A stretch of DNA of 52,375 bases from an uncultured Bacteriovoracaceae bacterium (GCA_938034385.1 CALHLC010000037.1:1-52375), one strand, 5' to 3'. Counted from the stretch's first letter, positions 1 through 52,375 are shown. Numbers and translations are program-made. Notes: generated by a model from the sequence alone, not told the origin.

Positions 1-76
1 GCTTGCCTAAAGTGGGCCTTAAGGTATAAAGTTTTAGGTACTTACATTACTAACTGAAAATTTAGTTTTGAAAAAG

Positions 77-96
77 TTGATGAATCATCAATGATT
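77..96. repeat. Two overlapping inverted repeats, operator-like
   Basis: TTGATGA-A-TCATCAA (77-91) is a perfect 7-bp dyad. It overlaps a second dyad, AATCAT-CA-ATGATT (83-96). Neither is followed by a T-run, so a terminator is unlikely. A protein-binding site is possible, but no gene it would control is visible here. Confidence 0.35.
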
Positions 97-163
97 ACGA
101 AATGTTAGAGTTAGTTTCCACTACTAAGCGAGTATATTCCGTTAATTTCATAATTTTTACATA

Positions 164-214
164 TTGGGGGCAACAGCTCTTCGAGCTTACCCAGTTGCCC
201 CAATAGTTGCCCCC
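164..214. repeat. Hairpin cluster with two competing partners
   Basis: GGGGGCAAC at 166-174 is perfectly complementary to GTTGCCCCC at 206-214. The slightly longer TTGGGGGCAAC (164-174) can instead pair with GTTGCCCCAA at 194-203, with one bulged G. A small hairpin AGCTC-TTC-GAGCT sits inside at 175-187. The arrangement permits two mutually exclusive folds. Confidence 0.5.
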
Positions 215-310
215 AGAAAATCTAGGATGTCAGCAAACTCGGTGAAACTTTAAAATACTCTAAATCTCTTGTAAATGCTTATTTTATCGGCTATATTTGA
301 AAAAAAGGCG

Positions 311-337
311 AAAAAAAAGACGTCCTGAAACGTCTTC
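311..337 (-). terminator. Rho-independent terminator of tmRNA
   Basis: Read on the minus strand, GAAGACG-TTTCAGGA-CGTCTT is followed directly by a run of Ts. It begins about a dozen bases after the CCA end of tmRNA, the expected place for its terminator. Confidence 0.8.
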
Positions 338-348
338 AATTTAATCGA

Positions 349-716
349 TGGTGGAGGTGGCGAGAATCGAACTCGCGTCCGGAAATCCCTCTGATAAAAA
401 GATCTACGTGTGTAGCTTTTCTAAACCTAAAGCGGGCTTACAACATTTTTCTAAACGCTGCCAACCACTGGGTCTTTTTTATGAAGGGCCCCAGCTGATC
501 TTCAAAGCATTTCTTTTACCGTCGGACACATAACAGACTTTACCTACTTTTTGTTATTGGTGTAGGCCCCGCATTAGCTTTGTAGTATAAACTAGGCAGC
601 TAAAGCAAAATTTCTTTCGCCAAATAAAAATTCGATCTCCTTTTTAACGAGGCCAGGAGATCAACCCCGACACGCACTTAGTTCTTCTTGATCCCCGTCG
701 AAACCAGGGCACCCCC
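349..716 (-). ncRNA. ssrA: tmRNA (ssrA)
   Basis: tmRNA rescues stalled ribosomes and tags the unfinished peptide for proteolysis. On the minus strand the 5' end GGGGGTGCCCTGGTTTCGACG is the classic tmRNA start. The 3' end holds a T-arm (GGTTCGATTC region) and CACCTCC-A-CCA. The 5' GGGGGTG pairs with 3' CACCTCC to form a 7-bp acceptor stem. The tag frame reads GERNFALAA and stops at TAG (592-594). The resume codon is probably GGC at 619-621, because the UA at -5/-4 matches the position seen in E. coli. Length is 368 nt including the encoded CCA, normal for one-piece tmRNA. A TATAAG at 727-732 (minus strand) is a candidate -10 box. Confidence 0.95.
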
Positions 717-755
717 AAGACAAGCTCTTATACTAACATATTTTTGTAAATTAAA

Positions 756-1643
756 CTAATTGTTCATATTTTCTATGATCTGCTTGATAAAGTCTTTTAG
801 TGGACCTTTTAATTTTGCGAGAACTTCGTCCTCTCTTTGTTTAAGCATTAAGATCTCAGGTGGAGTGAGGTATTGTTTTTCGGCGAAGTTTTTAGGAATA
901 AGAGTTCTAAAATCTTCCTCCATATCCTCTAAGCTTTGATTCATAAGATTTAATTCAGTCTCTGTTGATTTAGGTAAAAGTCCTTCATCAATCATACTCT
1001 CTATTGATTCTACTTTAGCAACTAGGTGGTGCAATCCGACAGGTTTATCTAATTGTTTTAAATAAAGACTTAGAATATGTTTACTCACAACTAATTGTTC
1101 TGATTTTTTGAAATTATATTCTGTGAGAAAATCAATCACACTATCAATAACATTTTCTTCCTCAAAATCACCACAGTCTTCAAGATTAGAGATTTTTTCA
1201 AAAGTAGACTTTGGATCTAGCTTTTCAGTATTATTATTTTTAAAAAATCTGACGACTTCGTTGACTCTATCCAGTTTATTTCCTGTAATGGTAAAGAAAC
1301 TAGTTAAAGCGGTATTTATTTCTTTAACGCTTTGATAAGGAAGACCTTTAGTATCTGTATCTTCTGGAAATAATTTACCAATTCTTTTCTTACAATCAGT
1401 TATTTCATTTGTAATGCTATCAAGCATCTCATCAAGTTCAACTGAAGTAGCAACTATAGAACCTTTTTTTTCCTCTTTAATTTCTACTTGCTCAACAGGA
1501 AGGTTTTTTGTAATTGGTTTTTCTTGTATCCGTTTTTGCTTTGTAACTTCTAAATCTTCTTCCATACTTCGATTTGATAAATAAAAAGCAAGAAGTCCAA
1601 TGATGATCGTTACTAATACTGTTAATTTTCCCTTTTTGGTCAT
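756..1643 (-). CDS. Membrane-anchored coiled-coil protein, unknown
   Basis: This 295-residue protein belongs to no family I recognise. After two N-terminal lysines there is one hydrophobic segment (about residues 7-24), probably a signal anchor. The rest is highly charged and helical, rich in Glu, Lys and Leu, and would face the periplasm. Two cysteines lie near residues 83 and 156. It is the last gene of the minus-strand run behind the ABC exporter genes, 36 bases after the permease gene, and could be an accessory of that exporter. That link rests only on gene order. Confidence 0.6.
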   Translation of the reverse strand: MTKKGKLTVLVTIIIGLLAFYLSNRSMEEDLEVTKQKRIQEKPITKNLPVEQVEIKEEKKGSIVATSVELDEMLDSITNEITDCKKRIGKLFPEDTDTKGLPYQSVKEINTALTSFFTITGNKLDRVNEVVRFFKNNNTEKLDPKSTFEKISNLEDCGDFEEENVIDSVIDFLTEYNFKKSEQLVVSKHILSLYLKQLDKPVGLHHLVAKVESIESMIDEGLLPKSTETELNLMNQSLEDMEEDFRTLIPKNFAEKQYLTPPEILMLKQREDEVLAKLKGPLKDFIKQIIENMNN

Positions 1644-1679
1644 AGGGCAATAATAGCATCTTTAAAATTAGATGAATAG

Positions 1680-2465
1680 TTAAGATGATGCCGATGAGTA
1701 TTGTCTAATCCCTGTTTTCCATAGCCAACCTATAAAGAGCCAAAAGACTAGAGTCGAAAATAATATAATCAAAACTCCTTTCATGGGAGCTTCATTAAAA
1801 AAGATCTTAGCAGGATAAGATAAAACGATATTTAAAGGAAGTAGGAAGGTAAAGATGGTTCTCATAACATATTTTTGAATCGATATCGGATATTTTAAAA
1901 CAGGATCAAGTCCATGTAAGAGCATATCAAAACCTCTGGGAGATTGAGTCCAAAAAGTAGGAAGATACATTAATAGTTGCATTGCAAAGTAGAGAAATGT
2001 TCCGTTGATAATTAATAATACGTATAGAGAGAGTTGCAAGAAGCTAAAAGAAAATTCTAGTTGAGTTAGCGCCCATGCAAAAATCCCTATTCCAAATAAG
2101 AGATTGACTAATGAATTAGCGGCAAATTCTTTAAAACTAAAAAAGAATAAGGGAGAGACAGGCTTTGTTAAGTAATAATCAAGTTCTCCTTTGTTAATAT
2201 GCTCTGGTAACCACCAAGCATTAGTTGCAAAAACGGTCATGTAAATTCCATCAAATAAAATAAAGCTTGTTACAAATAGGGTGACTTGTGATTGATTCCA
2301 ATCTCCAATTAGTGTCGTGTGATTGAATAAGATTCTGAAAAACACCAGATTGAGAGTATGAAAAACTAGATCCATAACTATTCGAAAAGTGAAATCAAAA
2401 CGAAATTGCAAGGCCTTAGTAAAAGAGAATCGAATAAAGTGTAAGTAGAGTCTAAGGTATCTCAA
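1680..2465 (-). CDS. ABC-2 type exporter permease (COG3694-like)
   Basis: A 261-residue integral membrane protein with about six hydrophobic segments. It resembles the second permease of the uncharacterised ABC-2 systems grouped as COG4586/COG4587/COG3694. It begins inside the end of the other permease gene (ATGA-type overlap of four bases), so the two are probably translationally coupled and form a heterodimeric pore driven by the ATPase encoded upstream. The substrate cannot be read from the sequence; related systems are usually annotated only as multidrug or polysaccharide-like exporters. Confidence 0.8.
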   Translation of the reverse strand: MRYLRLYLHFIRFSFTKALQFRFDFTFRIVMDLVFHTLNLVFFRILFNHTTLIGDWNQSQVTLFVTSFILFDGIYMTVFATNAWWLPEHINKGELDYYLTKPVSPLFFFSFKEFAANSLVNLLFGIGIFAWALTQLEFSFSFLQLSLYVLLIINGTFLYFAMQLLMYLPTFWTQSPRGFDMLLHGLDPVLKYPISIQKYVMRTIFTFLLPLNIVLSYPAKIFFNEAPMKGVLIILFSTLVFWLFIGWLWKTGIRQYSSASS

Positions 2466-3265
2466 ATCCCAACTCCAGAGTATTTATATTTTCCTTTATG
2501 CCATACTAGTGCTTGGAGTCCATAAAAGATAAGAATCCAAAAGCAATGAATAAGAACGAGAGTGAAAAAGCTATATTCACAAGGTTGATTCGTTAAGGTT
2601 TGGATGGGGTAGTAAAGTAAATAGGGAAAAGGTGTATAATGAATAAAATTATATATAGACTCTGGGAAGAAAGTTAGAGGGATCATCCAACCGCCACAAA
2701 AGGCCATGATTGATCGTATCATAATTCCAAGTGACCAAATATTTTCTGCCCAAAAGGCAAAAAGTTCTAAAATCGTTGTCAGAAAAAAAAATGCAAGAGT
2801 GGAAGATAAAATGAGTAAAATTCCTTGTAAACAAGTTAGAATATTCAAATCAGCTGAGAGGAAAAACTGAAAACCTAATAAAGAAATAATTAAGACACAA
2901 AGATAAATGAGAGATTTGGTGAAGTATGTTCCTGATTTAAATATTTGATAAGAGACAGGGTAGAGCAAGTATTTATTTAAATCTCCGTAGTAAATATCTC
3001 GTGAAATAATTCCCATGCCAGAAGAAACAAGTATTTTATGAGTAATGGAAATACAAAAGTAATAAATAACTAATTCGTTTAAGTCGTATCCTTTCATTTG
3101 AGTTACATTATTGACTTCAAAGATAGATTGCCAAAGTAGATAACTGACAACAACCATCGCAGCGACAGAGAAGATAAAACTCGCCCAAAATTCAAGTTTG
3201 TAAGCAAAGACTTTTCTAAGCTCTATAGTGAAGGCATGAATGAAAATGTTAAGATTTTTTTTCAT
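2462..3265 (-). CDS. ABC-2 type exporter permease (COG4587-like)
   Basis: A 267-residue polytopic membrane protein. It has a short cytoplasmic N-terminus, a first membrane span near residues 26-46, and five further hydrophobic stretches, typical of ABC-2 permeases. Its start overlaps the end of the ATPase gene by 17 bases and its end overlaps the next permease by four. The three genes are therefore one transcription unit and almost certainly one transporter: one ATPase, assumed to act as a dimer, with two different permeases. Confidence 0.8.
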   Translation of the reverse strand: MKKNLNIFIHAFTIELRKVFAYKLEFWASFIFSVAAMVVVSYLLWQSIFEVNNVTQMKGYDLNELVIYYFCISITHKILVSSGMGIISRDIYYGDLNKYLLYPVSYQIFKSGTYFTKSLIYLCVLIISLLGFQFFLSADLNILTCLQGILLILSSTLAFFFLTTILELFAFWAENIWSLGIMIRSIMAFCGGWMIPLTFFPESIYNFIHYTPFPYLLYYPIQTLTNQPCEYSFFTLVLIHCFWILIFYGLQALVWHKGKYKYSGVGI

Positions 3266-4232
3266 AACTCAAATAGGACTCGATTACTGAATCAATATCA
3301 ACTTGTGAGGTTTGAATATTAGAGATAGAAAAGTTATTTAAGAGATCTTTCATACAATCAGTGAGTTTTTCTTTGTGGATTTTTACACTTACTTGATTCT
3401 GAGTACATTGCATTTTTATATCACGCTTTGAGAAAAAATCTTCGAGCCCACTTCTTTGATGATCAATATCAAACTTTAGTGACCTAATATCTCCAAACTT
3501 ATTTTTAATTTCATTGAGTGGACCATCATAAATAATTTCGCCGGCCCTCATAAGAGCAAGACGTGGGCATAGCTCTTCAATATCTTGCATATAATGACTA
3601 GTTAGAATCATAATAGGGTTGTGCTCTAGCATATATTCTTTGAGAAATTCTCTAATTGCCTTCTGACTAATGATATCTAGTCCAATAGTAGGCTCATCAA
3701 GAAAGATCACCTGCGGGTCATGTAAAAGTGCAGCTACTAGCTCCATTTTCATTCTCTCACCAAGGCTTAGCTTTCTAACAGGTACATTTAACTGATCTTT
3801 AACTCCAAGGTACTGAGTTAATTTATCCAGGTTTGAATGAAATCTTTTATTTTCAATTTGATAAATTTCTTTAAGCAAAAGATAACTATCGGCAGCAGGA
3901 AGATCCCACCAAAGTTGGGCCTTTTGTCCCATGATAAGGGAGAGTTGCCTTCTATAAGCATTTTTTCTTTTCCAAGGATCAAAGTCTAGAACACTGACTG
4001 AACCAGAACTAGAGGATATGATTCCGCTTAGAATTTTAACTAAGGTTGTTTTTCCAGCTCCATTAGATCCAACTAGTCCTAAAATTTCACCTCTAGATAC
4101 CTCTAGAGATACATTGTTAAGAGCTGCTTTAGTAATATATTCTTTTTTTATTAAAGACTTGAAAGCATTTTTTAAGCCAGCTTCCTTTCTAGGAACTTTA
4201 AAGCTTTTAGAAAGATTTTTAACTTTAATCAT
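3249..4232 (-). CDS. ABC exporter ATP-binding protein (COG4586-like)
   Basis: The 327-residue ATPase subunit of the exporter. Walker A is GSNGAGKTT (about residues 55-63), the signature is LSLGERMKME, and Walker B is VIFLDEPTIGLD followed by a switch histidine in LTSHYMQD. The region after about residue 235 is a C-terminal extension typical of ATPases paired with ABC-2 permeases. The N-terminal 35 residues form an extended lead-in also seen in COG4586 proteins. It lies ten bases after a 64-codon gene and overlaps the permease gene that follows. Confidence 0.9.
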   Translation of the reverse strand: MIKVKNLSKSFKVPRKEAGLKNAFKSLIKKEYITKAALNNVSLEVSRGEILGLVGSNGAGKTTLVKILSGIISSSSGSVSVLDFDPWKRKNAYRRQLSLIMGQKAQLWWDLPAADSYLLLKEIYQIENKRFHSNLDKLTQYLGVKDQLNVPVRKLSLGERMKMELVAALLHDPQVIFLDEPTIGLDIISQKAIREFLKEYMLEHNPIMILTSHYMQDIEELCPRLALMRAGEIIYDGPLNEIKNKFGDIRSLKFDIDHQRSGLEDFFSKRDIKMQCTQNQVSVKIHKEKLTDCMKDLLNNFSISNIQTSQVDIDSVIESYLSYEKKS

Positions 4233-4241
4233 TAAATATTT

Positions 4242-4436
4242 TTATTGAATAAGACTTTGAGAAACTGTGTCATGTTCATGCAGTCTTTTTAAAACCTCGT
4301 TAGTAAGACTAAAGGGATCATTTAAGTACTCATCTAGTTCTAAGTCTTTTAAGTAGTTGAGACTTTTTGCATTTAACACGGGATTAAATGGATCTAATTC
4401 TTTAGCTAAAAAATGTAGTTTATCGATCTCAGTCAT
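4242..4436 (-). CDS. Small acidic protein heading the ABC operon
   Basis: A 64-residue soluble, acidic protein of no family I know. It has no signal peptide or membrane segment and is predicted mostly helical. It is the first gene of the minus-strand run and ends ten bases before the ATPase start, so it is probably cotranscribed. The clear ATG, tight spacing and lack of a competing frame argue that it is real. Confidence 0.55.
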   Translation of the reverse strand: MTEIDKLHFLAKELDPFNPVLNAKSLNYLKDLELDEYLNDPFSLTNEVLKRLHEHDTVSQSLIQ

Positions 4437-4501
4437 ATTCTATTTTTAAAATACTTCATACTTTTATGAAACAATTCTTTTTATACATTTATTATATTTA
4501 A

Positions 4502-5344
4502 ATGTTTATAGAACGTCACTACCTTATAGGGGCAATTTTCTTAATAATATTCATGTCCACAATTGATTGGAGTTTAATTTATCAGAAATTCTTCTCCTGT
4601 AAGGACTTAGATGCTCTTCAAGAGCTTATTCAATTCAAGATACTCAATGGGGAGCTAGGGAGAGAAATTCGTCAAACTTGTCCAGTTGCTGAAATATTTA
4701 AAAATTTGTTGGAGATAGAAAAAACTGAAGGAGTAAATATTGAATCTTCCTTAAAAGAGCTAAGACTTTTTGTTCATGAGAAAAGAAAGTTTTTTAAAAA
4801 GAAAAATGATAGAATTATCTCAGCAACTTTTCATCTGATATTTTTAAATTTGTTTATCGGACTATATATCGTGATGATAAATACTCAATTGTCCTTAGAA
4901 TTTAATTATTGGGTTATATTGAGTTCAATGTTTTTTGGTCTTTGGATAATTAGAACAATTTTAGAAAGTACATCTAAGTATTTACTTGATGATTTAATAA
5001 GCTTTTATTGTGAGATAATGAAACTAAAAGTTTTAATGAATTCAACTCAAGCAGCTAATGAAATCTTTGAACAAATCGATCTTACTCAAATGGAATCATT
5101 AAGGTGTTCACGTTTAAAAAATTTGAAAAAGACGCTATTAAATGCACTTAGAACTTTTAAGGCCAATGGGAAAAACATAGGTAACGAAGTAGATCTCATT
5201 ATAAGTGAACTTAACTATGAAATTAGTGAAAGGTTTCAAAGATTTGACGAGATTTCAAAAACTATCAAGATGATTTCAATTGTTTTATTCATTTTACCTG
5301 TATTTTTCATGGTAAATTATAAGATTTTAGAGAGAATCATCTAA
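4502..5344 (+). CDS. Orphan membrane protein resembling T2SF/TadC
   Basis: A 280-residue protein with predicted membrane segments near 7-20, 103-126, 134-152 and 256-274, separated by charged helical cytoplasmic regions. This layout, and a C-terminus in which an amphipathic helix leads into LFILPVFFM, recall the GspF/TadB/TadC (T2SF) inner-membrane platform family of type II secretion and type IV pili. The match is by pattern only, and the canonical T2SF glycines are weak. No pilus or secretion ATPase gene lies nearby. It is divergent from the ABC operon and shares a 65-base AT-rich intergenic region with it. Confidence 0.55.
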   Translation: MFIERHYLIGAIFLIIFMSTIDWSLIYQKFFSCKDLDALQELIQFKILNGELGREIRQTCPVAEIFKNLLEIEKTEGVNIESSLKELRLFVHEKRKFFKKKNDRIISATFHLIFLNLFIGLYIVMINTQLSLEFNYWVILSSMFFGLWIIRTILESTSKYLLDDLISFYCEIMKLKVLMNSTQAANEIFEQIDLTQMESLRCSRLKNLKKTLLNALRTFKANGKNIGNEVDLIISELNYEISERFQRFDEISKTIKMISIVLFILPVFFMVNYKILERII

Positions 5345-5386
5345 AAAATAATGCAAAGATGAAGGCTTTTTTGTTATTATTTTTCT

Positions 5387-6139
5387 ATGAATAATTTATA
5401 TTTGATAATCGCTATCTTATTTAGTTTTAATTCTATCTCAGCAGATAGGAATATATATCTTCCAAGAAAAATATATATGGGAATTGAGGGAGGCTTATCA
5501 GCTTTAGAGATGGCACTTCCTAATGATGAAATTCAAACTGGTTCCGACGTAGATTTTTCTTTATTTGAGCCCAATTATTCTCCTAATCTTGGGTTATTTG
5601 TTGGTGTCGAAATTTGGGATAGGTATTTTATATCTCCTTTTATCGAAGCAAACTTTAATTATGCAAGAGCACATGAGACAGATCATAAAGATGAAGATGC
5701 CCTGGAGAAAGGAGCTAATAGTAATTTAACAAGTGTAAGGTACAGTATTGTTCATATGGATGCCACAGGAGAAGTTGGAGCGAATCTCAACTTACTTTTA
5801 AAAAACTTCGTTATAAGTCCATTTCTATCAGCAGAGTTTGGTCTGGCTTGGAGACAAGATAAGACAAGGTATACGAAATCTGGAACAAGCTTTAGTAGAA
5901 TATCAAAAGTTAAATTTACGAATACAAAGCTAAACGTTGGAGTTAGAATCGTTAATCTTTCTAATTACTTTTCATTAATTAAGCTAGGGTATTCAAACCT
6001 TACGACGTCAAGTCAAAAAAATAACTATGACGTTAATGGAAGTGGCTCTGAATCAAGCTTCGAGCATTACGAGCAGGACAATCAAACTGGTGCTAAGTCC
6101 TATTTCTCTCTCACTCTGGGCGGAGGATTATATTTCTAA
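5387..6139 (+). CDS. Secreted outer-membrane beta-barrel-like protein
   Basis: This 250-residue protein starts with a signal peptide (hydrophobic residues 3-17, likely cleavage after SISA). The mature part alternates hydrophobic and polar residues with repeated Gly and aromatic positions, and ends in LTLGGGLYF, with a terminal Phe as in many outer-membrane barrels. An 8- to 10-stranded barrel is plausible. No named family is recognised. It stands alone between the T2SF-like gene and ettA. Confidence 0.65.
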   Translation: MNNLYLIIAILFSFNSISADRNIYLPRKIYMGIEGGLSALEMALPNDEIQTGSDVDFSLFEPNYSPNLGLFVGVEIWDRYFISPFIEANFNYARAHETDHKDEDALEKGANSNLTSVRYSIVHMDATGEVGANLNLLLKNFVISPFLSAEFGLAWRQDKTRYTKSGTSFSRISKVKFTNTKLNVGVRIVNLSNYFSLIKLGYSNLTTSSQKNNYDVNGSGSESSFEHYEQDNQTGAKSYFSLTLGGGLYF

Positions 6140-6201
6140 AACTTATTTGAGTATAAACAACTCCTTTGGTAAGATGGCCTGAATCTCAAGGAGCTAATTT
6201 A

Positions 6202-7878
6202 ATGGATAAGAAAATCATCTTTTCAATGTATAAGGTCAGTAAGTCATACCCTGGTGGAAAAACTGTTATTAAAGACGTTTCTTTATCATTTTTCTTGGGT
6301 GCTAAAATTGGAGTACTTGGTTTTAATGGGTCTGGTAAATCAACTCTTTTAAGAATTATAGCTGGTCTTGATGATGATTATTCTGGTGAAGTAAATGTGA
6401 ATAAAGACATCTCTATTGGCTACCTAGAACAAGAACCTCAACTTGACTCAGAAAAAACTGTTATTGATATTGTTAAAGAAGGAGCAGGCGAAGTTGCAAG
6501 CCTTTTGCAAGAATATGAAGATGTGAATGCTAAATTTGCTGAGCCTATGAGTGATGATGAAATGAGTGCTCTTTTGGAAAAACAAGGAAAACTTCAAGAT
6601 AAGCTCGATGCTATGAATGCTTGGGATCTTGATTCAAGATTAGATCTTGCAATGGATGCTCTTAGGTGTCCTCCAAGAGATCAAAAAATTGGAACTTTAT
6701 CTGGTGGAGAAAAAAGAAGAGTGGCACTTTGTAGGCTACTATTACAAGAACCAGATGTTTTATTATTAGATGAGCCAACAAACCACCTTGATGCTGAAAC
6801 AGTTTATTGGTTAGAGAGACATTTACAAAATTATAAAGGAACAGTTATTGCTATCACCCACGATAGATACTTTCTAGATAACGTTGCAGGATGGATTTTA
6901 GAATTAGATCGAGGACATGGAATTCCATTTGAAGGAAATTACTCTTCATGGTTAGATCAAAAACAAAAGAAGCTTGCTACGGAAGAAAAGCAAGAGTCTA
7001 AGAGACAAAAAGCTCTAGCAAAAGAGCTTGCTTGGATTAAGTCATCTCAAAAAGCTAGACAAGCTAAAGGAAAAGCTAGAATTAATCAGTATGAGGAAAA
7101 ACTTAGCCAAGGCAGTGAAAAAACTAATGAAACAACTGATTTATATATCCCGCCAGGACCTAGGTTAGGTGATGTTGTTATTGAGGCATCAGGTATCTCA
7201 AAGGCCTTTGGTGATAAATTATTATATGAAAATTTAAATTTTAAATTACCTCCAGGAGGAATTGTAGGGATTATCGGTGCCAATGGTGCTGGTAAGACGA
7301 CTTTATTCAAAATGATTACTGGTCAAGAAACTCCTGATGAAGGAACGTTTAAAATAGGAGAGACAGTAAAGCTATCTTATGTTGACCAAGGTCGTATGAT
7401 GGATAGTGATAAAACAATCGTTGATGAAATAGCCGAAGGAGCTGATATTATCACTCTTGGTAAACATGAAGTGAATGCACGGGCCTATATTTCAAGATTT
7501 AACTTTTCTGGGGAGAGCCAAAAGAAAAAAGTTTCACAACTCTCTGGTGGTGAGAGAAATAGGGTACATTTAGCTAAGATGTTAAAAAGTGAAGGAAATG
7601 TATTATTACTTGATGAGCCTACCAACGATCTAGATGTAAACACTTTAAGAGCACTTGAAGAGGCCTTAGAAAATTATGCTGGTTGTGCCGTAGTTATTTC
7701 CCACGATAGGTACTTCTTAGATAGACTTGCTACACATATTTTGGCATTTGAAGGGAATTCACATGTAGAGTGGTTTGAAGGAAATTTTTCAGACTACCTT
7801 CAAGATAAGAAAAGACGTCTTGGTGACGCAGCTGATATTCCAAAAAGAATCAGTTATAAAAAACTAACGAGAGCATAA
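6202..7878 (+). CDS. ettA: Energy-dependent translational throttle EttA
   Basis: EttA is an ABC-F ATPase that binds the ribosomal E site and gates entry into elongation according to the ATP/ADP ratio. Here 558 residues match the usual length of about 555. The first ATPase domain has GFNGSGKST (about 40-48), LSGGE and LLDEPTNHLD (about 188). The second has GANGAGKTT (about 359), LSGGERNR (about 447) and LLDEPTNDLD (about 470). A charged linker rich in Lys and Gln lies between them. The ATG at 6202 is chosen because AAGGAG lies 8 bases upstream; an upstream in-frame TTG has no ribosome site. Genes for a zinc-ribbon peptide and a SUI1 factor follow directly. Confidence 0.95.
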   Translation: MDKKIIFSMYKVSKSYPGGKTVIKDVSLSFFLGAKIGVLGFNGSGKSTLLRIIAGLDDDYSGEVNVNKDISIGYLEQEPQLDSEKTVIDIVKEGAGEVASLLQEYEDVNAKFAEPMSDDEMSALLEKQGKLQDKLDAMNAWDLDSRLDLAMDALRCPPRDQKIGTLSGGEKRRVALCRLLLQEPDVLLLDEPTNHLDAETVYWLERHLQNYKGTVIAITHDRYFLDNVAGWILELDRGHGIPFEGNYSSWLDQKQKKLATEEKQESKRQKALAKELAWIKSSQKARQAKGKARINQYEEKLSQGSEKTNETTDLYIPPGPRLGDVVIEASGISKAFGDKLLYENLNFKLPPGGIVGIIGANGAGKTTLFKMITGQETPDEGTFKIGETVKLSYVDQGRMMDSDKTIVDEIAEGADIITLGKHEVNARAYISRFNFSGESQKKKVSQLSGGERNRVHLAKMLKSEGNVLLLDEPTNDLDVNTLRALEEALENYAGCAVVISHDRYFLDRLATHILAFEGNSHVEWFEGNFSDYLQDKKRRLGDAADIPKRISYKKLTRA

Positions 7879-8117
7879 TGGCAAATTGTAAATTTTGTGG
7901 AAAAGAAATTGTTTGGATGAAAGAGGGAAGAAAAAATGTTCCTGTTGAAGTTGACGGTGCCGCACACGAATGCGAGCAATTTAAAAGTAGTAGGCAATCT
8001 ATAAGAACAGTTGATCTTGATGAGATGAGTGAAGAAGAGATGAAGAAAATCTATGAAGGTCTTAAGAAAAACAGTGCAAGAACTGCAAAGATCAAAAAGA
8101 GAAATCAAAATCGATGA
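7878..8117 (+). CDS. Small zinc-ribbon-like protein
   Basis: A 79-residue protein. Its N-terminus has CKFCGKEI, and about 27 residues later HEC, so a CxxC plus His/Cys pair could bind zinc. The middle is acidic and the C-terminus strongly basic (KIKKRNQNR), which suits RNA or ribosome contact. Its start touches the end of ettA and its end overlaps the SUI1-like gene in an ATGA junction, so the three are translated as one coupled unit. Function is unknown; a translation role is inferred from context only. Confidence 0.7.
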   Translation: MANCKFCGKEIVWMKEGRKNVPVEVDGAAHECEQFKSSRQSIRTVDLDEMSEEEMKKIYEGLKKNSARTAKIKKRNQNR

Positions 8118-8446
8118 ATGATGATTATGAGTTAGTCTACTCATCTGAAACTCCCGGAAAAAATTTATCAAAAAAGAAGAAAGTAGGACAAGTTCAAACG
8201 ATCGATCCTGGTTTAATTACTCTGAAATTAAGATTAGAAAAAAATAAGCGTGGTGGTAAAACTGTGACGATTATTTACGAAGTTCCTAATAATCCTGCAT
8301 ACTTCAAAAAACTTTTAAAAAAATTAAAATCAAAATGTGGAGCTGGTGGAGCTCTGAAAGTAGATACTTTGGAAATCCAGGGTGATCACAGAGAGAAAAT
8401 TAGAACGGAACTGAGCAAGATTGGTTTTAAAGTAAAAGGAAGTTAA
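8114..8446 (+). CDS. SUI1/eIF1-like translation factor (YciH family)
   Basis: A 110-residue protein with a SUI1 domain over about residues 25-108: the KRGGKTVT strand, KKLLKKLKSKCGAGGALK, and the LEIQGDHREKI motif that marks bacterial YciH and eukaryotic eIF1. YciH family proteins affect the fidelity of start-codon selection on the small subunit. It starts inside the stop of the zinc-ribbon gene (ATGA), which ties it to EttA in one operon. The first 25 residues are a charged tail. Confidence 0.92.
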   Translation: MNDDYELVYSSETPGKNLSKKKKVGQVQTIDPGLITLKLRLEKNKRGGKTVTIIYEVPNNPAYFKKLLKKLKSKCGAGGALKVDTLEIQGDHREKIRTELSKIGFKVKGS

Positions 8447-8490
8447 GTGAGACCCAAATCTGTAAGCTGTGTTTTTTCTGATTTATCGAA

Positions 8491-8597
8491 ATGAAGTTAA
8501 GTAGAGTTTCGAGAATATTTTTATTTTTATTCTAATTTCTGTTGCGATTGTTTATGTCTTAATTAAACTATTTAGATTTTTTAAAGGTAAGAAATAA
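8491..8597 (+). pseudogene. Possible frameshifted small membrane protein
   Basis: An ATG at 8491 opens a frame reading MKLSRVSR that stops within 15 codons. A second frame from 8511 encodes one hydrophobic helix (IFIFILISVAIVYVLI) and a basic tail (KLFRFFKGKK) to TAA at 8595-8597, but has no start codon. Joined by a single-base shift in the T-rich tract at 8517-8532, they would form a single-span protein of about 35 residues. It could be a decayed gene, a sequencing error, or chance in AT-rich DNA. The rest of the 8447-8736 gap shows nothing else. Confidence 0.25.
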
Positions 8598-8736
8598 AGA
8601 ACTATCAATACTTGAGTGTTATGAAAGATTAGGGTGTACATTAGAAAGAATCATTTTTAGATTCCTTTGTAAAAAGAAACGTCGCATTTAGATGAAATTA
8701 ATGGTGATCTTTTTATCTCTTGAATTTAATAAAACT

Positions 8737-9090
8737 TTATATTTTGAAGTCACAAATAACATCAAAGCAATGCTCAGTATAACATATTTGCCCAGGTAAG
8801 CTTTCTCCGGACATTCGATCTAAATATTGAAGATATAACTCAACACTTTGCTCAGACGAAAAAGCCTTAATATTAAGTACATCAGGGGTCACATATTCGA
8901 AATTACTATTTGTAAATAATTGGTCTACCTTTAACTCTTTTTTATAATAAAATTTGTAAAGAAGTTCTCCAGAATCTTGGATCGAAACCTGATAAGTTTT
9001 ATTTGAATTTTCTTGAGCATGGCATTTAAAGTTTGTTGCATAACCCGTAGAAGCAAATGATATAAAAAATAAAATTGATAATAATTTCAT
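8737..9090 (-). CDS. Small secreted protein, unknown
   Basis: About 117 residues with a clear signal peptide when started at the second methionine (MKLLSILFFISFASTGYA). An upstream ATG at 9105 would add five residues before it. The mature part has five cysteines, two of them in CYTEHCFDVIC near the C-terminus, so disulfides in the periplasm are likely. No family is recognised. It lies alone on the minus strand. Confidence 0.6.
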   Translation of the reverse strand: MKLLSILFFISFASTGYATNFKCHAQENSNKTYQVSIQDSGELLYKFYYKKELKVDQLFTNSNFEYVTPDVLNIKAFSSEQSVELYLQYLDRMSGESLPGQICYTEHCFDVICDFKI

Positions 9091-9187
9091 TCCTGAATTA
9101 TACATAAATATTTATAGGATATTATAAATAGAGTAATTTTTTCATTTTTAAGTTTCAAATGAGAAAAGATGAGAGTAAATGTTTACC

Positions 9188-9625
9188 TTAAGCTAATCTT
9201 TTCTTTAACTTATCAACTTTTTTCTCAGGCTTATACATCTGGCACCACCCATTCTTATTAACCCAAGAGTCCTTATCTTTACCTTTATTTATTAACTTAC
9301 ATTTTCCGTTTCCATCTTTTTCCATTTTTTCAAATTGTGAACAAAACAGACAGTTTGCAATCGCTTGCTCATCTTTGACAGTAAGCTTTTCTTTAGCAAC
9401 AAGTGCTTTGACTTTCTTTGAGTCAGTCTTAAACTTTCCCATTTTGGGAGGAGTTTTATTTGCATCTGCAATGTACTTAAATTTTTTGCCAGCATACATT
9501 ACTTTTTTAGCGGCCTTTTTAGCTGCTTCCTTAGCTGCTTCCTTAGCAAAGCTCATTAATGGAGTAAGCCCTGAAAGAGCTAGAGCACTAAGAGCAGAGA
9601 GTTTAAAAAATGATCGTCTTTTCAT
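9188..9625 (-). CDS. High-potential iron-sulfur protein (HiPIP), Tat-exported
   Basis: HiPIPs carry one [4Fe-4S] cluster and shuttle electrons in the periplasm. The four ligands are C92 and C95 (NCLFC), C109 (GKCKL) and C128 (NGWCQMY); the spacing and the closing GWCxxY are typical of the family. The N-terminus KRRSFFK plus a hydrophobic stretch to about residue 27 is a twin-arginine signal, as expected for a protein exported with its cofactor. Between signal and domain lies an unusual Ala/Lys spacer (KEAAKEAAKKAAKK). HiPIPs are best known from phototrophic and some respiring proteobacteria. Confidence 0.88.
   Translation of the reverse strand: MKRRSFFKLSALSALALSGLTPLMSFAKEAAKEAAKKAAKKVMYAGKKFKYIADANKTPPKMGKFKTDSKKVKALVAKEKLTVKDEQAIANCLFCSQFEKMEKDGNGKCKLINKGKDKDSWVNKNGWCQMYKPEKKVDKLKKRLA
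9519..9544 (-). repeat. 12-nt tandem repeat in the HiPIP spacer
   Basis: TTAGCTGCTTCC occurs twice in direct tandem, in frame, and encodes the repeated KEAA units between the Tat signal and the HiPIP domain. It can change length by slippage without shifting the frame. Confidence 0.6.
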
Positions 9626-9841
9626 AATTAATCCTATGTTTTTTATTTACCAATATTAGGTTCAATAATAAATTATCGGATAATTACTGATAACTCTATA
9701 GTAAAACAAGTGATTTCAAAGGTTTATCTAAGCATCTTTTTGTTTGATATTAGATACCTTATTGAAATCAGGAAGTCGTTTTTCCATCAATAAATAATTT
9801 GTTAAGTTGGGAGTAAATTTAACCTCTAAATGGAGAACATG

Positions 9842-11401
9842 ATGAGCACTCAATCTCATGAATTTACTCACAATAATAACTTTATTTTCTCTAACCCCAA
9901 TACAGATGTTTTACTCGAGCATGCTATTAAATACACTGGAGCGAAAACAACTTCTGAGGGGGCACTAAGTGTTTACACTGGAAAGCATACAGGCCGAGCT
10001 GCAAAAGATAAATACGTTGTAGTGACAGATAAAACTGAAAGTACAATTGATTGGGCAAATAATATTAATAAAATGTCTCCTGATACCTTTGCAAATATTA
10101 AAACTGAAGTGATCTCCCACATTAATAATTCTGAAAAATTATATGTGTCAGAAAAAAACGTTGGAGCTCATCCACAATATTCAATCAAAGCTCAACTTTA
10201 TTCTACTCATCCTTCTCATACCTTATTTTTTAATTACTTAATGAGAGATGATAAATTTGGATCAGACCTTGGAACCTATAAGATTTATCACGCACCTACT
10301 TTAAAAATTGATACGAGCAAATATGATATAAGATCTGAGACTGTGATCGCCATGGACATGGATAAAAATGAAGTTTTAATTGCTGGGACTTTATACGCAG
10401 GTGAAATTAAAAAATCATTGTTTTCAGCTATGAACTATATTCTACCAGAGAAAAATATTTTTCCTATGCATGCAGGAAGTAATGTTGACTCAACTGGAAA
10501 TGTATCTGTCTTTTTTGGTCTTTCTGGGACAGGGAAAACAACTTTATCTACTCAGGAAGGAAAACTTCTTATAGGTGATGATGAACATGCTTTATGTGAA
10601 GATGGGATTTTTAATTTCGAGGGTGGTTGTTATGCTAAAACTTATAAGCTCTCTCAAAGCGGAGAGCCAGGAATTTATAAAGCAGCTAATACCAAAGGTG
10701 CAATTTTAGAAAACGTTGTGCTGGGTAACGGTGAAGTTCCAGATTTTAATGATAAGTCTATCGCTGAAAATGGAAGGTGTGCTTATCCTCTATCTTTTAT
10801 TGATGGAGTTGAACCAAACTCTAGAGGTGGTCATCCAAAGAATATGTTCTTTTTAACAGCAGATGCTTTTGGAGTTTTGCCTCCTGTAAGTAAGCTAACT
10901 AAAAATCAGGCAATGTATTATTTCTTATCTGGCTATACAGCTAAGCTTGCTGGCACTGAAGTGGGTGTGACTGAACCTCAAGCAACATTCTCAACTTGTT
11001 TTGGAGCACCGTTTATGATGAGAAAGGCAAGTGAGTATGCTGATCTTCTTGGTCATTATATAGATAAGCATGGAATTAAAGTTTGGCTGGTAAATACTGG
11101 TTGGACAGGTGGTGCTTATGGAGAAGGTGAGAGATTTCCATTGAAAGTGACAAGAAGAATTATTGATTCAATACAAGAAGCAGAACTTGATAAAGCTGAT
11201 TTTGAAAAAGAAAATTATTTTGGTCTAGAAATTCCAACATCAATTAATGGTGTTGAATCTACTATGCTAAATCCAAAAAAATCATGGAGCGATGAAAATG
11301 CTTATGATGCGCAGGCAAAAAAGTTAGCAAAAATGTTTGTTGAGAATTTTAGTAAGTTTAAGGCAAACTCTAATGTGGTTGCCGGAGGCCCAGCTCTATA
11401 A
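9842..11401 (+). CDS. pckA: Phosphoenolpyruvate carboxykinase (ATP)
   Basis: Converts oxaloacetate and ATP to phosphoenolpyruvate, CO2 and ADP, the entry step of gluconeogenesis. It has 519 residues, near the usual 520-540. The phosphate loop GLSGTGKTT (about 228-236), the metal/ATP motif GDDEHAL (about 245), EGGCYAK, and the C-terminal NTGWTGGAYGEG are all present. The ATG at 9842 is preferred because GGAG lies 6 bases upstream; an earlier ATG at 9830 contains that site within its own codons. It fits a bacterium that lives on amino acids, with the protease-type gene pepN next. Confidence 0.96.
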   Translation: MSTQSHEFTHNNNFIFSNPNTDVLLEHAIKYTGAKTTSEGALSVYTGKHTGRAAKDKYVVVTDKTESTIDWANNINKMSPDTFANIKTEVISHINNSEKLYVSEKNVGAHPQYSIKAQLYSTHPSHTLFFNYLMRDDKFGSDLGTYKIYHAPTLKIDTSKYDIRSETVIAMDMDKNEVLIAGTLYAGEIKKSLFSAMNYILPEKNIFPMHAGSNVDSTGNVSVFFGLSGTGKTTLSTQEGKLLIGDDEHALCEDGIFNFEGGCYAKTYKLSQSGEPGIYKAANTKGAILENVVLGNGEVPDFNDKSIAENGRCAYPLSFIDGVEPNSRGGHPKNMFFLTADAFGVLPPVSKLTKNQAMYYFLSGYTAKLAGTEVGVTEPQATFSTCFGAPFMMRKASEYADLLGHYIDKHGIKVWLVNTGWTGGAYGEGERFPLKVTRRIIDSIQEAELDKADFEKENYFGLEIPTSINGVESTMLNPKKSWSDENAYDAQAKKLAKMFVENFSKFKANSNVVAGGPAL

Positions 11402-11414
11402 TACCCTGGTGTCT

Positions 11415-13994
11415 ATGAAAACAGACACTCCACAAACAATTTACTTAAAAGATTATCAACCTTCGAACTATCTAGTAGATACTATTGATCTTAGTTTTGA
11501 TCTATTCGAAGACAAGACTATTGTTAAGAGTATTTCAAAATTTAGAATTAATTCTAAAGCTGAGTCTAATTCAAAAGAGATTATTTTAAATGGTATAGAT
11601 CTAGAGCTTAATACTTTTAAAATTGATGATGATGAATTTAGTGATTATAAAATCCAAGATGATAAATTAACTTTCACTGGTCCTAAGGATTCTTTTACCT
11701 TAGAAGTTATTACAACTATTCACCCAGAAAAAAATACATCTTTAATGGGGCTCTATAAGTCTGCAGGAATCTTTTGTACTCAATGTGAAGCCGAAGGTTT
11801 TAGAAAGATAACTTATTATTATGACAGACCAGATGTTCTTGCTACTTTTTCAACGAGAATTAGTGCGGACAAAAAATATAAGTATTTATTAAGCAATGGT
11901 GACCTTGTCGATTCAGGTAAAGATGGAAAAAGACATTGGACTCTTTGGAAAGATCCACATCCTAAACCATGTTATTTATTTGCCTTAGTTGCTGGTGACT
12001 TTGATTTAAAGAAAGGGAAATACACAACAACTAGTGGGAGAAAAGTTTCTCTAGAGATTTATGTAGATAGAGGAAATCTAAAACAAACTGATCATGCTAT
12101 GCAATCACTAATTGATTCCATGAAATGGGATGAGGATAGGTTCGGATTAGAATATGATCTGGATACTTATATGATTGTGGCCGTAGATTCATTCAATATG
12201 GGAGCAATGGAGAATAAAGGGTTAAATGTTTTTAACTCAAAATATATTCTTGGAAATATTGAAACTGCAACTGATATGGATTTTTATAATATTCAAGCAA
12301 TCATAGGTCATGAGTATTTTCATAATTGGACTGGGAATAGAATCACTTGTAGAGATTGGTTTCAATTAACTCTAAAAGAAGGTCTTACTGTTTTTAGAGA
12401 TAGAGAGTTCTCTAGTGATTTAAATTCTAGATCAGTTAAGCGTATTGATGACACTCAAAACTTAAGAGCTGCTCAGTTTCCGGAAGATAATGGGCCACTA
12501 ACTCACCCAATAAAGCCAAAATCATATATTAAAATGGATAATTTCTATACTTCAACTGTTTATGAAAAAGGAGCAGAAGTTATAGGAATGATTTTTAGTA
12601 TCATAGGAAAAGATAAATTTAGAGAGGGAATGGATAAGTACTTTGAACTCTTTGATGGTCAAGCTGTAACGACAGAAGACTTTGTACACGCAATGGAGCT
12701 TGTGAGTGGTTATGATTTTACGCATTTTAAAAAATGGTATGATATAAGTGGAACGCCTCAAATTACAATTTCTTCAACAAAAAATGGAAATGAGACTCAT
12801 TATGAAATAGAGCAGAGTTTTTTAGATAAAAAATCTGATGTTCTTGAGATTCCATTAAGGTTTAAAATTTTAAACTCTAAAAATCAGGCCTCGCTTAAAG
12901 CAACTAAATCTGAGATAAGGGATGACCTTCTCATTCTGCGTGATAAGAAAGTTAAACTTGTTGTAGCTGATACAAATGATAAGGCTTTTTTATCAATCAA
13001 TAGAGACTTTAGTGCCCCAGTTAGCGTTCACCAAGACTTAAGCAATGAACAAAGATTAAGTGTTGTTGATAGTGAAGATGATCTCTTTAATAAATGGGAT
13101 GGAGGTCAAGAGATCTATAAACAAACGCTTTTAGATATGGCCTTAAATAACAAAGAGATGAATCAAGACATCTCAAGCTTGATTGAAAACACACTTTCTA
13201 ATAGCAGTTTAGATAATCATTTTAAGGGTGTATTTATAGACCTTCCAAGTCTAACTGAATTAAATGAAATTCCTAAGAACTATCGCTTTCAAGATATTGA
13301 ATCAGCCTGTGAGGAATTTAGATTTCTAGTGAATCTTGATTTAGAGCAAATTTTTAGAAAGCAATATCTTAAGTTGGAAAGATCTAACAAAAAGAAATGG
13401 AATGCTGAGTTAATGGGACTTAGAGATCTAAAAAATACTTTACTTCATTATCTCGCTACTAATATTGATAATGAAGGTCTCATTTATTCTCAGTTTCAAG
13501 ATGCCAAAACAATGACCGATAAATTGTTTGCTCTAAAGATTTTAAATAAATACTCTATGCCAAAAGCTCAGGCTGCCAATAAGGTCTTTGATAAGATGTG
13601 CAAAAAGTACCCTCAGCTTTATCCAAATCTATTTACTGCTAAAGTTATGTCGCTTGAAGGGTCATTTGAGAACCTAAAGGAAGTGTTTAAGCTAAAAGGG
13701 TATAATAAGAAGATTCCAAATCATATCTATAGTAGTTTAGGACGTTATATTACAGGCTCTTTGGCTGATTGCTATGAACCAAGTTCAAAGAGTTTTTCTT
13801 TTATCACTGATAGAATCATCGAAATTGATGGTTATAACCCTCAAGTTGCATCTAGAATGATTAGAGCTATAAAAAATCCTGAAAAGTTTCAACCTGGACA
13901 TGGGAATAAATTCAAAAATGAAATTAGAAAGATTGTTGATTTTAAAGGGCTATCTAAAGATAGCTTCGAAATTGCTTCTAAACTTCTAAAATAA
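11415..13994 (+). CDS. pepN: Aminopeptidase N (M1 family)
   Basis: A broad-specificity zinc aminopeptidase that trims peptides in the cytoplasm. It is 859 residues against about 870 in E. coli PepN. GAMEN (about residue 262) binds the free N-terminus. HEYFHNWTGNR (about 299) supplies the two zinc histidines and the catalytic glutamate, and LKEGLTVFRD holds the third ligand. The start at 11415 gives MKTDTPQ, aligning with the family N-terminus; a longer upstream frame would overlap pckA. It lies 13 bases after pckA, so the two may be cotranscribed. Confidence 0.95.
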   Translation: MKTDTPQTIYLKDYQPSNYLVDTIDLSFDLFEDKTIVKSISKFRINSKAESNSKEIILNGIDLELNTFKIDDDEFSDYKIQDDKLTFTGPKDSFTLEVITTIHPEKNTSLMGLYKSAGIFCTQCEAEGFRKITYYYDRPDVLATFSTRISADKKYKYLLSNGDLVDSGKDGKRHWTLWKDPHPKPCYLFALVAGDFDLKKGKYTTTSGRKVSLEIYVDRGNLKQTDHAMQSLIDSMKWDEDRFGLEYDLDTYMIVAVDSFNMGAMENKGLNVFNSKYILGNIETATDMDFYNIQAIIGHEYFHNWTGNRITCRDWFQLTLKEGLTVFRDREFSSDLNSRSVKRIDDTQNLRAAQFPEDNGPLTHPIKPKSYIKMDNFYTSTVYEKGAEVIGMIFSIIGKDKFREGMDKYFELFDGQAVTTEDFVHAMELVSGYDFTHFKKWYDISGTPQITISSTKNGNETHYEIEQSFLDKKSDVLEIPLRFKILNSKNQASLKATKSEIRDDLLILRDKKVKLVVADTNDKAFLSINRDFSAPVSVHQDLSNEQRLSVVDSEDDLFNKWDGGQEIYKQTLLDMALNNKEMNQDISSLIENTLSNSSLDNHFKGVFIDLPSLTELNEIPKNYRFQDIESACEEFRFLVNLDLEQIFRKQYLKLERSNKKKWNAELMGLRDLKNTLLHYLATNIDNEGLIYSQFQDAKTMTDKLFALKILNKYSMPKAQAANKVFDKMCKKYPQLYPNLFTAKVMSLEGSFENLKEVFKLKGYNKKIPNHIYSSLGRYITGSLADCYEPSSKSFSFITDRIIEIDGYNPQVASRMIRAIKNPEKFQPGHGNKFKNEIRKIVDFKGLSKDSFEIASKLLK

Positions 13995-13997
13995 AGA

Positions 13998-14020
13998 GTC
14001 TATTTTATAGACATTCTTTG
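13998..14020 (+). terminator. Weak hairpin after pepN
   Basis: GTCTAT-TTT-ATAGAC is a perfect 6-bp stem starting four bases after the pepN stop, but the following ATTCTTTG has only a short T-run. A related hairpin, GTCTATT-TA-ATAGGC, recurs near 14085. It may be a weak terminator. Confidence 0.35.
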
Positions 14021-14102
14021 AAAGTTCTACTTTGACTGCAAAGCTTCACTTCTATTTACGCTAGAATTGCACATCTTCATTTTCAGTCTATTTAATAGGC
14101 CG

Positions 14103-14125
14103 CTCTATATACTTTACATATAGAG
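14103..14125 (+). promoter_or_regulatory. Leader hairpin before the 703-residue secreted protein gene
   Basis: CTCTATAT-ACTTTAC-ATATAGAG is a perfect 8-bp stem with a 7-base loop, followed by a purine-rich GGATGAATG. It lies about 75 bases ahead of the start codon and is not followed by Ts, so a leader structure or protein-binding dyad is more likely than a terminator. Confidence 0.4.
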
Positions 14126-14197
14126 GATGAATGATTTACAGAAGTAGAGGAAAATTTTAGAACATATAGCGTAATTAGCTTAACAAGGAGAATTTTA

Positions 14198-16309
14198 ATG
14201 AAATTATTAATTTTAATGTGCTTAATGGTAAGTACACAACTGTTTTCTCAAGTGAAAAACATTCAGATCAAAGAACTAGTAAATGGTCGAATTTTAGTTG
14301 AGAGTGATAGAGGATTGAAGAATGTATCTAAACTTCCATTTGTTTGGTATGAGCTTGTTTTAAAGCATTCAAAGTATAAATCATATGACGTGGTAGTTAT
14401 TCCAGCAAAATTAAACTCTGATGGAAATCTATGGGATAATGATACTAACCTTTCTGCTGATAATAATTTCAAATTAAAATATACATTAAGCGATGAGCAT
14501 TCGGAGTTATTTAAGTTAAATTCTTATAGTCTTCAAATTGCTCTTTATAGTTCTAATAAGACTTATAATACAGGGGATATTAGATCGTATACAAACTATA
14601 AAGCATATCAAGATCTAGGATCTACAGATCCTGTACCAGCACCACCGACACCTCCAACTCCTCCAAGGCCAACACCAACCCCTCCAAGACCAACCCCTCC
14701 AAGACCAACGCCTCCTTCACCGCCGACACCTCCAACACCGACTCCAATTAATAGAACAGAGATCTCTAATCGTGCTAAAAGTGCAGCAAGAGATTATATT
14801 TCAGAAAGATGGGCGAAGTATTCAGAAATTGAAACAATAAGAAGATCATACTTTGAAGGTTTTAAAAGTGAAATGAATACTCAGCCAAGTAGATCTAGTG
14901 TTAGCAATATAACTAATAAAGCAAGAACAGCTGGGACTCAAAGAGCTAAAAGTAATTTGAATTCTATCAATTTCAAGAATGAAGTAAGTAGTGCAGCTTA
15001 CAATTATGTTAAGTCTAAATTTTTAAAGGCAACAAATTCAGGAGCAGGAATTCCAAGTATTAGTACTACTATTTCAAAAGTAAGTGTTCCGAGCAAATAT
15101 AATTCAGCTAATTACGCTCCTTTGAAAAATAAGTATAGCGTAAATGAATCAATTTACTCAGACTCAGAGTTTAATAAATTTTTTGATGCTTCTGCAATCT
15201 CAGTTAATGAGCTTAAAAAAACCTATACTAATAACTTAGAGAGATTTAGTGGTGACTTAGCATTGAGAAGATACTTATCTACATCTAGAAGTTATTACAG
15301 TAGTCTTGGAAGTGAAGGAAAAGAAGTTTTTAAAACAGCTTTTACAACTCAAGCAAGACGAGATTTAGATAATAGGAAAAGAAAATATTATTATTGGGTA
15401 GATAGAAGATCTAGAGATAAAGGGAAAAATATTGCGATTGACTATTATCAAGTTGCAAAGTTAAACACTATTGCTGCTGCTGAGTTTAATGCAAGCTTGA
15501 GAGCAAACTTTAATAATCAGTTTGTTCAAAAGTATAAAGCAGCATACTCAACTTCAACTAGCAATTATTTTTATAACTTTAAAAATAACCCAGTTATTAT
15601 TCTAGATAGCTCTAAGGTTTCTATTCAAGGTACTCCCGCCCCAGGTGCTTCGCTTAATTTATCGTTCTCTAATGGATTTATTAAAAACATCGGAGGAGTG
15701 GCCCTTGTTGGAAGTACAACCAACTTCAGAACAAGTTCAAATGATTTAAGAACTCAAGTCAGCAGTGATCAAAATGATCCAATTGATAGTTTAAGTGTAT
15801 CTGGTGCTACTAATCTTCCAGGTTTTTTAACGATCTCTGAAAGTATTAATATTGATAATGCTCAGAATTTCACTTTAGAAATATCTTTAAAAGGAACATC
15901 TAGAGCAGGTAAGACGATTTCTGAAAAAATCACTAAAGAGATTGCTGTAAGCTTTAATAATATTCTTGCATCTTTGTTAGATGGTAGTGTTGCAGGCGGA
16001 GAGGAAAAATTAGCAAGTGTTTTAATCAAAGAGTTTCAACAAGCAATTGATGCTAAACAAGGAATTTATGTAAAGGATTACAAAGTACAAAAGTCAGATG
16101 GAAGAACTGAGGCAAAGTCTAAATTAGGTAGGCTTTATATTTATTTTAGAGATAATGCTGATTCTGTACAAAAAGAAGCAATCAAGAGAGTTATCAGTGA
16201 GTTTAGAAATTCTGCTGAATTTAGCAAAACTAGGTATTGGGTAAAGGGTCCAACTAATTATTATAGTAAGAAATATATTAAAAAATATTTTGATTTAATG
16301 AATATATAA
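14198..16309 (+). CDS. Secreted protein with Pro-rich hinge, paralogue A
   Basis: This 703-residue protein begins with a signal peptide (about residues 1-18, cleavage near LFSQ). An N-terminal beta-rich domain spans about 20-143. A proline-rich hinge (about 145-183) follows, built from PTPP and PRPTPP units. A domain of about 515 residues then matches the next gene along its whole length. That domain starts helical (ARDYISERWAKY), is rich in Tyr, Arg and Ser, has a GTPAPGA segment leading into beta structure near 480, and ends KKYFDLMNI. No known family is recognised. AAGGAG precedes the ATG. It is probably surface-exposed or released. Confidence 0.75.
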   Translation: MKLLILMCLMVSTQLFSQVKNIQIKELVNGRILVESDRGLKNVSKLPFVWYELVLKHSKYKSYDVVVIPAKLNSDGNLWDNDTNLSADNNFKLKYTLSDEHSELFKLNSYSLQIALYSSNKTYNTGDIRSYTNYKAYQDLGSTDPVPAPPTPPTPPRPTPTPPRPTPPRPTPPSPPTPPTPTPINRTEISNRAKSAARDYISERWAKYSEIETIRRSYFEGFKSEMNTQPSRSSVSNITNKARTAGTQRAKSNLNSINFKNEVSSAAYNYVKSKFLKATNSGAGIPSISTTISKVSVPSKYNSANYAPLKNKYSVNESIYSDSEFNKFFDASAISVNELKKTYTNNLERFSGDLALRRYLSTSRSYYSSLGSEGKEVFKTAFTTQARRDLDNRKRKYYYWVDRRSRDKGKNIAIDYYQVAKLNTIAAAEFNASLRANFNNQFVQKYKAAYSTSTSNYFYNFKNNPVIILDSSKVSIQGTPAPGASLNLSFSNGFIKNIGGVALVGSTTNFRTSSNDLRTQVSSDQNDPIDSLSVSGATNLPGFLTISESINIDNAQNFTLEISLKGTSRAGKTISEKITKEIAVSFNNILASLLDGSVAGGEEKLASVLIKEFQQAIDAKQGIYVKDYKVQKSDGRTEAKSKLGRLYIYFRDNADSVQKEAIKRVISEFRNSAEFSKTRYWVKGPTNYYSKKYIKKYFDLMNI
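14630..14746 (+). repeat. Proline-rich hinge repeat
   Basis: Degenerate repeats of CCAACCCCTCCAAGA type encode about 39 residues of PTPP/PRPTPP units that separate two folded domains. The composition (C-rich, G-poor) stands out against the AT-rich surroundings. Confidence 0.75.
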
Positions 16310-16318
16310 TTTACTTAT

Positions 16319-16358
16319 CCAGCTCTAGTGAGCAATGCTTACTGGAGCTGTTTTTTTA
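16319..16358 (+). terminator. Terminator after paralogue A
   Basis: CAGCTC-AGT-AGC pairs, with three mismatches, with GCT-ACT-GAGCTG, followed by seven Ts. It is a strong rho-independent terminator, so the two paralogues are transcribed separately. Confidence 0.85.
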
Positions 16359-16406
16359 ACCATTGCTTACAGAGAAATTTACCTAAGTCAAAAAATAGTC
16401 CTTTAA

Positions 16407-16519
16407 ACTTCCTCCTGAAATTCCTAAGAAATATTATTTAGATGCTTACGAAATGACGGCCTTCTCTTCTGAGGAAGTCTTATATCTCAAGGTTTCTCTA
16501 TGCAAGTGATATTCGAATA
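16407..16519 (+). promoter_or_regulatory. Leader region of paralogue B with inverted repeats
   Basis: The gap between the terminator and paralogue B holds ACTTCCTC (16407-16414) complementary to GAGGAAGT (16471-16478), which would close a loop of about 56 bases. Nearer the gene is a 12-base palindrome ATATTCGAATAT (16508-16519). No clear -35/-10 pair stands out. These are candidate regulatory structures only. Confidence 0.3.
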
Positions 16520-16567
16520 TAGATAATGTTTTCTAAACTTCCACTGATGAATCTAAAGGAGGATTTA

Positions 16568-18208
16568 ATGAAATTAATACTTTCGATGTGCTTGTTAATC
16601 AGCCACCTAGTCTTTTCACAATCAAGTAATACAACAACCACTAATAATGCAAAAGATATTATAGCTCGGGCCCAAATAGCAGCAGAAGATTTTATTTCGG
16701 AGCGTTGGTCTAAGTACGTGAAAATTGAAAATAAGAGAAAGTCATATTTTCAAGGTTTCAGAAGAGAGATGAACTCAGAGCCTAGTATGATTCGTCGTGC
16801 CGAAGTCGCTTATAGAGCTCAGAGAGAAGGTGCTTTAAGAGCAAATAGTACTTTGAACTCTATTGATTTTAATGATGAAGTAAATGATGTTGCGTATTCA
16901 AATGTTAAGTTACAGTTTCTTCAAGCAACAGATTCAGGAAGAGGAGTTATACCTGAATTAAATACAAATATTTCATCGATAAACATCCCTAGTCATTATA
17001 ATACTGGAACTTATATTCCTTTAGAGAGTCAATATACTTTTACTGAAGCAATTTTTTCAGATAAAAGCTTTAATCGATTTTTTAATGCCAAGGCAATTTC
17101 CATTGAAGAGTTAACAAAAAATTATAAAAATTATTTGGATAAATTTACAGCTAGTTTGTCACTAACAAAGTATTTATCCACATCAAGAAATTATTATAAT
17201 AGTTTAGATGAAGAGGGGAGAGATATTTTTAAAAAGGCTTTCAAGAATAAAGCGAGAGTTGACTTAGATTATAGAAGAAGAAATCATTATTACCGTCCAA
17301 ATCGAAGAGCTAGGGAGCATGGAGAAGAGATTGCAATTGATTATTACCAAGTTAAAAAATTAAACATTTTAGCTCAAGATGAATTTAATCTAAGTTTGAG
17401 AGAAAACTTTGATGATATATATAGAAGAAGCTATGAGTCTGCTTATGCCATCTCGTCTGAAAAGTATTATTACTCGTTTAGAGATAATCCTGTAATTTTA
17501 TTAGATGAGAGTAAAATATCTACTCGAGGAACACCGGCTCCAGGAGCAAAACTAGATCTATATTTATTAAGTGGTTTTATTAAAAATATTGGGGGCGTAA
17601 GCTTGAGAACAAGTACAACAAATTTCTCAACAACTTCCAACCAACTAAGTACTGAAGTTTCCAGTAGAGAAAATGATTCTATTGAAGCGTTAAGTATCTC
17701 TGAAGTACTTGATTTACCAAGGTTTTTATCAATTTCAGAAAATATAAGTATTAATGATGACCAGATCTTTGAGTTAAAGATTAACTTGAAGGGAGAATCA
17801 AGGTCTGGAAAATTAATTTCAAAGCTAGCATCTAAACCAGTAGTCGTGAGTTTTGCTAGTATTGTTAAACATTTACTGAGTGGAGTTGTTGTTGATGGAG
17901 AGCAAAAACTTTCAGATGTTATGATTTCAGAATTTCAAGTGGCCATTGATTCTAAGAAAAATGTCTATATTAAGGACTATAAAAATTTAAAAGCTGGCCC
18001 AAAATCAACTGCGAACTCTAGATTAGGAAAATTATACTTATATTTTAGAGACGGGGCGAATTCTAATGAGAAAGAGGGGATTACGAGGGTTCTTAATATA
18101 TTTAAAAAATCCAATGTATACAAAAAAAGAAGGTATTGGTTAAGAAGCCCTACTAAGTATAATACAAAAAAATATGCTACCAAGTATTTTGAATTGATGA
18201 ATATATAA
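16568..18208 (+). CDS. Secreted protein, paralogue B
   Basis: A 546-residue protein with a signal peptide (MKLILSMCLLISHLVFSQ) and then directly the large domain of the preceding gene; it lacks that gene's beta domain and Pro-rich hinge. Matching landmarks run in the same order: FISERWSKY, GFRREMNSEP, YLSTSRNYYNSL, AIDYYQVKKLN, RGTPAPGA, SGFIKNIGGV, RLGKLYLYFRD and KYFELMNI. AGGAGG lies 6 bases before this ATG, whereas a longer upstream frame has none. It arose from a tandem duplication followed by gain or loss of the N-terminal module. Function unknown. Confidence 0.75.
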   Translation: MKLILSMCLLISHLVFSQSSNTTTTNNAKDIIARAQIAAEDFISERWSKYVKIENKRKSYFQGFRREMNSEPSMIRRAEVAYRAQREGALRANSTLNSIDFNDEVNDVAYSNVKLQFLQATDSGRGVIPELNTNISSINIPSHYNTGTYIPLESQYTFTEAIFSDKSFNRFFNAKAISIEELTKNYKNYLDKFTASLSLTKYLSTSRNYYNSLDEEGRDIFKKAFKNKARVDLDYRRRNHYYRPNRRAREHGEEIAIDYYQVKKLNILAQDEFNLSLRENFDDIYRRSYESAYAISSEKYYYSFRDNPVILLDESKISTRGTPAPGAKLDLYLLSGFIKNIGGVSLRTSTTNFSTTSNQLSTEVSSRENDSIEALSISEVLDLPRFLSISENISINDDQIFELKINLKGESRSGKLISKLASKPVVVSFASIVKHLLSGVVVDGEQKLSDVMISEFQVAIDSKKNVYIKDYKNLKAGPKSTANSRLGKLYLYFRDGANSNEKEGITRVLNIFKKSNVYKKRRYWLRSPTKYNTKKYATKYFELMNI

Positions 18209-18408
18209 TCTAAAAGAGATACAGCTCTAGTGATTTTCGTCTCTAGGGCTATAAACCTTACTGTCTAAAACTTAAACACCTATCAAAGAAATGTACATTA
18301 GTTTTTCAACTAAACAGCTAAGTAACTAATTTTATTAATAAAAAATCGAAATAACTCTGGCCTCTAACTTGCAACCTAGTATGTAAGTTTTACATTGGAG
18401 GAGAGAAC

Positions 18409-19953
18409 ATGAAAAACATTTTGAACATTTTATTAACAGGTCTAATTTTTACATCTTGTGTAAATGAAAGACTAGAAGAAGAAACTAAAATTACACCAGT
18501 TCCACAATCAACTCAAGAATCAAGATTCTTAGAAGATTCAATCGTTGATGTTGGTGAATTAAATGATGAAAATGACTTCACTTATAATATTAAAATTGCT
18601 GATGAGGATAATGGTGTTAACGGTGAATTAGAAGAAGGAATTAGATACAGCGTTATGGGTACTACAGTTCTTGCTTCAGTAAGCATTGATAATAACTTTG
18701 AAAACATTGTTTATAAGTTAAAAGAAGCTAAGTTAGCAAGCTTTTTAGATAAATCTGAATTAAGTGATAAAATTGAAATTTATAAAACAGATGAAATTAC
18801 AGGTAAAGTTGTAAGTAGATTTTTTGTAGATGTTAACGGAACAGTTTTAGTTGAAGAGACAGAAATTACTCCTGTTGATCCTATTAATCCAGTTGATCCA
18901 ATTGATCCAGTTTCAGGTAGAGTAACTGCAGAAGGTACTTTCGTAGCTGAAGATGCAGAACAATACTTAGATTTATGTACTAGCTATGCTGCAGAACAAG
19001 GTTCAGCTTTAGAAGCAGTTTATAAGCACAACAGAAGATGGCCAGCTAAAGATAGAGCAGCTTGTTCTTTATCAAGTTGTTATGGAATGGCTAAAGATGG
19101 TAAGAAATTCGAAACAGCTGAAAAAATCTATAAGAGACAAGGTGTAAGACATAACGATGAGAAGTTAGAAAGACTTTGTTACGATTCGAGTAAATCAGTA
19201 AGTTTAAACACTCAAATTGTTAACCTTGATAAAGATTTCTTGAAAGATGGTCTATTAAAAATTGATCTTGATGAATCAATGGATAAAATTATTGACTATA
19301 CTGCAAGCTCTGATTTTTTTACTGAGATCACTAGTGGTAAAGATGCTAACTCTGCTCTTACTACAATAGTTACAAATGAGAGGTTTGTAGTAAGAGATAG
19401 TATGATTAAAAATATTACTATGAATTATGAAGTATTAAACTATGAAAACCTTCAAGCAGATGTTTATGTTCATGACTCAATCGCTATTCAATTTAAAAGA
19501 ACTTCAGATGAATCAGTAGCTCATGAAATTATTGTAAATCTTGTTTTTAGATCTCAAGGTGATAATAGCTATATTTTAAGAGATGAAATAAATGTAGATG
19601 CTTCTTACAATAAATACAAAGCATTTGGTCACGGAAGAAAGATTGAAGATATAGTTGGCGAAAAAGTAAAAATAACTGATTTAGCTACATCTCTTAAAGG
19701 TTATACTGTAGAGGAAATAGAGTGTGTAGCTATAGATTGGGATAATAAAGAGTACGAATTTACTGTTAATCCTGCTGGAGAGCACTTAAGTATAGGTGGA
19801 TTTCCAGATAGAGAAGCATTAAGTAAATTTGACTTCAAAAAATGGGGAAATAGAAGAGTAAAAGTTGAATGTAGATCTGGATTATTTGAAAATGAAGATG
19901 GACAGACTTTAGAAATTCACGGTGACTACCCATTACAATTTAAATTTGATTAA
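18409..19953 (+). CDS. Large lipoprotein with PVDP linker, unknown
   Basis: This 514-residue protein has a type II signal peptide: MKNILNILLTGLIFTSC gives a lipidated cysteine at residue 17. An acidic N-terminal domain (about 20-155) is followed by a short linker of PVDP/PIDP units. A cysteine-containing domain follows (about 165-265, with CSLSSCYGMAKDG), then a beta-rich C-terminal half. The domain order, folded domain then proline/acid linker then larger domain, echoes paralogue A upstream, though I see no sequence match. GGAGGAG precedes the ATG. No family recognised. Confidence 0.7.
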   Translation: MKNILNILLTGLIFTSCVNERLEEETKITPVPQSTQESRFLEDSIVDVGELNDENDFTYNIKIADEDNGVNGELEEGIRYSVMGTTVLASVSIDNNFENIVYKLKEAKLASFLDKSELSDKIEIYKTDEITGKVVSRFFVDVNGTVLVEETEITPVDPINPVDPIDPVSGRVTAEGTFVAEDAEQYLDLCTSYAAEQGSALEAVYKHNRRWPAKDRAACSLSSCYGMAKDGKKFETAEKIYKRQGVRHNDEKLERLCYDSSKSVSLNTQIVNLDKDFLKDGLLKIDLDESMDKIIDYTASSDFFTEITSGKDANSALTTIVTNERFVVRDSMIKNITMNYEVLNYENLQADVYVHDSIAIQFKRTSDESVAHEIIVNLVFRSQGDNSYILRDEINVDASYNKYKAFGHGRKIEDIVGEKVKITDLATSLKGYTVEEIECVAIDWDNKEYEFTVNPAGEHLSIGGFPDREALSKFDFKKWGNRRVKVECRSGLFENEDGQTLEIHGDYPLQFKFD

Positions 19954-19961
19954 TTAACTCA

Positions 19962-20000
19962 AAAAAGAAAAAGGCTCCCTTAAAGGGAGCTTTTTTTTTG
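19962..20000 (+). terminator. Strong terminator after the lipoprotein gene
   Basis: GCTCCCTT-A-AAGGGAGC is a perfect 8-bp stem followed by nine Ts and preceded by an A-run, so it could act on both strands. Confidence 0.92.
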
Positions 20001-20064
20001 TCTTTTTTTGTTTTTATAATTCATTTTATTTTTCAGTAGACTCTCACTAAGATAGAATTTGTCT

Positions 20065-21465
20065 ATGGGAATAAATCTAAGCACTAAACAAAAAGCGTTA
20101 AAACTAAATCTCGATAAAAGCATTTATGGTACTTTAGCTGAAATTGGAGCAGGCCAAGAAGTAGCCGGAAATTTCTTTAAGGCCGGTGGAGCATCTGGAA
20201 CTGTTGCAAAATCTATTTCTGCTTATGACATGACTTTTAGTGACTCTATTTACGGAAAAGAAGAGTCGGGAAGGTATGTTTGTAGAACTAGAATAGAGAA
20301 AATGCTTGATCATGAATATGACCTCTTAATTGAAAGATTAGGAGAAGAAAAGGGATCGAATACAAGATTCTTTGCTTATGCAAATACAGTTGCCGCTAAA
20401 AGTTATGGGGTTACTAAAAAAAATGCGCATGGTTGGATTGGCTTACGTTTTCAAACAAAGTTTAATGGCCCGGCAAATGATATCATTCTACACGTCAATA
20501 TGCTTGATTCTCAAAACTTATTCCAACAAGAAGCACTTGGGATCTTGGGAATTAATTTAATATTTAGCTCATTTCTGTCATTTAACAAGCCAGATCAATT
20601 ACTTGATTCCTTAATGGAGAATTTAGATCCAGGTAGAATTTCCATTAATATGATCGAATTTAATGGCCCTGCTTTTTCTGAAGTTGATAATAGAATTTTT
20701 AATTTAGAATTAGTAAAAAGAGGGTTTTGTGATGCAATCATGTTTGATGAAAAAGGACATGTCATTCTTTCTTATGATTGGATTTATAAAAAAAATATTC
20801 AAGTTGTAAGAGGAAGTTTTAGACCTACGACTTTAGTAAATCAAGATCTAATTAAAACCGGAAAGAAAAATTATGCTAAAGATCTAGGGATAGATGAAAA
20901 TGAAATATCCTCATTTGCTGAGATTACAATGAAAAATCTTGGGAATTTTGGTTATGATTCTAAGGATTTTTTATCTCGAGTTGATCTAATTACTTCTCTT
21001 GGACATAAAGTTCTAATATCAAATTTTCCACAGTTTTTTAAGCTAACGAATTATTTCTCAAGGCTTAAGGCGAGAAATATTTCATTGGTTTTGCATGGCT
21101 ATAATTTTAAGCAAATTTTTGATAAGGAGTATCACGAAGAAGCCGGGGGGATTTTTTCAGCTCTTGGGCAATTGTTTAAAGATAATGTGAAAATTTATGT
21201 TTATCCTTACAAAGATGATAACAGTGATAAATTGATAGATTTAAAAAATCTAGATGTACCAAGTGATTTATCTCTTTTATATCAACACCTTATTCAATCA
21301 AAAAAACTAATAGCAGTAGAAGATTTTGACGATAGAATTTTAAGTATTTATTCCAGTAAAGTTTTAAAAATGATTCAAGAAGGTAAAGAGGGCTGGGAAG
21401 AGCTTGTTCCTCAAGAAGTTTGGTTTTTAATTAAAGAAAATAAATTATTTGGATATAATGGATAA
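20065..21465 (+). CDS. Widespread conserved protein of unknown function
   Basis: A 466-residue cytoplasmic-looking protein with no signal peptide or membrane span. Its N-terminus has the motifs TKQKALKLNLD, YGTLAEIGAGQEVA, FFKAGGASGT, SAYDMTFSDSIYG and FAYANTVAAKSY. From memory these mark a family also found in Bacteroidetes, where database labels such as TonB-dependent receptor or nicotinate-nucleotide adenylyltransferase are used. The sequence supports neither label: no barrel or export signal, and no HxGH motif. It overlaps the lipoate ligase start, so the two are cotranslated. The start is uncertain, as a TTG lies six bases upstream and neither has a clear ribosome site. Confidence 0.75.
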   Translation: MGINLSTKQKALKLNLDKSIYGTLAEIGAGQEVAGNFFKAGGASGTVAKSISAYDMTFSDSIYGKEESGRYVCRTRIEKMLDHEYDLLIERLGEEKGSNTRFFAYANTVAAKSYGVTKKNAHGWIGLRFQTKFNGPANDIILHVNMLDSQNLFQQEALGILGINLIFSSFLSFNKPDQLLDSLMENLDPGRISINMIEFNGPAFSEVDNRIFNLELVKRGFCDAIMFDEKGHVILSYDWIYKKNIQVVRGSFRPTTLVNQDLIKTGKKNYAKDLGIDENEISSFAEITMKNLGNFGYDSKDFLSRVDLITSLGHKVLISNFPQFFKLTNYFSRLKARNISLVLHGYNFKQIFDKEYHEEAGGIFSALGQLFKDNVKIYVYPYKDDNSDKLIDLKNLDVPSDLSLLYQHLIQSKKLIAVEDFDDRILSIYSSKVLKMIQEGKEGWEELVPQEVWFLIKENKLFGYNG

Positions 21466-22201
21466 TTACCTTGACGAGATTCTCCACTCTGAGAGTCTTG
21501 ATCCCTATTATAATCTTGCTTATGAAGATTATTTATTAAGAGATAGTAAAAACTTTTCGAAGAAAATTTTGTTGATTTGGCAATCAAGGCCAAGTATCGT
21601 TATGGGGCGCTTTCAAAACCCTTGGTTAGAGATAGATCTTGAGCAAGCCAAAGATGATGGCGTTTTGATCTGTAGAAGACAATCAGGCGGAGGTACCGTT
21701 TACCATGATAAAGGAAATCTTAATTTTTGTTTTGTTGGTAAGCTAAAAAAAGAAGAGAACTTCGCATGGTTTATTGAAAAAATGAATGAACTAAATGTAA
21801 CAATTTCAGTAAATGAAAGAAATGACCTTATCTATAATGGTAAAAAGATCTCAGGAAGTGCTTTTAAAAATACAAAAGATAACTCTTTTCATCATTTTAC
21901 TTTTTTAGTCCAAAGTGATCTTGGGAAATTGACTAAGTACCTTCATCACAGCCAATTAGACATTACATCCAAAAGTATAAAGTCAATAAGATCAAAAGTG
22001 ATTAATCTTGAATCTTACACTATTGAAGATTTAAAAAATCATTTTAAAGCGACGCGCCAGCCTAGCAAGAACCTTGAATTGGAAAGCTATGAAAAATTTA
22101 AAGGAGAAAAATGGATATATGGAGAAACTCCCAAGTATAGCTTTAAAACTGCTAGTGGGGAGATAAAACTTATAGGTAAGGGAAGATCACCATTTGAATA
22201 A
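21458..22201 (+). CDS. lplA: Lipoate-protein ligase A family
   Basis: Attaches lipoate, via lipoyl-AMP, to lysines of 2-oxoacid dehydrogenases and GcvH. The 247 residues contain the family signatures: NLAYEDYLL near the N-terminus, RRQSGGGTVYHDKGNLNFCF (about 69-88), and NGKKISGSAFK, whose lysine contacts the adenylate. It is shorter than E. coli LplA (about 337) because the C-terminal accessory domain is nearly absent, as in many LplA and LipM/LipL proteins. The ATG at 21458 lies inside the previous gene, an eight-base overlap. Confidence 0.9.
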   Translation: MDNYLDEILHSESLDPYYNLAYEDYLLRDSKNFSKKILLIWQSRPSIVMGRFQNPWLEIDLEQAKDDGVLICRRQSGGGTVYHDKGNLNFCFVGKLKKEENFAWFIEKMNELNVTISVNERNDLIYNGKKISGSAFKNTKDNSFHHFTFLVQSDLGKLTKYLHHSQLDITSKSIKSIRSKVINLESYTIEDLKNHFKATRQPSKNLELESYEKFKGEKWIYGETPKYSFKTASGEIKLIGKGRSPFE

Positions 22202-22228
22202 TTAGAATCTATTGGCTAGCATCGTGAT

Positions 22229-22912
22229 ATGAATAAAATATTTTACACATTTATATTTTTAGTTCTCTCTTGTGGTGCACCTAAGCTTAGATTGACTGGT
22301 GAATCTTGCCAAGATACACAAGAACGAAAGTGTATAGATAGAATAAGCAATTTTGAAGCGGCTGAATCTATAGGAGAAAAGTTAAAACAAAAATATGAAC
22401 GCTTAAACTTAAATTGTAATTTTCAAAGGGTAATAAGTGTTTCGGGAGTAAAAAAATCTTTTAATCATAATATAATGCTAAATCTGCTAGATGGACTGAC
22501 TCAACCTCAAGAGTATATTTACAAGCCAGAAATATACATTGTGGACTTAGAAGAACAGAATCTGAAGTTGCATTTAGAAACGGTTTATACTCTTAAATTT
22601 AAAGAACTAGATCTCTTTGAAGGTATAATTAGTGACCTCTCTCACACTTATGAACTAGCAAGATCTTTTACTTTTAACTTATCGTACGAATCATCTTATC
22701 AGGCCAAGTATTTCGACGAACTCAATAAGTTAGTAGAAGAAATTCAATATCCTGCATTTATAGAAGAAGAAAAAATCTATGAAATCTCTGTGAAAGAATT
22801 AGAAAATACAGATGAAATCTTAGATCACGGAGAAAGTGTTCTTACTCTTACTAAATGTAGTGTTGAGGCAAAGATTTATCCAGCTTTTATTGGAGATTTC
22901 AAGAAAGATTAA
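22229..22912 (+). CDS. Lipoprotein, unknown
   Basis: A 227-residue predicted lipoprotein. MNKIFYTFIFLVLSCG places the lipidated cysteine at residue 15. The mature part has two nearby cysteines (SCQDTQERKC) and is otherwise a mix of helix and strand with many Glu and Lys. No family recognised. Its stop is two bases from the convergent gene on the minus strand, with no terminator between. Confidence 0.65.
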   Translation: MNKIFYTFIFLVLSCGAPKLRLTGESCQDTQERKCIDRISNFEAAESIGEKLKQKYERLNLNCNFQRVISVSGVKKSFNHNIMLNLLDGLTQPQEYIYKPEIYIVDLEEQNLKLHLETVYTLKFKELDLFEGIISDLSHTYELARSFTFNLSYESSYQAKYFDELNKLVEEIQYPAFIEEEKIYEISVKELENTDEILDHGESVLTLTKCSVEAKIYPAFIGDFKKD

Positions 22913-22914
22913 AT

Positions 22915-23217
22915 CTAATGAGCTGAGCAATTGTCACAACCACCTTCACTTTCTTTCTCTTTTTTGTTTTTAGAGTTTAAGAATTCAAGATCTACAAATT
23001 CCCAAGAATCATATTCTGAGTTTATAAAAGTAATTGCTGGAGCGATGTCTTCAAAGATATCTTCATTCACTCCTAAGTGATTTTCATCAAGGTGAGCGAC
23101 AAAGAATACGTCTTTGGCTCTATCGTTTTCCCAATTAGCACCCATTGAAATCTGGGCCATCTCTAAGCTATGAGGATTTTGATATATGCAGTGCGTCCAA
23201 TTTTTCTCGTTGATCAT
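22915..23217 (-). CDS. Small acidic protein ending in a Cys motif
   Basis: A 100-residue soluble protein of unknown family. The N-terminal 75 residues are rich in acidic and aromatic residues; after a charged Lys/Glu stretch the chain ends in GGCDNCSAH. That CxxC plus His tail could bind a metal or be redox active. It is divergent from the rpmG gene and convergent with the lipoprotein gene. Confidence 0.6.
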   Translation of the reverse strand: MINEKNWTHCIYQNPHSLEMAQISMGANWENDRAKDVFFVAHLDENHLGVNEDIFEDIAPAITFINSEYDSWEFVDLEFLNSKNKKEKESEGGCDNCSAH

Positions 23218-23299
23218 GTATTGAATCTAATACTATTGATTAATTGAGTCAAAGTCGCTAATCTCACATGGCTAATCGATTAAAATTACGGAGTAAATA

Positions 23300-23479
23300 A
23301 TGGCAGGTAAAGGTAACAGAGTAATGGTGACACTTGAGTGTACAGAAGCAAGAAAGCTTGGAAAGTCGCCTTCAAGATATACAACGACAAAAAATAAAAA
23401 AACTATGCCTGAGAGATTAGAGCTTAAAAAATATAATCCTTTCCTTAGAAGACATACAATCCACAAAGAGATTAAGTAA
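23300..23479 (+). CDS. rpmG: 50S ribosomal protein L33
   Basis: A 59-residue protein that reads as bL33: [13 protein letters not shown], then YTTTKNKK, the conserved [21 protein letters not shown] block, and a C-terminal Lys. It sits on the large subunit near the E-site tRNA. Zinc-binding L33 has two CxxC pairs; here only one cysteine (LECTE) remains, so this is the zinc-independent form. GGAG lies 6 bases before the ATG. The methyltransferase gene starts five bases after the stop. Confidence 0.95.
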
Positions 23480-23484
23480 TAAAC

Positions 23485-24150
23485 TTGAGTTCGATCTTTG
23501 AAGATCAGTTAAATTTTTCTGAAAATTATCCGCTTAACTTCTTAAGTGATAGTGAAGTTGAGTTCTTGAATAACTTAAATTCCTTAAAAGAAAACCTAAA
23601 CTTTCCTGCAATTAGAGACGATATTGGTTCGTTTTTTAATTTTTTAGTTAAAAACCATGAAGTGAAAAATATTTTTGAATTTGGATCTGGATACGGGCAT
23701 AGCGCATTTTGGTATTTTGTAGATTCATATTTGCCAAGCAAGGTTTTTTTAACTGAAAAAAGAACTGATTTAAAAGAGGATTTCATTAGTCTTCCTTGGA
23801 AGCAAGAGCAAAGAGATATTATTGAATACTATCAAGGGGATGCATTTGAAAAATTAAAAATGCTCTTAGAAAGTGATATTAAAATTGATTTCTTTTTGAT
23901 TGATGGCCAGAAATCTAGTTATCTTGAGTTTTTAAAAGCGAGCTATGAACTAATCTCTGATACTGGGATGGTTTTAATTGATAATGCTTTCTGGAAAGGA
24001 AGTGTTATAAAAGACCAGTTAGTTTCAAAAACTTCAGAGCGATCAATTAGAGAACTCGATACATATTTAAAATCAAGGGAAGTTTCTACTTCTTTTAATG
24101 TTCAATACTTCCCATTCAGAGATGGGCTAGTTCTTTTAAAGAAAAAGTAG
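23485..24150 (+). CDS. Class I SAM-dependent O-methyltransferase
   Basis: A 221-residue methyltransferase of the COG4122 type. The SAM-binding motif FEFGSGYGHSAFWY (about 58-71) is followed by an acidic loop, then FFLIDGQKSSYLEFLKAS, and GMVLIDNAFWKGSV, the usual landmarks of catechol/caffeoyl-type O-methyltransferases. The substrate cannot be told. It uses a TTG start just after rpmG and is probably cotranscribed with it. Its stop is two bases from the convergent lipoprotein gene. Confidence 0.85.
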   Translation: MSSIFEDQLNFSENYPLNFLSDSEVEFLNNLNSLKENLNFPAIRDDIGSFFNFLVKNHEVKNIFEFGSGYGHSAFWYFVDSYLPSKVFLTEKRTDLKEDFISLPWKQEQRDIIEYYQGDAFEKLKMLLESDIKIDFFLIDGQKSSYLEFLKASYELISDTGMVLIDNAFWKGSVIKDQLVSKTSERSIRELDTYLKSREVSTSFNVQYFPFRDGLVLLKKK

Positions 24151-24152
24151 AT

Positions 24153-24575
24153 TTATATTTTCCTACAATCAATATTTATATTGGAACAATGAAAGCTGTG
24201 CTTTGAGCGTTTACATTTTTGTACAGCTTTATATTTTGCCTCTGATTCTGAACTGCCACTTGTCGAGAAGCTTTCGTTAAAAATATTATAAGTACATTCG
24301 TAATAAGCATCTGCACGATCTAGAGTTTTCTTTAAAATATGCATGGGATTTTTAGCAATAGAACTAAAACCCTCTGAATAAGATTTTTGTAAGCTTCCAA
24401 TATTGACTCCTTCTCCACATCTAGCAAATTCGGAGTTATCATGAGATTTCGAGTTTTGTGCATCTTGTACTCCCTTGGAATAAGCTGCATCAATATTACA
24501 AGTAGAGTCATGCCACTGTTTTTGCATTTGTGCACAAGAGGATAAGAAGAATAAAGATAGAATTAAAAACTTCAT
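24153..24575 (-). CDS. DUF2799-like lipoprotein
   Basis: A 140-residue predicted lipoprotein with MKFLILSLFFLSSCAQ. The pattern W-x6-9-G-x2-DA in the mature part (QKQWHDSTC, YSKGVQDAQ), followed by a Cys and SYSEGF, resembles DUF2799 lipoproteins. Eight further cysteines after the lipid cysteine suggest disulfides. The ATG at 24575 has AAAGGA upstream; a TTG-led extension is less likely. The start is close to the end of the upstream gene, so they form a two-gene unit. Confidence 0.65.
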   Translation of the reverse strand: MKFLILSLFFLSSCAQMQKQWHDSTCNIDAAYSKGVQDAQNSKSHDNSEFARCGEGVNIGSLQKSYSEGFSSIAKNPMHILKKTLDRADAYYECTYNIFNESFSTSGSSESEAKYKAVQKCKRSKHSFHCSNINIDCRKI

Positions 24576-24586
24576 AAGTTCCTTTA

Positions 24587-25138
24587 TCAAAGAGAGAGAT
24601 GTTGATGATATGTATTTGGTCTTATGTTTTGAGTGAAAATATTTTTATATAAATAATAATCACTAGAGAAGTGTTCTAAGATTTTCACAACAACACAATA
24701 TTTTTTTTGAAAGCGGTGCTTTCTTCGTACTTGACTGGTAGCATGAGTCATTGTTTGGACTTGGCAAATAAGGGTCAATTTTTTATCTAGATTGATATTG
24801 CAAACTATAAGCTCTTGATTAGAAAAAGCTTCCTCTGAATAGAACATCATCTTCCTTAAGGCCATATCTTCAGGGATTAAAATCGCTTTCTCAACAGGGT
24901 CAGGAATAATCCTTCTAATTAAAAAGAAGTTTTCATTTTCATTATTGATTCCAGCAAATTTTACTTGTGATTCTTCTATTGGTGTTGATAAGACATAATC
25001 ATCTTTGTAAAAATTGGAGACGCGACTTTCAAGATCAGGATCAATGAAGTTGTAAAACTCAGTGGTTCTTTTCTTTTCATTGAAAATGTTCCAAACTTTC
25101 ATCTTTATTTTGTTTAACTTTAATTGCATAGTAAGCAA
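24587..25138 (-). CDS. Conserved hypothetical protein
   Basis: Up to 183 residues; initiation at the later methionine (25102) would give 171 and avoid overlap with nth on the other strand. No signal peptide or membrane segment. The middle is beta-rich, with LFSxPI-type strands and a basic RRKHRFQKK segment at about 138-146, somewhat like a PilZ barrel, but the PilZ signatures are absent. Together with the lipoprotein downstream it forms a short minus-strand unit. No function assigned. Confidence 0.5.
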   Translation of the reverse strand: MLTMQLKLNKIKMKVWNIFNEKKRTTEFYNFIDPDLESRVSNFYKDDYVLSTPIEESQVKFAGINNENENFFLIRRIIPDPVEKAILIPEDMALRKMMFYSEEAFSNQELIVCNINLDKKLTLICQVQTMTHATSQVRRKHRFQKKYCVVVKILEHFSSDYYLYKNIFTQNIRPNTYHQHLSL

Positions 25139-25168
25139 TATTATAAATGTATTTTTGAGAGCATATCA

Positions 25169-25837
25169 ATGACAAATTTAAGTAGATCGAAAAATAAAAG
25201 AGCTGAGTATATTCATCAAAGATTAGAAGAACTCTTTCCAGAAACTCCAATACCATTGGATCATAAAGACCCCTATACTTTGTTAATTGCTGTTTTGCTA
25301 TCTGCTCAATGCACTGATGTGAGGGTAAATAAAATAACTCCAAAACTTTTTAAAAAAGCTGATACCCCCAAAAAAATGATTAAGCTCGATGTGAAAGAGA
25401 TTGAGGATATTATTAGACCTTGTGGATTGTCTCCAAGGAAATCTAAAGCAATTTGGGAACTATCTCATATATTGATTAATGAACATGACTCTAAAGTTCC
25501 TCAAAATCTAATAGATTTGGAAAAGCTTCCCGGCGTGGGCCATAAAACAGCTTCAGTTGTTATGAGTCAGGCCTTTGGAGAACCCATGTTTCCCGTTGAT
25601 ACGCATATTCATAGGTTGGCTCAAATTTGGGGGCTTACTAATGGAAGGAACGTTAAGCAGACTGAAAAAGATTTGAAGGCACTTTTTCCTAAGCAATCTT
25701 GGAATAAGCTTCATCTTCAAATCATCTTTTATGGGAGAGAATATTGCCAAGCCAGAGGTTGTGATGGACTTAGATGTGATATGTGCCAAGAGATGTATCC
25801 TAATCGGAAAACTATAAAGGCCTACAAAAAACCTTAA
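25169..25837 (+). CDS. nth: Endonuclease III (DNA glycosylase/AP lyase)
   Basis: Removes oxidised pyrimidines and nicks the abasic site in base excision repair. 222 residues. The helix-hairpin-helix LPGVGHKTA includes the Schiff-base lysine K126, and D144 (FPVDTHIHRL) is the catalytic aspartate, matching K120 and D138 of E. coli. The C-terminal cluster cysteines are C193, C198, C203 and C206. This spacing is not the classical C-x6-C-x2-C-x5-C; the last cysteine is missing and another has been gained. The ATG at 25169 gives the family N-terminus. Confidence 0.94.
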   Translation: MTNLSRSKNKRAEYIHQRLEELFPETPIPLDHKDPYTLLIAVLLSAQCTDVRVNKITPKLFKKADTPKKMIKLDVKEIEDIIRPCGLSPRKSKAIWELSHILINEHDSKVPQNLIDLEKLPGVGHKTASVVMSQAFGEPMFPVDTHIHRLAQIWGLTNGRNVKQTEKDLKALFPKQSWNKLHLQIIFYGREYCQARGCDGLRCDMCQEMYPNRKTIKAYKKP

Positions 25838-25929
25838 GTACTTTCATAGTCTTACAATACTTACCAATATTAGTTTATCCACATAAACTGATAGAAACTA
25901 ATGATTAGTTTGATCTATGAGGAAATAGT

Positions 25930-27144
25930 ATGAAAACACTTGTATCTGTATTGGCACTTTTAATTTCATTGAACACTTTGGCTAAAGAATCTTTTTTGTA
26001 TATGCAAAAAGATGTAGCTCAAATTGTTGAAAAAGATTTGGGAGTAAAGTTTTCGAAAAAATCCTTAGATAAAAAGAATTACTTATTAAAAGTTAAAGAA
26101 AAGGATGTTGAAAAGATTTCAGGGTCTATTCATTCAAAACTTCATAATTGTGGTGGTTTCTTTAATTTTGATTCTGAGGAAGAAGCTAATAGGTATATAG
26201 CTGACATGCATAAGAATAAAAAAGCTTCTAGTGCTAGAAACTTAATTTTTCTTAAAGAGTTAGACTTAGAAAAGACAAGAAAAGGTATTACAAAAGCTGT
26301 TGATGAGGTTCAGGAAATAAAAATCAGAGAAATGATTGAAAAGCTTTCTTCGTTTAAAACTAGGTTTTATCAATCCGAAACCGGAGTTGAAGCAGCAGAG
26401 TACATTGCTAAAAAATGGAAAAGTATTATCAAAAATCGGACAGATGCTTCTGTAGCTTTATTTGAACATTCTTGGAAGCAACCATCAGTAATTTTAAGAA
26501 TTGAGGGTGAAACGAAAGATGCTATTGTGCTAGGTGGACATTTAGATTCAGTAGTACAAAAAGGTCTTATTATACCTAGGATTGATCCTCATGCTGTTTC
26601 TCCGGGAGCAGATGATAATGCATCAGGTATTGCTACTATTACCGAAGTCTTAAGAGTGATTGTTGAGAAAAACTTTAAACCTAAGCGAACAATATTTTTT
26701 ATGGGTTATGCTGCAGAGGAAGTTGGCTTAAAAGGATCTAAAGAAATTGCTAAAGTTTTTACTAAAAATGACTTTGGTTACAACGTCCAAGCTGCTATTC
26801 AGTTTGACATGACAAATTTCAAAGGTTCAAGCAAAGAAATGTATCTTATATCTGATGAGAAACACACTAATAAAGAGCTTACAAATTACCTTGGTAGTTT
26901 AATAGATAGATATGTGAAAGTAGAGTGGGGAGTATCTAAGTGTGGATATGCATGTTCAGATCATGCTTCTTGGAATAATGCAGGAGTTCCAGCTGCTTTT
27001 CCTTTTGAAGCAAGTTTTAAGGGAGCAAACAAGAAAATACACTCATCTCATGATACGATTGAGCAATCTAACGGAGTAGCTGATCATGCTGTAAACTTTG
27101 CTAAGCTAGGAGTAGCTTATGCAATGGATTTAAGTAAAAAGTAA
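25930..27144 (+). CDS. Secreted M28 zinc aminopeptidase
   Basis: A secreted di-zinc aminopeptidase like the Vibrio/Aeromonas leucyl aminopeptidases. A signal peptide (1-18, cleavage near TLA) is followed by an N-terminal propeptide to about 130. The metal and catalytic residues are H204 (GGHLDS), D228/D229 (GADDNASG), E263 and E264 (AAEEVG), D293 (FDMTNF) and H345 (SDHASW). Two cysteines bracket the last region (CGYAC), as in the Vibrio enzyme. 404 residues, with no C-terminal prepeptidase domain. GAGGAA precedes the ATG. It would digest peptides outside the cell or in a prey cell. Confidence 0.93.
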   Translation: MKTLVSVLALLISLNTLAKESFLYMQKDVAQIVEKDLGVKFSKKSLDKKNYLLKVKEKDVEKISGSIHSKLHNCGGFFNFDSEEEANRYIADMHKNKKASSARNLIFLKELDLEKTRKGITKAVDEVQEIKIREMIEKLSSFKTRFYQSETGVEAAEYIAKKWKSIIKNRTDASVALFEHSWKQPSVILRIEGETKDAIVLGGHLDSVVQKGLIIPRIDPHAVSPGADDNASGIATITEVLRVIVEKNFKPKRTIFFMGYAAEEVGLKGSKEIAKVFTKNDFGYNVQAAIQFDMTNFKGSSKEMYLISDEKHTNKELTNYLGSLIDRYVKVEWGVSKCGYACSDHASWNNAGVPAAFPFEASFKGANKKIHSSHDTIEQSNGVADHAVNFAKLGVAYAMDLSKK

Positions 27145-27156
27145 ATGATTATTATG

Positions 27157-27188
27157 GGAGCTTAGTTTTAAGCTCCTATCTCTTTTCA
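27157..27188 (+). terminator. Terminator after the M28 peptidase gene
   Basis: GGAGCTTA-GTTT-TAAGCTCC is a perfect 8-bp stem followed by the pyrimidine-rich TATCTCTTTTC. The T-run is interrupted, so efficiency is uncertain. Confidence 0.65.
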
Positions 27189-27217
27189 AATTCAATTAAA
27201 TTAATGAAAATCAGTTA

Positions 27218-27928
27218 ATGGAAATGAGCGATAAAAATCCGATTAACGAATTAATAATTAATATTATTATTCCTATTTTAGTTTTGAACAAAGCTGGGAA
27301 GTACTTAGGAGATAATGGGCAAACATATGCCCTGATTATCGCTTTATTGATTCCTGCAATTTATATGGTGATGGATTTTATAAAGTTTAAAAAACCAAAC
27401 TTCATTTCAATTCTTGGGTTTGTAAGCATTTTATTAACTGGAGGAATTGCTCTCTTACAACTTGAAGGATTCTGGTTTGCAGTAAAAGAAGCTGCAATTC
27501 CGGCTTTGATAGGAGTAGTTGTTTTTATATCTGCATTCACAAAAAAACCATTAATGAGATTATTATTTAATGAATCTATCATGAAAATGGACTTGATCGA
27601 GCAAAGACTAGAAGAGCAAAATACAAAGCCTCAATTTAATCAACATGTAAAAAAATCGACAGTTCTTTTTTCGCTTTCGTTTTTTTTTAGTGCTATTTTA
27701 AATTACGTTCTGGCCATGAGGATTTTCCAGCCAATAGATGAAGCTTTGCCTGAATTAACTAGGACTGAGATTTTAAATGAACAAATAGCGGATATGACTT
27801 GGCAAGGTTATATCGTCATTATGATCCCAAGCCTTGTGATTATGGCTGCTTTGATGTGGTATTTATTTAAAGGTATTAAAGAATTAACTGGTCTTGGAAT
27901 GAATGACGTCATAAAAGAGAAGAACTAA
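27218..27928 (+). CDS. VC0807-like multi-pass membrane protein
   Basis: A 236-residue inner-membrane protein. About six hydrophobic segments appear, including IINIIIPILVL near the N-terminus, two spans at about 30-80, one near 90-105, one at about 145-167 and one near the C-terminus. It resembles the VC0807 family, related to the septation protein A (YciB) fold. Two ATG codons lie six bases apart and neither has a strong ribosome site. Its stop is immediately followed by the TTG of the HAD gene, which indicates translational coupling. Confidence 0.7.
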   Translation: MEMSDKNPINELIINIIIPILVLNKAGKYLGDNGQTYALIIALLIPAIYMVMDFIKFKKPNFISILGFVSILLTGGIALLQLEGFWFAVKEAAIPALIGVVVFISAFTKKPLMRLLFNESIMKMDLIEQRLEEQNTKPQFNQHVKKSTVLFSLSFFFSAILNYVLAMRIFQPIDEALPELTRTEILNEQIADMTWQGYIVIMIPSLVIMAALMWYLFKGIKELTGLGMNDVIKEKN

Positions 27929-28576
27929 TTGAAGGTTTGGAATTCAATACCTTCTGAAGTTGAAATTAGAAAAAATTATCCGGAACATTCAATTTGTGTA
28001 TTTGATATGGATGGGACATTAATTGATTCCGAACCAGCACATATATTATCTTTACAAAAAATTTTAAAAAAAGAAGGAATTGATTGGGAAATAGAGAAGG
28101 TTTTCAATGAGTTCACAGGCAAAGCTGATGAGAATTGTTTTAAAAAAATATTAGAGATTTATCCTGAGTTTTCCATGAACCTTCAAGGTTTTTTAGATTA
28201 CAAAAATCTCGATCTGCTTAATAGCTTTGAGCAATTACATTCAAGATCAGAGCTAATCAATAAAAATATTCATAGTTTATTAGAAGAGATGTGTAGAAAA
28301 AAATGGAGATTGGCCTTAGTTACAGCAAGTGAAGATATTCTTTTACAAAAGATACTTGACCTTCTTGGGCGAGAACTTTTTGAATTTTCTTTATCTACAA
28401 AAGATACAATTTTACAAAAACCTAATCCTGCACCTTATTTATTAGCTTTTAAAAAGTTTAAAGTAAGTAATCCTGAAGATGTGATAATATTCGAGGATTC
28501 TCCTACGGGACTCCAAGCTGCCAAAAGTAGTGGGGCAATAGTGAATAAGGTTGAGTGGTTTGAAAACTTAGATTAA
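27929..28576 (+). CDS. HAD family hydrolase, subfamily IA
   Basis: A 215-residue phosphatase or phosphomutase of the beta-phosphoglucomutase/GPH type. Motif I is VFDMDGTLIDSEP with the two catalytic aspartates (about 24 and 26), motif II is the Thr of LVTASED, motif III the Lys of KPNPAPYL, and motif IV IIFEDSPTGLQAAKSSGA. The cap domain sits between motif I and II. The substrate cannot be predicted. It starts with TTG directly after the preceding stop. The TIGR03546 gene follows. Confidence 0.88.
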   Translation: MKVWNSIPSEVEIRKNYPEHSICVFDMDGTLIDSEPAHILSLQKILKKEGIDWEIEKVFNEFTGKADENCFKKILEIYPEFSMNLQGFLDYKNLDLLNSFEQLHSRSELINKNIHSLLEEMCRKKWRLALVTASEDILLQKILDLLGRELFEFSLSTKDTILQKPNPAPYLLAFKKFKVSNPEDVIIFEDSPTGLQAAKSSGAIVNKVEWFENLD

Positions 28577-28587
28577 TCTTAAATCTA

Positions 28588-29112
28588 ATGACCATTATAC
28601 TTAAAGAAATTTTTAATCTTATTAGAATCTTAAACTCTGAAACAGGAGCAGGGCAAATTGCATTTGGAATTTGCTTAGGATTTATTTTAGGGCTATCACC
28701 TTGGGTAAGCTTACAAGCAATTATCATTTTCTTAATGATTCTAATTTTTAGAGTTCAAGCGGCTGCGGCCTTAACTTCAGCTTTCTTCTTTTCATTTATT
28801 GCGTATCTCTTTGATCCAATGATTCATAAACTTGGTAAGTATGTTTTGAAACACGATAGCTTGGAGCTTCTATGGAGTAAAATGTATAATGCTCCTTTAG
28901 TTCCTTACACTCAGTTCAATAATTCCATTGTGATGGGTGGAGCCGTTATTGGAATTATTCTCGCTCCCATTATTTATATATTATCTTATTCAATCATAAA
29001 AAAGTATCAAGACCTTATTGTTTCGCGTTTTAAAGAAACTAGAATTTGGAAATTTATTAAAGGATCAGTTCTTTATAACTGGTATAGTACATATGAAAAA
29101 TTCAAATCCTAA
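28588..29112 (+). CDS. TIGR03546 family membrane protein
   Basis: A 174-residue protein with three or four membrane segments. It contains the glycine-rich GQIAFGICLGFILGLSPWVSLQ segment characteristic of TIGR03546, and FDPMIHKLG in the second loop. It is of unknown function and, as far as I recall, always sits next to TIGR03545; here the downstream gene starts inside its last 20 bases. The pair recurs in diverse Gram-negatives, so a joint envelope role is plausible but unproven. Confidence 0.85.
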   Translation: MTIILKEIFNLIRILNSETGAGQIAFGICLGFILGLSPWVSLQAIIIFLMILIFRVQAAAALTSAFFFSFIAYLFDPMIHKLGKYVLKHDSLELLWSKMYNAPLVPYTQFNNSIVMGGAVIGIILAPIIYILSYSIIKKYQDLIVSRFKETRIWKFIKGSVLYNWYSTYEKFKS

Positions 29113-31024
29113 AGGAATTAAAATTTTCAGAGGAAAGATCTTATCTTTATTAGTCTTGATTGGGATATTAGTTGCTGTGTATATAAACTTTTTTATGGAT
29201 ATGCACTTACGTTGGGGCATAAGAAAAATCCTGACAGATGCCAATTGTGCTCAAGTAGATATTGGAACAGTTAAGACTGACTTGAAAAATGCTAAATTAT
29301 ATATGAATAATCTTCGTATAACGAATTATCATATTCCAGAGGAAAACTTATTAAACTTTGATAAGATAACTTTCGAGTTTTTGTGGGATGGATTACTTCG
29401 CAAGAAATTTATTATAGAAAATTCTAACATTAATGAATTAAGCTTTCATGAAAATAGGAAGCAAGTAGGTTCAACTTTTCCGATCTGTAAAAAAAGACAA
29501 CTAAAAGAAAGCGGAATAGATGAAAAAATCAAGACACAAAAAGAAAAGATCTTTGAAGACAATGCTATTGCAGGCTTGATTTCATTGCTTCAAGGTGATG
29601 GGAATATCAAGGAAAAAATAAAAAATATAAAATTAGATCTAAAAACCGAGAAAAGAATTAAAGAGTTAGAAATCTTGATTAAAGAAAAGAAATCTCAATG
29701 GAGTAAAGAGTATGAGGAGTTAAAGAGCTTTGAGGATGTAAAAGCTTTATATGCACAAGCCAAGAAATTAAAGATTAGTGATGACCCTATAGAATTAGCT
29801 TCTACTATAAAACAAGCTGTAAGTATTCATAATGAAACTCAGGATAAAGTTGAACAATATAAAAAAAGAATTTCAAATTTAAGAATGGATGTTAAGAATT
29901 TTAAAAATAAAACAGCTGACCTTGATTCTCTAGTGAAAGAAGATACTAAATATTTAAAGAAATACTTTAATCTTCCAGATGTAAATCTTTCAAGTTTTTC
30001 TCAAGATATTTTTAAAAGTTATATTGATGGAGTTGTTGCTCCTTATATGAGGTATTGGCATGCCTTTAAAAGAAAAATACCTCAGATGAATAAAAAAGAT
30101 GACTCAAAATTAGAGCCAAAGAAAAGAGCAAGTGGGGTCACTTATCATTATCCAAAGACCCATTCTTATCCAAGCTTTTGGCTAAAAAAACTAGAGCTGA
30201 CTTCAAGGTCACAATTGGTAAAGAATCAAGATAATACAAGTTATACTTTTAAAGGATATTTAAAAGATTTTTCATCAGACGAGAGAATTGTTGGTAAACC
30301 TATGAACTTTAATTTAGATGGAGGACTACCTGTTCAACAAATTCAAGGAATTAATGTTGATGGTACAGTAAAGAGAAATTATGATAGTGGAGAATATGAA
30401 TCTAAGATTAAGGGAGCCATAAACTCTTATCCTGTGAAGTTAATTAAACTAGGGGACTCTAGTGACTTTAAATTACATTTAAGAAACGCTATTGCTAAGA
30501 CTACATTTGAAGGCGGGATTAATGGAGCTCAAAGTAGTATTAAATTAAGGACTGCTTTTCAAAATGTTGATTGGTTAATAGAAACTCAAAAAGATAAAGT
30601 AACTAAGATCTTAAAGTCTGTTTTGGATAAAATTCCAGATGTTTCTTTAAAGAGTTTTTTCTCTGGTAACTTTTTAAGTCCAAAAATTGATATTAGTTCA
30701 GACTTTGATATGAGATTTAAAGATGGAATTCAAAAATTTGTTGGTGAGAAATTGAAAGAAGGTGAATTGAAATTAAGAAAAATAGTGGATGAGAAAATTA
30801 GCTCAGAAAAAAAGAGGTTTTTTTCTCAATTGGGCTCTGCCGAAAAAGGCCTTCTAATGCCTTTACTGGAGAGTGAGAATAATCTAGTGAGCATGCAAGG
30901 GGCAATTCAAAAGATTAGACAAGACTTCGAGTCTCAGCAAAAACTCAAGGCCAAGAAAAAAGTAGAGTCAGAGTTAAATAAAGGTATTATTAAATTAAAA
31001 GATAAGCTAAAGCTTGGCTTTTGA
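29093..31024 (+). CDS. TIGR03545 family envelope protein
   Basis: A 643-residue protein anchored by one N-terminal membrane span (about 15-33). An AsmA-like beta segment follows (RWGIRKILTDANCAQV, VKTDLKNAKLYMNNLRI), then a long charged coiled-coil region (about 130-290) and a further beta-rich part. A coiled coil closes the C-terminus. This matches the layout of TIGR03545 and recalls AsmA/TamB-like periplasmic proteins. The ATG at 29093 lies in the end of the TIGR03546 gene; the upstream in-frame start has no support. Function unknown. Confidence 0.82.
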   Translation: MKNSNPKGIKIFRGKILSLLVLIGILVAVYINFFMDMHLRWGIRKILTDANCAQVDIGTVKTDLKNAKLYMNNLRITNYHIPEENLLNFDKITFEFLWDGLLRKKFIIENSNINELSFHENRKQVGSTFPICKKRQLKESGIDEKIKTQKEKIFEDNAIAGLISLLQGDGNIKEKIKNIKLDLKTEKRIKELEILIKEKKSQWSKEYEELKSFEDVKALYAQAKKLKISDDPIELASTIKQAVSIHNETQDKVEQYKKRISNLRMDVKNFKNKTADLDSLVKEDTKYLKKYFNLPDVNLSSFSQDIFKSYIDGVVAPYMRYWHAFKRKIPQMNKKDDSKLEPKKRASGVTYHYPKTHSYPSFWLKKLELTSRSQLVKNQDNTSYTFKGYLKDFSSDERIVGKPMNFNLDGGLPVQQIQGINVDGTVKRNYDSGEYESKIKGAINSYPVKLIKLGDSSDFKLHLRNAIAKTTFEGGINGAQSSIKLRTAFQNVDWLIETQKDKVTKILKSVLDKIPDVSLKSFFSGNFLSPKIDISSDFDMRFKDGIQKFVGEKLKEGELKLRKIVDEKISSEKKRFFSQLGSAEKGLLMPLLESENNLVSMQGAIQKIRQDFESQQKLKAKKKVESELNKGIIKLKDKLKLGF

Positions 31025-31269
31025 TTCTTCTCTATTCACTAATTAGTTGGACTTTATCCCCTATAATTTTGAGCTAAAAATAGACTTTAGGAAATAGAGT
31101 AATTGCCAAGAAAACGCAGCACTTTTATCAAGTATGAGCATTGAATGATAAATCTTAAGTGACTGATATTATTACCTTTTAAGTTCTTCCCCTTTGAAAA
31201 CTAGATCTAACTTATAATTTTGGGACTATTTAACTTTAGTGAGAGAGATATATAAAAAAAGGATGTAGA

Positions 31270-34200
31270 ATGATTTTTTTGCGGTACGTATGTTGTTTAT
31301 TTCTGCTTTTAGGTTGTCAGGATGCAAGTTTTTACCAAGACGGTGTTGCAACAGGTGAGATTAACTTACCGGATAATCGAGAGCAAGATGAAGATGATAA
31401 TATCATTGATCAATTTAGAAACTGTGATGACCTTAATCACGGTGAATCTATTGATTTAATGTTATTTGAAAAACAGGTTGTCGAATTTGGCGAGCAGTGT
31501 AAAGAGGTAGATGTTACAAAGTCATGTGATGATGGAATAGTTTCTTATTCATCTGAAGGTGAACTAGTTAATATTGATGATTATTTTGAAGAGTGTGAAG
31601 AAACAGATGCTCTAGCATGTGGGAATATTCCTCATGGTGGGACAATGACACGAGTTAGATTTCAGGATTCACAAGTTGCCTTTGGTGGAACGTGTGAAAG
31701 TGAAACTCAGACAAGTGTTTGTTATAATGGATCTCTTTCAGATTTCTCTGGAAGTTATAGTTTTGAAACTTGTAATGTCGGTGATGCTAAGTCATGTGAT
31801 GGTTTAGGACACGGAAGTAGTGAAACTCGAACAAGGTTTGAAACTCCTACAGTAGTTTATGGTGGAACTTGTAACTCTGAAGAACAAACAAGAACCTGTA
31901 ATAATGGAACTGTTTCAGATTGGTCTGGAACATTTACTAATACAACTTGTATGGTAGAGGATGCCAAATCATGTGGAGATACAGCTCACAATGGAGTTGA
32001 ATCAAGAACAATGTATCAAGATTCTGAGGTTGAAAACGGAGGACAATGTGTTTCTGAGCAACAAACCAGAACTTGTACTAATGGTGACCTTTCAGCATGG
32101 TCAGGTAGTTTTAAGAATGAAGCTTGTATAGTTGGAGATCCTAAGGATTGTGGAGATTTATCTCACCTAGGAACTGAGACCAGAGTGAGGTATGAGAAAT
32201 CTCTAGTAGGATTTGATTTAGAATGCCAGAGTGAAGAGCAAAACAGAACTTGTAATGACGGGACATTATCGGATTGGTCTGGATCATATACTAAAGATTC
32301 ATGTGTTAATGAAGACCCAAAAAATTGTGGAGATTTAAATCACAATAGTTCTGAAACAAGAATAATGTTTAAAAGCGAGAAAGTAAGCCATGGTGGACTA
32401 TGTGAGTCTGAAACTCAAAGTAGAGAGTGCCATAATGGTGAACTTTCAGATTGGACAGGAAGCTATACTCAAGAGAGCTGTCAGGTTGAAGATCCAAAAA
32501 ACTGTGGAGATATTCAACATGGTGAAAGTGAAGATAGATTAAGGTATGAATCAATCTCAGTTAATTTTGGTGAAACTTGTAGTTCAGAAAAACAAGTAAG
32601 AACTTGTTCAGATGGAGAAATGAGTGAATGGACAGGATCATATGAAAATTCATCTTGTATAGTCAAAGATCCGCTGACTTGTGGAGATACAGCTCACAAT
32701 GGTGAAGAAACAAGAACTATGTTTAAGAAATCAAGCGTAGATCATGGTGATGTATGTGAGTCTGAAAAACAAGTAAGAACTTGTTCTAATGGAACAATGA
32801 GTGGATGGTCAGGAAGCTTTACTGAAGTTTCTTGTATTGTTAAAGATCCAGCTGCATGTGGAAATACTACAAGTGGATCAGTTGAAACAAGAACTAGATA
32901 TTTAGAAAGTACAGTAGCTTATGGTGGTAAGTGTGAATCACAAGTTCAAGAGAGACTATGTACTAATGGAAGCTTTGGAAACTGGAGCGGAACTTATACT
33001 AATGAGTCTTGTGAAGTTGAAGCAGCTAAGAATTGTGGAAATATTGAACATGGTGGTTCTGAGAGTAGAACGAGATTTGAAAACTCAATTGTTGGATTTG
33101 GAGATCAGTGTAAGTCTGAGCTTCAACAAAGAACTTGTAACAATGGTGAATTAGGGAAATGGTCAGGAAGCTATACTCACCTTGATTGCTCTGTAGATGT
33201 AGCTAAGAGTTGTGGTGATACAGCCGACGGAGATTATGAGTTTAGAAAGAAATATAAGTCAGAAGTTGCAAATTTTGGTGAAGTATGTGAGCAAGAAGAG
33301 CAAAAGAGACAATGTATTAATGGGAACTTCAGTGAGTGGAGTGGATCGTTTGAAAAAGATAAATGTGAAGCTGCTAAACCGAAAAATTGTGGAGATGTTA
33401 TTCACGGTGGAATAGAAGTTCGAGTAAGATATGAAACTGACGTAATTAATAAAGGTGAATCTTGTAAATCAGAAGAGCAAAAAAGAGAATGTGTTAATGG
33501 TGAATTTGGTTCATGGTCAGGTAGTTATGAAGAAGAAACATGTAGAAGAATAAGAAATTGTGCTTTTAATGGCGGTATGATTCCTCACGGTGAGAATGCA
33601 TCAAGAGTAAGATTTAGATCAGAGCTTGTTCCTTCTGGAGAGACTTGTGAAAAAGAAGAGCAACTTGCATTATGTGAAGATGGTGTAATTGGTGATTTTG
33701 ATGGAAGTTATGAGCATGAAACATGTGATGTTAAAGGTGAAGAATGTCATAAAGGTAAAGTACTAACTATTACTATCGATAAAGATGGTGACGGTTTAGG
33801 TGATACAGAACCTGTTGAGATAATTTCTTACAAAGGTCAGTACAATAATGCTGATAACTATAACTATTACTCATGGTCGGCACATCCACATATTGGGCCA
33901 AACCCAGATGGATATAAGTCACATGCATACCTTTATGAAGGACCTGATGGATTATCATTCCAGTTCTACTTCAATAAAGATAAAATTAAAGGAGAGCAGT
34001 ACAATGGATCTCCAAATAGTGTAGTAAAGCTTGATATCTTAACTGAAGGTAATCACTTTGATGATGCTGTAATCTTAGCTGATGATAAAAATGAACTTAA
34101 GTATAAAGGTGAAGTAAATGGACAAAACCTTTATGAAGGAAGATTTCACTACTGGTATAATACTGATGGTGGTGTAATTGGACCGTTTAATGGGGAAGAT

Positions 34201-35958
34201 TATAAAATTATCGTTAAGCCGATTGAGAGTTATGAATTATACAAGGTATACGGTAAAAATGAGAGAAGAGATGCTTTCAATGGAGCAACTTTTTACTCAG
34301 CTGATGGAACTGTAGTAGAGCTTGATGATAAAGATGGAAACTTTCACTCTTATATTATTCAGTTCAAAGAAGAAATGACTTGTGAAGATCATGATGAGCA
34401 AGAAGTTGCTGATATTGGTTGTGCTGATGGAAGCAGAGAAGGATTTAAAAACCTAGAGACATTTGCTGATATTGCAGGTTGTGCGGGTGGATTTTCTAAT
34501 GAAGGTGTTTTACCTCAACATAGATATAGAGATGAATCATGTAAAGGAATGGGGAACGATTCAAAGAATCCAAATGGTGAAGGATGTGGTATTAGAAACA
34601 TCTGTGCTAAAGGATGGGAAGTTCTTCCAACTGTTTCTGTTTTATCTAAACTAACGGATGGGAAATATTGTCATGCAATGGAGCAAGATGATTTAACTGG
34701 AAATATTGCTTTCGTTACAGGTGTAACGAGTTTTGGATGGTCAAAAGTTTATGATAAAGACGAAGACCTTTTAAATGCAATTTTAAGTTATGAAGATGAG
34801 AGAGAGAATTACCTTGCAACAGGAGCTAAGAATTATAAAAATCATGTAAATGATTTATTTTACTGTGGAGGTAAGAAAGTTGCTCATGGACCATATAATA
34901 ATGCAAAAACTTACTTCACAACTTTTTCTCATAATGCTTGTAGAGGAGCTAGTAGCTTTTCAAGTTGTAAGTCTGCAGGTGGATTCTTTGAAGCTGACAG
35001 ATATAAACAAACACTTAATAGTGACATGACAAGAGGTCTTGCTAGTACTGACTTGAAAGGAGGAGGAGTAGTTTGTGTTAGGTCTTCTAAAGTTGATGAT
35101 CTTGAAATAGAAGATGATCTTAGAGGTGAAGAAGATGAAATGGAAAAACTTTTCTGTGAAAATATCTTAGTAAATGGAAGTTTTGAAGAAGGACACTCTT
35201 TAAGTGGAAACTCTTGGAATACTTTCGCTGAGGTCGATGGTTGGTATGCTGATAGTAGATATTCTGATGCTGCAATTGAAATTCAATGTGGTAATGCAGG
35301 GCCGTTAGCAACTCATGAAAGTTGTAACTTAGAACTAGATGCTCATCATGGTAAAAACGGATTTTCTGAAAGTGATGCAGGAGTTAATCAAGTGATTAAT
35401 CTTAAGAAAGGGAAAAGTTATAGCTTAAGTTTTGATATTTTTGCTAGATCATCAAAAGCATCAAGTAACGAAATGAGTATATTAGTAAATAATGAAGAAG
35501 TCTTCTCTTTTAAATCTAGTGATAAATCTTGGGTAAGAAAATCTATTACTTTTGTTGCTAATAGAAGTGGTAGACAAATTTTATCATTAAGAGGTAATAA
35601 GGATACAGATACTATTGGTGCAAACCTAGATAATATTGTTCTTGTTGAGAGTGAATGTATGGAGTCCCAAGAAGAAGATAGTGAAGTAGATGTAGATGCA
35701 ACAGCTCCAGTTGATCATCACTATAATCCAGAAAAGCCTAAGCAGAAAAGATTTAAACTATCTTGTGCTTCATTAAAGGCCGGAGAAAAGATTCCTGCAA
35801 AAACTTTATCTAAGGTTCCAGTTTCTCTAAGAAGCCATCTTAAAAAGCATGGTATTTCTTTAACTAAGCAATGTGGTAAATATAAGAGTTTTTATCTTGA
35901 TTATATTTTCAATGGTGAGTTAGAAGAATTATCAGTTCAACCAAATTACTATAAGTAA
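31270..35958 (+). CDS. Giant surface lipoprotein with Cys-rich repeats
   Basis: A 1562-residue protein with a type II signal peptide (LLLGC, lipidated C16). About 13 repeats of about 58 residues follow (about 45-820), each with four cysteines and the frame CGD..HG..ETR.RY...V.(F/Y)G..C.SE.Q.RTC.NG..S.WSGSY...C. A calcium-loop-like DKDGDGLGD begins a beta domain (about 835-1030). A second Cys-rich domain with GCADGSREGF and IAGCAGGF lies at about 1055-1270. A jelly-roll, carbohydrate-binding-like domain starts at NGSFEEG (about 1300-1460). Looks like an adhesin or cell-surface recognition protein. It is a single gene with its own long leader. Confidence 0.8.
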   Translation: MIFLRYVCCLFLLLGCQDASFYQDGVATGEINLPDNREQDEDDNIIDQFRNCDDLNHGESIDLMLFEKQVVEFGEQCKEVDVTKSCDDGIVSYSSEGELVNIDDYFEECEETDALACGNIPHGGTMTRVRFQDSQVAFGGTCESETQTSVCYNGSLSDFSGSYSFETCNVGDAKSCDGLGHGSSETRTRFETPTVVYGGTCNSEEQTRTCNNGTVSDWSGTFTNTTCMVEDAKSCGDTAHNGVESRTMYQDSEVENGGQCVSEQQTRTCTNGDLSAWSGSFKNEACIVGDPKDCGDLSHLGTETRVRYEKSLVGFDLECQSEEQNRTCNDGTLSDWSGSYTKDSCVNEDPKNCGDLNHNSSETRIMFKSEKVSHGGLCESETQSRECHNGELSDWTGSYTQESCQVEDPKNCGDIQHGESEDRLRYESISVNFGETCSSEKQVRTCSDGEMSEWTGSYENSSCIVKDPLTCGDTAHNGEETRTMFKKSSVDHGDVCESEKQVRTCSNGTMSGWSGSFTEVSCIVKDPAACGNTTSGSVETRTRYLESTVAYGGKCESQVQERLCTNGSFGNWSGTYTNESCEVEAAKNCGNIEHGGSESRTRFENSIVGFGDQCKSELQQRTCNNGELGKWSGSYTHLDCSVDVAKSCGDTADGDYEFRKKYKSEVANFGEVCEQEEQKRQCINGNFSEWSGSFEKDKCEAAKPKNCGDVIHGGIEVRVRYETDVINKGESCKSEEQKRECVNGEFGSWSGSYEEETCRRIRNCAFNGGMIPHGENASRVRFRSELVPSGETCEKEEQLALCEDGVIGDFDGSYEHETCDVKGEECHKGKVLTITIDKDGDGLGDTEPVEIISYKGQYNNADNYNYYSWSAHPHIGPNPDGYKSHAYLYEGPDGLSFQFYFNKDKIKGEQYNGSPNSVVKLDILTEGNHFDDAVILADDKNELKYKGEVNGQNLYEGRFHYWYNTDGGVIGPFNGEDYKIIVKPIESYELYKVYGKNERRDAFNGATFYSADGTVVELDDKDGNFHSYIIQFKEEMTCEDHDEQEVADIGCADGSREGFKNLETFADIAGCAGGFSNEGVLPQHRYRDESCKGMGNDSKNPNGEGCGIRNICAKGWEVLPTVSVLSKLTDGKYCHAMEQDDLTGNIAFVTGVTSFGWSKVYDKDEDLLNAILSYEDERENYLATGAKNYKNHVNDLFYCGGKKVAHGPYNNAKTYFTTFSHNACRGASSFSSCKSAGGFFEADRYKQTLNSDMTRGLASTDLKGGGVVCVRSSKVDDLEIEDDLRGEEDEMEKLFCENILVNGSFEEGHSLSGNSWNTFAEVDGWYADSRYSDAAIEIQCGNAGPLATHESCNLELDAHHGKNGFSESDAGVNQVINLKKGKSYSLSFDIFARSSKASSNEMSILVNNEEVFSFKSSDKSWVRKSITFVANRSGRQILSLRGNKDTDTIGANLDNIVLVESECMESQEEDSEVDVDATAPVDHHYNPEKPKQKRFKLSCASLKAGEKIPAKTLSKVPVSLRSHLKKHGISLTKQCGKYKSFYLDYIFNGELEELSVQPNYYK
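31406..33726 (+). repeat. 13 coding repeats, about 174 bases each
   Basis: Twelve clear copies and one degenerate first copy of a unit of about 58 codons. The DNA of neighbouring copies is diverged, with only short identical runs such as those around TGTGGAGAT. The array is therefore old and conserved at protein level rather than recently expanded. The last copy is the most different, with an insertion after its first cysteine. Confidence 0.85.
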
Positions 35959-35968
35959 AAAAAATGTG

Positions 35969-35994
35969 TTCCAAGGGCTTAAAAGCCCTTGGAA
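35969..35994 (-). terminator. Hairpin shared by two convergent genes
   Basis: TTCCAAGGGC-TTAAAA-GCCCTTGGAA is a 10-bp perfect stem. On the minus strand it is followed by CACATTTTTTTT, a good terminator for serB; its upstream arm is made of the last codons of serB. On the plus strand it is preceded by an A-run and followed by TAACTT, so it can also help end the surface protein transcript. Confidence 0.88.
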
Positions 35995-37166
35995 TAACTT
36001 TCTGGAATTCCAAGAAAAGATAAAATTGATGTCATTGGTCCATGACTCATTTGATGACCAGCACTCTTTCGAACAACTTCTTTTGCATGAAAAGCAATCC
36101 CCATACCAGCAGTCGAGAGCATTTCTAAATCATTTGCGCCGTCTCCAATTGCAACAACTTGTTCTAAAGAAATTGATTCTTGTTGTGCGATGAGTTCTAA
36201 TAAAATTGATTTTTGTGTGGCATCAACGATTTGACCTTCCACCTTTCCGGTTAGTTTTCCTTCGTTATCAAATTGTAGTTTGTTGGCAAAAGCATAATCT
36301 AATCCTAGCTTCCTCTTGAAATGATCAGTAAAAAATGTAAAACCTCCAGATATTACCCCTACTTTAAAACCAAGGCTTTTTACAATCTTTATAAAATCTT
36401 CAACGCCTTCAGTAAGAGGAATTCTATCTAATAGATTATCAAGTTTAGATCGTTCTAAACCCTCTAGGGTACTGACTCTTTTATGTAAAGACTGAGTAAA
36501 GTCTATTCTTCCTTCCATGGCTTCATTGGTAATGGCCTTAACTTCTGGTCCACTACCTGCTAGCATTGCTAGTTCTTCAATTACTTCTGTTTGGATAAGG
36601 GTTGAGTCCATATCAAAAATAATGAGTCTCTTGTTAAATCTAAAAACATTATTCTCTACTATCGATAAATCAACACAATGTTTCTTAGAGATTTCTAGGA
36701 TAGATGTTTTTATATTTCTCAGATCTAATGGATCATTACAAACAAAGCATAAATCAAGAGTTGTAAGGAGATTTCCAGATGATCGATTATCAATATTTAA
36801 TAAGTTTAAAAACTTTTTGGCACAAAAACTTGTGATATCTTTAAAAAAATCTGAACTCAACCCTTCTGGGCTGACACAGCTTATAATAAACTCTTGAGCA
36901 TAACTTCTATTAATATTTTGAGCTTCAATGAATTTATAATCAAATTCGACGCCTAGATTTTTAGTCTCAAAAAGAAAGTCTTTTAGAACTGTATCTTGTT
37001 GATCAGAGTTACTCATTTGTGCTAAGATACTTAGAGATAAAAGTCCATGAGTCACTGATTGACCAATATCATTAATTTTTAAATTGTGTTTAGCAATCAG
37101 ACTGCTGAGACTAGCTGTAATCCCAGGTTTATCGAGTCCAGAAATATTAAGTAATAAATGTTTCAT
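35979..37166 (-). CDS. serB: Phosphoserine phosphatase with ACT region
   Basis: Last step of serine biosynthesis: phosphoserine to serine. The N-terminal about 170 residues form a regulatory part: an ACT domain (GLDKPGITASLSSL) and a second, weaker ACT-like half. The HAD domain follows, with nucleophile D185 and acid D187 in IIFDMDSTL, EVIEELA, then VISGGFTFF and K/D motifs, ending with GDGANDLEML and AKEVVRKSA. 395 residues, longer than E. coli SerB (about 322), as in double-ACT forms. It is two bases upstream of nothing else on this strand and follows pgsA by one base, so they are cotranscribed. Confidence 0.92.
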   Translation of the reverse strand: MKHLLLNISGLDKPGITASLSSLIAKHNLKINDIGQSVTHGLLSLSILAQMSNSDQQDTVLKDFLFETKNLGVEFDYKFIEAQNINRSYAQEFIISCVSPEGLSSDFFKDITSFCAKKFLNLLNIDNRSSGNLLTTLDLCFVCNDPLDLRNIKTSILEISKKHCVDLSIVENNVFRFNKRLIIFDMDSTLIQTEVIEELAMLAGSGPEVKAITNEAMEGRIDFTQSLHKRVSTLEGLERSKLDNLLDRIPLTEGVEDFIKIVKSLGFKVGVISGGFTFFTDHFKRKLGLDYAFANKLQFDNEGKLTGKVEGQIVDATQKSILLELIAQQESISLEQVVAIGDGANDLEMLSTAGMGIAFHAKEVVRKSAGHQMSHGPMTSILSFLGIPESYSKGF

Positions 37167-37167
37167 T

Positions 37168-37782
37168 TTATTTCGCTTTTTTTAGTTTTCTTTTCTGTTG
37201 AACAGTCTTTAATAATCCTAAGGTGTAAATAGTTGCAGAGATGACTGATAAGAGTGCTGAGATAATAATGAAAACTTTCCCCAAAAGATTAAACGGGATA
37301 TTGACCCAGACTCCGCCAATCATAAGAAAAGGAATCCCAAACATTTGGGTAGCTGTTTTCCACTTACCTAAGTAACTTACCGGAACCTGCAGGTTTTGAT
37401 TACTAGCTAATAACCTAAGAGAGGTCATATAAAGCTCTCTAACAACTAAAATAATAACAACCCAATCATAAATCCGATCAAGTGATAAGAGCATAATCAA
37501 CGCACTTACAACTAAAAACTTATCTGCTATAGGGTCCAAAAATGAACCAATGACTGTTTCTATATTTCTTTTCCTAGCAATATAGCCATCAAAAAAGTCT
37601 GTCACACTAGCAATAAAGAAAAAAAATGAAGCCAAGACTCCATATGTGAGAATTTCAGATTGAATATCTGTAAATTTAATCAGGTATAAGAACCCTACAA
37701 TTATTGGAATAAGCACAACTCTAAAGAGTGTTAATCGATTAGGGAGGTTATCTATTTCCCAAATGTTATTATTTTGATCCAC
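37168..37782 (-). CDS. pgsA: CDP-diacylglycerol-glycerol-3-phosphate phosphatidyltransferase
   Basis: Makes phosphatidylglycerol phosphate from CDP-diacylglycerol and glycerol 3-phosphate, in the inner membrane. The CDP-alcohol phosphotransferase motif D-G-x2-A-R-x8-G-x3-D-x3-D is complete: D65, G66, A69, R70, G79, D83 and D87. Five to six membrane spans flank it. NLPNRLTLFRVVLIP at the N-terminus and REL-rich SLRLLAS in the middle are typical of PgsA. 204 residues. First gene of a short unit with serB. Confidence 0.93.
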   Translation of the reverse strand: MDQNNNIWEIDNLPNRLTLFRVVLIPIIVGFLYLIKFTDIQSEILTYGVLASFFFFIASVTDFFDGYIARKRNIETVIGSFLDPIADKFLVVSALIMLLSLDRIYDWVVIILVVRELYMTSLRLLASNQNLQVPVSYLGKWKTATQMFGIPFLMIGGVWVNIPFNLLGKVFIIISALLSVISATIYTLGLLKTVQQKRKLKKAK

Positions 37783-37901
37783 AATGGGACTAGTTTAATT
37801 CCCAGTTTGCCTTTGGTCATTCACTTTTTTCCTCCTAGAATTTGTATGCGTTTTTCTTGTTAAAATAGGATAGATAGGACTATCTCAAAGGGAATTTATT
37901 T

Positions 37902-38624
37902 ATGAGTGCAGAATTAAATTTAATCTTAAAAACTTCTAATAAAATTGAAAAACGTGTCTTGCCAAGGTTTCCTTTAAATTATTTAACATTTAGGCTCCAA
38001 GGCGAAGAAGACAGAACTCTTAGTACTTTTTCTGTTAAAGATATTTCACTGACTGGTTTTCAATTAGAAAGAGCTAGTGGGACTAAAGGATTAAATGTTG
38101 GAGATACTCTCAAAGGAACATTGAGTTGGTATGGAGAAAGATGTTTTATTAGTGCTGAAATAAAATGGATAAAAGATAAAAAACTAGGCCTTCACTTTGA
38201 AGAATCTAAAATTGTTAAATCTAAAATCGAATCATTTTTGGAGATCTCAAATTTTGTTAGAAACTTAAGGCCTCTACATAAAGAAAAGTATGAAATCCAA
38301 AAGCCTCAAGGTCTAAAATATTGGCTTCAAGCTGATGGTCCAATTGAGCTATTTGTATGGACTCACTCAAATGGAGAAATTGCTAGATTTCAAATTATCT
38401 TATTTAAAGATTTTATTGAATGGGATATGCAAGGAACTCAAACAGGTGATGTGATTAATAAAAGAAATTTAGAAACACCTCTTCTAAATGAAGAAGAGTT
38501 CGCTTTCCAACTTGATTCTTATAGAAATGAACCACGTGTTGAGAAAGCAAAAAACTTTTTATCAAAACTAAACACAGATCATATAGATGAGACGACTCTA
38601 GAGTTTCTTATAAGAAATATTTAA
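37902..38624 (+). CDS. PilZ domain protein, probable c-di-GMP receptor
   Basis: A 240-residue soluble protein. Residues about 17-95 form a PilZ domain: R18-V-L-P-R22 is the RxxxR motif, and D47-I-S-L-T-G52 the D/N-x-S-x2-G motif; together these are the c-di-GMP contacts. The C-terminal 140 residues (beta-rich, FVWTHSNGEIARFQ) have no known family and might be an effector or output domain. GGGAAT precedes the ATG. c-di-GMP controls predation and motility in Bdellovibrio-like bacteria, but the target here cannot be told. Confidence 0.88.
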   Translation: MSAELNLILKTSNKIEKRVLPRFPLNYLTFRLQGEEDRTLSTFSVKDISLTGFQLERASGTKGLNVGDTLKGTLSWYGERCFISAEIKWIKDKKLGLHFEESKIVKSKIESFLEISNFVRNLRPLHKEKYEIQKPQGLKYWLQADGPIELFVWTHSNGEIARFQIILFKDFIEWDMQGTQTGDVINKRNLETPLLNEEEFAFQLDSYRNEPRVEKAKNFLSKLNTDHIDETTLEFLIRNI

Positions 38625-38699
38625 ATCTATCTTACTTGGCCATAAGAACATTTTAAGCATAAAATAACTCTGTTTTCACCTGAATCCTTTAGGAGAGTT

Positions 38700-39653
38700 A
38701 TGAACAGAAATCTTGCCCTTGAATTCGTACGTGTAACTGAAATGGCCGCTATTGCTTCAGCGAGGCAAATGGGGCGTGGTGATGAGAAAGCTGCCGATCA
38801 AGCAGCTGTAGATGCTATGAGATCCATGCTTGATTCTGTTGAGTGTAGAGGAACAGTAGTTATAGGTGAAGGAGAAAGAGACGAAGCTCCAATGCTCTAC
38901 ATAGGAGAAAAAGTTGGCTCAGGAAATGGGCCAGAGATTGAAATCGCACTTGATCCTCTAGAAGGGACGACAATTTGCGCTAATGGAATGCCCAATTCTA
39001 TTTCTGTGATGGCCATTGGTGATAAAGGAAACCTTTTAAATGCTCCAGATATTTATATGAAAAAAATTGCAGTTGGAGCTGACTGTAAGGGCGTTATTGA
39101 TATTACAAAATCACCAACGGAGAATTTAAAAAGAGTAGCAGAAGTTAAAAATTGTAGAATTCAAGATTTAACTGCAATTGTTTTAGATAGACCAAGGCAT
39201 TCTGAATTAATAAAAGAGTTAAGAGAATCTGGTTGTAGAATTTACTTAATTGGAGATGGAGACGTTTCAGCAGCGATTGCAACTACCGATCCTGACTCTG
39301 GTGTAGATATTTTATTTGGTACAGGTGGAGCTCCAGAAGGGGTTATTGCTGCTGCTGCATTAAGATGTGTTGGTGGAGATTTCCAAGGGATTTTAAAACC
39401 AAGAACTGATGATGATATTTTGAGGGCCAAGAAAATGGGTATAGAAAATATCGATAAAGTTTTTCAAATCGATGAGCTGGCAAAAGGAAATGTTTTATTC
39501 TGTGCTACAGGAGTAACGGATGGAAGTTTCTTACCGGGAGTAAGATTTAAATCTTGGGGTGCCATAACGAATTCAATTGTGATGAGAAGTGAATCAGGAA
39601 CTATTAGAAATATTCAAGCACATCATCGCTTTGATATGAAACCGAGGTATTAA
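38700..39653 (+). CDS. glpX: Fructose-1,6-bisphosphatase class II (GlpX)
   Basis: Removes the 1-phosphate of fructose 1,6-bisphosphate in gluconeogenesis. 317 residues. The class II motifs GEGERDEAPMLYIGEKVG and DPLEGTT, with metal-binding Glu and Asp, are present, as are GDGDVSAAIATT and GTGGAPEGVIAAAA. AGGAGAG lies 5 bases before the ATG. It is the first gene of a tightly packed run: the next ORF starts at the base after its stop. With pckA in the same window it completes the two irreversible steps of gluconeogenesis. Confidence 0.96.
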   Translation: MNRNLALEFVRVTEMAAIASARQMGRGDEKAADQAAVDAMRSMLDSVECRGTVVIGEGERDEAPMLYIGEKVGSGNGPEIEIALDPLEGTTICANGMPNSISVMAIGDKGNLLNAPDIYMKKIAVGADCKGVIDITKSPTENLKRVAEVKNCRIQDLTAIVLDRPRHSELIKELRESGCRIYLIGDGDVSAAIATTDPDSGVDILFGTGGAPEGVIAAAALRCVGGDFQGILKPRTDDDILRAKKMGIENIDKVFQIDELAKGNVLFCATGVTDGSFLPGVRFKSWGAITNSIVMRSESGTIRNIQAHHRFDMKPRY

Positions 39654-40082
39654 ATGCCAGCAGTAGAGAGAACGGAAACTTTCAATGCTCCTATTGAATC
39701 AGTCTATGAAGCGATTATTGACTTTGAGTCTTACCCTGACTTTGTTGATGGTGTTGAAGAAATAAAAATTCTAAAAAAGACTAAGAAAAAACTAAAAGTT
39801 CAATATACTGTGAATATGATTAAAGTTGCTACTTATGTAATTGAAGTGAAACTTGATGAGCCTTATGGGATAACTTGGAAACTTGTTTCTGGTGATTTTT
39901 TTAAAAAAAATTCAGGTTATTGGGAGTTAGAAGAAATTAGTACTAAGAAGACTGAAGTTACTTATGGACTAGATGTAGATTTTAAAATTTTCGCGCCCAA
40001 GATGGTTGTAAATAAATTAGTAAAAACAAGTCTACCTCTGATGATGAAATCATTTCATAAAAAAGCGAAGTCTATTAAATAA
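39654..40082 (+). CDS. RatA-like SRPBCC domain protein
   Basis: A 142-residue single-domain SRPBCC (START-like) protein: RTETFNAPIESVYEAIIDFESYPDFVDGVEEIKIL at the start is characteristic of the RatA/COQ10 polyketide cyclase family. RatA associates with 50S subunits in E. coli, while COQ10 binds quinone; which role applies here is not clear. ATG starts directly after the glpX stop, so it is cotranslated. No toxin-antitoxin partner lies nearby. Confidence 0.8.
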   Translation: MPAVERTETFNAPIESVYEAIIDFESYPDFVDGVEEIKILKKTKKKLKVQYTVNMIKVATYVIEVKLDEPYGITWKLVSGDFFKKNSGYWELEEISTKKTEVTYGLDVDFKIFAPKMVVNKLVKTSLPLMMKSFHKKAKSIK

Positions 40083-40084
40083 TC

Positions 40085-40732
40085 TTGGAAAATTTGAAAA
40101 AAAATTACGAGGAAGTTTTAAAAGAACTTGGAGAAACTAAATTAGTAATCGTTTCTAAAAATCAATCAATTGAAAAAATTCAATTTTTATACGACCTTGG
40201 ACATAGAGATTTTGGTGAAAATAAAGTTCAGGAGTTAAGTCATAAGTCTGAAGCCTTATCAAACTTGGATATTCGTTGGCATTTCATTGGTAATCTTCAA
40301 AGCAACAAAGTAAAAAAACTTTTAGTAATTAGGAATCTACACTTTATTCACTCAGTTTCTAAGATGAGTTTGGTAGAGGAATTGATCAGAAATATGTGTG
40401 AGGTCAGCTATTTTTTACAAGTAAATACTTCAGGAGAAGATGAAAAATCTGGCTTTTTAGAATTGAGTGAAATTGAGCAGGCCCTAGAGAAAATCGCTAA
40501 AAAAGGTCATTCTGTTCAAGGGTTAATGACTATAGGAGCAATTCGTACAAATTCTTTTGAAGATGACGCAAGGAGCTGCTTTTCTAAGCTTGTTAAAATT
40601 AAAGAGACATTACGAGCTGAGTATTTTCTTAATCAACAAATTGATCTATCTATGGGGATGAGTAAAGATTATCACATTGCACTAAATTATCATTCAGATT
40701 GGGTGCGCATAGGAAGTAGGATATTTTCATGA
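40085..40732 (+). CDS. YggS family PLP-binding protein
   Basis: A 215-residue PLP homeostasis protein. VIVSKNQS holds the PLP lysine (K25). HRDFGENKVQEL, WHFIGNLQSNKVK, LMTIGA and LSMGMSKDYHIAL are the family's conserved blocks, the last binding the PLP phosphate. It starts with TTG two bases after the previous stop and ends with a four-base overlap into the rhodanese gene. YggS proteins affect PLP balance and amino-acid metabolism. Confidence 0.9.
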   Translation: MENLKKNYEEVLKELGETKLVIVSKNQSIEKIQFLYDLGHRDFGENKVQELSHKSEALSNLDIRWHFIGNLQSNKVKKLLVIRNLHFIHSVSKMSLVEELIRNMCEVSYFLQVNTSGEDEKSGFLELSEIEQALEKIAKKGHSVQGLMTIGAIRTNSFEDDARSCFSKLVKIKETLRAEYFLNQQIDLSMGMSKDYHIALNYHSDWVRIGSRIFS

Positions 40733-41271
40733 AAATATTAGTTTTGGTTTTAAGTCTTTTAAGCTGTTCAGAGTACCAAGCTCCGAACAAGAAAGTTGAA
40801 AATATTAAAAGGGCAAAAGTAGTGAATAATAGGCCTGAAGACGATGCTGAAAATTTAAAGAAAATTCACCTAATGTTCGAACATTATCAATCTGAATTTA
40901 AGAGTGTGAAAAACATTGTTCCTAAAGAAGCAATTGCAATCAAAGAAGCAATCTACGTGGACGTTAGAGAAGAAAAAGAGAGAAAAGTTTCTCAAATCAA
41001 GAATGCAATTACGAAGAAAGTATTACTTGAAAACCTAGATGATTATAAAGACAAAAAAATTATCTCTTATTGTACTATTGGCTATAGAAGTGGTCGATTT
41101 ACAAAAAAACTTATGGATAAAGGGCTTAAGGCCTATAATTTAAGAGGTGGATTATTACTTTGGAGTCATGCAAATTATCAAGTTTATCTCAATGATAAAG
41201 TGACTAATAGAATTCATGTCTATGATTCTCCGTGGGACTTAGTAAAGTCCGGGTATGTTTCAGTCTATTAA
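40729..41271 (+). CDS. Lipoprotein with rhodanese domain
   Basis: A 180-residue protein with a lipobox (LSLLSC, lipidated C13) and a rhodanese domain from about residue 65: YVDVREEKERKVSQIKNA and the active-site loop CTIGYRSG with C115. Rhodaneses transfer sulfur; an outer or periplasmic anchored form is unusual and may serve redox sulfur traffic in the envelope. It overlaps the previous gene's stop (ATGA). The C-terminus after the domain ends in an aromatic-rich 20 residues. Confidence 0.85.
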   Translation: MKILVLVLSLLSCSEYQAPNKKVENIKRAKVVNNRPEDDAENLKKIHLMFEHYQSEFKSVKNIVPKEAIAIKEAIYVDVREEKERKVSQIKNAITKKVLLENLDDYKDKKIISYCTIGYRSGRFTKKLMDKGLKAYNLRGGLLLWSHANYQVYLNDKVTNRIHVYDSPWDLVKSGYVSVY

Positions 41272-41276
41272 AAACA

Positions 41277-42437
41277 ATGCAAGATTCTCTTTTTCAATTT
41301 AGTGATCACAACCAACCATTGGCCTATAAAATTCGGCCACAAGATTTTAATGGCTTTCATGGACAAGACTTTATAAAATCAACTCTTGAGAAATTTAATT
41401 CTTCAAATTGCCCACATTTTATTCTTCATGGACCTGCAGGTACTGGTAAAACTACTGCTGCTTTGATTCTAGGTCATCACTTAAAGTTAGATGTTCAGGT
41501 TTTTAATGCTGTCTTAGGTGGAATAGGTGAGTTAAAAAAAATCTTAGCTCATATTAAGGATCAAAAAGATCTTTATCACAAAAAGTGTATTCTTTTTGTT
41601 GATGAAGTTCATAGAATTCATAAAGCAGCTCAAGATGCACTTCTACCATATTTAGAAAAAGGTGATTTTATTTTTATTGGAGCAACTACCGAGCATCCTC
41701 AAATTGTTTTAAATAAAGCACTCTTATCAAGAGTCAATTTATTAAAGTTCAAAACTCATAGTGATGAAAGTCTTAAGAAGATTTTAAATACTGGTAACGA
41801 GAATTTGAATATCTCAGATTCAATTCTAGATTTAGTTGTAAATTTTTCAAATGGAGATGCTAGGTTTGCTCTCAGCAAACTTGAGAGAATTTATGAATCA
41901 AAGTTAGATGATATTGATGAAATTAAAGCTCTACTTGCTCAAGAAGCTAGGTTTTATGATAAAAAATCAACTAGGCATTATGATGTCATTTCAGCATTTA
42001 TTAAAAGTATTCGAGGAAGTGATATTGACGCAGCTTTATTATACTTAGCTGTGATGCTTGATGGAGGAGAAGACCCCGTATTTATTGCCAGGAGGATGAT
42101 GATCCTTGCTAGCGAAGACATAGGTAATGCTGATATAAATGCTCTCACAATGGCAAATAACGCTCACTATGCTGTCAAAAATCTAGGGATGCCTGAAGCT
42201 AGAATCACTCTTTCTCAGGCCTGTATTTATTTAGCAAGAGCACCAAAATCAAATAATGCTTATAAAGCTATTGATAGGGCAATAGATATTGTAAAAAATA
42301 GAGCGACCATTGAAGTACCAACTCACTTGAGAAACTATCATCCAGATAAAATGCATTATAAATACCCTCATAATTATGAAGGTAATCATGTTGAGCAAGT
42401 CTATAGTCTTATTGAAGAACCAATTTATAAAGATTAG
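41277..42437 (+). CDS. rarA: Replication-associated recombination protein RarA
   Basis: RarA (MgsA) is a AAA+ ATPase of the WRNIP1 family that acts at stalled forks with SSB. 386 residues. Walker A is HGPAGTGKTT (about 51-60), Walker B LFVDEVHR, and the sensor/arginine-finger region GATTEHPQIVLNKALLSR. The C-terminal DUF-like domain has DPVFIARRMMILASEDIGNAD and MPEARI. The ATG at 41277 gives the family N-terminus. The plus-strand run ends here; its stop is one base from the convergent oxygenase gene. Confidence 0.93.
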   Translation: MQDSLFQFSDHNQPLAYKIRPQDFNGFHGQDFIKSTLEKFNSSNCPHFILHGPAGTGKTTAALILGHHLKLDVQVFNAVLGGIGELKKILAHIKDQKDLYHKKCILFVDEVHRIHKAAQDALLPYLEKGDFIFIGATTEHPQIVLNKALLSRVNLLKFKTHSDESLKKILNTGNENLNISDSILDLVVNFSNGDARFALSKLERIYESKLDDIDEIKALLAQEARFYDKKSTRHYDVISAFIKSIRGSDIDAALLYLAVMLDGGEDPVFIARRMMILASEDIGNADINALTMANNAHYAVKNLGMPEARITLSQACIYLARAPKSNNAYKAIDRAIDIVKNRATIEVPTHLRNYHPDKMHYKYPHNYEGNHVEQVYSLIEEPIYKD

Positions 42438-42438
42438 C

Positions 42439-43377
42439 TTATTTTACTAGGCCTATTTCTTTAAGTCTTTGAATTAAGAATTCATGAGAATTTATTGGAG
42501 GGAACTTTGCACCATCTCCCACACATGAGGGAACACATTCTAATGTGGTCTCTGGGTTTGGATGAACAAAGTATGGCATAGAATATCGAGGTACTGTTAA
42601 ATCTTTTGGATTAACAACTCTATGAGTTGTTGCCGGAATTATTCCATTTGTAATTCTGGACATCATATCTCCAGAGTCGACAATTAGCTGACCTTCTTTT
42701 GTTTTTACAGCTAACCATTGTCCATCTCTATCTAGAAGTTCGAGTCCTGAAGATGTTGCTCCTACTAAAATTGTAATAAGATTTATATCTTCATGAGCTG
42801 CGGCCCTCACTGCTCCTCGAGGCATTCCATCTTCTATACCAGGATAATGAATAGGTCTTAATATGGAGTTACCATCACTAACCATAGTTCTAAAGTATTG
42901 CTTAGGAACTTCAAGTCCAAGACCAATAGCATCTAAGAGGTGGTTAGCCGTTTCATCCAGAGAATCATAAAGGTTCTGAAGAGCAGGTTCAAAGCCTTGA
43001 ACTTCCTTGGGCCAAATATTATCTGGATATAATGATTTAAATTTATGATCATCTTGAACTTCTCTACCAACATGCCAAAATTCTTTTAAATCAGGTACGT
43101 CAGAAGTCTTTGCATGTTCAACCCCAAAAGCAGTATAACCTCGTTGGCCACCTCCATCAGGACACACATATTTCATCTTTGTATCTTTATCTAATTCGAA
43201 AAACTTTTTTGTATAATCATAAGATTGTTTAATCACATCATCAGAGACTGTATGATCAACTAAAATTATAAAGCCGTAATCTTTAAGGCCTACCATTAAT
43301 TCATCAACAAATTTTTTTCTCTCAGGCTCTGAACCATTTACAAATGATAATAAACTTAACTCTGGTACCTGACGCAT
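42439..43377 (-). CDS. 2-oxoglutarate/Fe(II) oxygenase, IPNS family
   Basis: A 312-residue isopenicillin N synthase-like dioxygenase. H195, D197 (AHEDINLITIL) and H252 (TTHRV) form the iron triad; R264-Y-S266 binds 2-oxoglutarate. The N-terminal DIOX_N part is ELSLLSFVNG...GFIILVDH. The substrate is not predictable; bacterial homologues act on varied small molecules, including gibberellin-like and amino acid-derived compounds, but no biosynthetic partners lie near. The stop adjoins rarA's stop. Confidence 0.9.
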   Translation of the reverse strand: MRQVPELSLLSFVNGSEPERKKFVDELMVGLKDYGFIILVDHTVSDDVIKQSYDYTKKFFELDKDTKMKYVCPDGGGQRGYTAFGVEHAKTSDVPDLKEFWHVGREVQDDHKFKSLYPDNIWPKEVQGFEPALQNLYDSLDETANHLLDAIGLGLEVPKQYFRTMVSDGNSILRPIHYPGIEDGMPRGAVRAAAHEDINLITILVGATSSGLELLDRDGQWLAVKTKEGQLIVDSGDMMSRITNGIIPATTHRVVNPKDLTVPRYSMPYFVHPNPETTLECVPSCVGDGAKFPPINSHEFLIQRLKEIGLVK

Positions 43378-43449
43378 AGCGCTCTCCTTGATATCTCTAT
43401 AATAATCGGAGATTACTGAATTTCAATAAGAAAATAAAGTGGTTATGGA

Positions 43450-44061
43450 TTATTTACAACCTATCTGGCAGGTGGCCCATGAAACAATTCGAGCCTTTCT
43501 AGGACTAGGGCAATCCATTGCAAATCTCTTTGTTTTCAAAGAGTTAAAGCAATCCTTTTTTTCCTGGCGTTCTTGAAAATAAACTCTTGCAACAGAATCC
43601 TCTGGAAGTTCAATCAATACTTCTGGGGTTGCTCCATCAATTTCTGACTTTGTTTTAACTATTACAGAATCATCTGGCTCCATAATTTCATCTTTGATGG
43701 GACGATTGCTCTCTTGGACATGAATGGATGGTTCTTCTTTTTTTTGAGTTGGTTTCTTATCAAAGGGAAGAGTTTTGGGTTGTCTAGGTCTTGTTGTATC
43801 TACCATTTGTCCTTTAGGGGAAACACGATCTAAAGCATCAGGTTTTTTTGTACTAGTAGAGCTTGAATTATTTTCGAACATGAGATCACTTTTTTGCAGC
43901 TTATCTTGAGAAGGACCTTCCTTTGTTTTAACTTTATTAGGATGATAATCTTTATCAAAATAATCGGCAGAAGAAAGAGGATGATCTTTGTCTGTTCTAT
44001 TGTTTGAAGAGCTCAATAAGTTAAAACTCAAAAGTAGTACAATGAAGTATCTTATCAACAT
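43450..44061 (-). CDS. Secreted disordered protein with Cys tail
   Basis: A 203-residue protein with a signal peptide (MLIRYFIVLLLSFNLLSSS). The mature part is low-complexity, rich in Lys, Asp, Ser and Pro (about 20-150), so probably disordered. The last 40 residues have four cysteines (KKDCFNSL, MDCPSPR, ATCQIGCK), perhaps a small disulfide-bonded knot. No family recognised. Confidence 0.6.
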   Translation of the reverse strand: MLIRYFIVLLLSFNLLSSSNNRTDKDHPLSSADYFDKDYHPNKVKTKEGPSQDKLQKSDLMFENNSSSTSTKKPDALDRVSPKGQMVDTTRPRQPKTLPFDKKPTQKKEEPSIHVQESNRPIKDEIMEPDDSVIVKTKSEIDGATPEVLIELPEDSVARVYFQERQEKKDCFNSLKTKRFAMDCPSPRKARIVSWATCQIGCK

Positions 44062-44219
44062 AAATGACCTTTAAAAAAATTATTCACTCTTTATTATAAG
44101 CCCAGTCTTTATATTGATAAAGAAATGAAGTAATGGAACCTATCGCTAGGACTAGGCTCAAATATGGCTTTAAAAGTAGTCAAAATAGATGTTTATGATC
44201 TTTAAAAGTGTTTTTAGAG

Positions 44220-44237
44220 CTAATCTTTTTAGATTAG
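44220..44237 (+). promoter_or_regulatory. Leader hairpin before queA
   Basis: CTAATCT-TTTT-AGATTAG, a perfect 7-bp stem with a four-base loop, ends 18 bases before the TTG start of queA. It could mask or frame the ribosome site. It does not resemble a preQ1 riboswitch, which needs a C-rich loop and A-rich tail. Confidence 0.45.
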
Positions 44238-44255
44238 TAGTGATATATTGATTCA

Positions 44256-45302
44256 TTGAAAAATTTAGACTTACTCACAAATTCATATGATTACGATTTA
44301 CCATCAGAACTTATTGCTCAAACTCCAAGTGATAAAAGAGATCAATCACGCTTGTTAGTTTTTGATGAGTCTACGCAAGTCATAACTCATGCAAGATTTG
44401 ATCAACTAGCTAGCTTCTTAGAAGAAGATACTTGTATAGCACTTAATAATACAAAGGTTTTTAGTTCTAGGGTGTTTGCTCAAAAATCAACTGGTTCGAA
44501 AGCTGAGTTTTTATTCTTGGATAATAAATTAGATGAAGATAAAACAGTGGAAGTGATGATTAAGTCTAATGGGAAGAAAAAAGTTGGAGATACCTATTTT
44601 GTTGAAGGAAATAAATCTATAAAAGTCATCTCCCGTGGAGAGTTAACCTTTAAAGTTTCTTTAGGGAATATCGCGGAGCTTGATTGCTTTCTTAAAGAGC
44701 ATGCAAAGATTCCAATTCCTCCCTATATAAGAAATGGAGAGAGTGATCAAAGAGATATCTTGAGATATCAAACGACCTTTGCTGAAGTTGAAGGTTCAAT
44801 AGCAGCCCCAACAGCAGGACTTCATTTTACTGACTCTGTCTTTAAATCACTTGAAGATAAAAAGATTCAAAAAGCATTTGTCACTTTACACGTTGGTATA
44901 GGAACCTTTAGACCAGTGTTTGAAGAAAATATTTTAGATCATAAAATGCATAGTGAAATCTTTAAAATACATTGTAATGAATTAGAGAAATTAAAAAATA
45001 AAAAAACTATAGCGGTAGGGACAACAACCTTGAGAACTCTTGAGAGTATGAAGGTAAACCAAAGTTATAAGTCCAATCATTATAACTCAACTGATATTTT
45101 TTTATATCCTGGAAAAGAGGTTACATCGATCCATGGTTTATTAACAAATTTTCATCTGCCCAAATCCACTCTTTTAATGTTAGTGAGTTCACTCATAGGG
45201 AGAGAAAAAACTTTAGATCTTTATAGACAAGCAATAGAAGAAAAATATAGATTTTATTCTTACGGAGATGCAATGCTAATCTTAAGAAAAGGATATAGAT
45301 AA
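44256..45302 (+). CDS. queA: S-adenosylmethionine:tRNA ribosyltransferase-isomerase
   Basis: Transfers and isomerises the ribose of SAM onto preQ1-modified tRNA to give epoxyqueuosine. 348 residues. The family blocks are present: YDYDLPSELIAQTPSDKRDQSRLLV, ALNNTKVFSSRV, TFAEVEGSIAAPTAGLHFT, HVGIGTFRPV and TSIHGLLTNFHLPKSTLLMLVSSL. The start is TTG, as no ATG fits the conserved N-terminus. It heads the queuosine/secretion operon and its stop is directly followed by the TTG of tgt. Confidence 0.95.
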   Translation: MKNLDLLTNSYDYDLPSELIAQTPSDKRDQSRLLVFDESTQVITHARFDQLASFLEEDTCIALNNTKVFSSRVFAQKSTGSKAEFLFLDNKLDEDKTVEVMIKSNGKKKVGDTYFVEGNKSIKVISRGELTFKVSLGNIAELDCFLKEHAKIPIPPYIRNGESDQRDILRYQTTFAEVEGSIAAPTAGLHFTDSVFKSLEDKKIQKAFVTLHVGIGTFRPVFEENILDHKMHSEIFKIHCNELEKLKNKKTIAVGTTTLRTLESMKVNQSYKSNHYNSTDIFLYPGKEVTSIHGLLTNFHLPKSTLLMLVSSLIGREKTLDLYRQAIEEKYRFYSYGDAMLILRKGYR

Positions 45303-46409
45303 TTGAAGTTCAAAGTAGAACATACAAGTAAAAAAGCAAGAGCTGGATATTTTGAAACTTCCAGAGGAAAAGTAGAGACACCTGTGTTTATGCCGGTAGG
45401 TACAAAGGCTTCCGTAAAAATGATGACTTCTGAAGATTTAGAAGAACTGGGAGCTGATATTATCCTTGGGAATACTTATCATCTTTTTTTACGACCTGGT
45501 TCCAAGTTGATTGAAGACTTAGGTGAATTGCATGGTTTTATGAGTTGGAATAAATCTATTCTTACTGATTCTGGAGGATATCAAGTGTATTCTTTATCAG
45601 GTTTGAATAAAGTTACTGACACTGGGGTGTGGTTTAGATCTCACATTGATGGAAGTAAACACTTTATTGGTCCCAATGAGTCGATGCAAATTCAAAAAGA
45701 GCTAGGCTCTGATATAGTCATGTGTTTTGATGAATGTCCTGCTCTTCCATGTACCAAAGAAAAAATGGAAGAGAGTTTAAAAAAGACACATGCATGGGCA
45801 AAAATTTGTAGAGAGTATGAATTAAAATCTCACCAGAATCTTTTTGGGATTGTTCAAGGAGGGTTAGACCTTGAACTTAGAAAATATTCGCTTGAAACTT
45901 TAAGTGAACATGACTTCGAAGGTTTTGCTATTGGGGGCCTATCGGTGGGCGAGAAAAATGAGGAGATGAGAGAGTTACTTGAAAACTTCACTCATCATAT
46001 GCCTGATGAGAAACCTAGATATTTAATGGGAGTAGGTAAACCATTGGATATTCTTCAAGCTGTCTCAACAGGAGTTGATATGTTTGATTGTGTGCTTCCA
46101 ACTAGAAATGCTCGTAACGGTCAGATGCTCACTTCAATGGGACCTATGAATATTAAGAACGAGAGGTTTCAAAAAGATAATCAACCACCTGATAAGAATT
46201 GTAGCTGCAAGGTTTGTTCTAGGTACTCTAGGGCCTATATTCGACATTTGTATAAAGTTAATGAGTTTAGTGCTGGAAGAATGATGACTTATCATAATCT
46301 TCACTTCTATTTAAACATGATGAGAGAAGTGAGAGAGGCCATTAGACAAGATAAGTTTGACGAGTATTACCTATCATTTTATAAAGATTTTACTTCAAAT
46401 AATTTCTAA
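45303..46409 (+). CDS. tgt: Queuine/preQ1 tRNA-guanine transglycosylase
   Basis: Swaps the wobble guanine of GUN-anticodon tRNAs for preQ1. 368 residues. D89 (LTDSGGYQVYS) is the general base, D262 (MFDCVLPTRNARNGQ) the nucleophile. Zinc ligands are C300, C302, C305 (CSCKVC) and H331 (YHNLHFY). The start is TTG, immediately after the queA stop, so translation is coupled. It is followed by yajC, the common order in many bacteria. Confidence 0.97.
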   Translation: MKFKVEHTSKKARAGYFETSRGKVETPVFMPVGTKASVKMMTSEDLEELGADIILGNTYHLFLRPGSKLIEDLGELHGFMSWNKSILTDSGGYQVYSLSGLNKVTDTGVWFRSHIDGSKHFIGPNESMQIQKELGSDIVMCFDECPALPCTKEKMEESLKKTHAWAKICREYELKSHQNLFGIVQGGLDLELRKYSLETLSEHDFEGFAIGGLSVGEKNEEMRELLENFTHHMPDEKPRYLMGVGKPLDILQAVSTGVDMFDCVLPTRNARNGQMLTSMGPMNIKNERFQKDNQPPDKNCSCKVCSRYSRAYIRHLYKVNEFSAGRMMTYHNLHFYLNMMREVREAIRQDKFDEYYLSFYKDFTSNNF

Positions 46410-46419
46410 AGGATTTTTT

Positions 46420-46749
46420 ATGTTATTTTCTAATGCTTTTGCTCAAGAAACTGCTCAGAATGCAACTCAGAGTCAATTTATGAGTTTTGTACCATTCATT
46501 CTTATTTTTTTCGTATTTTATTTTCTAATGATTAGACCTCAAAAGAAGAGATTAGAAGATGAAGCAAAGTTTAATTCCTCATTGGATAAAGGAAATGAAG
46601 TTTATATGAAATCAGGTGTGATAGGGAAGATCGTCGGACTTACAGATAAAGTTGTAACTTTAGAAGTTTCTGAAGGGACCAAAGTTAAATTCTTGAGATC
46701 ACAAATTGGTGGAGATACAAAAAACATCTTCAGTTCTGAAGCAAAATAA
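46420..46749 (+). CDS. yajC: Preprotein translocase subunit YajC
   Basis: Single-span accessory of the SecDF complex, 109 residues. The membrane segment FVPFILIFFVFYFLMIRPQKKR includes the highly conserved RPQ. A cytoplasmic domain with GNEVYMKSGVIGKIVG follows. AAGGA lies 7 bases before the ATG; a longer upstream frame has no ribosome site and overlaps tgt. Confidence 0.95.
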   Translation: MLFSNAFAQETAQNATQSQFMSFVPFILIFFVFYFLMIRPQKKRLEDEAKFNSSLDKGNEVYMKSGVIGKIVGLTDKVVTLEVSEGTKVKFLRSQIGGDTKNIFSSEAK

Positions 46750-46806
46750 TTTACCATAGAGGACACGCAGAAATCTCATCTAAAGAGGATTTAGTTAGGA
46801 GTACAT

Positions 46807-47052
46807 ATGTTTGGTCTTGGTGCCGGAGAGATTCTTATTGTTCTTGCTTTAGCGCTAATTTTTATTGGCCCTAAAAAACTTCCAGGCCTTGCTAAAGGTT
46901 TAGGAAAAGGAATGCGAGAATTTCAAGATGCAATGAAAGGAATCACTCATAGTGATGATACTCAATCAAACACTCAAGATGATGATGAAAATGTAATAAC
47001 AACTAAAGCTAATCATCATAGAGAAAATGATACAAATAAAAGTGATTCTTAA
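46807..47052 (+). CDS. tatA: Twin-arginine translocase subunit TatA/E
   Basis: An 81-residue TatA. The short membrane helix GAGEILIVLALALIFIGPKKL leads through the conserved FGP-like (IGP) hinge to the amphipathic helix LPGLAKGLGKGMREFQDAMKG. An acidic tail follows. TatA oligomers form the passage for folded proteins, here for example the Tat-signalled HiPIP. It is set between yajC and secD, not with tatBC, which are not in this window. Confidence 0.95.
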   Translation: MFGLGAGEILIVLALALIFIGPKKLPGLAKGLGKGMREFQDAMKGITHSDDTQSNTQDDDENVITTKANHHRENDTNKSDS

Positions 47053-47064
47053 AGGATATATATA

Positions 47065-48777
47065 ATGAATAAAAAATGGTTTTCTAGGTTTGTTCTTCTT
47101 TTAGTTATTGTTGGAATCTCAATAATGACTATTATTCCTACGGTTTTTAATCTAAAGGAAGATTCGAGTTATCCAGTCAAAAATAAAATTAACCTTGGTC
47201 TAGATCTTCAAGGTGGTCTTTATATCGTTTTAGGGATTGATTTTGATAAAGTTTATCTTGATGAAGTAACGACTCAGGTTCAAAAAGCTGTTACTTACTT
47301 AAAACTTGATGAAGAGATTAATGCAACTATTGGAGACATCTCTAAAGAGGATTTAAAGGATCCTAGAGTTCAAATCGTATTGTCTAACCCTGATGATCTT
47401 GCTAGAGCTAAAGATAAGGTTAGAGAGTATTATGATTATTACTTGAGACTTACTTCTGAGACTCCTAATAGTTTAACTTATGGAATTAATAATTCTCTTA
47501 AGAATGACCTAGAAACAAATGCTGTTTCAAAATCAATTGAAGTTATTAGAAATAGAATTGATGAGTTTGGTGTAAGTGAACCAGAGATTGTTTCTCAGGG
47601 AGAAGACAGAATTGTTGTTCAGCTTCCAGGAGTAAAAGATATTGATCGAGCTAAAGATCTAATCGGGCAAACTGCAAAACTAGAATTTAAAATTGTTAAT
47701 GATGATCCTAATGAAGCTGCAAAAATTGATGGCTGGTTAGAGAAAGTTAAAACAGCTGGTGGTGAATATAAAGCAGGATCTAGGTTTTCTGAATATGTAA
47801 AAAATGTAAACGATATTTTAAAAGATGACCTTCCTACAGGTCATGAATTAGTTTTTGAAAAAATTGTTAATGCTCTTAATAATGAAGTAACTATCGGTGA
47901 ACCATACTTAATTAATTCTATGGCACGGATTACAGGTGATGATCTTCAAGATGCTAGAGTTGCTTTTGATCCTCAAGACAATAGACCATATGTTGGGTTG
48001 AACTTTAAGACCAAGGGAGCTCAAAAATTTGCTAATGTAACAGAAGAAAACGTTGGTAAAAGAATGGCTATCATTCTAGATGGTAACGTTTATAGTGCTC
48101 CAAATATTCAAGAAAAAATTGCAGGTGGAAATGCATCTATTACTCTTGGACAAGGAAATAGAGATAAAGTCGTTAAAGAAGCATCTGATCTTTCATTAGT
48201 TCTTAGAGCAGGAGCTCTTCCAGTTGAGCTTGAATTTCAAGAGCAAAGAATTGTAGGACCTAGTCTTGGTGCTGAATCTATTGAAAAAGCAAGATTTGCT
48301 GCTCTAGTTGGAGCTTTGTGTGTATTTGCTTTCATTTTATTTTATTACAAAGTTTCAGGGTTTATCGCTTTATTAACTTTATCAATAAATATTTTAATTG
48401 TTCTAGCTTGTCTTGTTGGGCTGGAAGCTACCTTAACCCTTCCAGGTATAGCGGGTATTGCCTTAACTATTGGTATGGCAGTTGATGCGAATATTATTAT
48501 TTTTGAGAGAATTAAAGAGGAGATACGTTTAGGAGTGAGTGGAAGACCAGCTGTTGAGGCCGGTTTTGCAAAAGCTTTCTGGACTATTATCGATGCCAAC
48601 CTAACAACCGCTGTTGCAGGTTTAGCACTTTTAAATTTTGGAACAGGTCCAATTAGAGGATTTGCGGTGACTTTATTAATAGGAATTATAGCAACTGTTT
48701 ATTCTTCTTATTTTGTTGGGAAGTTATTATTTGAAATTTATATGGATAGAGTTAAAGGAAAAACTGTTAGCATTTAG
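47065..48777 (+). CDS. secD: Protein translocase subunit SecD
   Basis: SecD with SecF uses the proton gradient to pull preproteins from SecYEG. 570 residues. N-terminal membrane helix (about 8-26), then LGLDLQGG (the conserved D-LQGG), the large periplasmic P1 domain, RNRIDEFGVSEP, and five C-terminal membrane spans with LRAGALPVELE, GPSLGAESIEKA and GIALTIGMAVDANIIIFERIKEE. GGATA precedes the ATG. secF follows after 21 bases. Confidence 0.96.
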   Translation: MNKKWFSRFVLLLVIVGISIMTIIPTVFNLKEDSSYPVKNKINLGLDLQGGLYIVLGIDFDKVYLDEVTTQVQKAVTYLKLDEEINATIGDISKEDLKDPRVQIVLSNPDDLARAKDKVREYYDYYLRLTSETPNSLTYGINNSLKNDLETNAVSKSIEVIRNRIDEFGVSEPEIVSQGEDRIVVQLPGVKDIDRAKDLIGQTAKLEFKIVNDDPNEAAKIDGWLEKVKTAGGEYKAGSRFSEYVKNVNDILKDDLPTGHELVFEKIVNALNNEVTIGEPYLINSMARITGDDLQDARVAFDPQDNRPYVGLNFKTKGAQKFANVTEENVGKRMAIILDGNVYSAPNIQEKIAGGNASITLGQGNRDKVVKEASDLSLVLRAGALPVELEFQEQRIVGPSLGAESIEKARFAALVGALCVFAFILFYYKVSGFIALLTLSINILIVLACLVGLEATLTLPGIAGIALTIGMAVDANIIIFERIKEEIRLGVSGRPAVEAGFAKAFWTIIDANLTTAVAGLALLNFGTGPIRGFAVTLLIGIIATVYSSYFVGKLLFEIYMDRVKGKTVSI

Positions 48778-48798
48778 TGCTAAATATTAGGAATAATT

Positions 48799-49734
48799 AT
48801 GAATACAAAAGTAGGAACAATGAATACAAAGGTCGATCCAAAAAGGAAGTTTAATATTCCTTTTGTGAAACAATTTAAATTTTCGACTATCCTTTCTCTA
48901 TTAGCAGTTTTAGGATCTTTGATTTTAATCTTTGGAAAGGGACCAATATTCAGTGTTGATTTCAAAGGTGGAGCTGAAATTCAAGTTCAATTCAATCAAG
49001 CAGTTACTGCTGAAACGATTAGATCAACTCTACTTGAAACAAATTACCCAGTGTCACAAATTCAACAAATTGGAGCACCTACAGATAATGAATTTTTAGT
49101 TAAAGTTGCAGCTTCAAAAAATGATATTAATACTGTGACTAATACACTTTCTTCTAAATTAAAATCTTCTTTTGCTAGCCAAGGGGCCCAGATTAGAAAA
49201 ACTGATATTGTTGGACCTAAAGCTGGTAAGCAACTTCAAGTATCAGGTTTGTATGCCATGCTTATCGCTCTTGGTGGCATCTTATTATACATTGGTTTGA
49301 GATTTGATTTTAAATATGCTCCAGGGGCAGTTGTTGCTCTTTTCCATGATGTAACTATTGTTTGTGGAATATTTGTTCTTTTGAATCTTGAGTTTAGTCT
49401 ACAAATTGTAGCTGCCTTACTGGCCGTTATCGGATACTCAGTGAACGATACAGTTGTAATTTACGATAGAGTTAGAGAGCATGAAGAAAGAGTGCCAAAG
49501 ACTAGATTATCTACTCACATTCATAATGCATTAAATGAAACTCTTACTAGGACAATGTGGACATCTCTAACAACTTTATTTGTGATTGTTTCCATGCTTG
49601 TTTTTGGAAGTGGAATCACAAGAGATTTCTTTTTAGCACTTTTTATTGGTGTACTAATTGGAACTTATTCATCACTTTATGTTGCCGCTCCAACTGTTCA
49701 ATTCTTTGCTAGGTTTATTAAAGAAGAAAATTGA
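48799..49734 (+). CDS. secF: Protein translocase subunit SecF
   Basis: Partner of SecD. 311 residues. SVDFKGGAEIQVQF in the first periplasmic part, then five membrane spans with YIGLRFDFKYAPGAVVALFHDV, AVIGYSVNDTVVIYDRVRE and TLTRTMWTSLTTLFVI. The N-terminus has a duplication: MNTKVG-T-MNTKVD, with an ATG at 48799 and another at 48820, each with its own AGGA box. Either may be the start, and the shorter form is 304 residues. It is followed by a coupled small gene. Confidence 0.95.
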   Translation: MNTKVGTMNTKVDPKRKFNIPFVKQFKFSTILSLLAVLGSLILIFGKGPIFSVDFKGGAEIQVQFNQAVTAETIRSTLLETNYPVSQIQQIGAPTDNEFLVKVAASKNDINTVTNTLSSKLKSSFASQGAQIRKTDIVGPKAGKQLQVSGLYAMLIALGGILLYIGLRFDFKYAPGAVVALFHDVTIVCGIFVLLNLEFSLQIVAALLAVIGYSVNDTVVIYDRVREHEERVPKTRLSTHIHNALNETLTRTMWTSLTTLFVIVSMLVFGSGITRDFFLALFIGVLIGTYSSLYVAAPTVQFFARFIKEEN

Positions 49735-50228
49735 GATATTTAGTATTTCTACTTTTTATTTTTAATATATCTTTGAGCCAAGATACGAGCTCTATTTTAT
49801 CTAAAGATGCTTTTGAAGATTTAAAGCGATCAAATCCATTTTCTCATATGAGTCCAGAAGAAATGAGAGCAATCATTCAAGAAAAATCAAAAGATAATTC
49901 ATTTGGAAAAATCATTGAGAAATATCCAAAGTTTGAAGACTTTCTTAGTCATTGGTATGTAGATGAAGAAGCTGTTCCTAAGCTTTTTTCGTTGATGGAA
50001 GATCCATCTAAGGTAAAAGGATTTTTTATAAAGCTTATTATAGTTTTTGTTTTGGGCCTGATGATTATTCATTATTTAACTAGATCTGATACTAGCTTTT
50101 TTGTTAAGTTTTTTAAGAAGCTTGGACTAAATTTTATTTTAGTATTTTGTATTTGGATGATCTTTTATGACTCGTTTAAGGAAAACCTTGAGCCTACAGT
50201 CGAATTAGTTAAAACTCACTTACTTTAA
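49731..50228 (+). CDS. Small secreted/membrane protein downstream of secF
   Basis: A 165-residue protein with a signal-like N-terminus (MRYLVFLLFIFNISLSQ), a helical soluble part (about 18-95) and two membrane segments (about 96-112 and 130-150). It begins with TTG overlapping the secF stop (TTGA), so it belongs to the sec operon. No family recognised. Its stop overlaps the last four bases of the convergent lipoprotein gene. Confidence 0.6.
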   Translation: MRYLVFLLFIFNISLSQDTSSILSKDAFEDLKRSNPFSHMSPEEMRAIIQEKSKDNSFGKIIEKYPKFEDFLSHWYVDEEAVPKLFSLMEDPSKVKGFFIKLIIVFVLGLMIIHYLTRSDTSFFVKFFKKLGLNFILVFCIWMIFYDSFKENLEPTVELVKTHLL

Positions 50229-51655
50229 ATTGATGGGATACAACCGATTCTTTTATCATGAGTAATACCTTGATCGCTTCCACCGGCATGTCGGATTTTA
50301 TAGGTTCTAAAAGGATTACCTGCAGCGATATTACTTCGAATTTTAAAAAATACATCTGTCCCGGGAGCAATATTACTTCCATCTTGATTTAACTGGACCT
50401 CTGTTGTTAGATCTGGTCCTGCATAAGTGTACCATTGAGTATCGATTTGAGATTTTCGAACATAGATTATATCTTCACCAAATCTTTCTGTCGTTGGTTC
50501 AGGATAAGCTATATTTCCTGCGCCTATAATGTTTAAAGGAAGTCTTTTTGCTTCATATAGTGGCTCTAGTTCAAATTGTTGATTATTGAATTTAAATACT
50601 TCACCAAGGGCCTGGTATAAAGTATCTGAAGAGTTATAATCTGATATCTTAGGGCACCTTGAGGCATTTTGTTCAATGATTGGATGTAGCATAAAACCCA
50701 TCGTTTTCGCTGTAGAGCTTGGACTTGTTTGATATGTAATTGAACTAAAAAGTCCTTCTTCAAATGTTTCGTCAGTTTTAGCTTCTAGCAATTCCTCTAT
50801 TGCTAGTCTCCCATCCTTATCAAGATCCCAAAACTTTGGGTCATTTGGATGAAACATAGGAAACTCTTCTTGGATTCCAATCCTGGCTTCACCAGGGGAA
50901 TCTAAAAAAGCAGGATATCTAGCATGGCAAAATATTGAAAATTGTTGAATAAATGATAAGGGAAGTATCTCTGGATTTGTTGCTGAGATATAAAAATTTT
51001 TCTCATACTGGTAACTGATAGGAGGAAGACTTTGATCTTCATTAATATAGGCAACGTTACATTGGTACCTTTTTACACCTATAACACCAATGGCTTCAGA
51101 GCTTCCAGCCGTAAAAGCATCAACTTTCATAAATTGGATACTTGTAGAAATACTCTCTGATGAGTTCTCTACTAAGATTAATTGATAGTTTACATTATTT
51201 CTAAAACCTTCAGGAAGATTAGCTACTAATTGGTTAGAACCAACAGCGACTTCTACTTTTAGTTCTTGAGTTTGTCCTGATAGAGAATCTTTTGCTCTTA
51301 TGACACATCCAGAATTTGCACTAGTAACGTCACCAAATTCATCAGTTCTATCTTTAGTACACCATTCATAAAGCGAAGTAATTCCAAATGTTGCTAAAAC
51401 TTCTTGGTTAAGTTGAGCATCTAGATAAACAGCTGCTTCCGGCTTAACTGTTGAGCAAAATCTTTGGCAAGTTTCACTTGTATCTAATTGAATTGGAAGT
51501 CCATCTTGACATGCACAAAGATTAGATAATTTTACATCTATATCTTCTTGCCAAGTTTCAGCGTTTGGATCAATCTCTTCAAACTTTCTATCTCTAGTCG
51601 ACATACAACTAGTTGCTAGAAGAGCAAGAAGGATTAAATGGATAATTCTATTCAT
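50225..51655 (-). CDS. Large lipoprotein with an EF-hand-like loop
   Basis: A 476-residue predicted lipoprotein (LLALLATSCMST, lipidated cysteine about residue 17). Eight or more further cysteines, several paired early (CACQDGLP, CQRFC), suggest disulfides. The loop DLDKDGRLAIEE (about 278-289) fits an EF-hand calcium site with D1, D3, D5, G6 and E12. The rest is mixed beta and alpha with no named domain. A role in surface or prey contact is possible but only inferred from its type. Confidence 0.65.
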   Translation of the reverse strand: MNRIIHLILLALLATSCMSTRDRKFEEIDPNAETWQEDIDVKLSNLCACQDGLPIQLDTSETCQRFCSTVKPEAAVYLDAQLNQEVLATFGITSLYEWCTKDRTDEFGDVTSANSGCVIRAKDSLSGQTQELKVEVAVGSNQLVANLPEGFRNNVNYQLILVENSSESISTSIQFMKVDAFTAGSSEAIGVIGVKRYQCNVAYINEDQSLPPISYQYEKNFYISATNPEILPLSFIQQFSIFCHARYPAFLDSPGEARIGIQEEFPMFHPNDPKFWDLDKDGRLAIEELLEAKTDETFEEGLFSSITYQTSPSSTAKTMGFMLHPIIEQNASRCPKISDYNSSDTLYQALGEVFKFNNQQFELEPLYEAKRLPLNIIGAGNIAYPEPTTERFGEDIIYVRKSQIDTQWYTYAGPDLTTEVQLNQDGSNIAPGTDVFFKIRSNIAAGNPFRTYKIRHAGGSDQGITHDKRIGCIPSI

Positions 51656-51859
51656 AACTTACAAAGATTATCTCTTAATACAGAGATTTATCCTAATAGG
51701 GCAAATGATTAGTGCTTTAGAGCTTCTTACTTGGATTTGAAGGAATTAAAACTGCCTACAAAAAGAGTCAACTTTGAAGCTAGGTAAAATAATTCACTCT
51801 TAGCGATGAATTTAGAAATTCCTTAAAATATAAGTACTTACACTTTAGCGAGGTAGAAT

Positions 51860-52165
51860 ATGACTAAAGCAGATTTGATTAATGCTTTAGAGCAAAAAGC
51901 AAAATTACCACATTCTTATTCTGATAAGATCATTAATCTTGTATTTAGAGAGATGATTCAAGAGCTCTTAAATGATGGGAGAATAGAGATAAGAGGAGTT
52001 GGATCTTTTGCCAATAGAACTTATAAGGCCTATTCAGGGAGAAATCCAAAGACTGGTAAGGTAGTGAATGTTGACCCTAAAAAGGTTCCATTTTTCAAGG
52101 TTGGTAAAGAGCTAAGAGAAAGAATAGACGAAGGTAAAACTCGATATATCATAAAAAAAGCATAA
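51860..52165 (+). CDS. HU/IHF family DNA-binding protein
   Basis: A 101-residue nucleoid protein that bends DNA. MTKADLINALEQK begins the dimerising helices, IEIRGVGSFANRTYKA is the beta saddle, and GRNPKTGKVVNVDPKKVPFFK the DNA-wrapping arm with its proline tip. Whether HU-like or IHF-like is not settled; NP and VP match both. A GCGAGG box precedes the ATG. A 200-base gap upstream shows no gene. Confidence 0.95.
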   Translation: MTKADLINALEQKAKLPHSYSDKIINLVFREMIQELLNDGRIEIRGVGSFANRTYKAYSGRNPKTGKVVNVDPKKVPFFKVGKELRERIDEGKTRYIIKKA

Positions 52166-52237
52166 ATTTTCTTAATTTAATTCAACGATAACTTCTTTTT
52201 AATTCAAGTTCAGTATTCTACAATACTAAATACTATT

Positions 52238-52315
52238 GGAGACGTGCCCGAGTGGTCCAAGGGAACAGTTTGCAAAACTGTAAAGCCGCCGGTTCAAATC
52301 CGGCCGTCTCCTCCA
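52238..52315 (+). tRNA. tRNA-Cys (GCA)
   Basis: A full cloverleaf: acceptor GGAGACG/CGTCTCC, D stem CCC/GGG, anticodon arm ACAGT-TTGCAAA-ACTGT with GCA anticodon, and T arm GCCGG-TTCAAAT-CCGGC. The discriminator T (U73) is the identity base for cysteinyl-tRNA synthetase, and CCA is encoded. Confidence 0.95.
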
Positions 52316-52375
52316 TCATTTATTAATCTGTCCGTTTCATAAAAATCAAAAGAATCTAAGTTATCTAAATCATTA

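Follow-up and report, generated by a model that had tools for sequence, protein, structure and literature searches.

The window analyzed here is a 52,375-nucleotide stretch of DNA from a 2.67-Mb assembly of an uncultured bacterium of the class Bacteriovoracia. It contains two adjacent genes, ORF1 (14198-16309, 703 aa) and ORF2 (listed at 16526-18208), both with intact reading frames. The features of the locus, in window coordinates, are as follows.

13995..18261, strand not assigned: extra segment of about 4.27 kb with both genes and their flanks, from alignment with the sister genome G068
14185..14190, plus strand: ribosome-binding site of ORF1 (AAGGAG), from sequence
14198..14251, plus strand: ORF1 signal peptide, cleaved after MKLLILMCLMVSTQLFS and before Q, with no lipobox, read from the sequence by eye
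14252..14623, plus strand: ORF1 N-terminal domain (N-domain), aa 19-142, modelled as largely beta at low confidence, with no relative found
14624..14743, plus strand: ORF1 Pro/Thr/Arg hinge, aa 143-182, from sequence, disordered in the model
14744..16306, plus strand: ORF1 shared body, aa 183-703, 52% identical to ORF2, model mostly at pLDDT 85-97
14753..15040, plus strand: helices at the N-terminal end of the body (aa 186-281), corresponding to the Gly/Ala-x3 ladder stretch of relatives, lost here (model and alignment)
15404..15586, plus strand: helix of 61 residues leading into the Ig-like domain, aa 403-463 (model)
15587..15952, plus strand: Ig-like beta sandwich, aa 464-585, beginning NNPVI (model residues 446-567)
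15953..16306, plus strand: C-terminal helical domain, aa 586-703, with helices at 586-700, ending KKYFDLMNI (model and alignment)
16320..16357, plus strand: intrinsic terminator of ORF1, with a stem at 16320-16350 of 14 pairs, then seven T
16555..16562, plus strand: ribosome-binding site of ORF2 (AAAGGAGG), from sequence
16568..16621, plus strand: ORF2 signal peptide, cleaved after MKLILSMCLLISHLVFS and before Q, from sequence, with 71% DNA identity to the ORF1 leader
16634..18205, plus strand: ORF2 shared body, without N-domain and without hinge, from sequence comparison
18223..18250, plus strand: hairpin after ORF2, sequence-related to the ORF1 terminator stem, weaker and with no T tract

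ORF2 probably begins 14 codons after its listed start, at position 16568 (MKLILSMCLLISHLVFSQ, 546 aa), because MKLILSMCLLISHLVFSQ directly follows AAAGGAGG and parallels the ORF1 leader MKLLILMCLMVSTQLFSQ. Based on BLASTP, the two bodies share 275 identical residues of 525 (74% positives, 540 bits), and the leaders form a separate match beside the body; this agrees with the original prediction of two exported paralogs sharing about 520 residues. The KYFxLMNI ending that it also described as conserved is common to ORF1 and ORF2 but does not extend to the wider protein family described below. Identity between the genes is 68, 72, and 51% at codon positions 1, 2, and 3, respectively, and the NG86 method gave a dN of 0.36 and a dS of 1.63, the latter close to saturation. 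Because the third codon position differs most and the second least, with dN/dS at ~0.22, both copies appear to be under purifying selection. The mature proteins are basic (pI 9.5-9.8) and contain no Cys. Read by eye, neither leader seems to have a lipobox and neither protein a membrane segment besides its leader, and no other anchor or secretion signal was seen in either.

The ORF1 terminator is strong (-22.9 kcal/mol, z -6.6). The sequence ATxCAGCTCTAGTGA is common to this terminator and the hairpin that follows ORF2; both open with the same CAGCTCTAGTGA and both score above all 300 shuffles, which argues that the 3' flank was duplicated along with the gene. The 5' flanks of the two genes have no similarity beyond the ribosome-binding site. 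Promoter-like sites were at the level of shuffled sequence (19 found, 19.2 expected), and therefore it is the terminator that speaks for separate expression of ORF1 and ORF2, as had been proposed for the pair; the promoter-like sites do not add to that proposal.

Alignment of the host genome with its closest sister, G068, ends at window position ~13984, at the end of a pepN-like aminopeptidase gene, and resumes at ~18262, with about 30 bp between these points in G068. The aminopeptidase is 87%, 65%, and 61% identical in three other genomes of the genus. In all three sister genomes (G066, G067, and G068), pepN is followed after 145-400 bp by a homologue of the genus-specific lipoprotein gene that lies downstream of the pair in the window, and the pair is absent. 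A gain in this lineage takes one event, whereas ancestral presence takes two or more losses. At the segment ends, we found no insertion sequence, no repeat, and no clear target-site repeat; GC and GC3 of the segment are typical of the window, so that nothing points to its origin or mechanism of arrival, and searches of phage and plasmid records gave it no place there. None of the genes next to the pair encodes a toxin, an immunity protein, or a delivery component. The locus had been put forward as a candidate secreted system, a description that is not supported, given that no system genes surround the pair and that pepN and the lipoprotein gene adjoin without it in the sister genomes.

Searches of Pfam, NCBIfam, PHROGs, and PDB sequences gave no match above any cut-off for ORF1 or ORF2, consistent with the earlier statement that the shared region belongs to no known family; likewise, no match to an enzyme or adhesin family rose above cut-off in these searches. 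A match to BimA covers a proline stretch only (18.3 bits against 600), and matches to myeloperoxidase, DEC-1, and terminase are chance or proline-rich matches; we rejected all of these identities. A description of the family was not found in the literature searched, which does not prove that there is none; a lineage-specific survey of the phylum centred on enzymes (PMC11656739).

In single-sequence searches, a relative was found only in genome G074, with 28% identity, and a single-protein scan of genome contigs gave no match. A three-row profile yielded weak matches (E 1e-7 to 1e-3) to exported proteins of 700-830 aa, which, when aligned with the pair, have collinear motifs along the whole length. 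Of 369 Bdellovibrionota genomes, 103 were then found by iterated profiles to have members, which represent 63 of 182 genera. The profile used for this count includes rows from the window; an independent profile was made from 28 other members, without the window and G074. Against that profile, ORF2 scored 27.7 bits, where 300 shuffles reached 3.2 at most; the G074 protein scored 38.5 bits, but ORF1 only 9.7 (shuffles up to 6.3). ORF1 by itself thus scores weakly (9.7-16.4 bits), and its membership is tied in through ORF2 and G074. In a profile-profile comparison (hhalign), the pair aligned with single-Ig relatives at 98.8% probability (E 6e-17, 452 columns). ORF1 and ORF2 thus belong, as a diverged side branch, to a large exported family that is spread across Bdellovibrionota and apparently has no name. 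The shared region had been taken for one unknown domain private to the pair; it is instead a short version of a multi-domain, phylum-wide family.

The family is defined in this analysis, with the Gly/Ala-x3 ladder taken as a common feature and not a defining one. In a tree of 31 members, proteins with one Ig-like domain separate from those with two; the pair and the G074 protein group with the single-Ig clade (100/98) and ORF1 and ORF2 are sisters (100/99), both groupings being subject to a long-branch warning. The duplication postdates the split from the G074 relative. The longest ladder is 3 steps in ORF1, ORF2, and the G074 protein and 6-11 in the other 28 members; these three form a ladder-less branch. 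Within the family-level set, the single-Ig form was seen only in 2 of 129 genomes, the host and G074. The pair has the family's long helix, NNPV-type motif, Ig-like sandwich with an invariant N and G, and helical C-terminus. In the alignment of the 31 members, two columns are invariant, an Asn and a Gly close to the Ig-like domain, and those that vary least after them are Gly, Pro, or Phe; no pair of Cys, His, Asp, or Glu residues fit for a catalytic site is conserved. Some relatives (e.g., L095 and L128) begin lipoprotein-like.

The host genome also has one double-Ig member, of 781 aa (G000:C19:89416-91680; L051:6369-8711). Double-Ig proteins resemble the pair in having a leader, helices, a long helix, an NNPV-type Ig-like start, and a helical C-terminus in the same order; unlike the pair, they have two Ig-like domains, a ladder of 7-11 steps, a conserved Cys near the N-terminus, and a long insert before the long helix. 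The single-Ig relatives L138 (G190), L122 (G192), L125 (G270), and L126 (G348) have the ORF1 layout with one Ig-like domain and C-terminal helices, whereas their N-domains are of other sequence types and their ladders have 8-9 steps. The nearest relative, the G074 protein (548 aa, Bacteriovoracia MAG 3_bin.48, JAUHYH010000090.1, L003:1423-3066), is 28% identical over the whole body. Like ORF2, it has no N-domain, and its ladder is lost as in the pair; unlike the pair, it is a single copy with an FtsK-type ATPase gene upstream. Among six relatives examined, no conserved neighbour of the family gene recurred from one family to another. ExbB/ExbD/TonB-like genes follow the family gene in two genomes of one genus.

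The mean pLDDT of the AlphaFold model of ORF1 rose from 42 with a three-row alignment to 75.5 with the family alignment; this lift is the strongest independent sign that the family alignment is right. The three-sequence model was left out of the fold search. Beyond the N-terminal helices, the model has a mixed region from aa 281 to about 370 and a helix at aa 372-397. Using VIA-align, we matched the sandwich to many Ig-like domains, with 97-110 residues aligned at a Z of about 10 and an rmsd of 2.1-2.8 Å. Named Ig-like families, including transglutaminase barrels and alpha-2-macroglobulin domains, are tied by unrelated rows at Z 9-10.5; the match therefore tells the fold and not the function, and an Ig-like fold by itself carries no function. 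With Foldseek, neither the PDB nor BFVD yielded a match that reached E 0.001. We are confident of the anatomy of the pair: a helical bundle, a long helix, one Ig-like sandwich, and a helical C-terminal domain.

ORF1 alone has a 124-residue stretch behind its leader, followed by the hinge TDPVPAPPTPPTPPRPTPTPPRPTPPRPTPPSPPTPPTPT (40 residues, including 23 P and 10 T). Residues 1-97 of the model contain strands at a pLDDT of about 40. Searches with the N-domain returned chance-level matches only, in unrelated proteins and some with stop codons, and hhalign found no similarity to the N-domains of relatives (probability 0.1-0.2%). Most single-Ig relatives have a leader, a small N-domain, and an often Pro-rich linker. 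Based on BLAST, their N-domains sort into three groups, with that of ORF1 outside all three, and the types track clades of the body, with no free swapping. ORF1 thus has the usual layout of the single-Ig branch and ORF2 a stripped one. The N-domain and hinge are, as proposed, confined to ORF1 within the pair, but they do not set the first gene apart from its relatives as an unusual addition, given this usual layout and at least three other N-domain sequence types in relatives. The G074 protein, the outgroup of the pair, has no N-domain, like ORF2, and both a loss in ORF2 and a gain in ORF1 fit.

Two described systems bear a partial likeness to these proteins. The mosaic adhesive trimeric (MAT) fibre proteins of Bdellovibrio bacteriovorus have a small beta-rich domain directly after the leader, and form beta-helical trimeric fibres with C-terminal tips and an S74 or NS74 C-terminal region (PMC10769870). 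The predicted beta-rich domain after the leader of ORF1 would be alike, whereas the body of ORF1 is modelled as helical with one Ig-like sandwich, which speaks against its being a MAT protein, and the comparison is of the works-like kind only. FliH/YscL proteins, which are cytosolic ATPase regulators, have GxxxG-repeat helices (PMC2674601). Weak NCBIfam FliH matches in 9 of 31 family members (best E 6.8e-6) come from the Gly-x3 ladder; we rejected FliH/YscL membership for the pair, which has a leader and no ladder, FliH being cytosolic and the resemblance one of low complexity.

We tentatively favor reading the pair as elongated exported binding or scaffold proteins, with a head on ORF1 and with ORF2 as a headless copy. 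Both proteins would be exported through Sec, with their leaders removed by an ordinary signal peptidase. Elongated, basic, and non-enzymatic, they would then serve for binding or as scaffolds, either in the periplasm or at the cell surface. The helices and the Ig-like domain would space out and assemble the molecule, the N-domain on its Pro/Thr hinge may be an exchangeable recognition head, and ORF2 may be a headless partner or assembly copy, with the ORF1 terminator letting the two proteins be made in different amounts. The term head is an analogy, applied to a domain with a model pLDDT of about 40 and a sequence without a matching relative. An extension of this reading to the whole family, as exported recognition proteins with a helical-Ig stalk and varied small heads on proline hinges, in which head types are acquired as ready-made cassettes and the window holds one cassette with a headless assembly partner, is in our view unlikely.

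It is possible, if somewhat unlikely, that the pair instead stay soluble in the predator's own periplasm as structural or chaperone-like proteins, without a role outside the cell, and that the second copy is a simple dosage duplication. The plain leaders, with no lipobox or visible surface anchor, suit such proteins, as does the presence of the family in only part of the phylum, and periplasmic fimbrial chaperones are among the Foldseek matches of the Ig-like part, which are all weak; however, a hinged N-domain, of different types in relatives, fits an exposed protein better, and the patchy distribution fits a dispensable function. Bdellovibrionota are known for predation, and this background, together with the patchy gain in one species and the basic character of the proteins, would suit an effector delivered into prey or competitors, with the N-domain as its active or targeting part. 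We consider this quite unlikely: the pair has no toxin family match and no adjacent toxin, immunity, or delivery gene, the long form also occurs outside any such context, and no N-domain at all is present in ORF2 or the G074 protein.

That the helical body is an enzyme of a new fold is suggested by its having no named family, but is very unlikely given that the invariant columns are limited to the Asn and Gly, with the nearly invariant ones Gly, Pro, and Phe, and that no residue pair suited to catalysis is conserved. A neutral, decaying insert is the least probable of these explanations. Absence from all three sister genomes would suit such an insert, yet the frames are open over 703 and 546 codons, codon position 2 is the most conserved with dN/dS about 0.2, and the ribosome-binding sites and hairpins are intact.

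The pair is a gain that is intact and whose empty site is preserved in sister genomes, and it also offers a natural comparison of the same body with the N-domain and without it. As a ladder-less, duplicated variant, it matters chiefly for giving access to its family, which occurs in over a third of the sampled genera of a predator-rich phylum, yet is missing from all four of the profile or structure libraries that were searched. The family is now a defined set of exported proteins that can be searched for by profile, and their localization, timing, and deletion phenotype are testable in culturable predators.

The lipoprotein gene at window positions 18409-19953 was found only in the window's genus among the 129 genomes, and its product has no Pfam match; a second, partial homologue occurs at another place in all four genomes of the genus. 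The window also encodes a lipoprotein-like protein of 1,562 aa (31270-35958), and a stretch at its C-terminal end resembles DUF642/CBM_4_9, slightly below the Pfam cut-offs.

Elsewhere in the window's own genome, an open frame located 3.4 kb downstream of the double-Ig gene (L051:12078-13898) contains dozens of KRQR(D/E)ADA units, and a region rich in Tyr comes after them. This frame could encode a repeat protein, or it could be an artefact in which one repeat is read in several frames.

Two other genomes encode exported coiled-coil proteins of 1,230-1,250 aa (L056:3257-7006 in G030 and L057:1959-5654 in G037), which match the helical-Ig family weakly, at the long helix and the Ig-like domain. 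In both genomes, the product of the next gene is exported and carries a DTGFC motif as well as an HG far from it; it has no Pfam match, and inspection of the sequence by eye suggests that it may be subtilisin-like.

Within one genus, two genomes (G192, locus L142; G190, locus L147) have a single-Ig gene flanked by a CarD-like gene and by ExbB/ExbD/TonB-like genes, the latter followed by a TonB-dependent-receptor-like gene. A 1,223-aa helical-Ig family member (L130, G216:C338) has two copies of the N-terminal helical unit, with the Gly/Ala-x3 ladder and the A(V)DxG..P motif.
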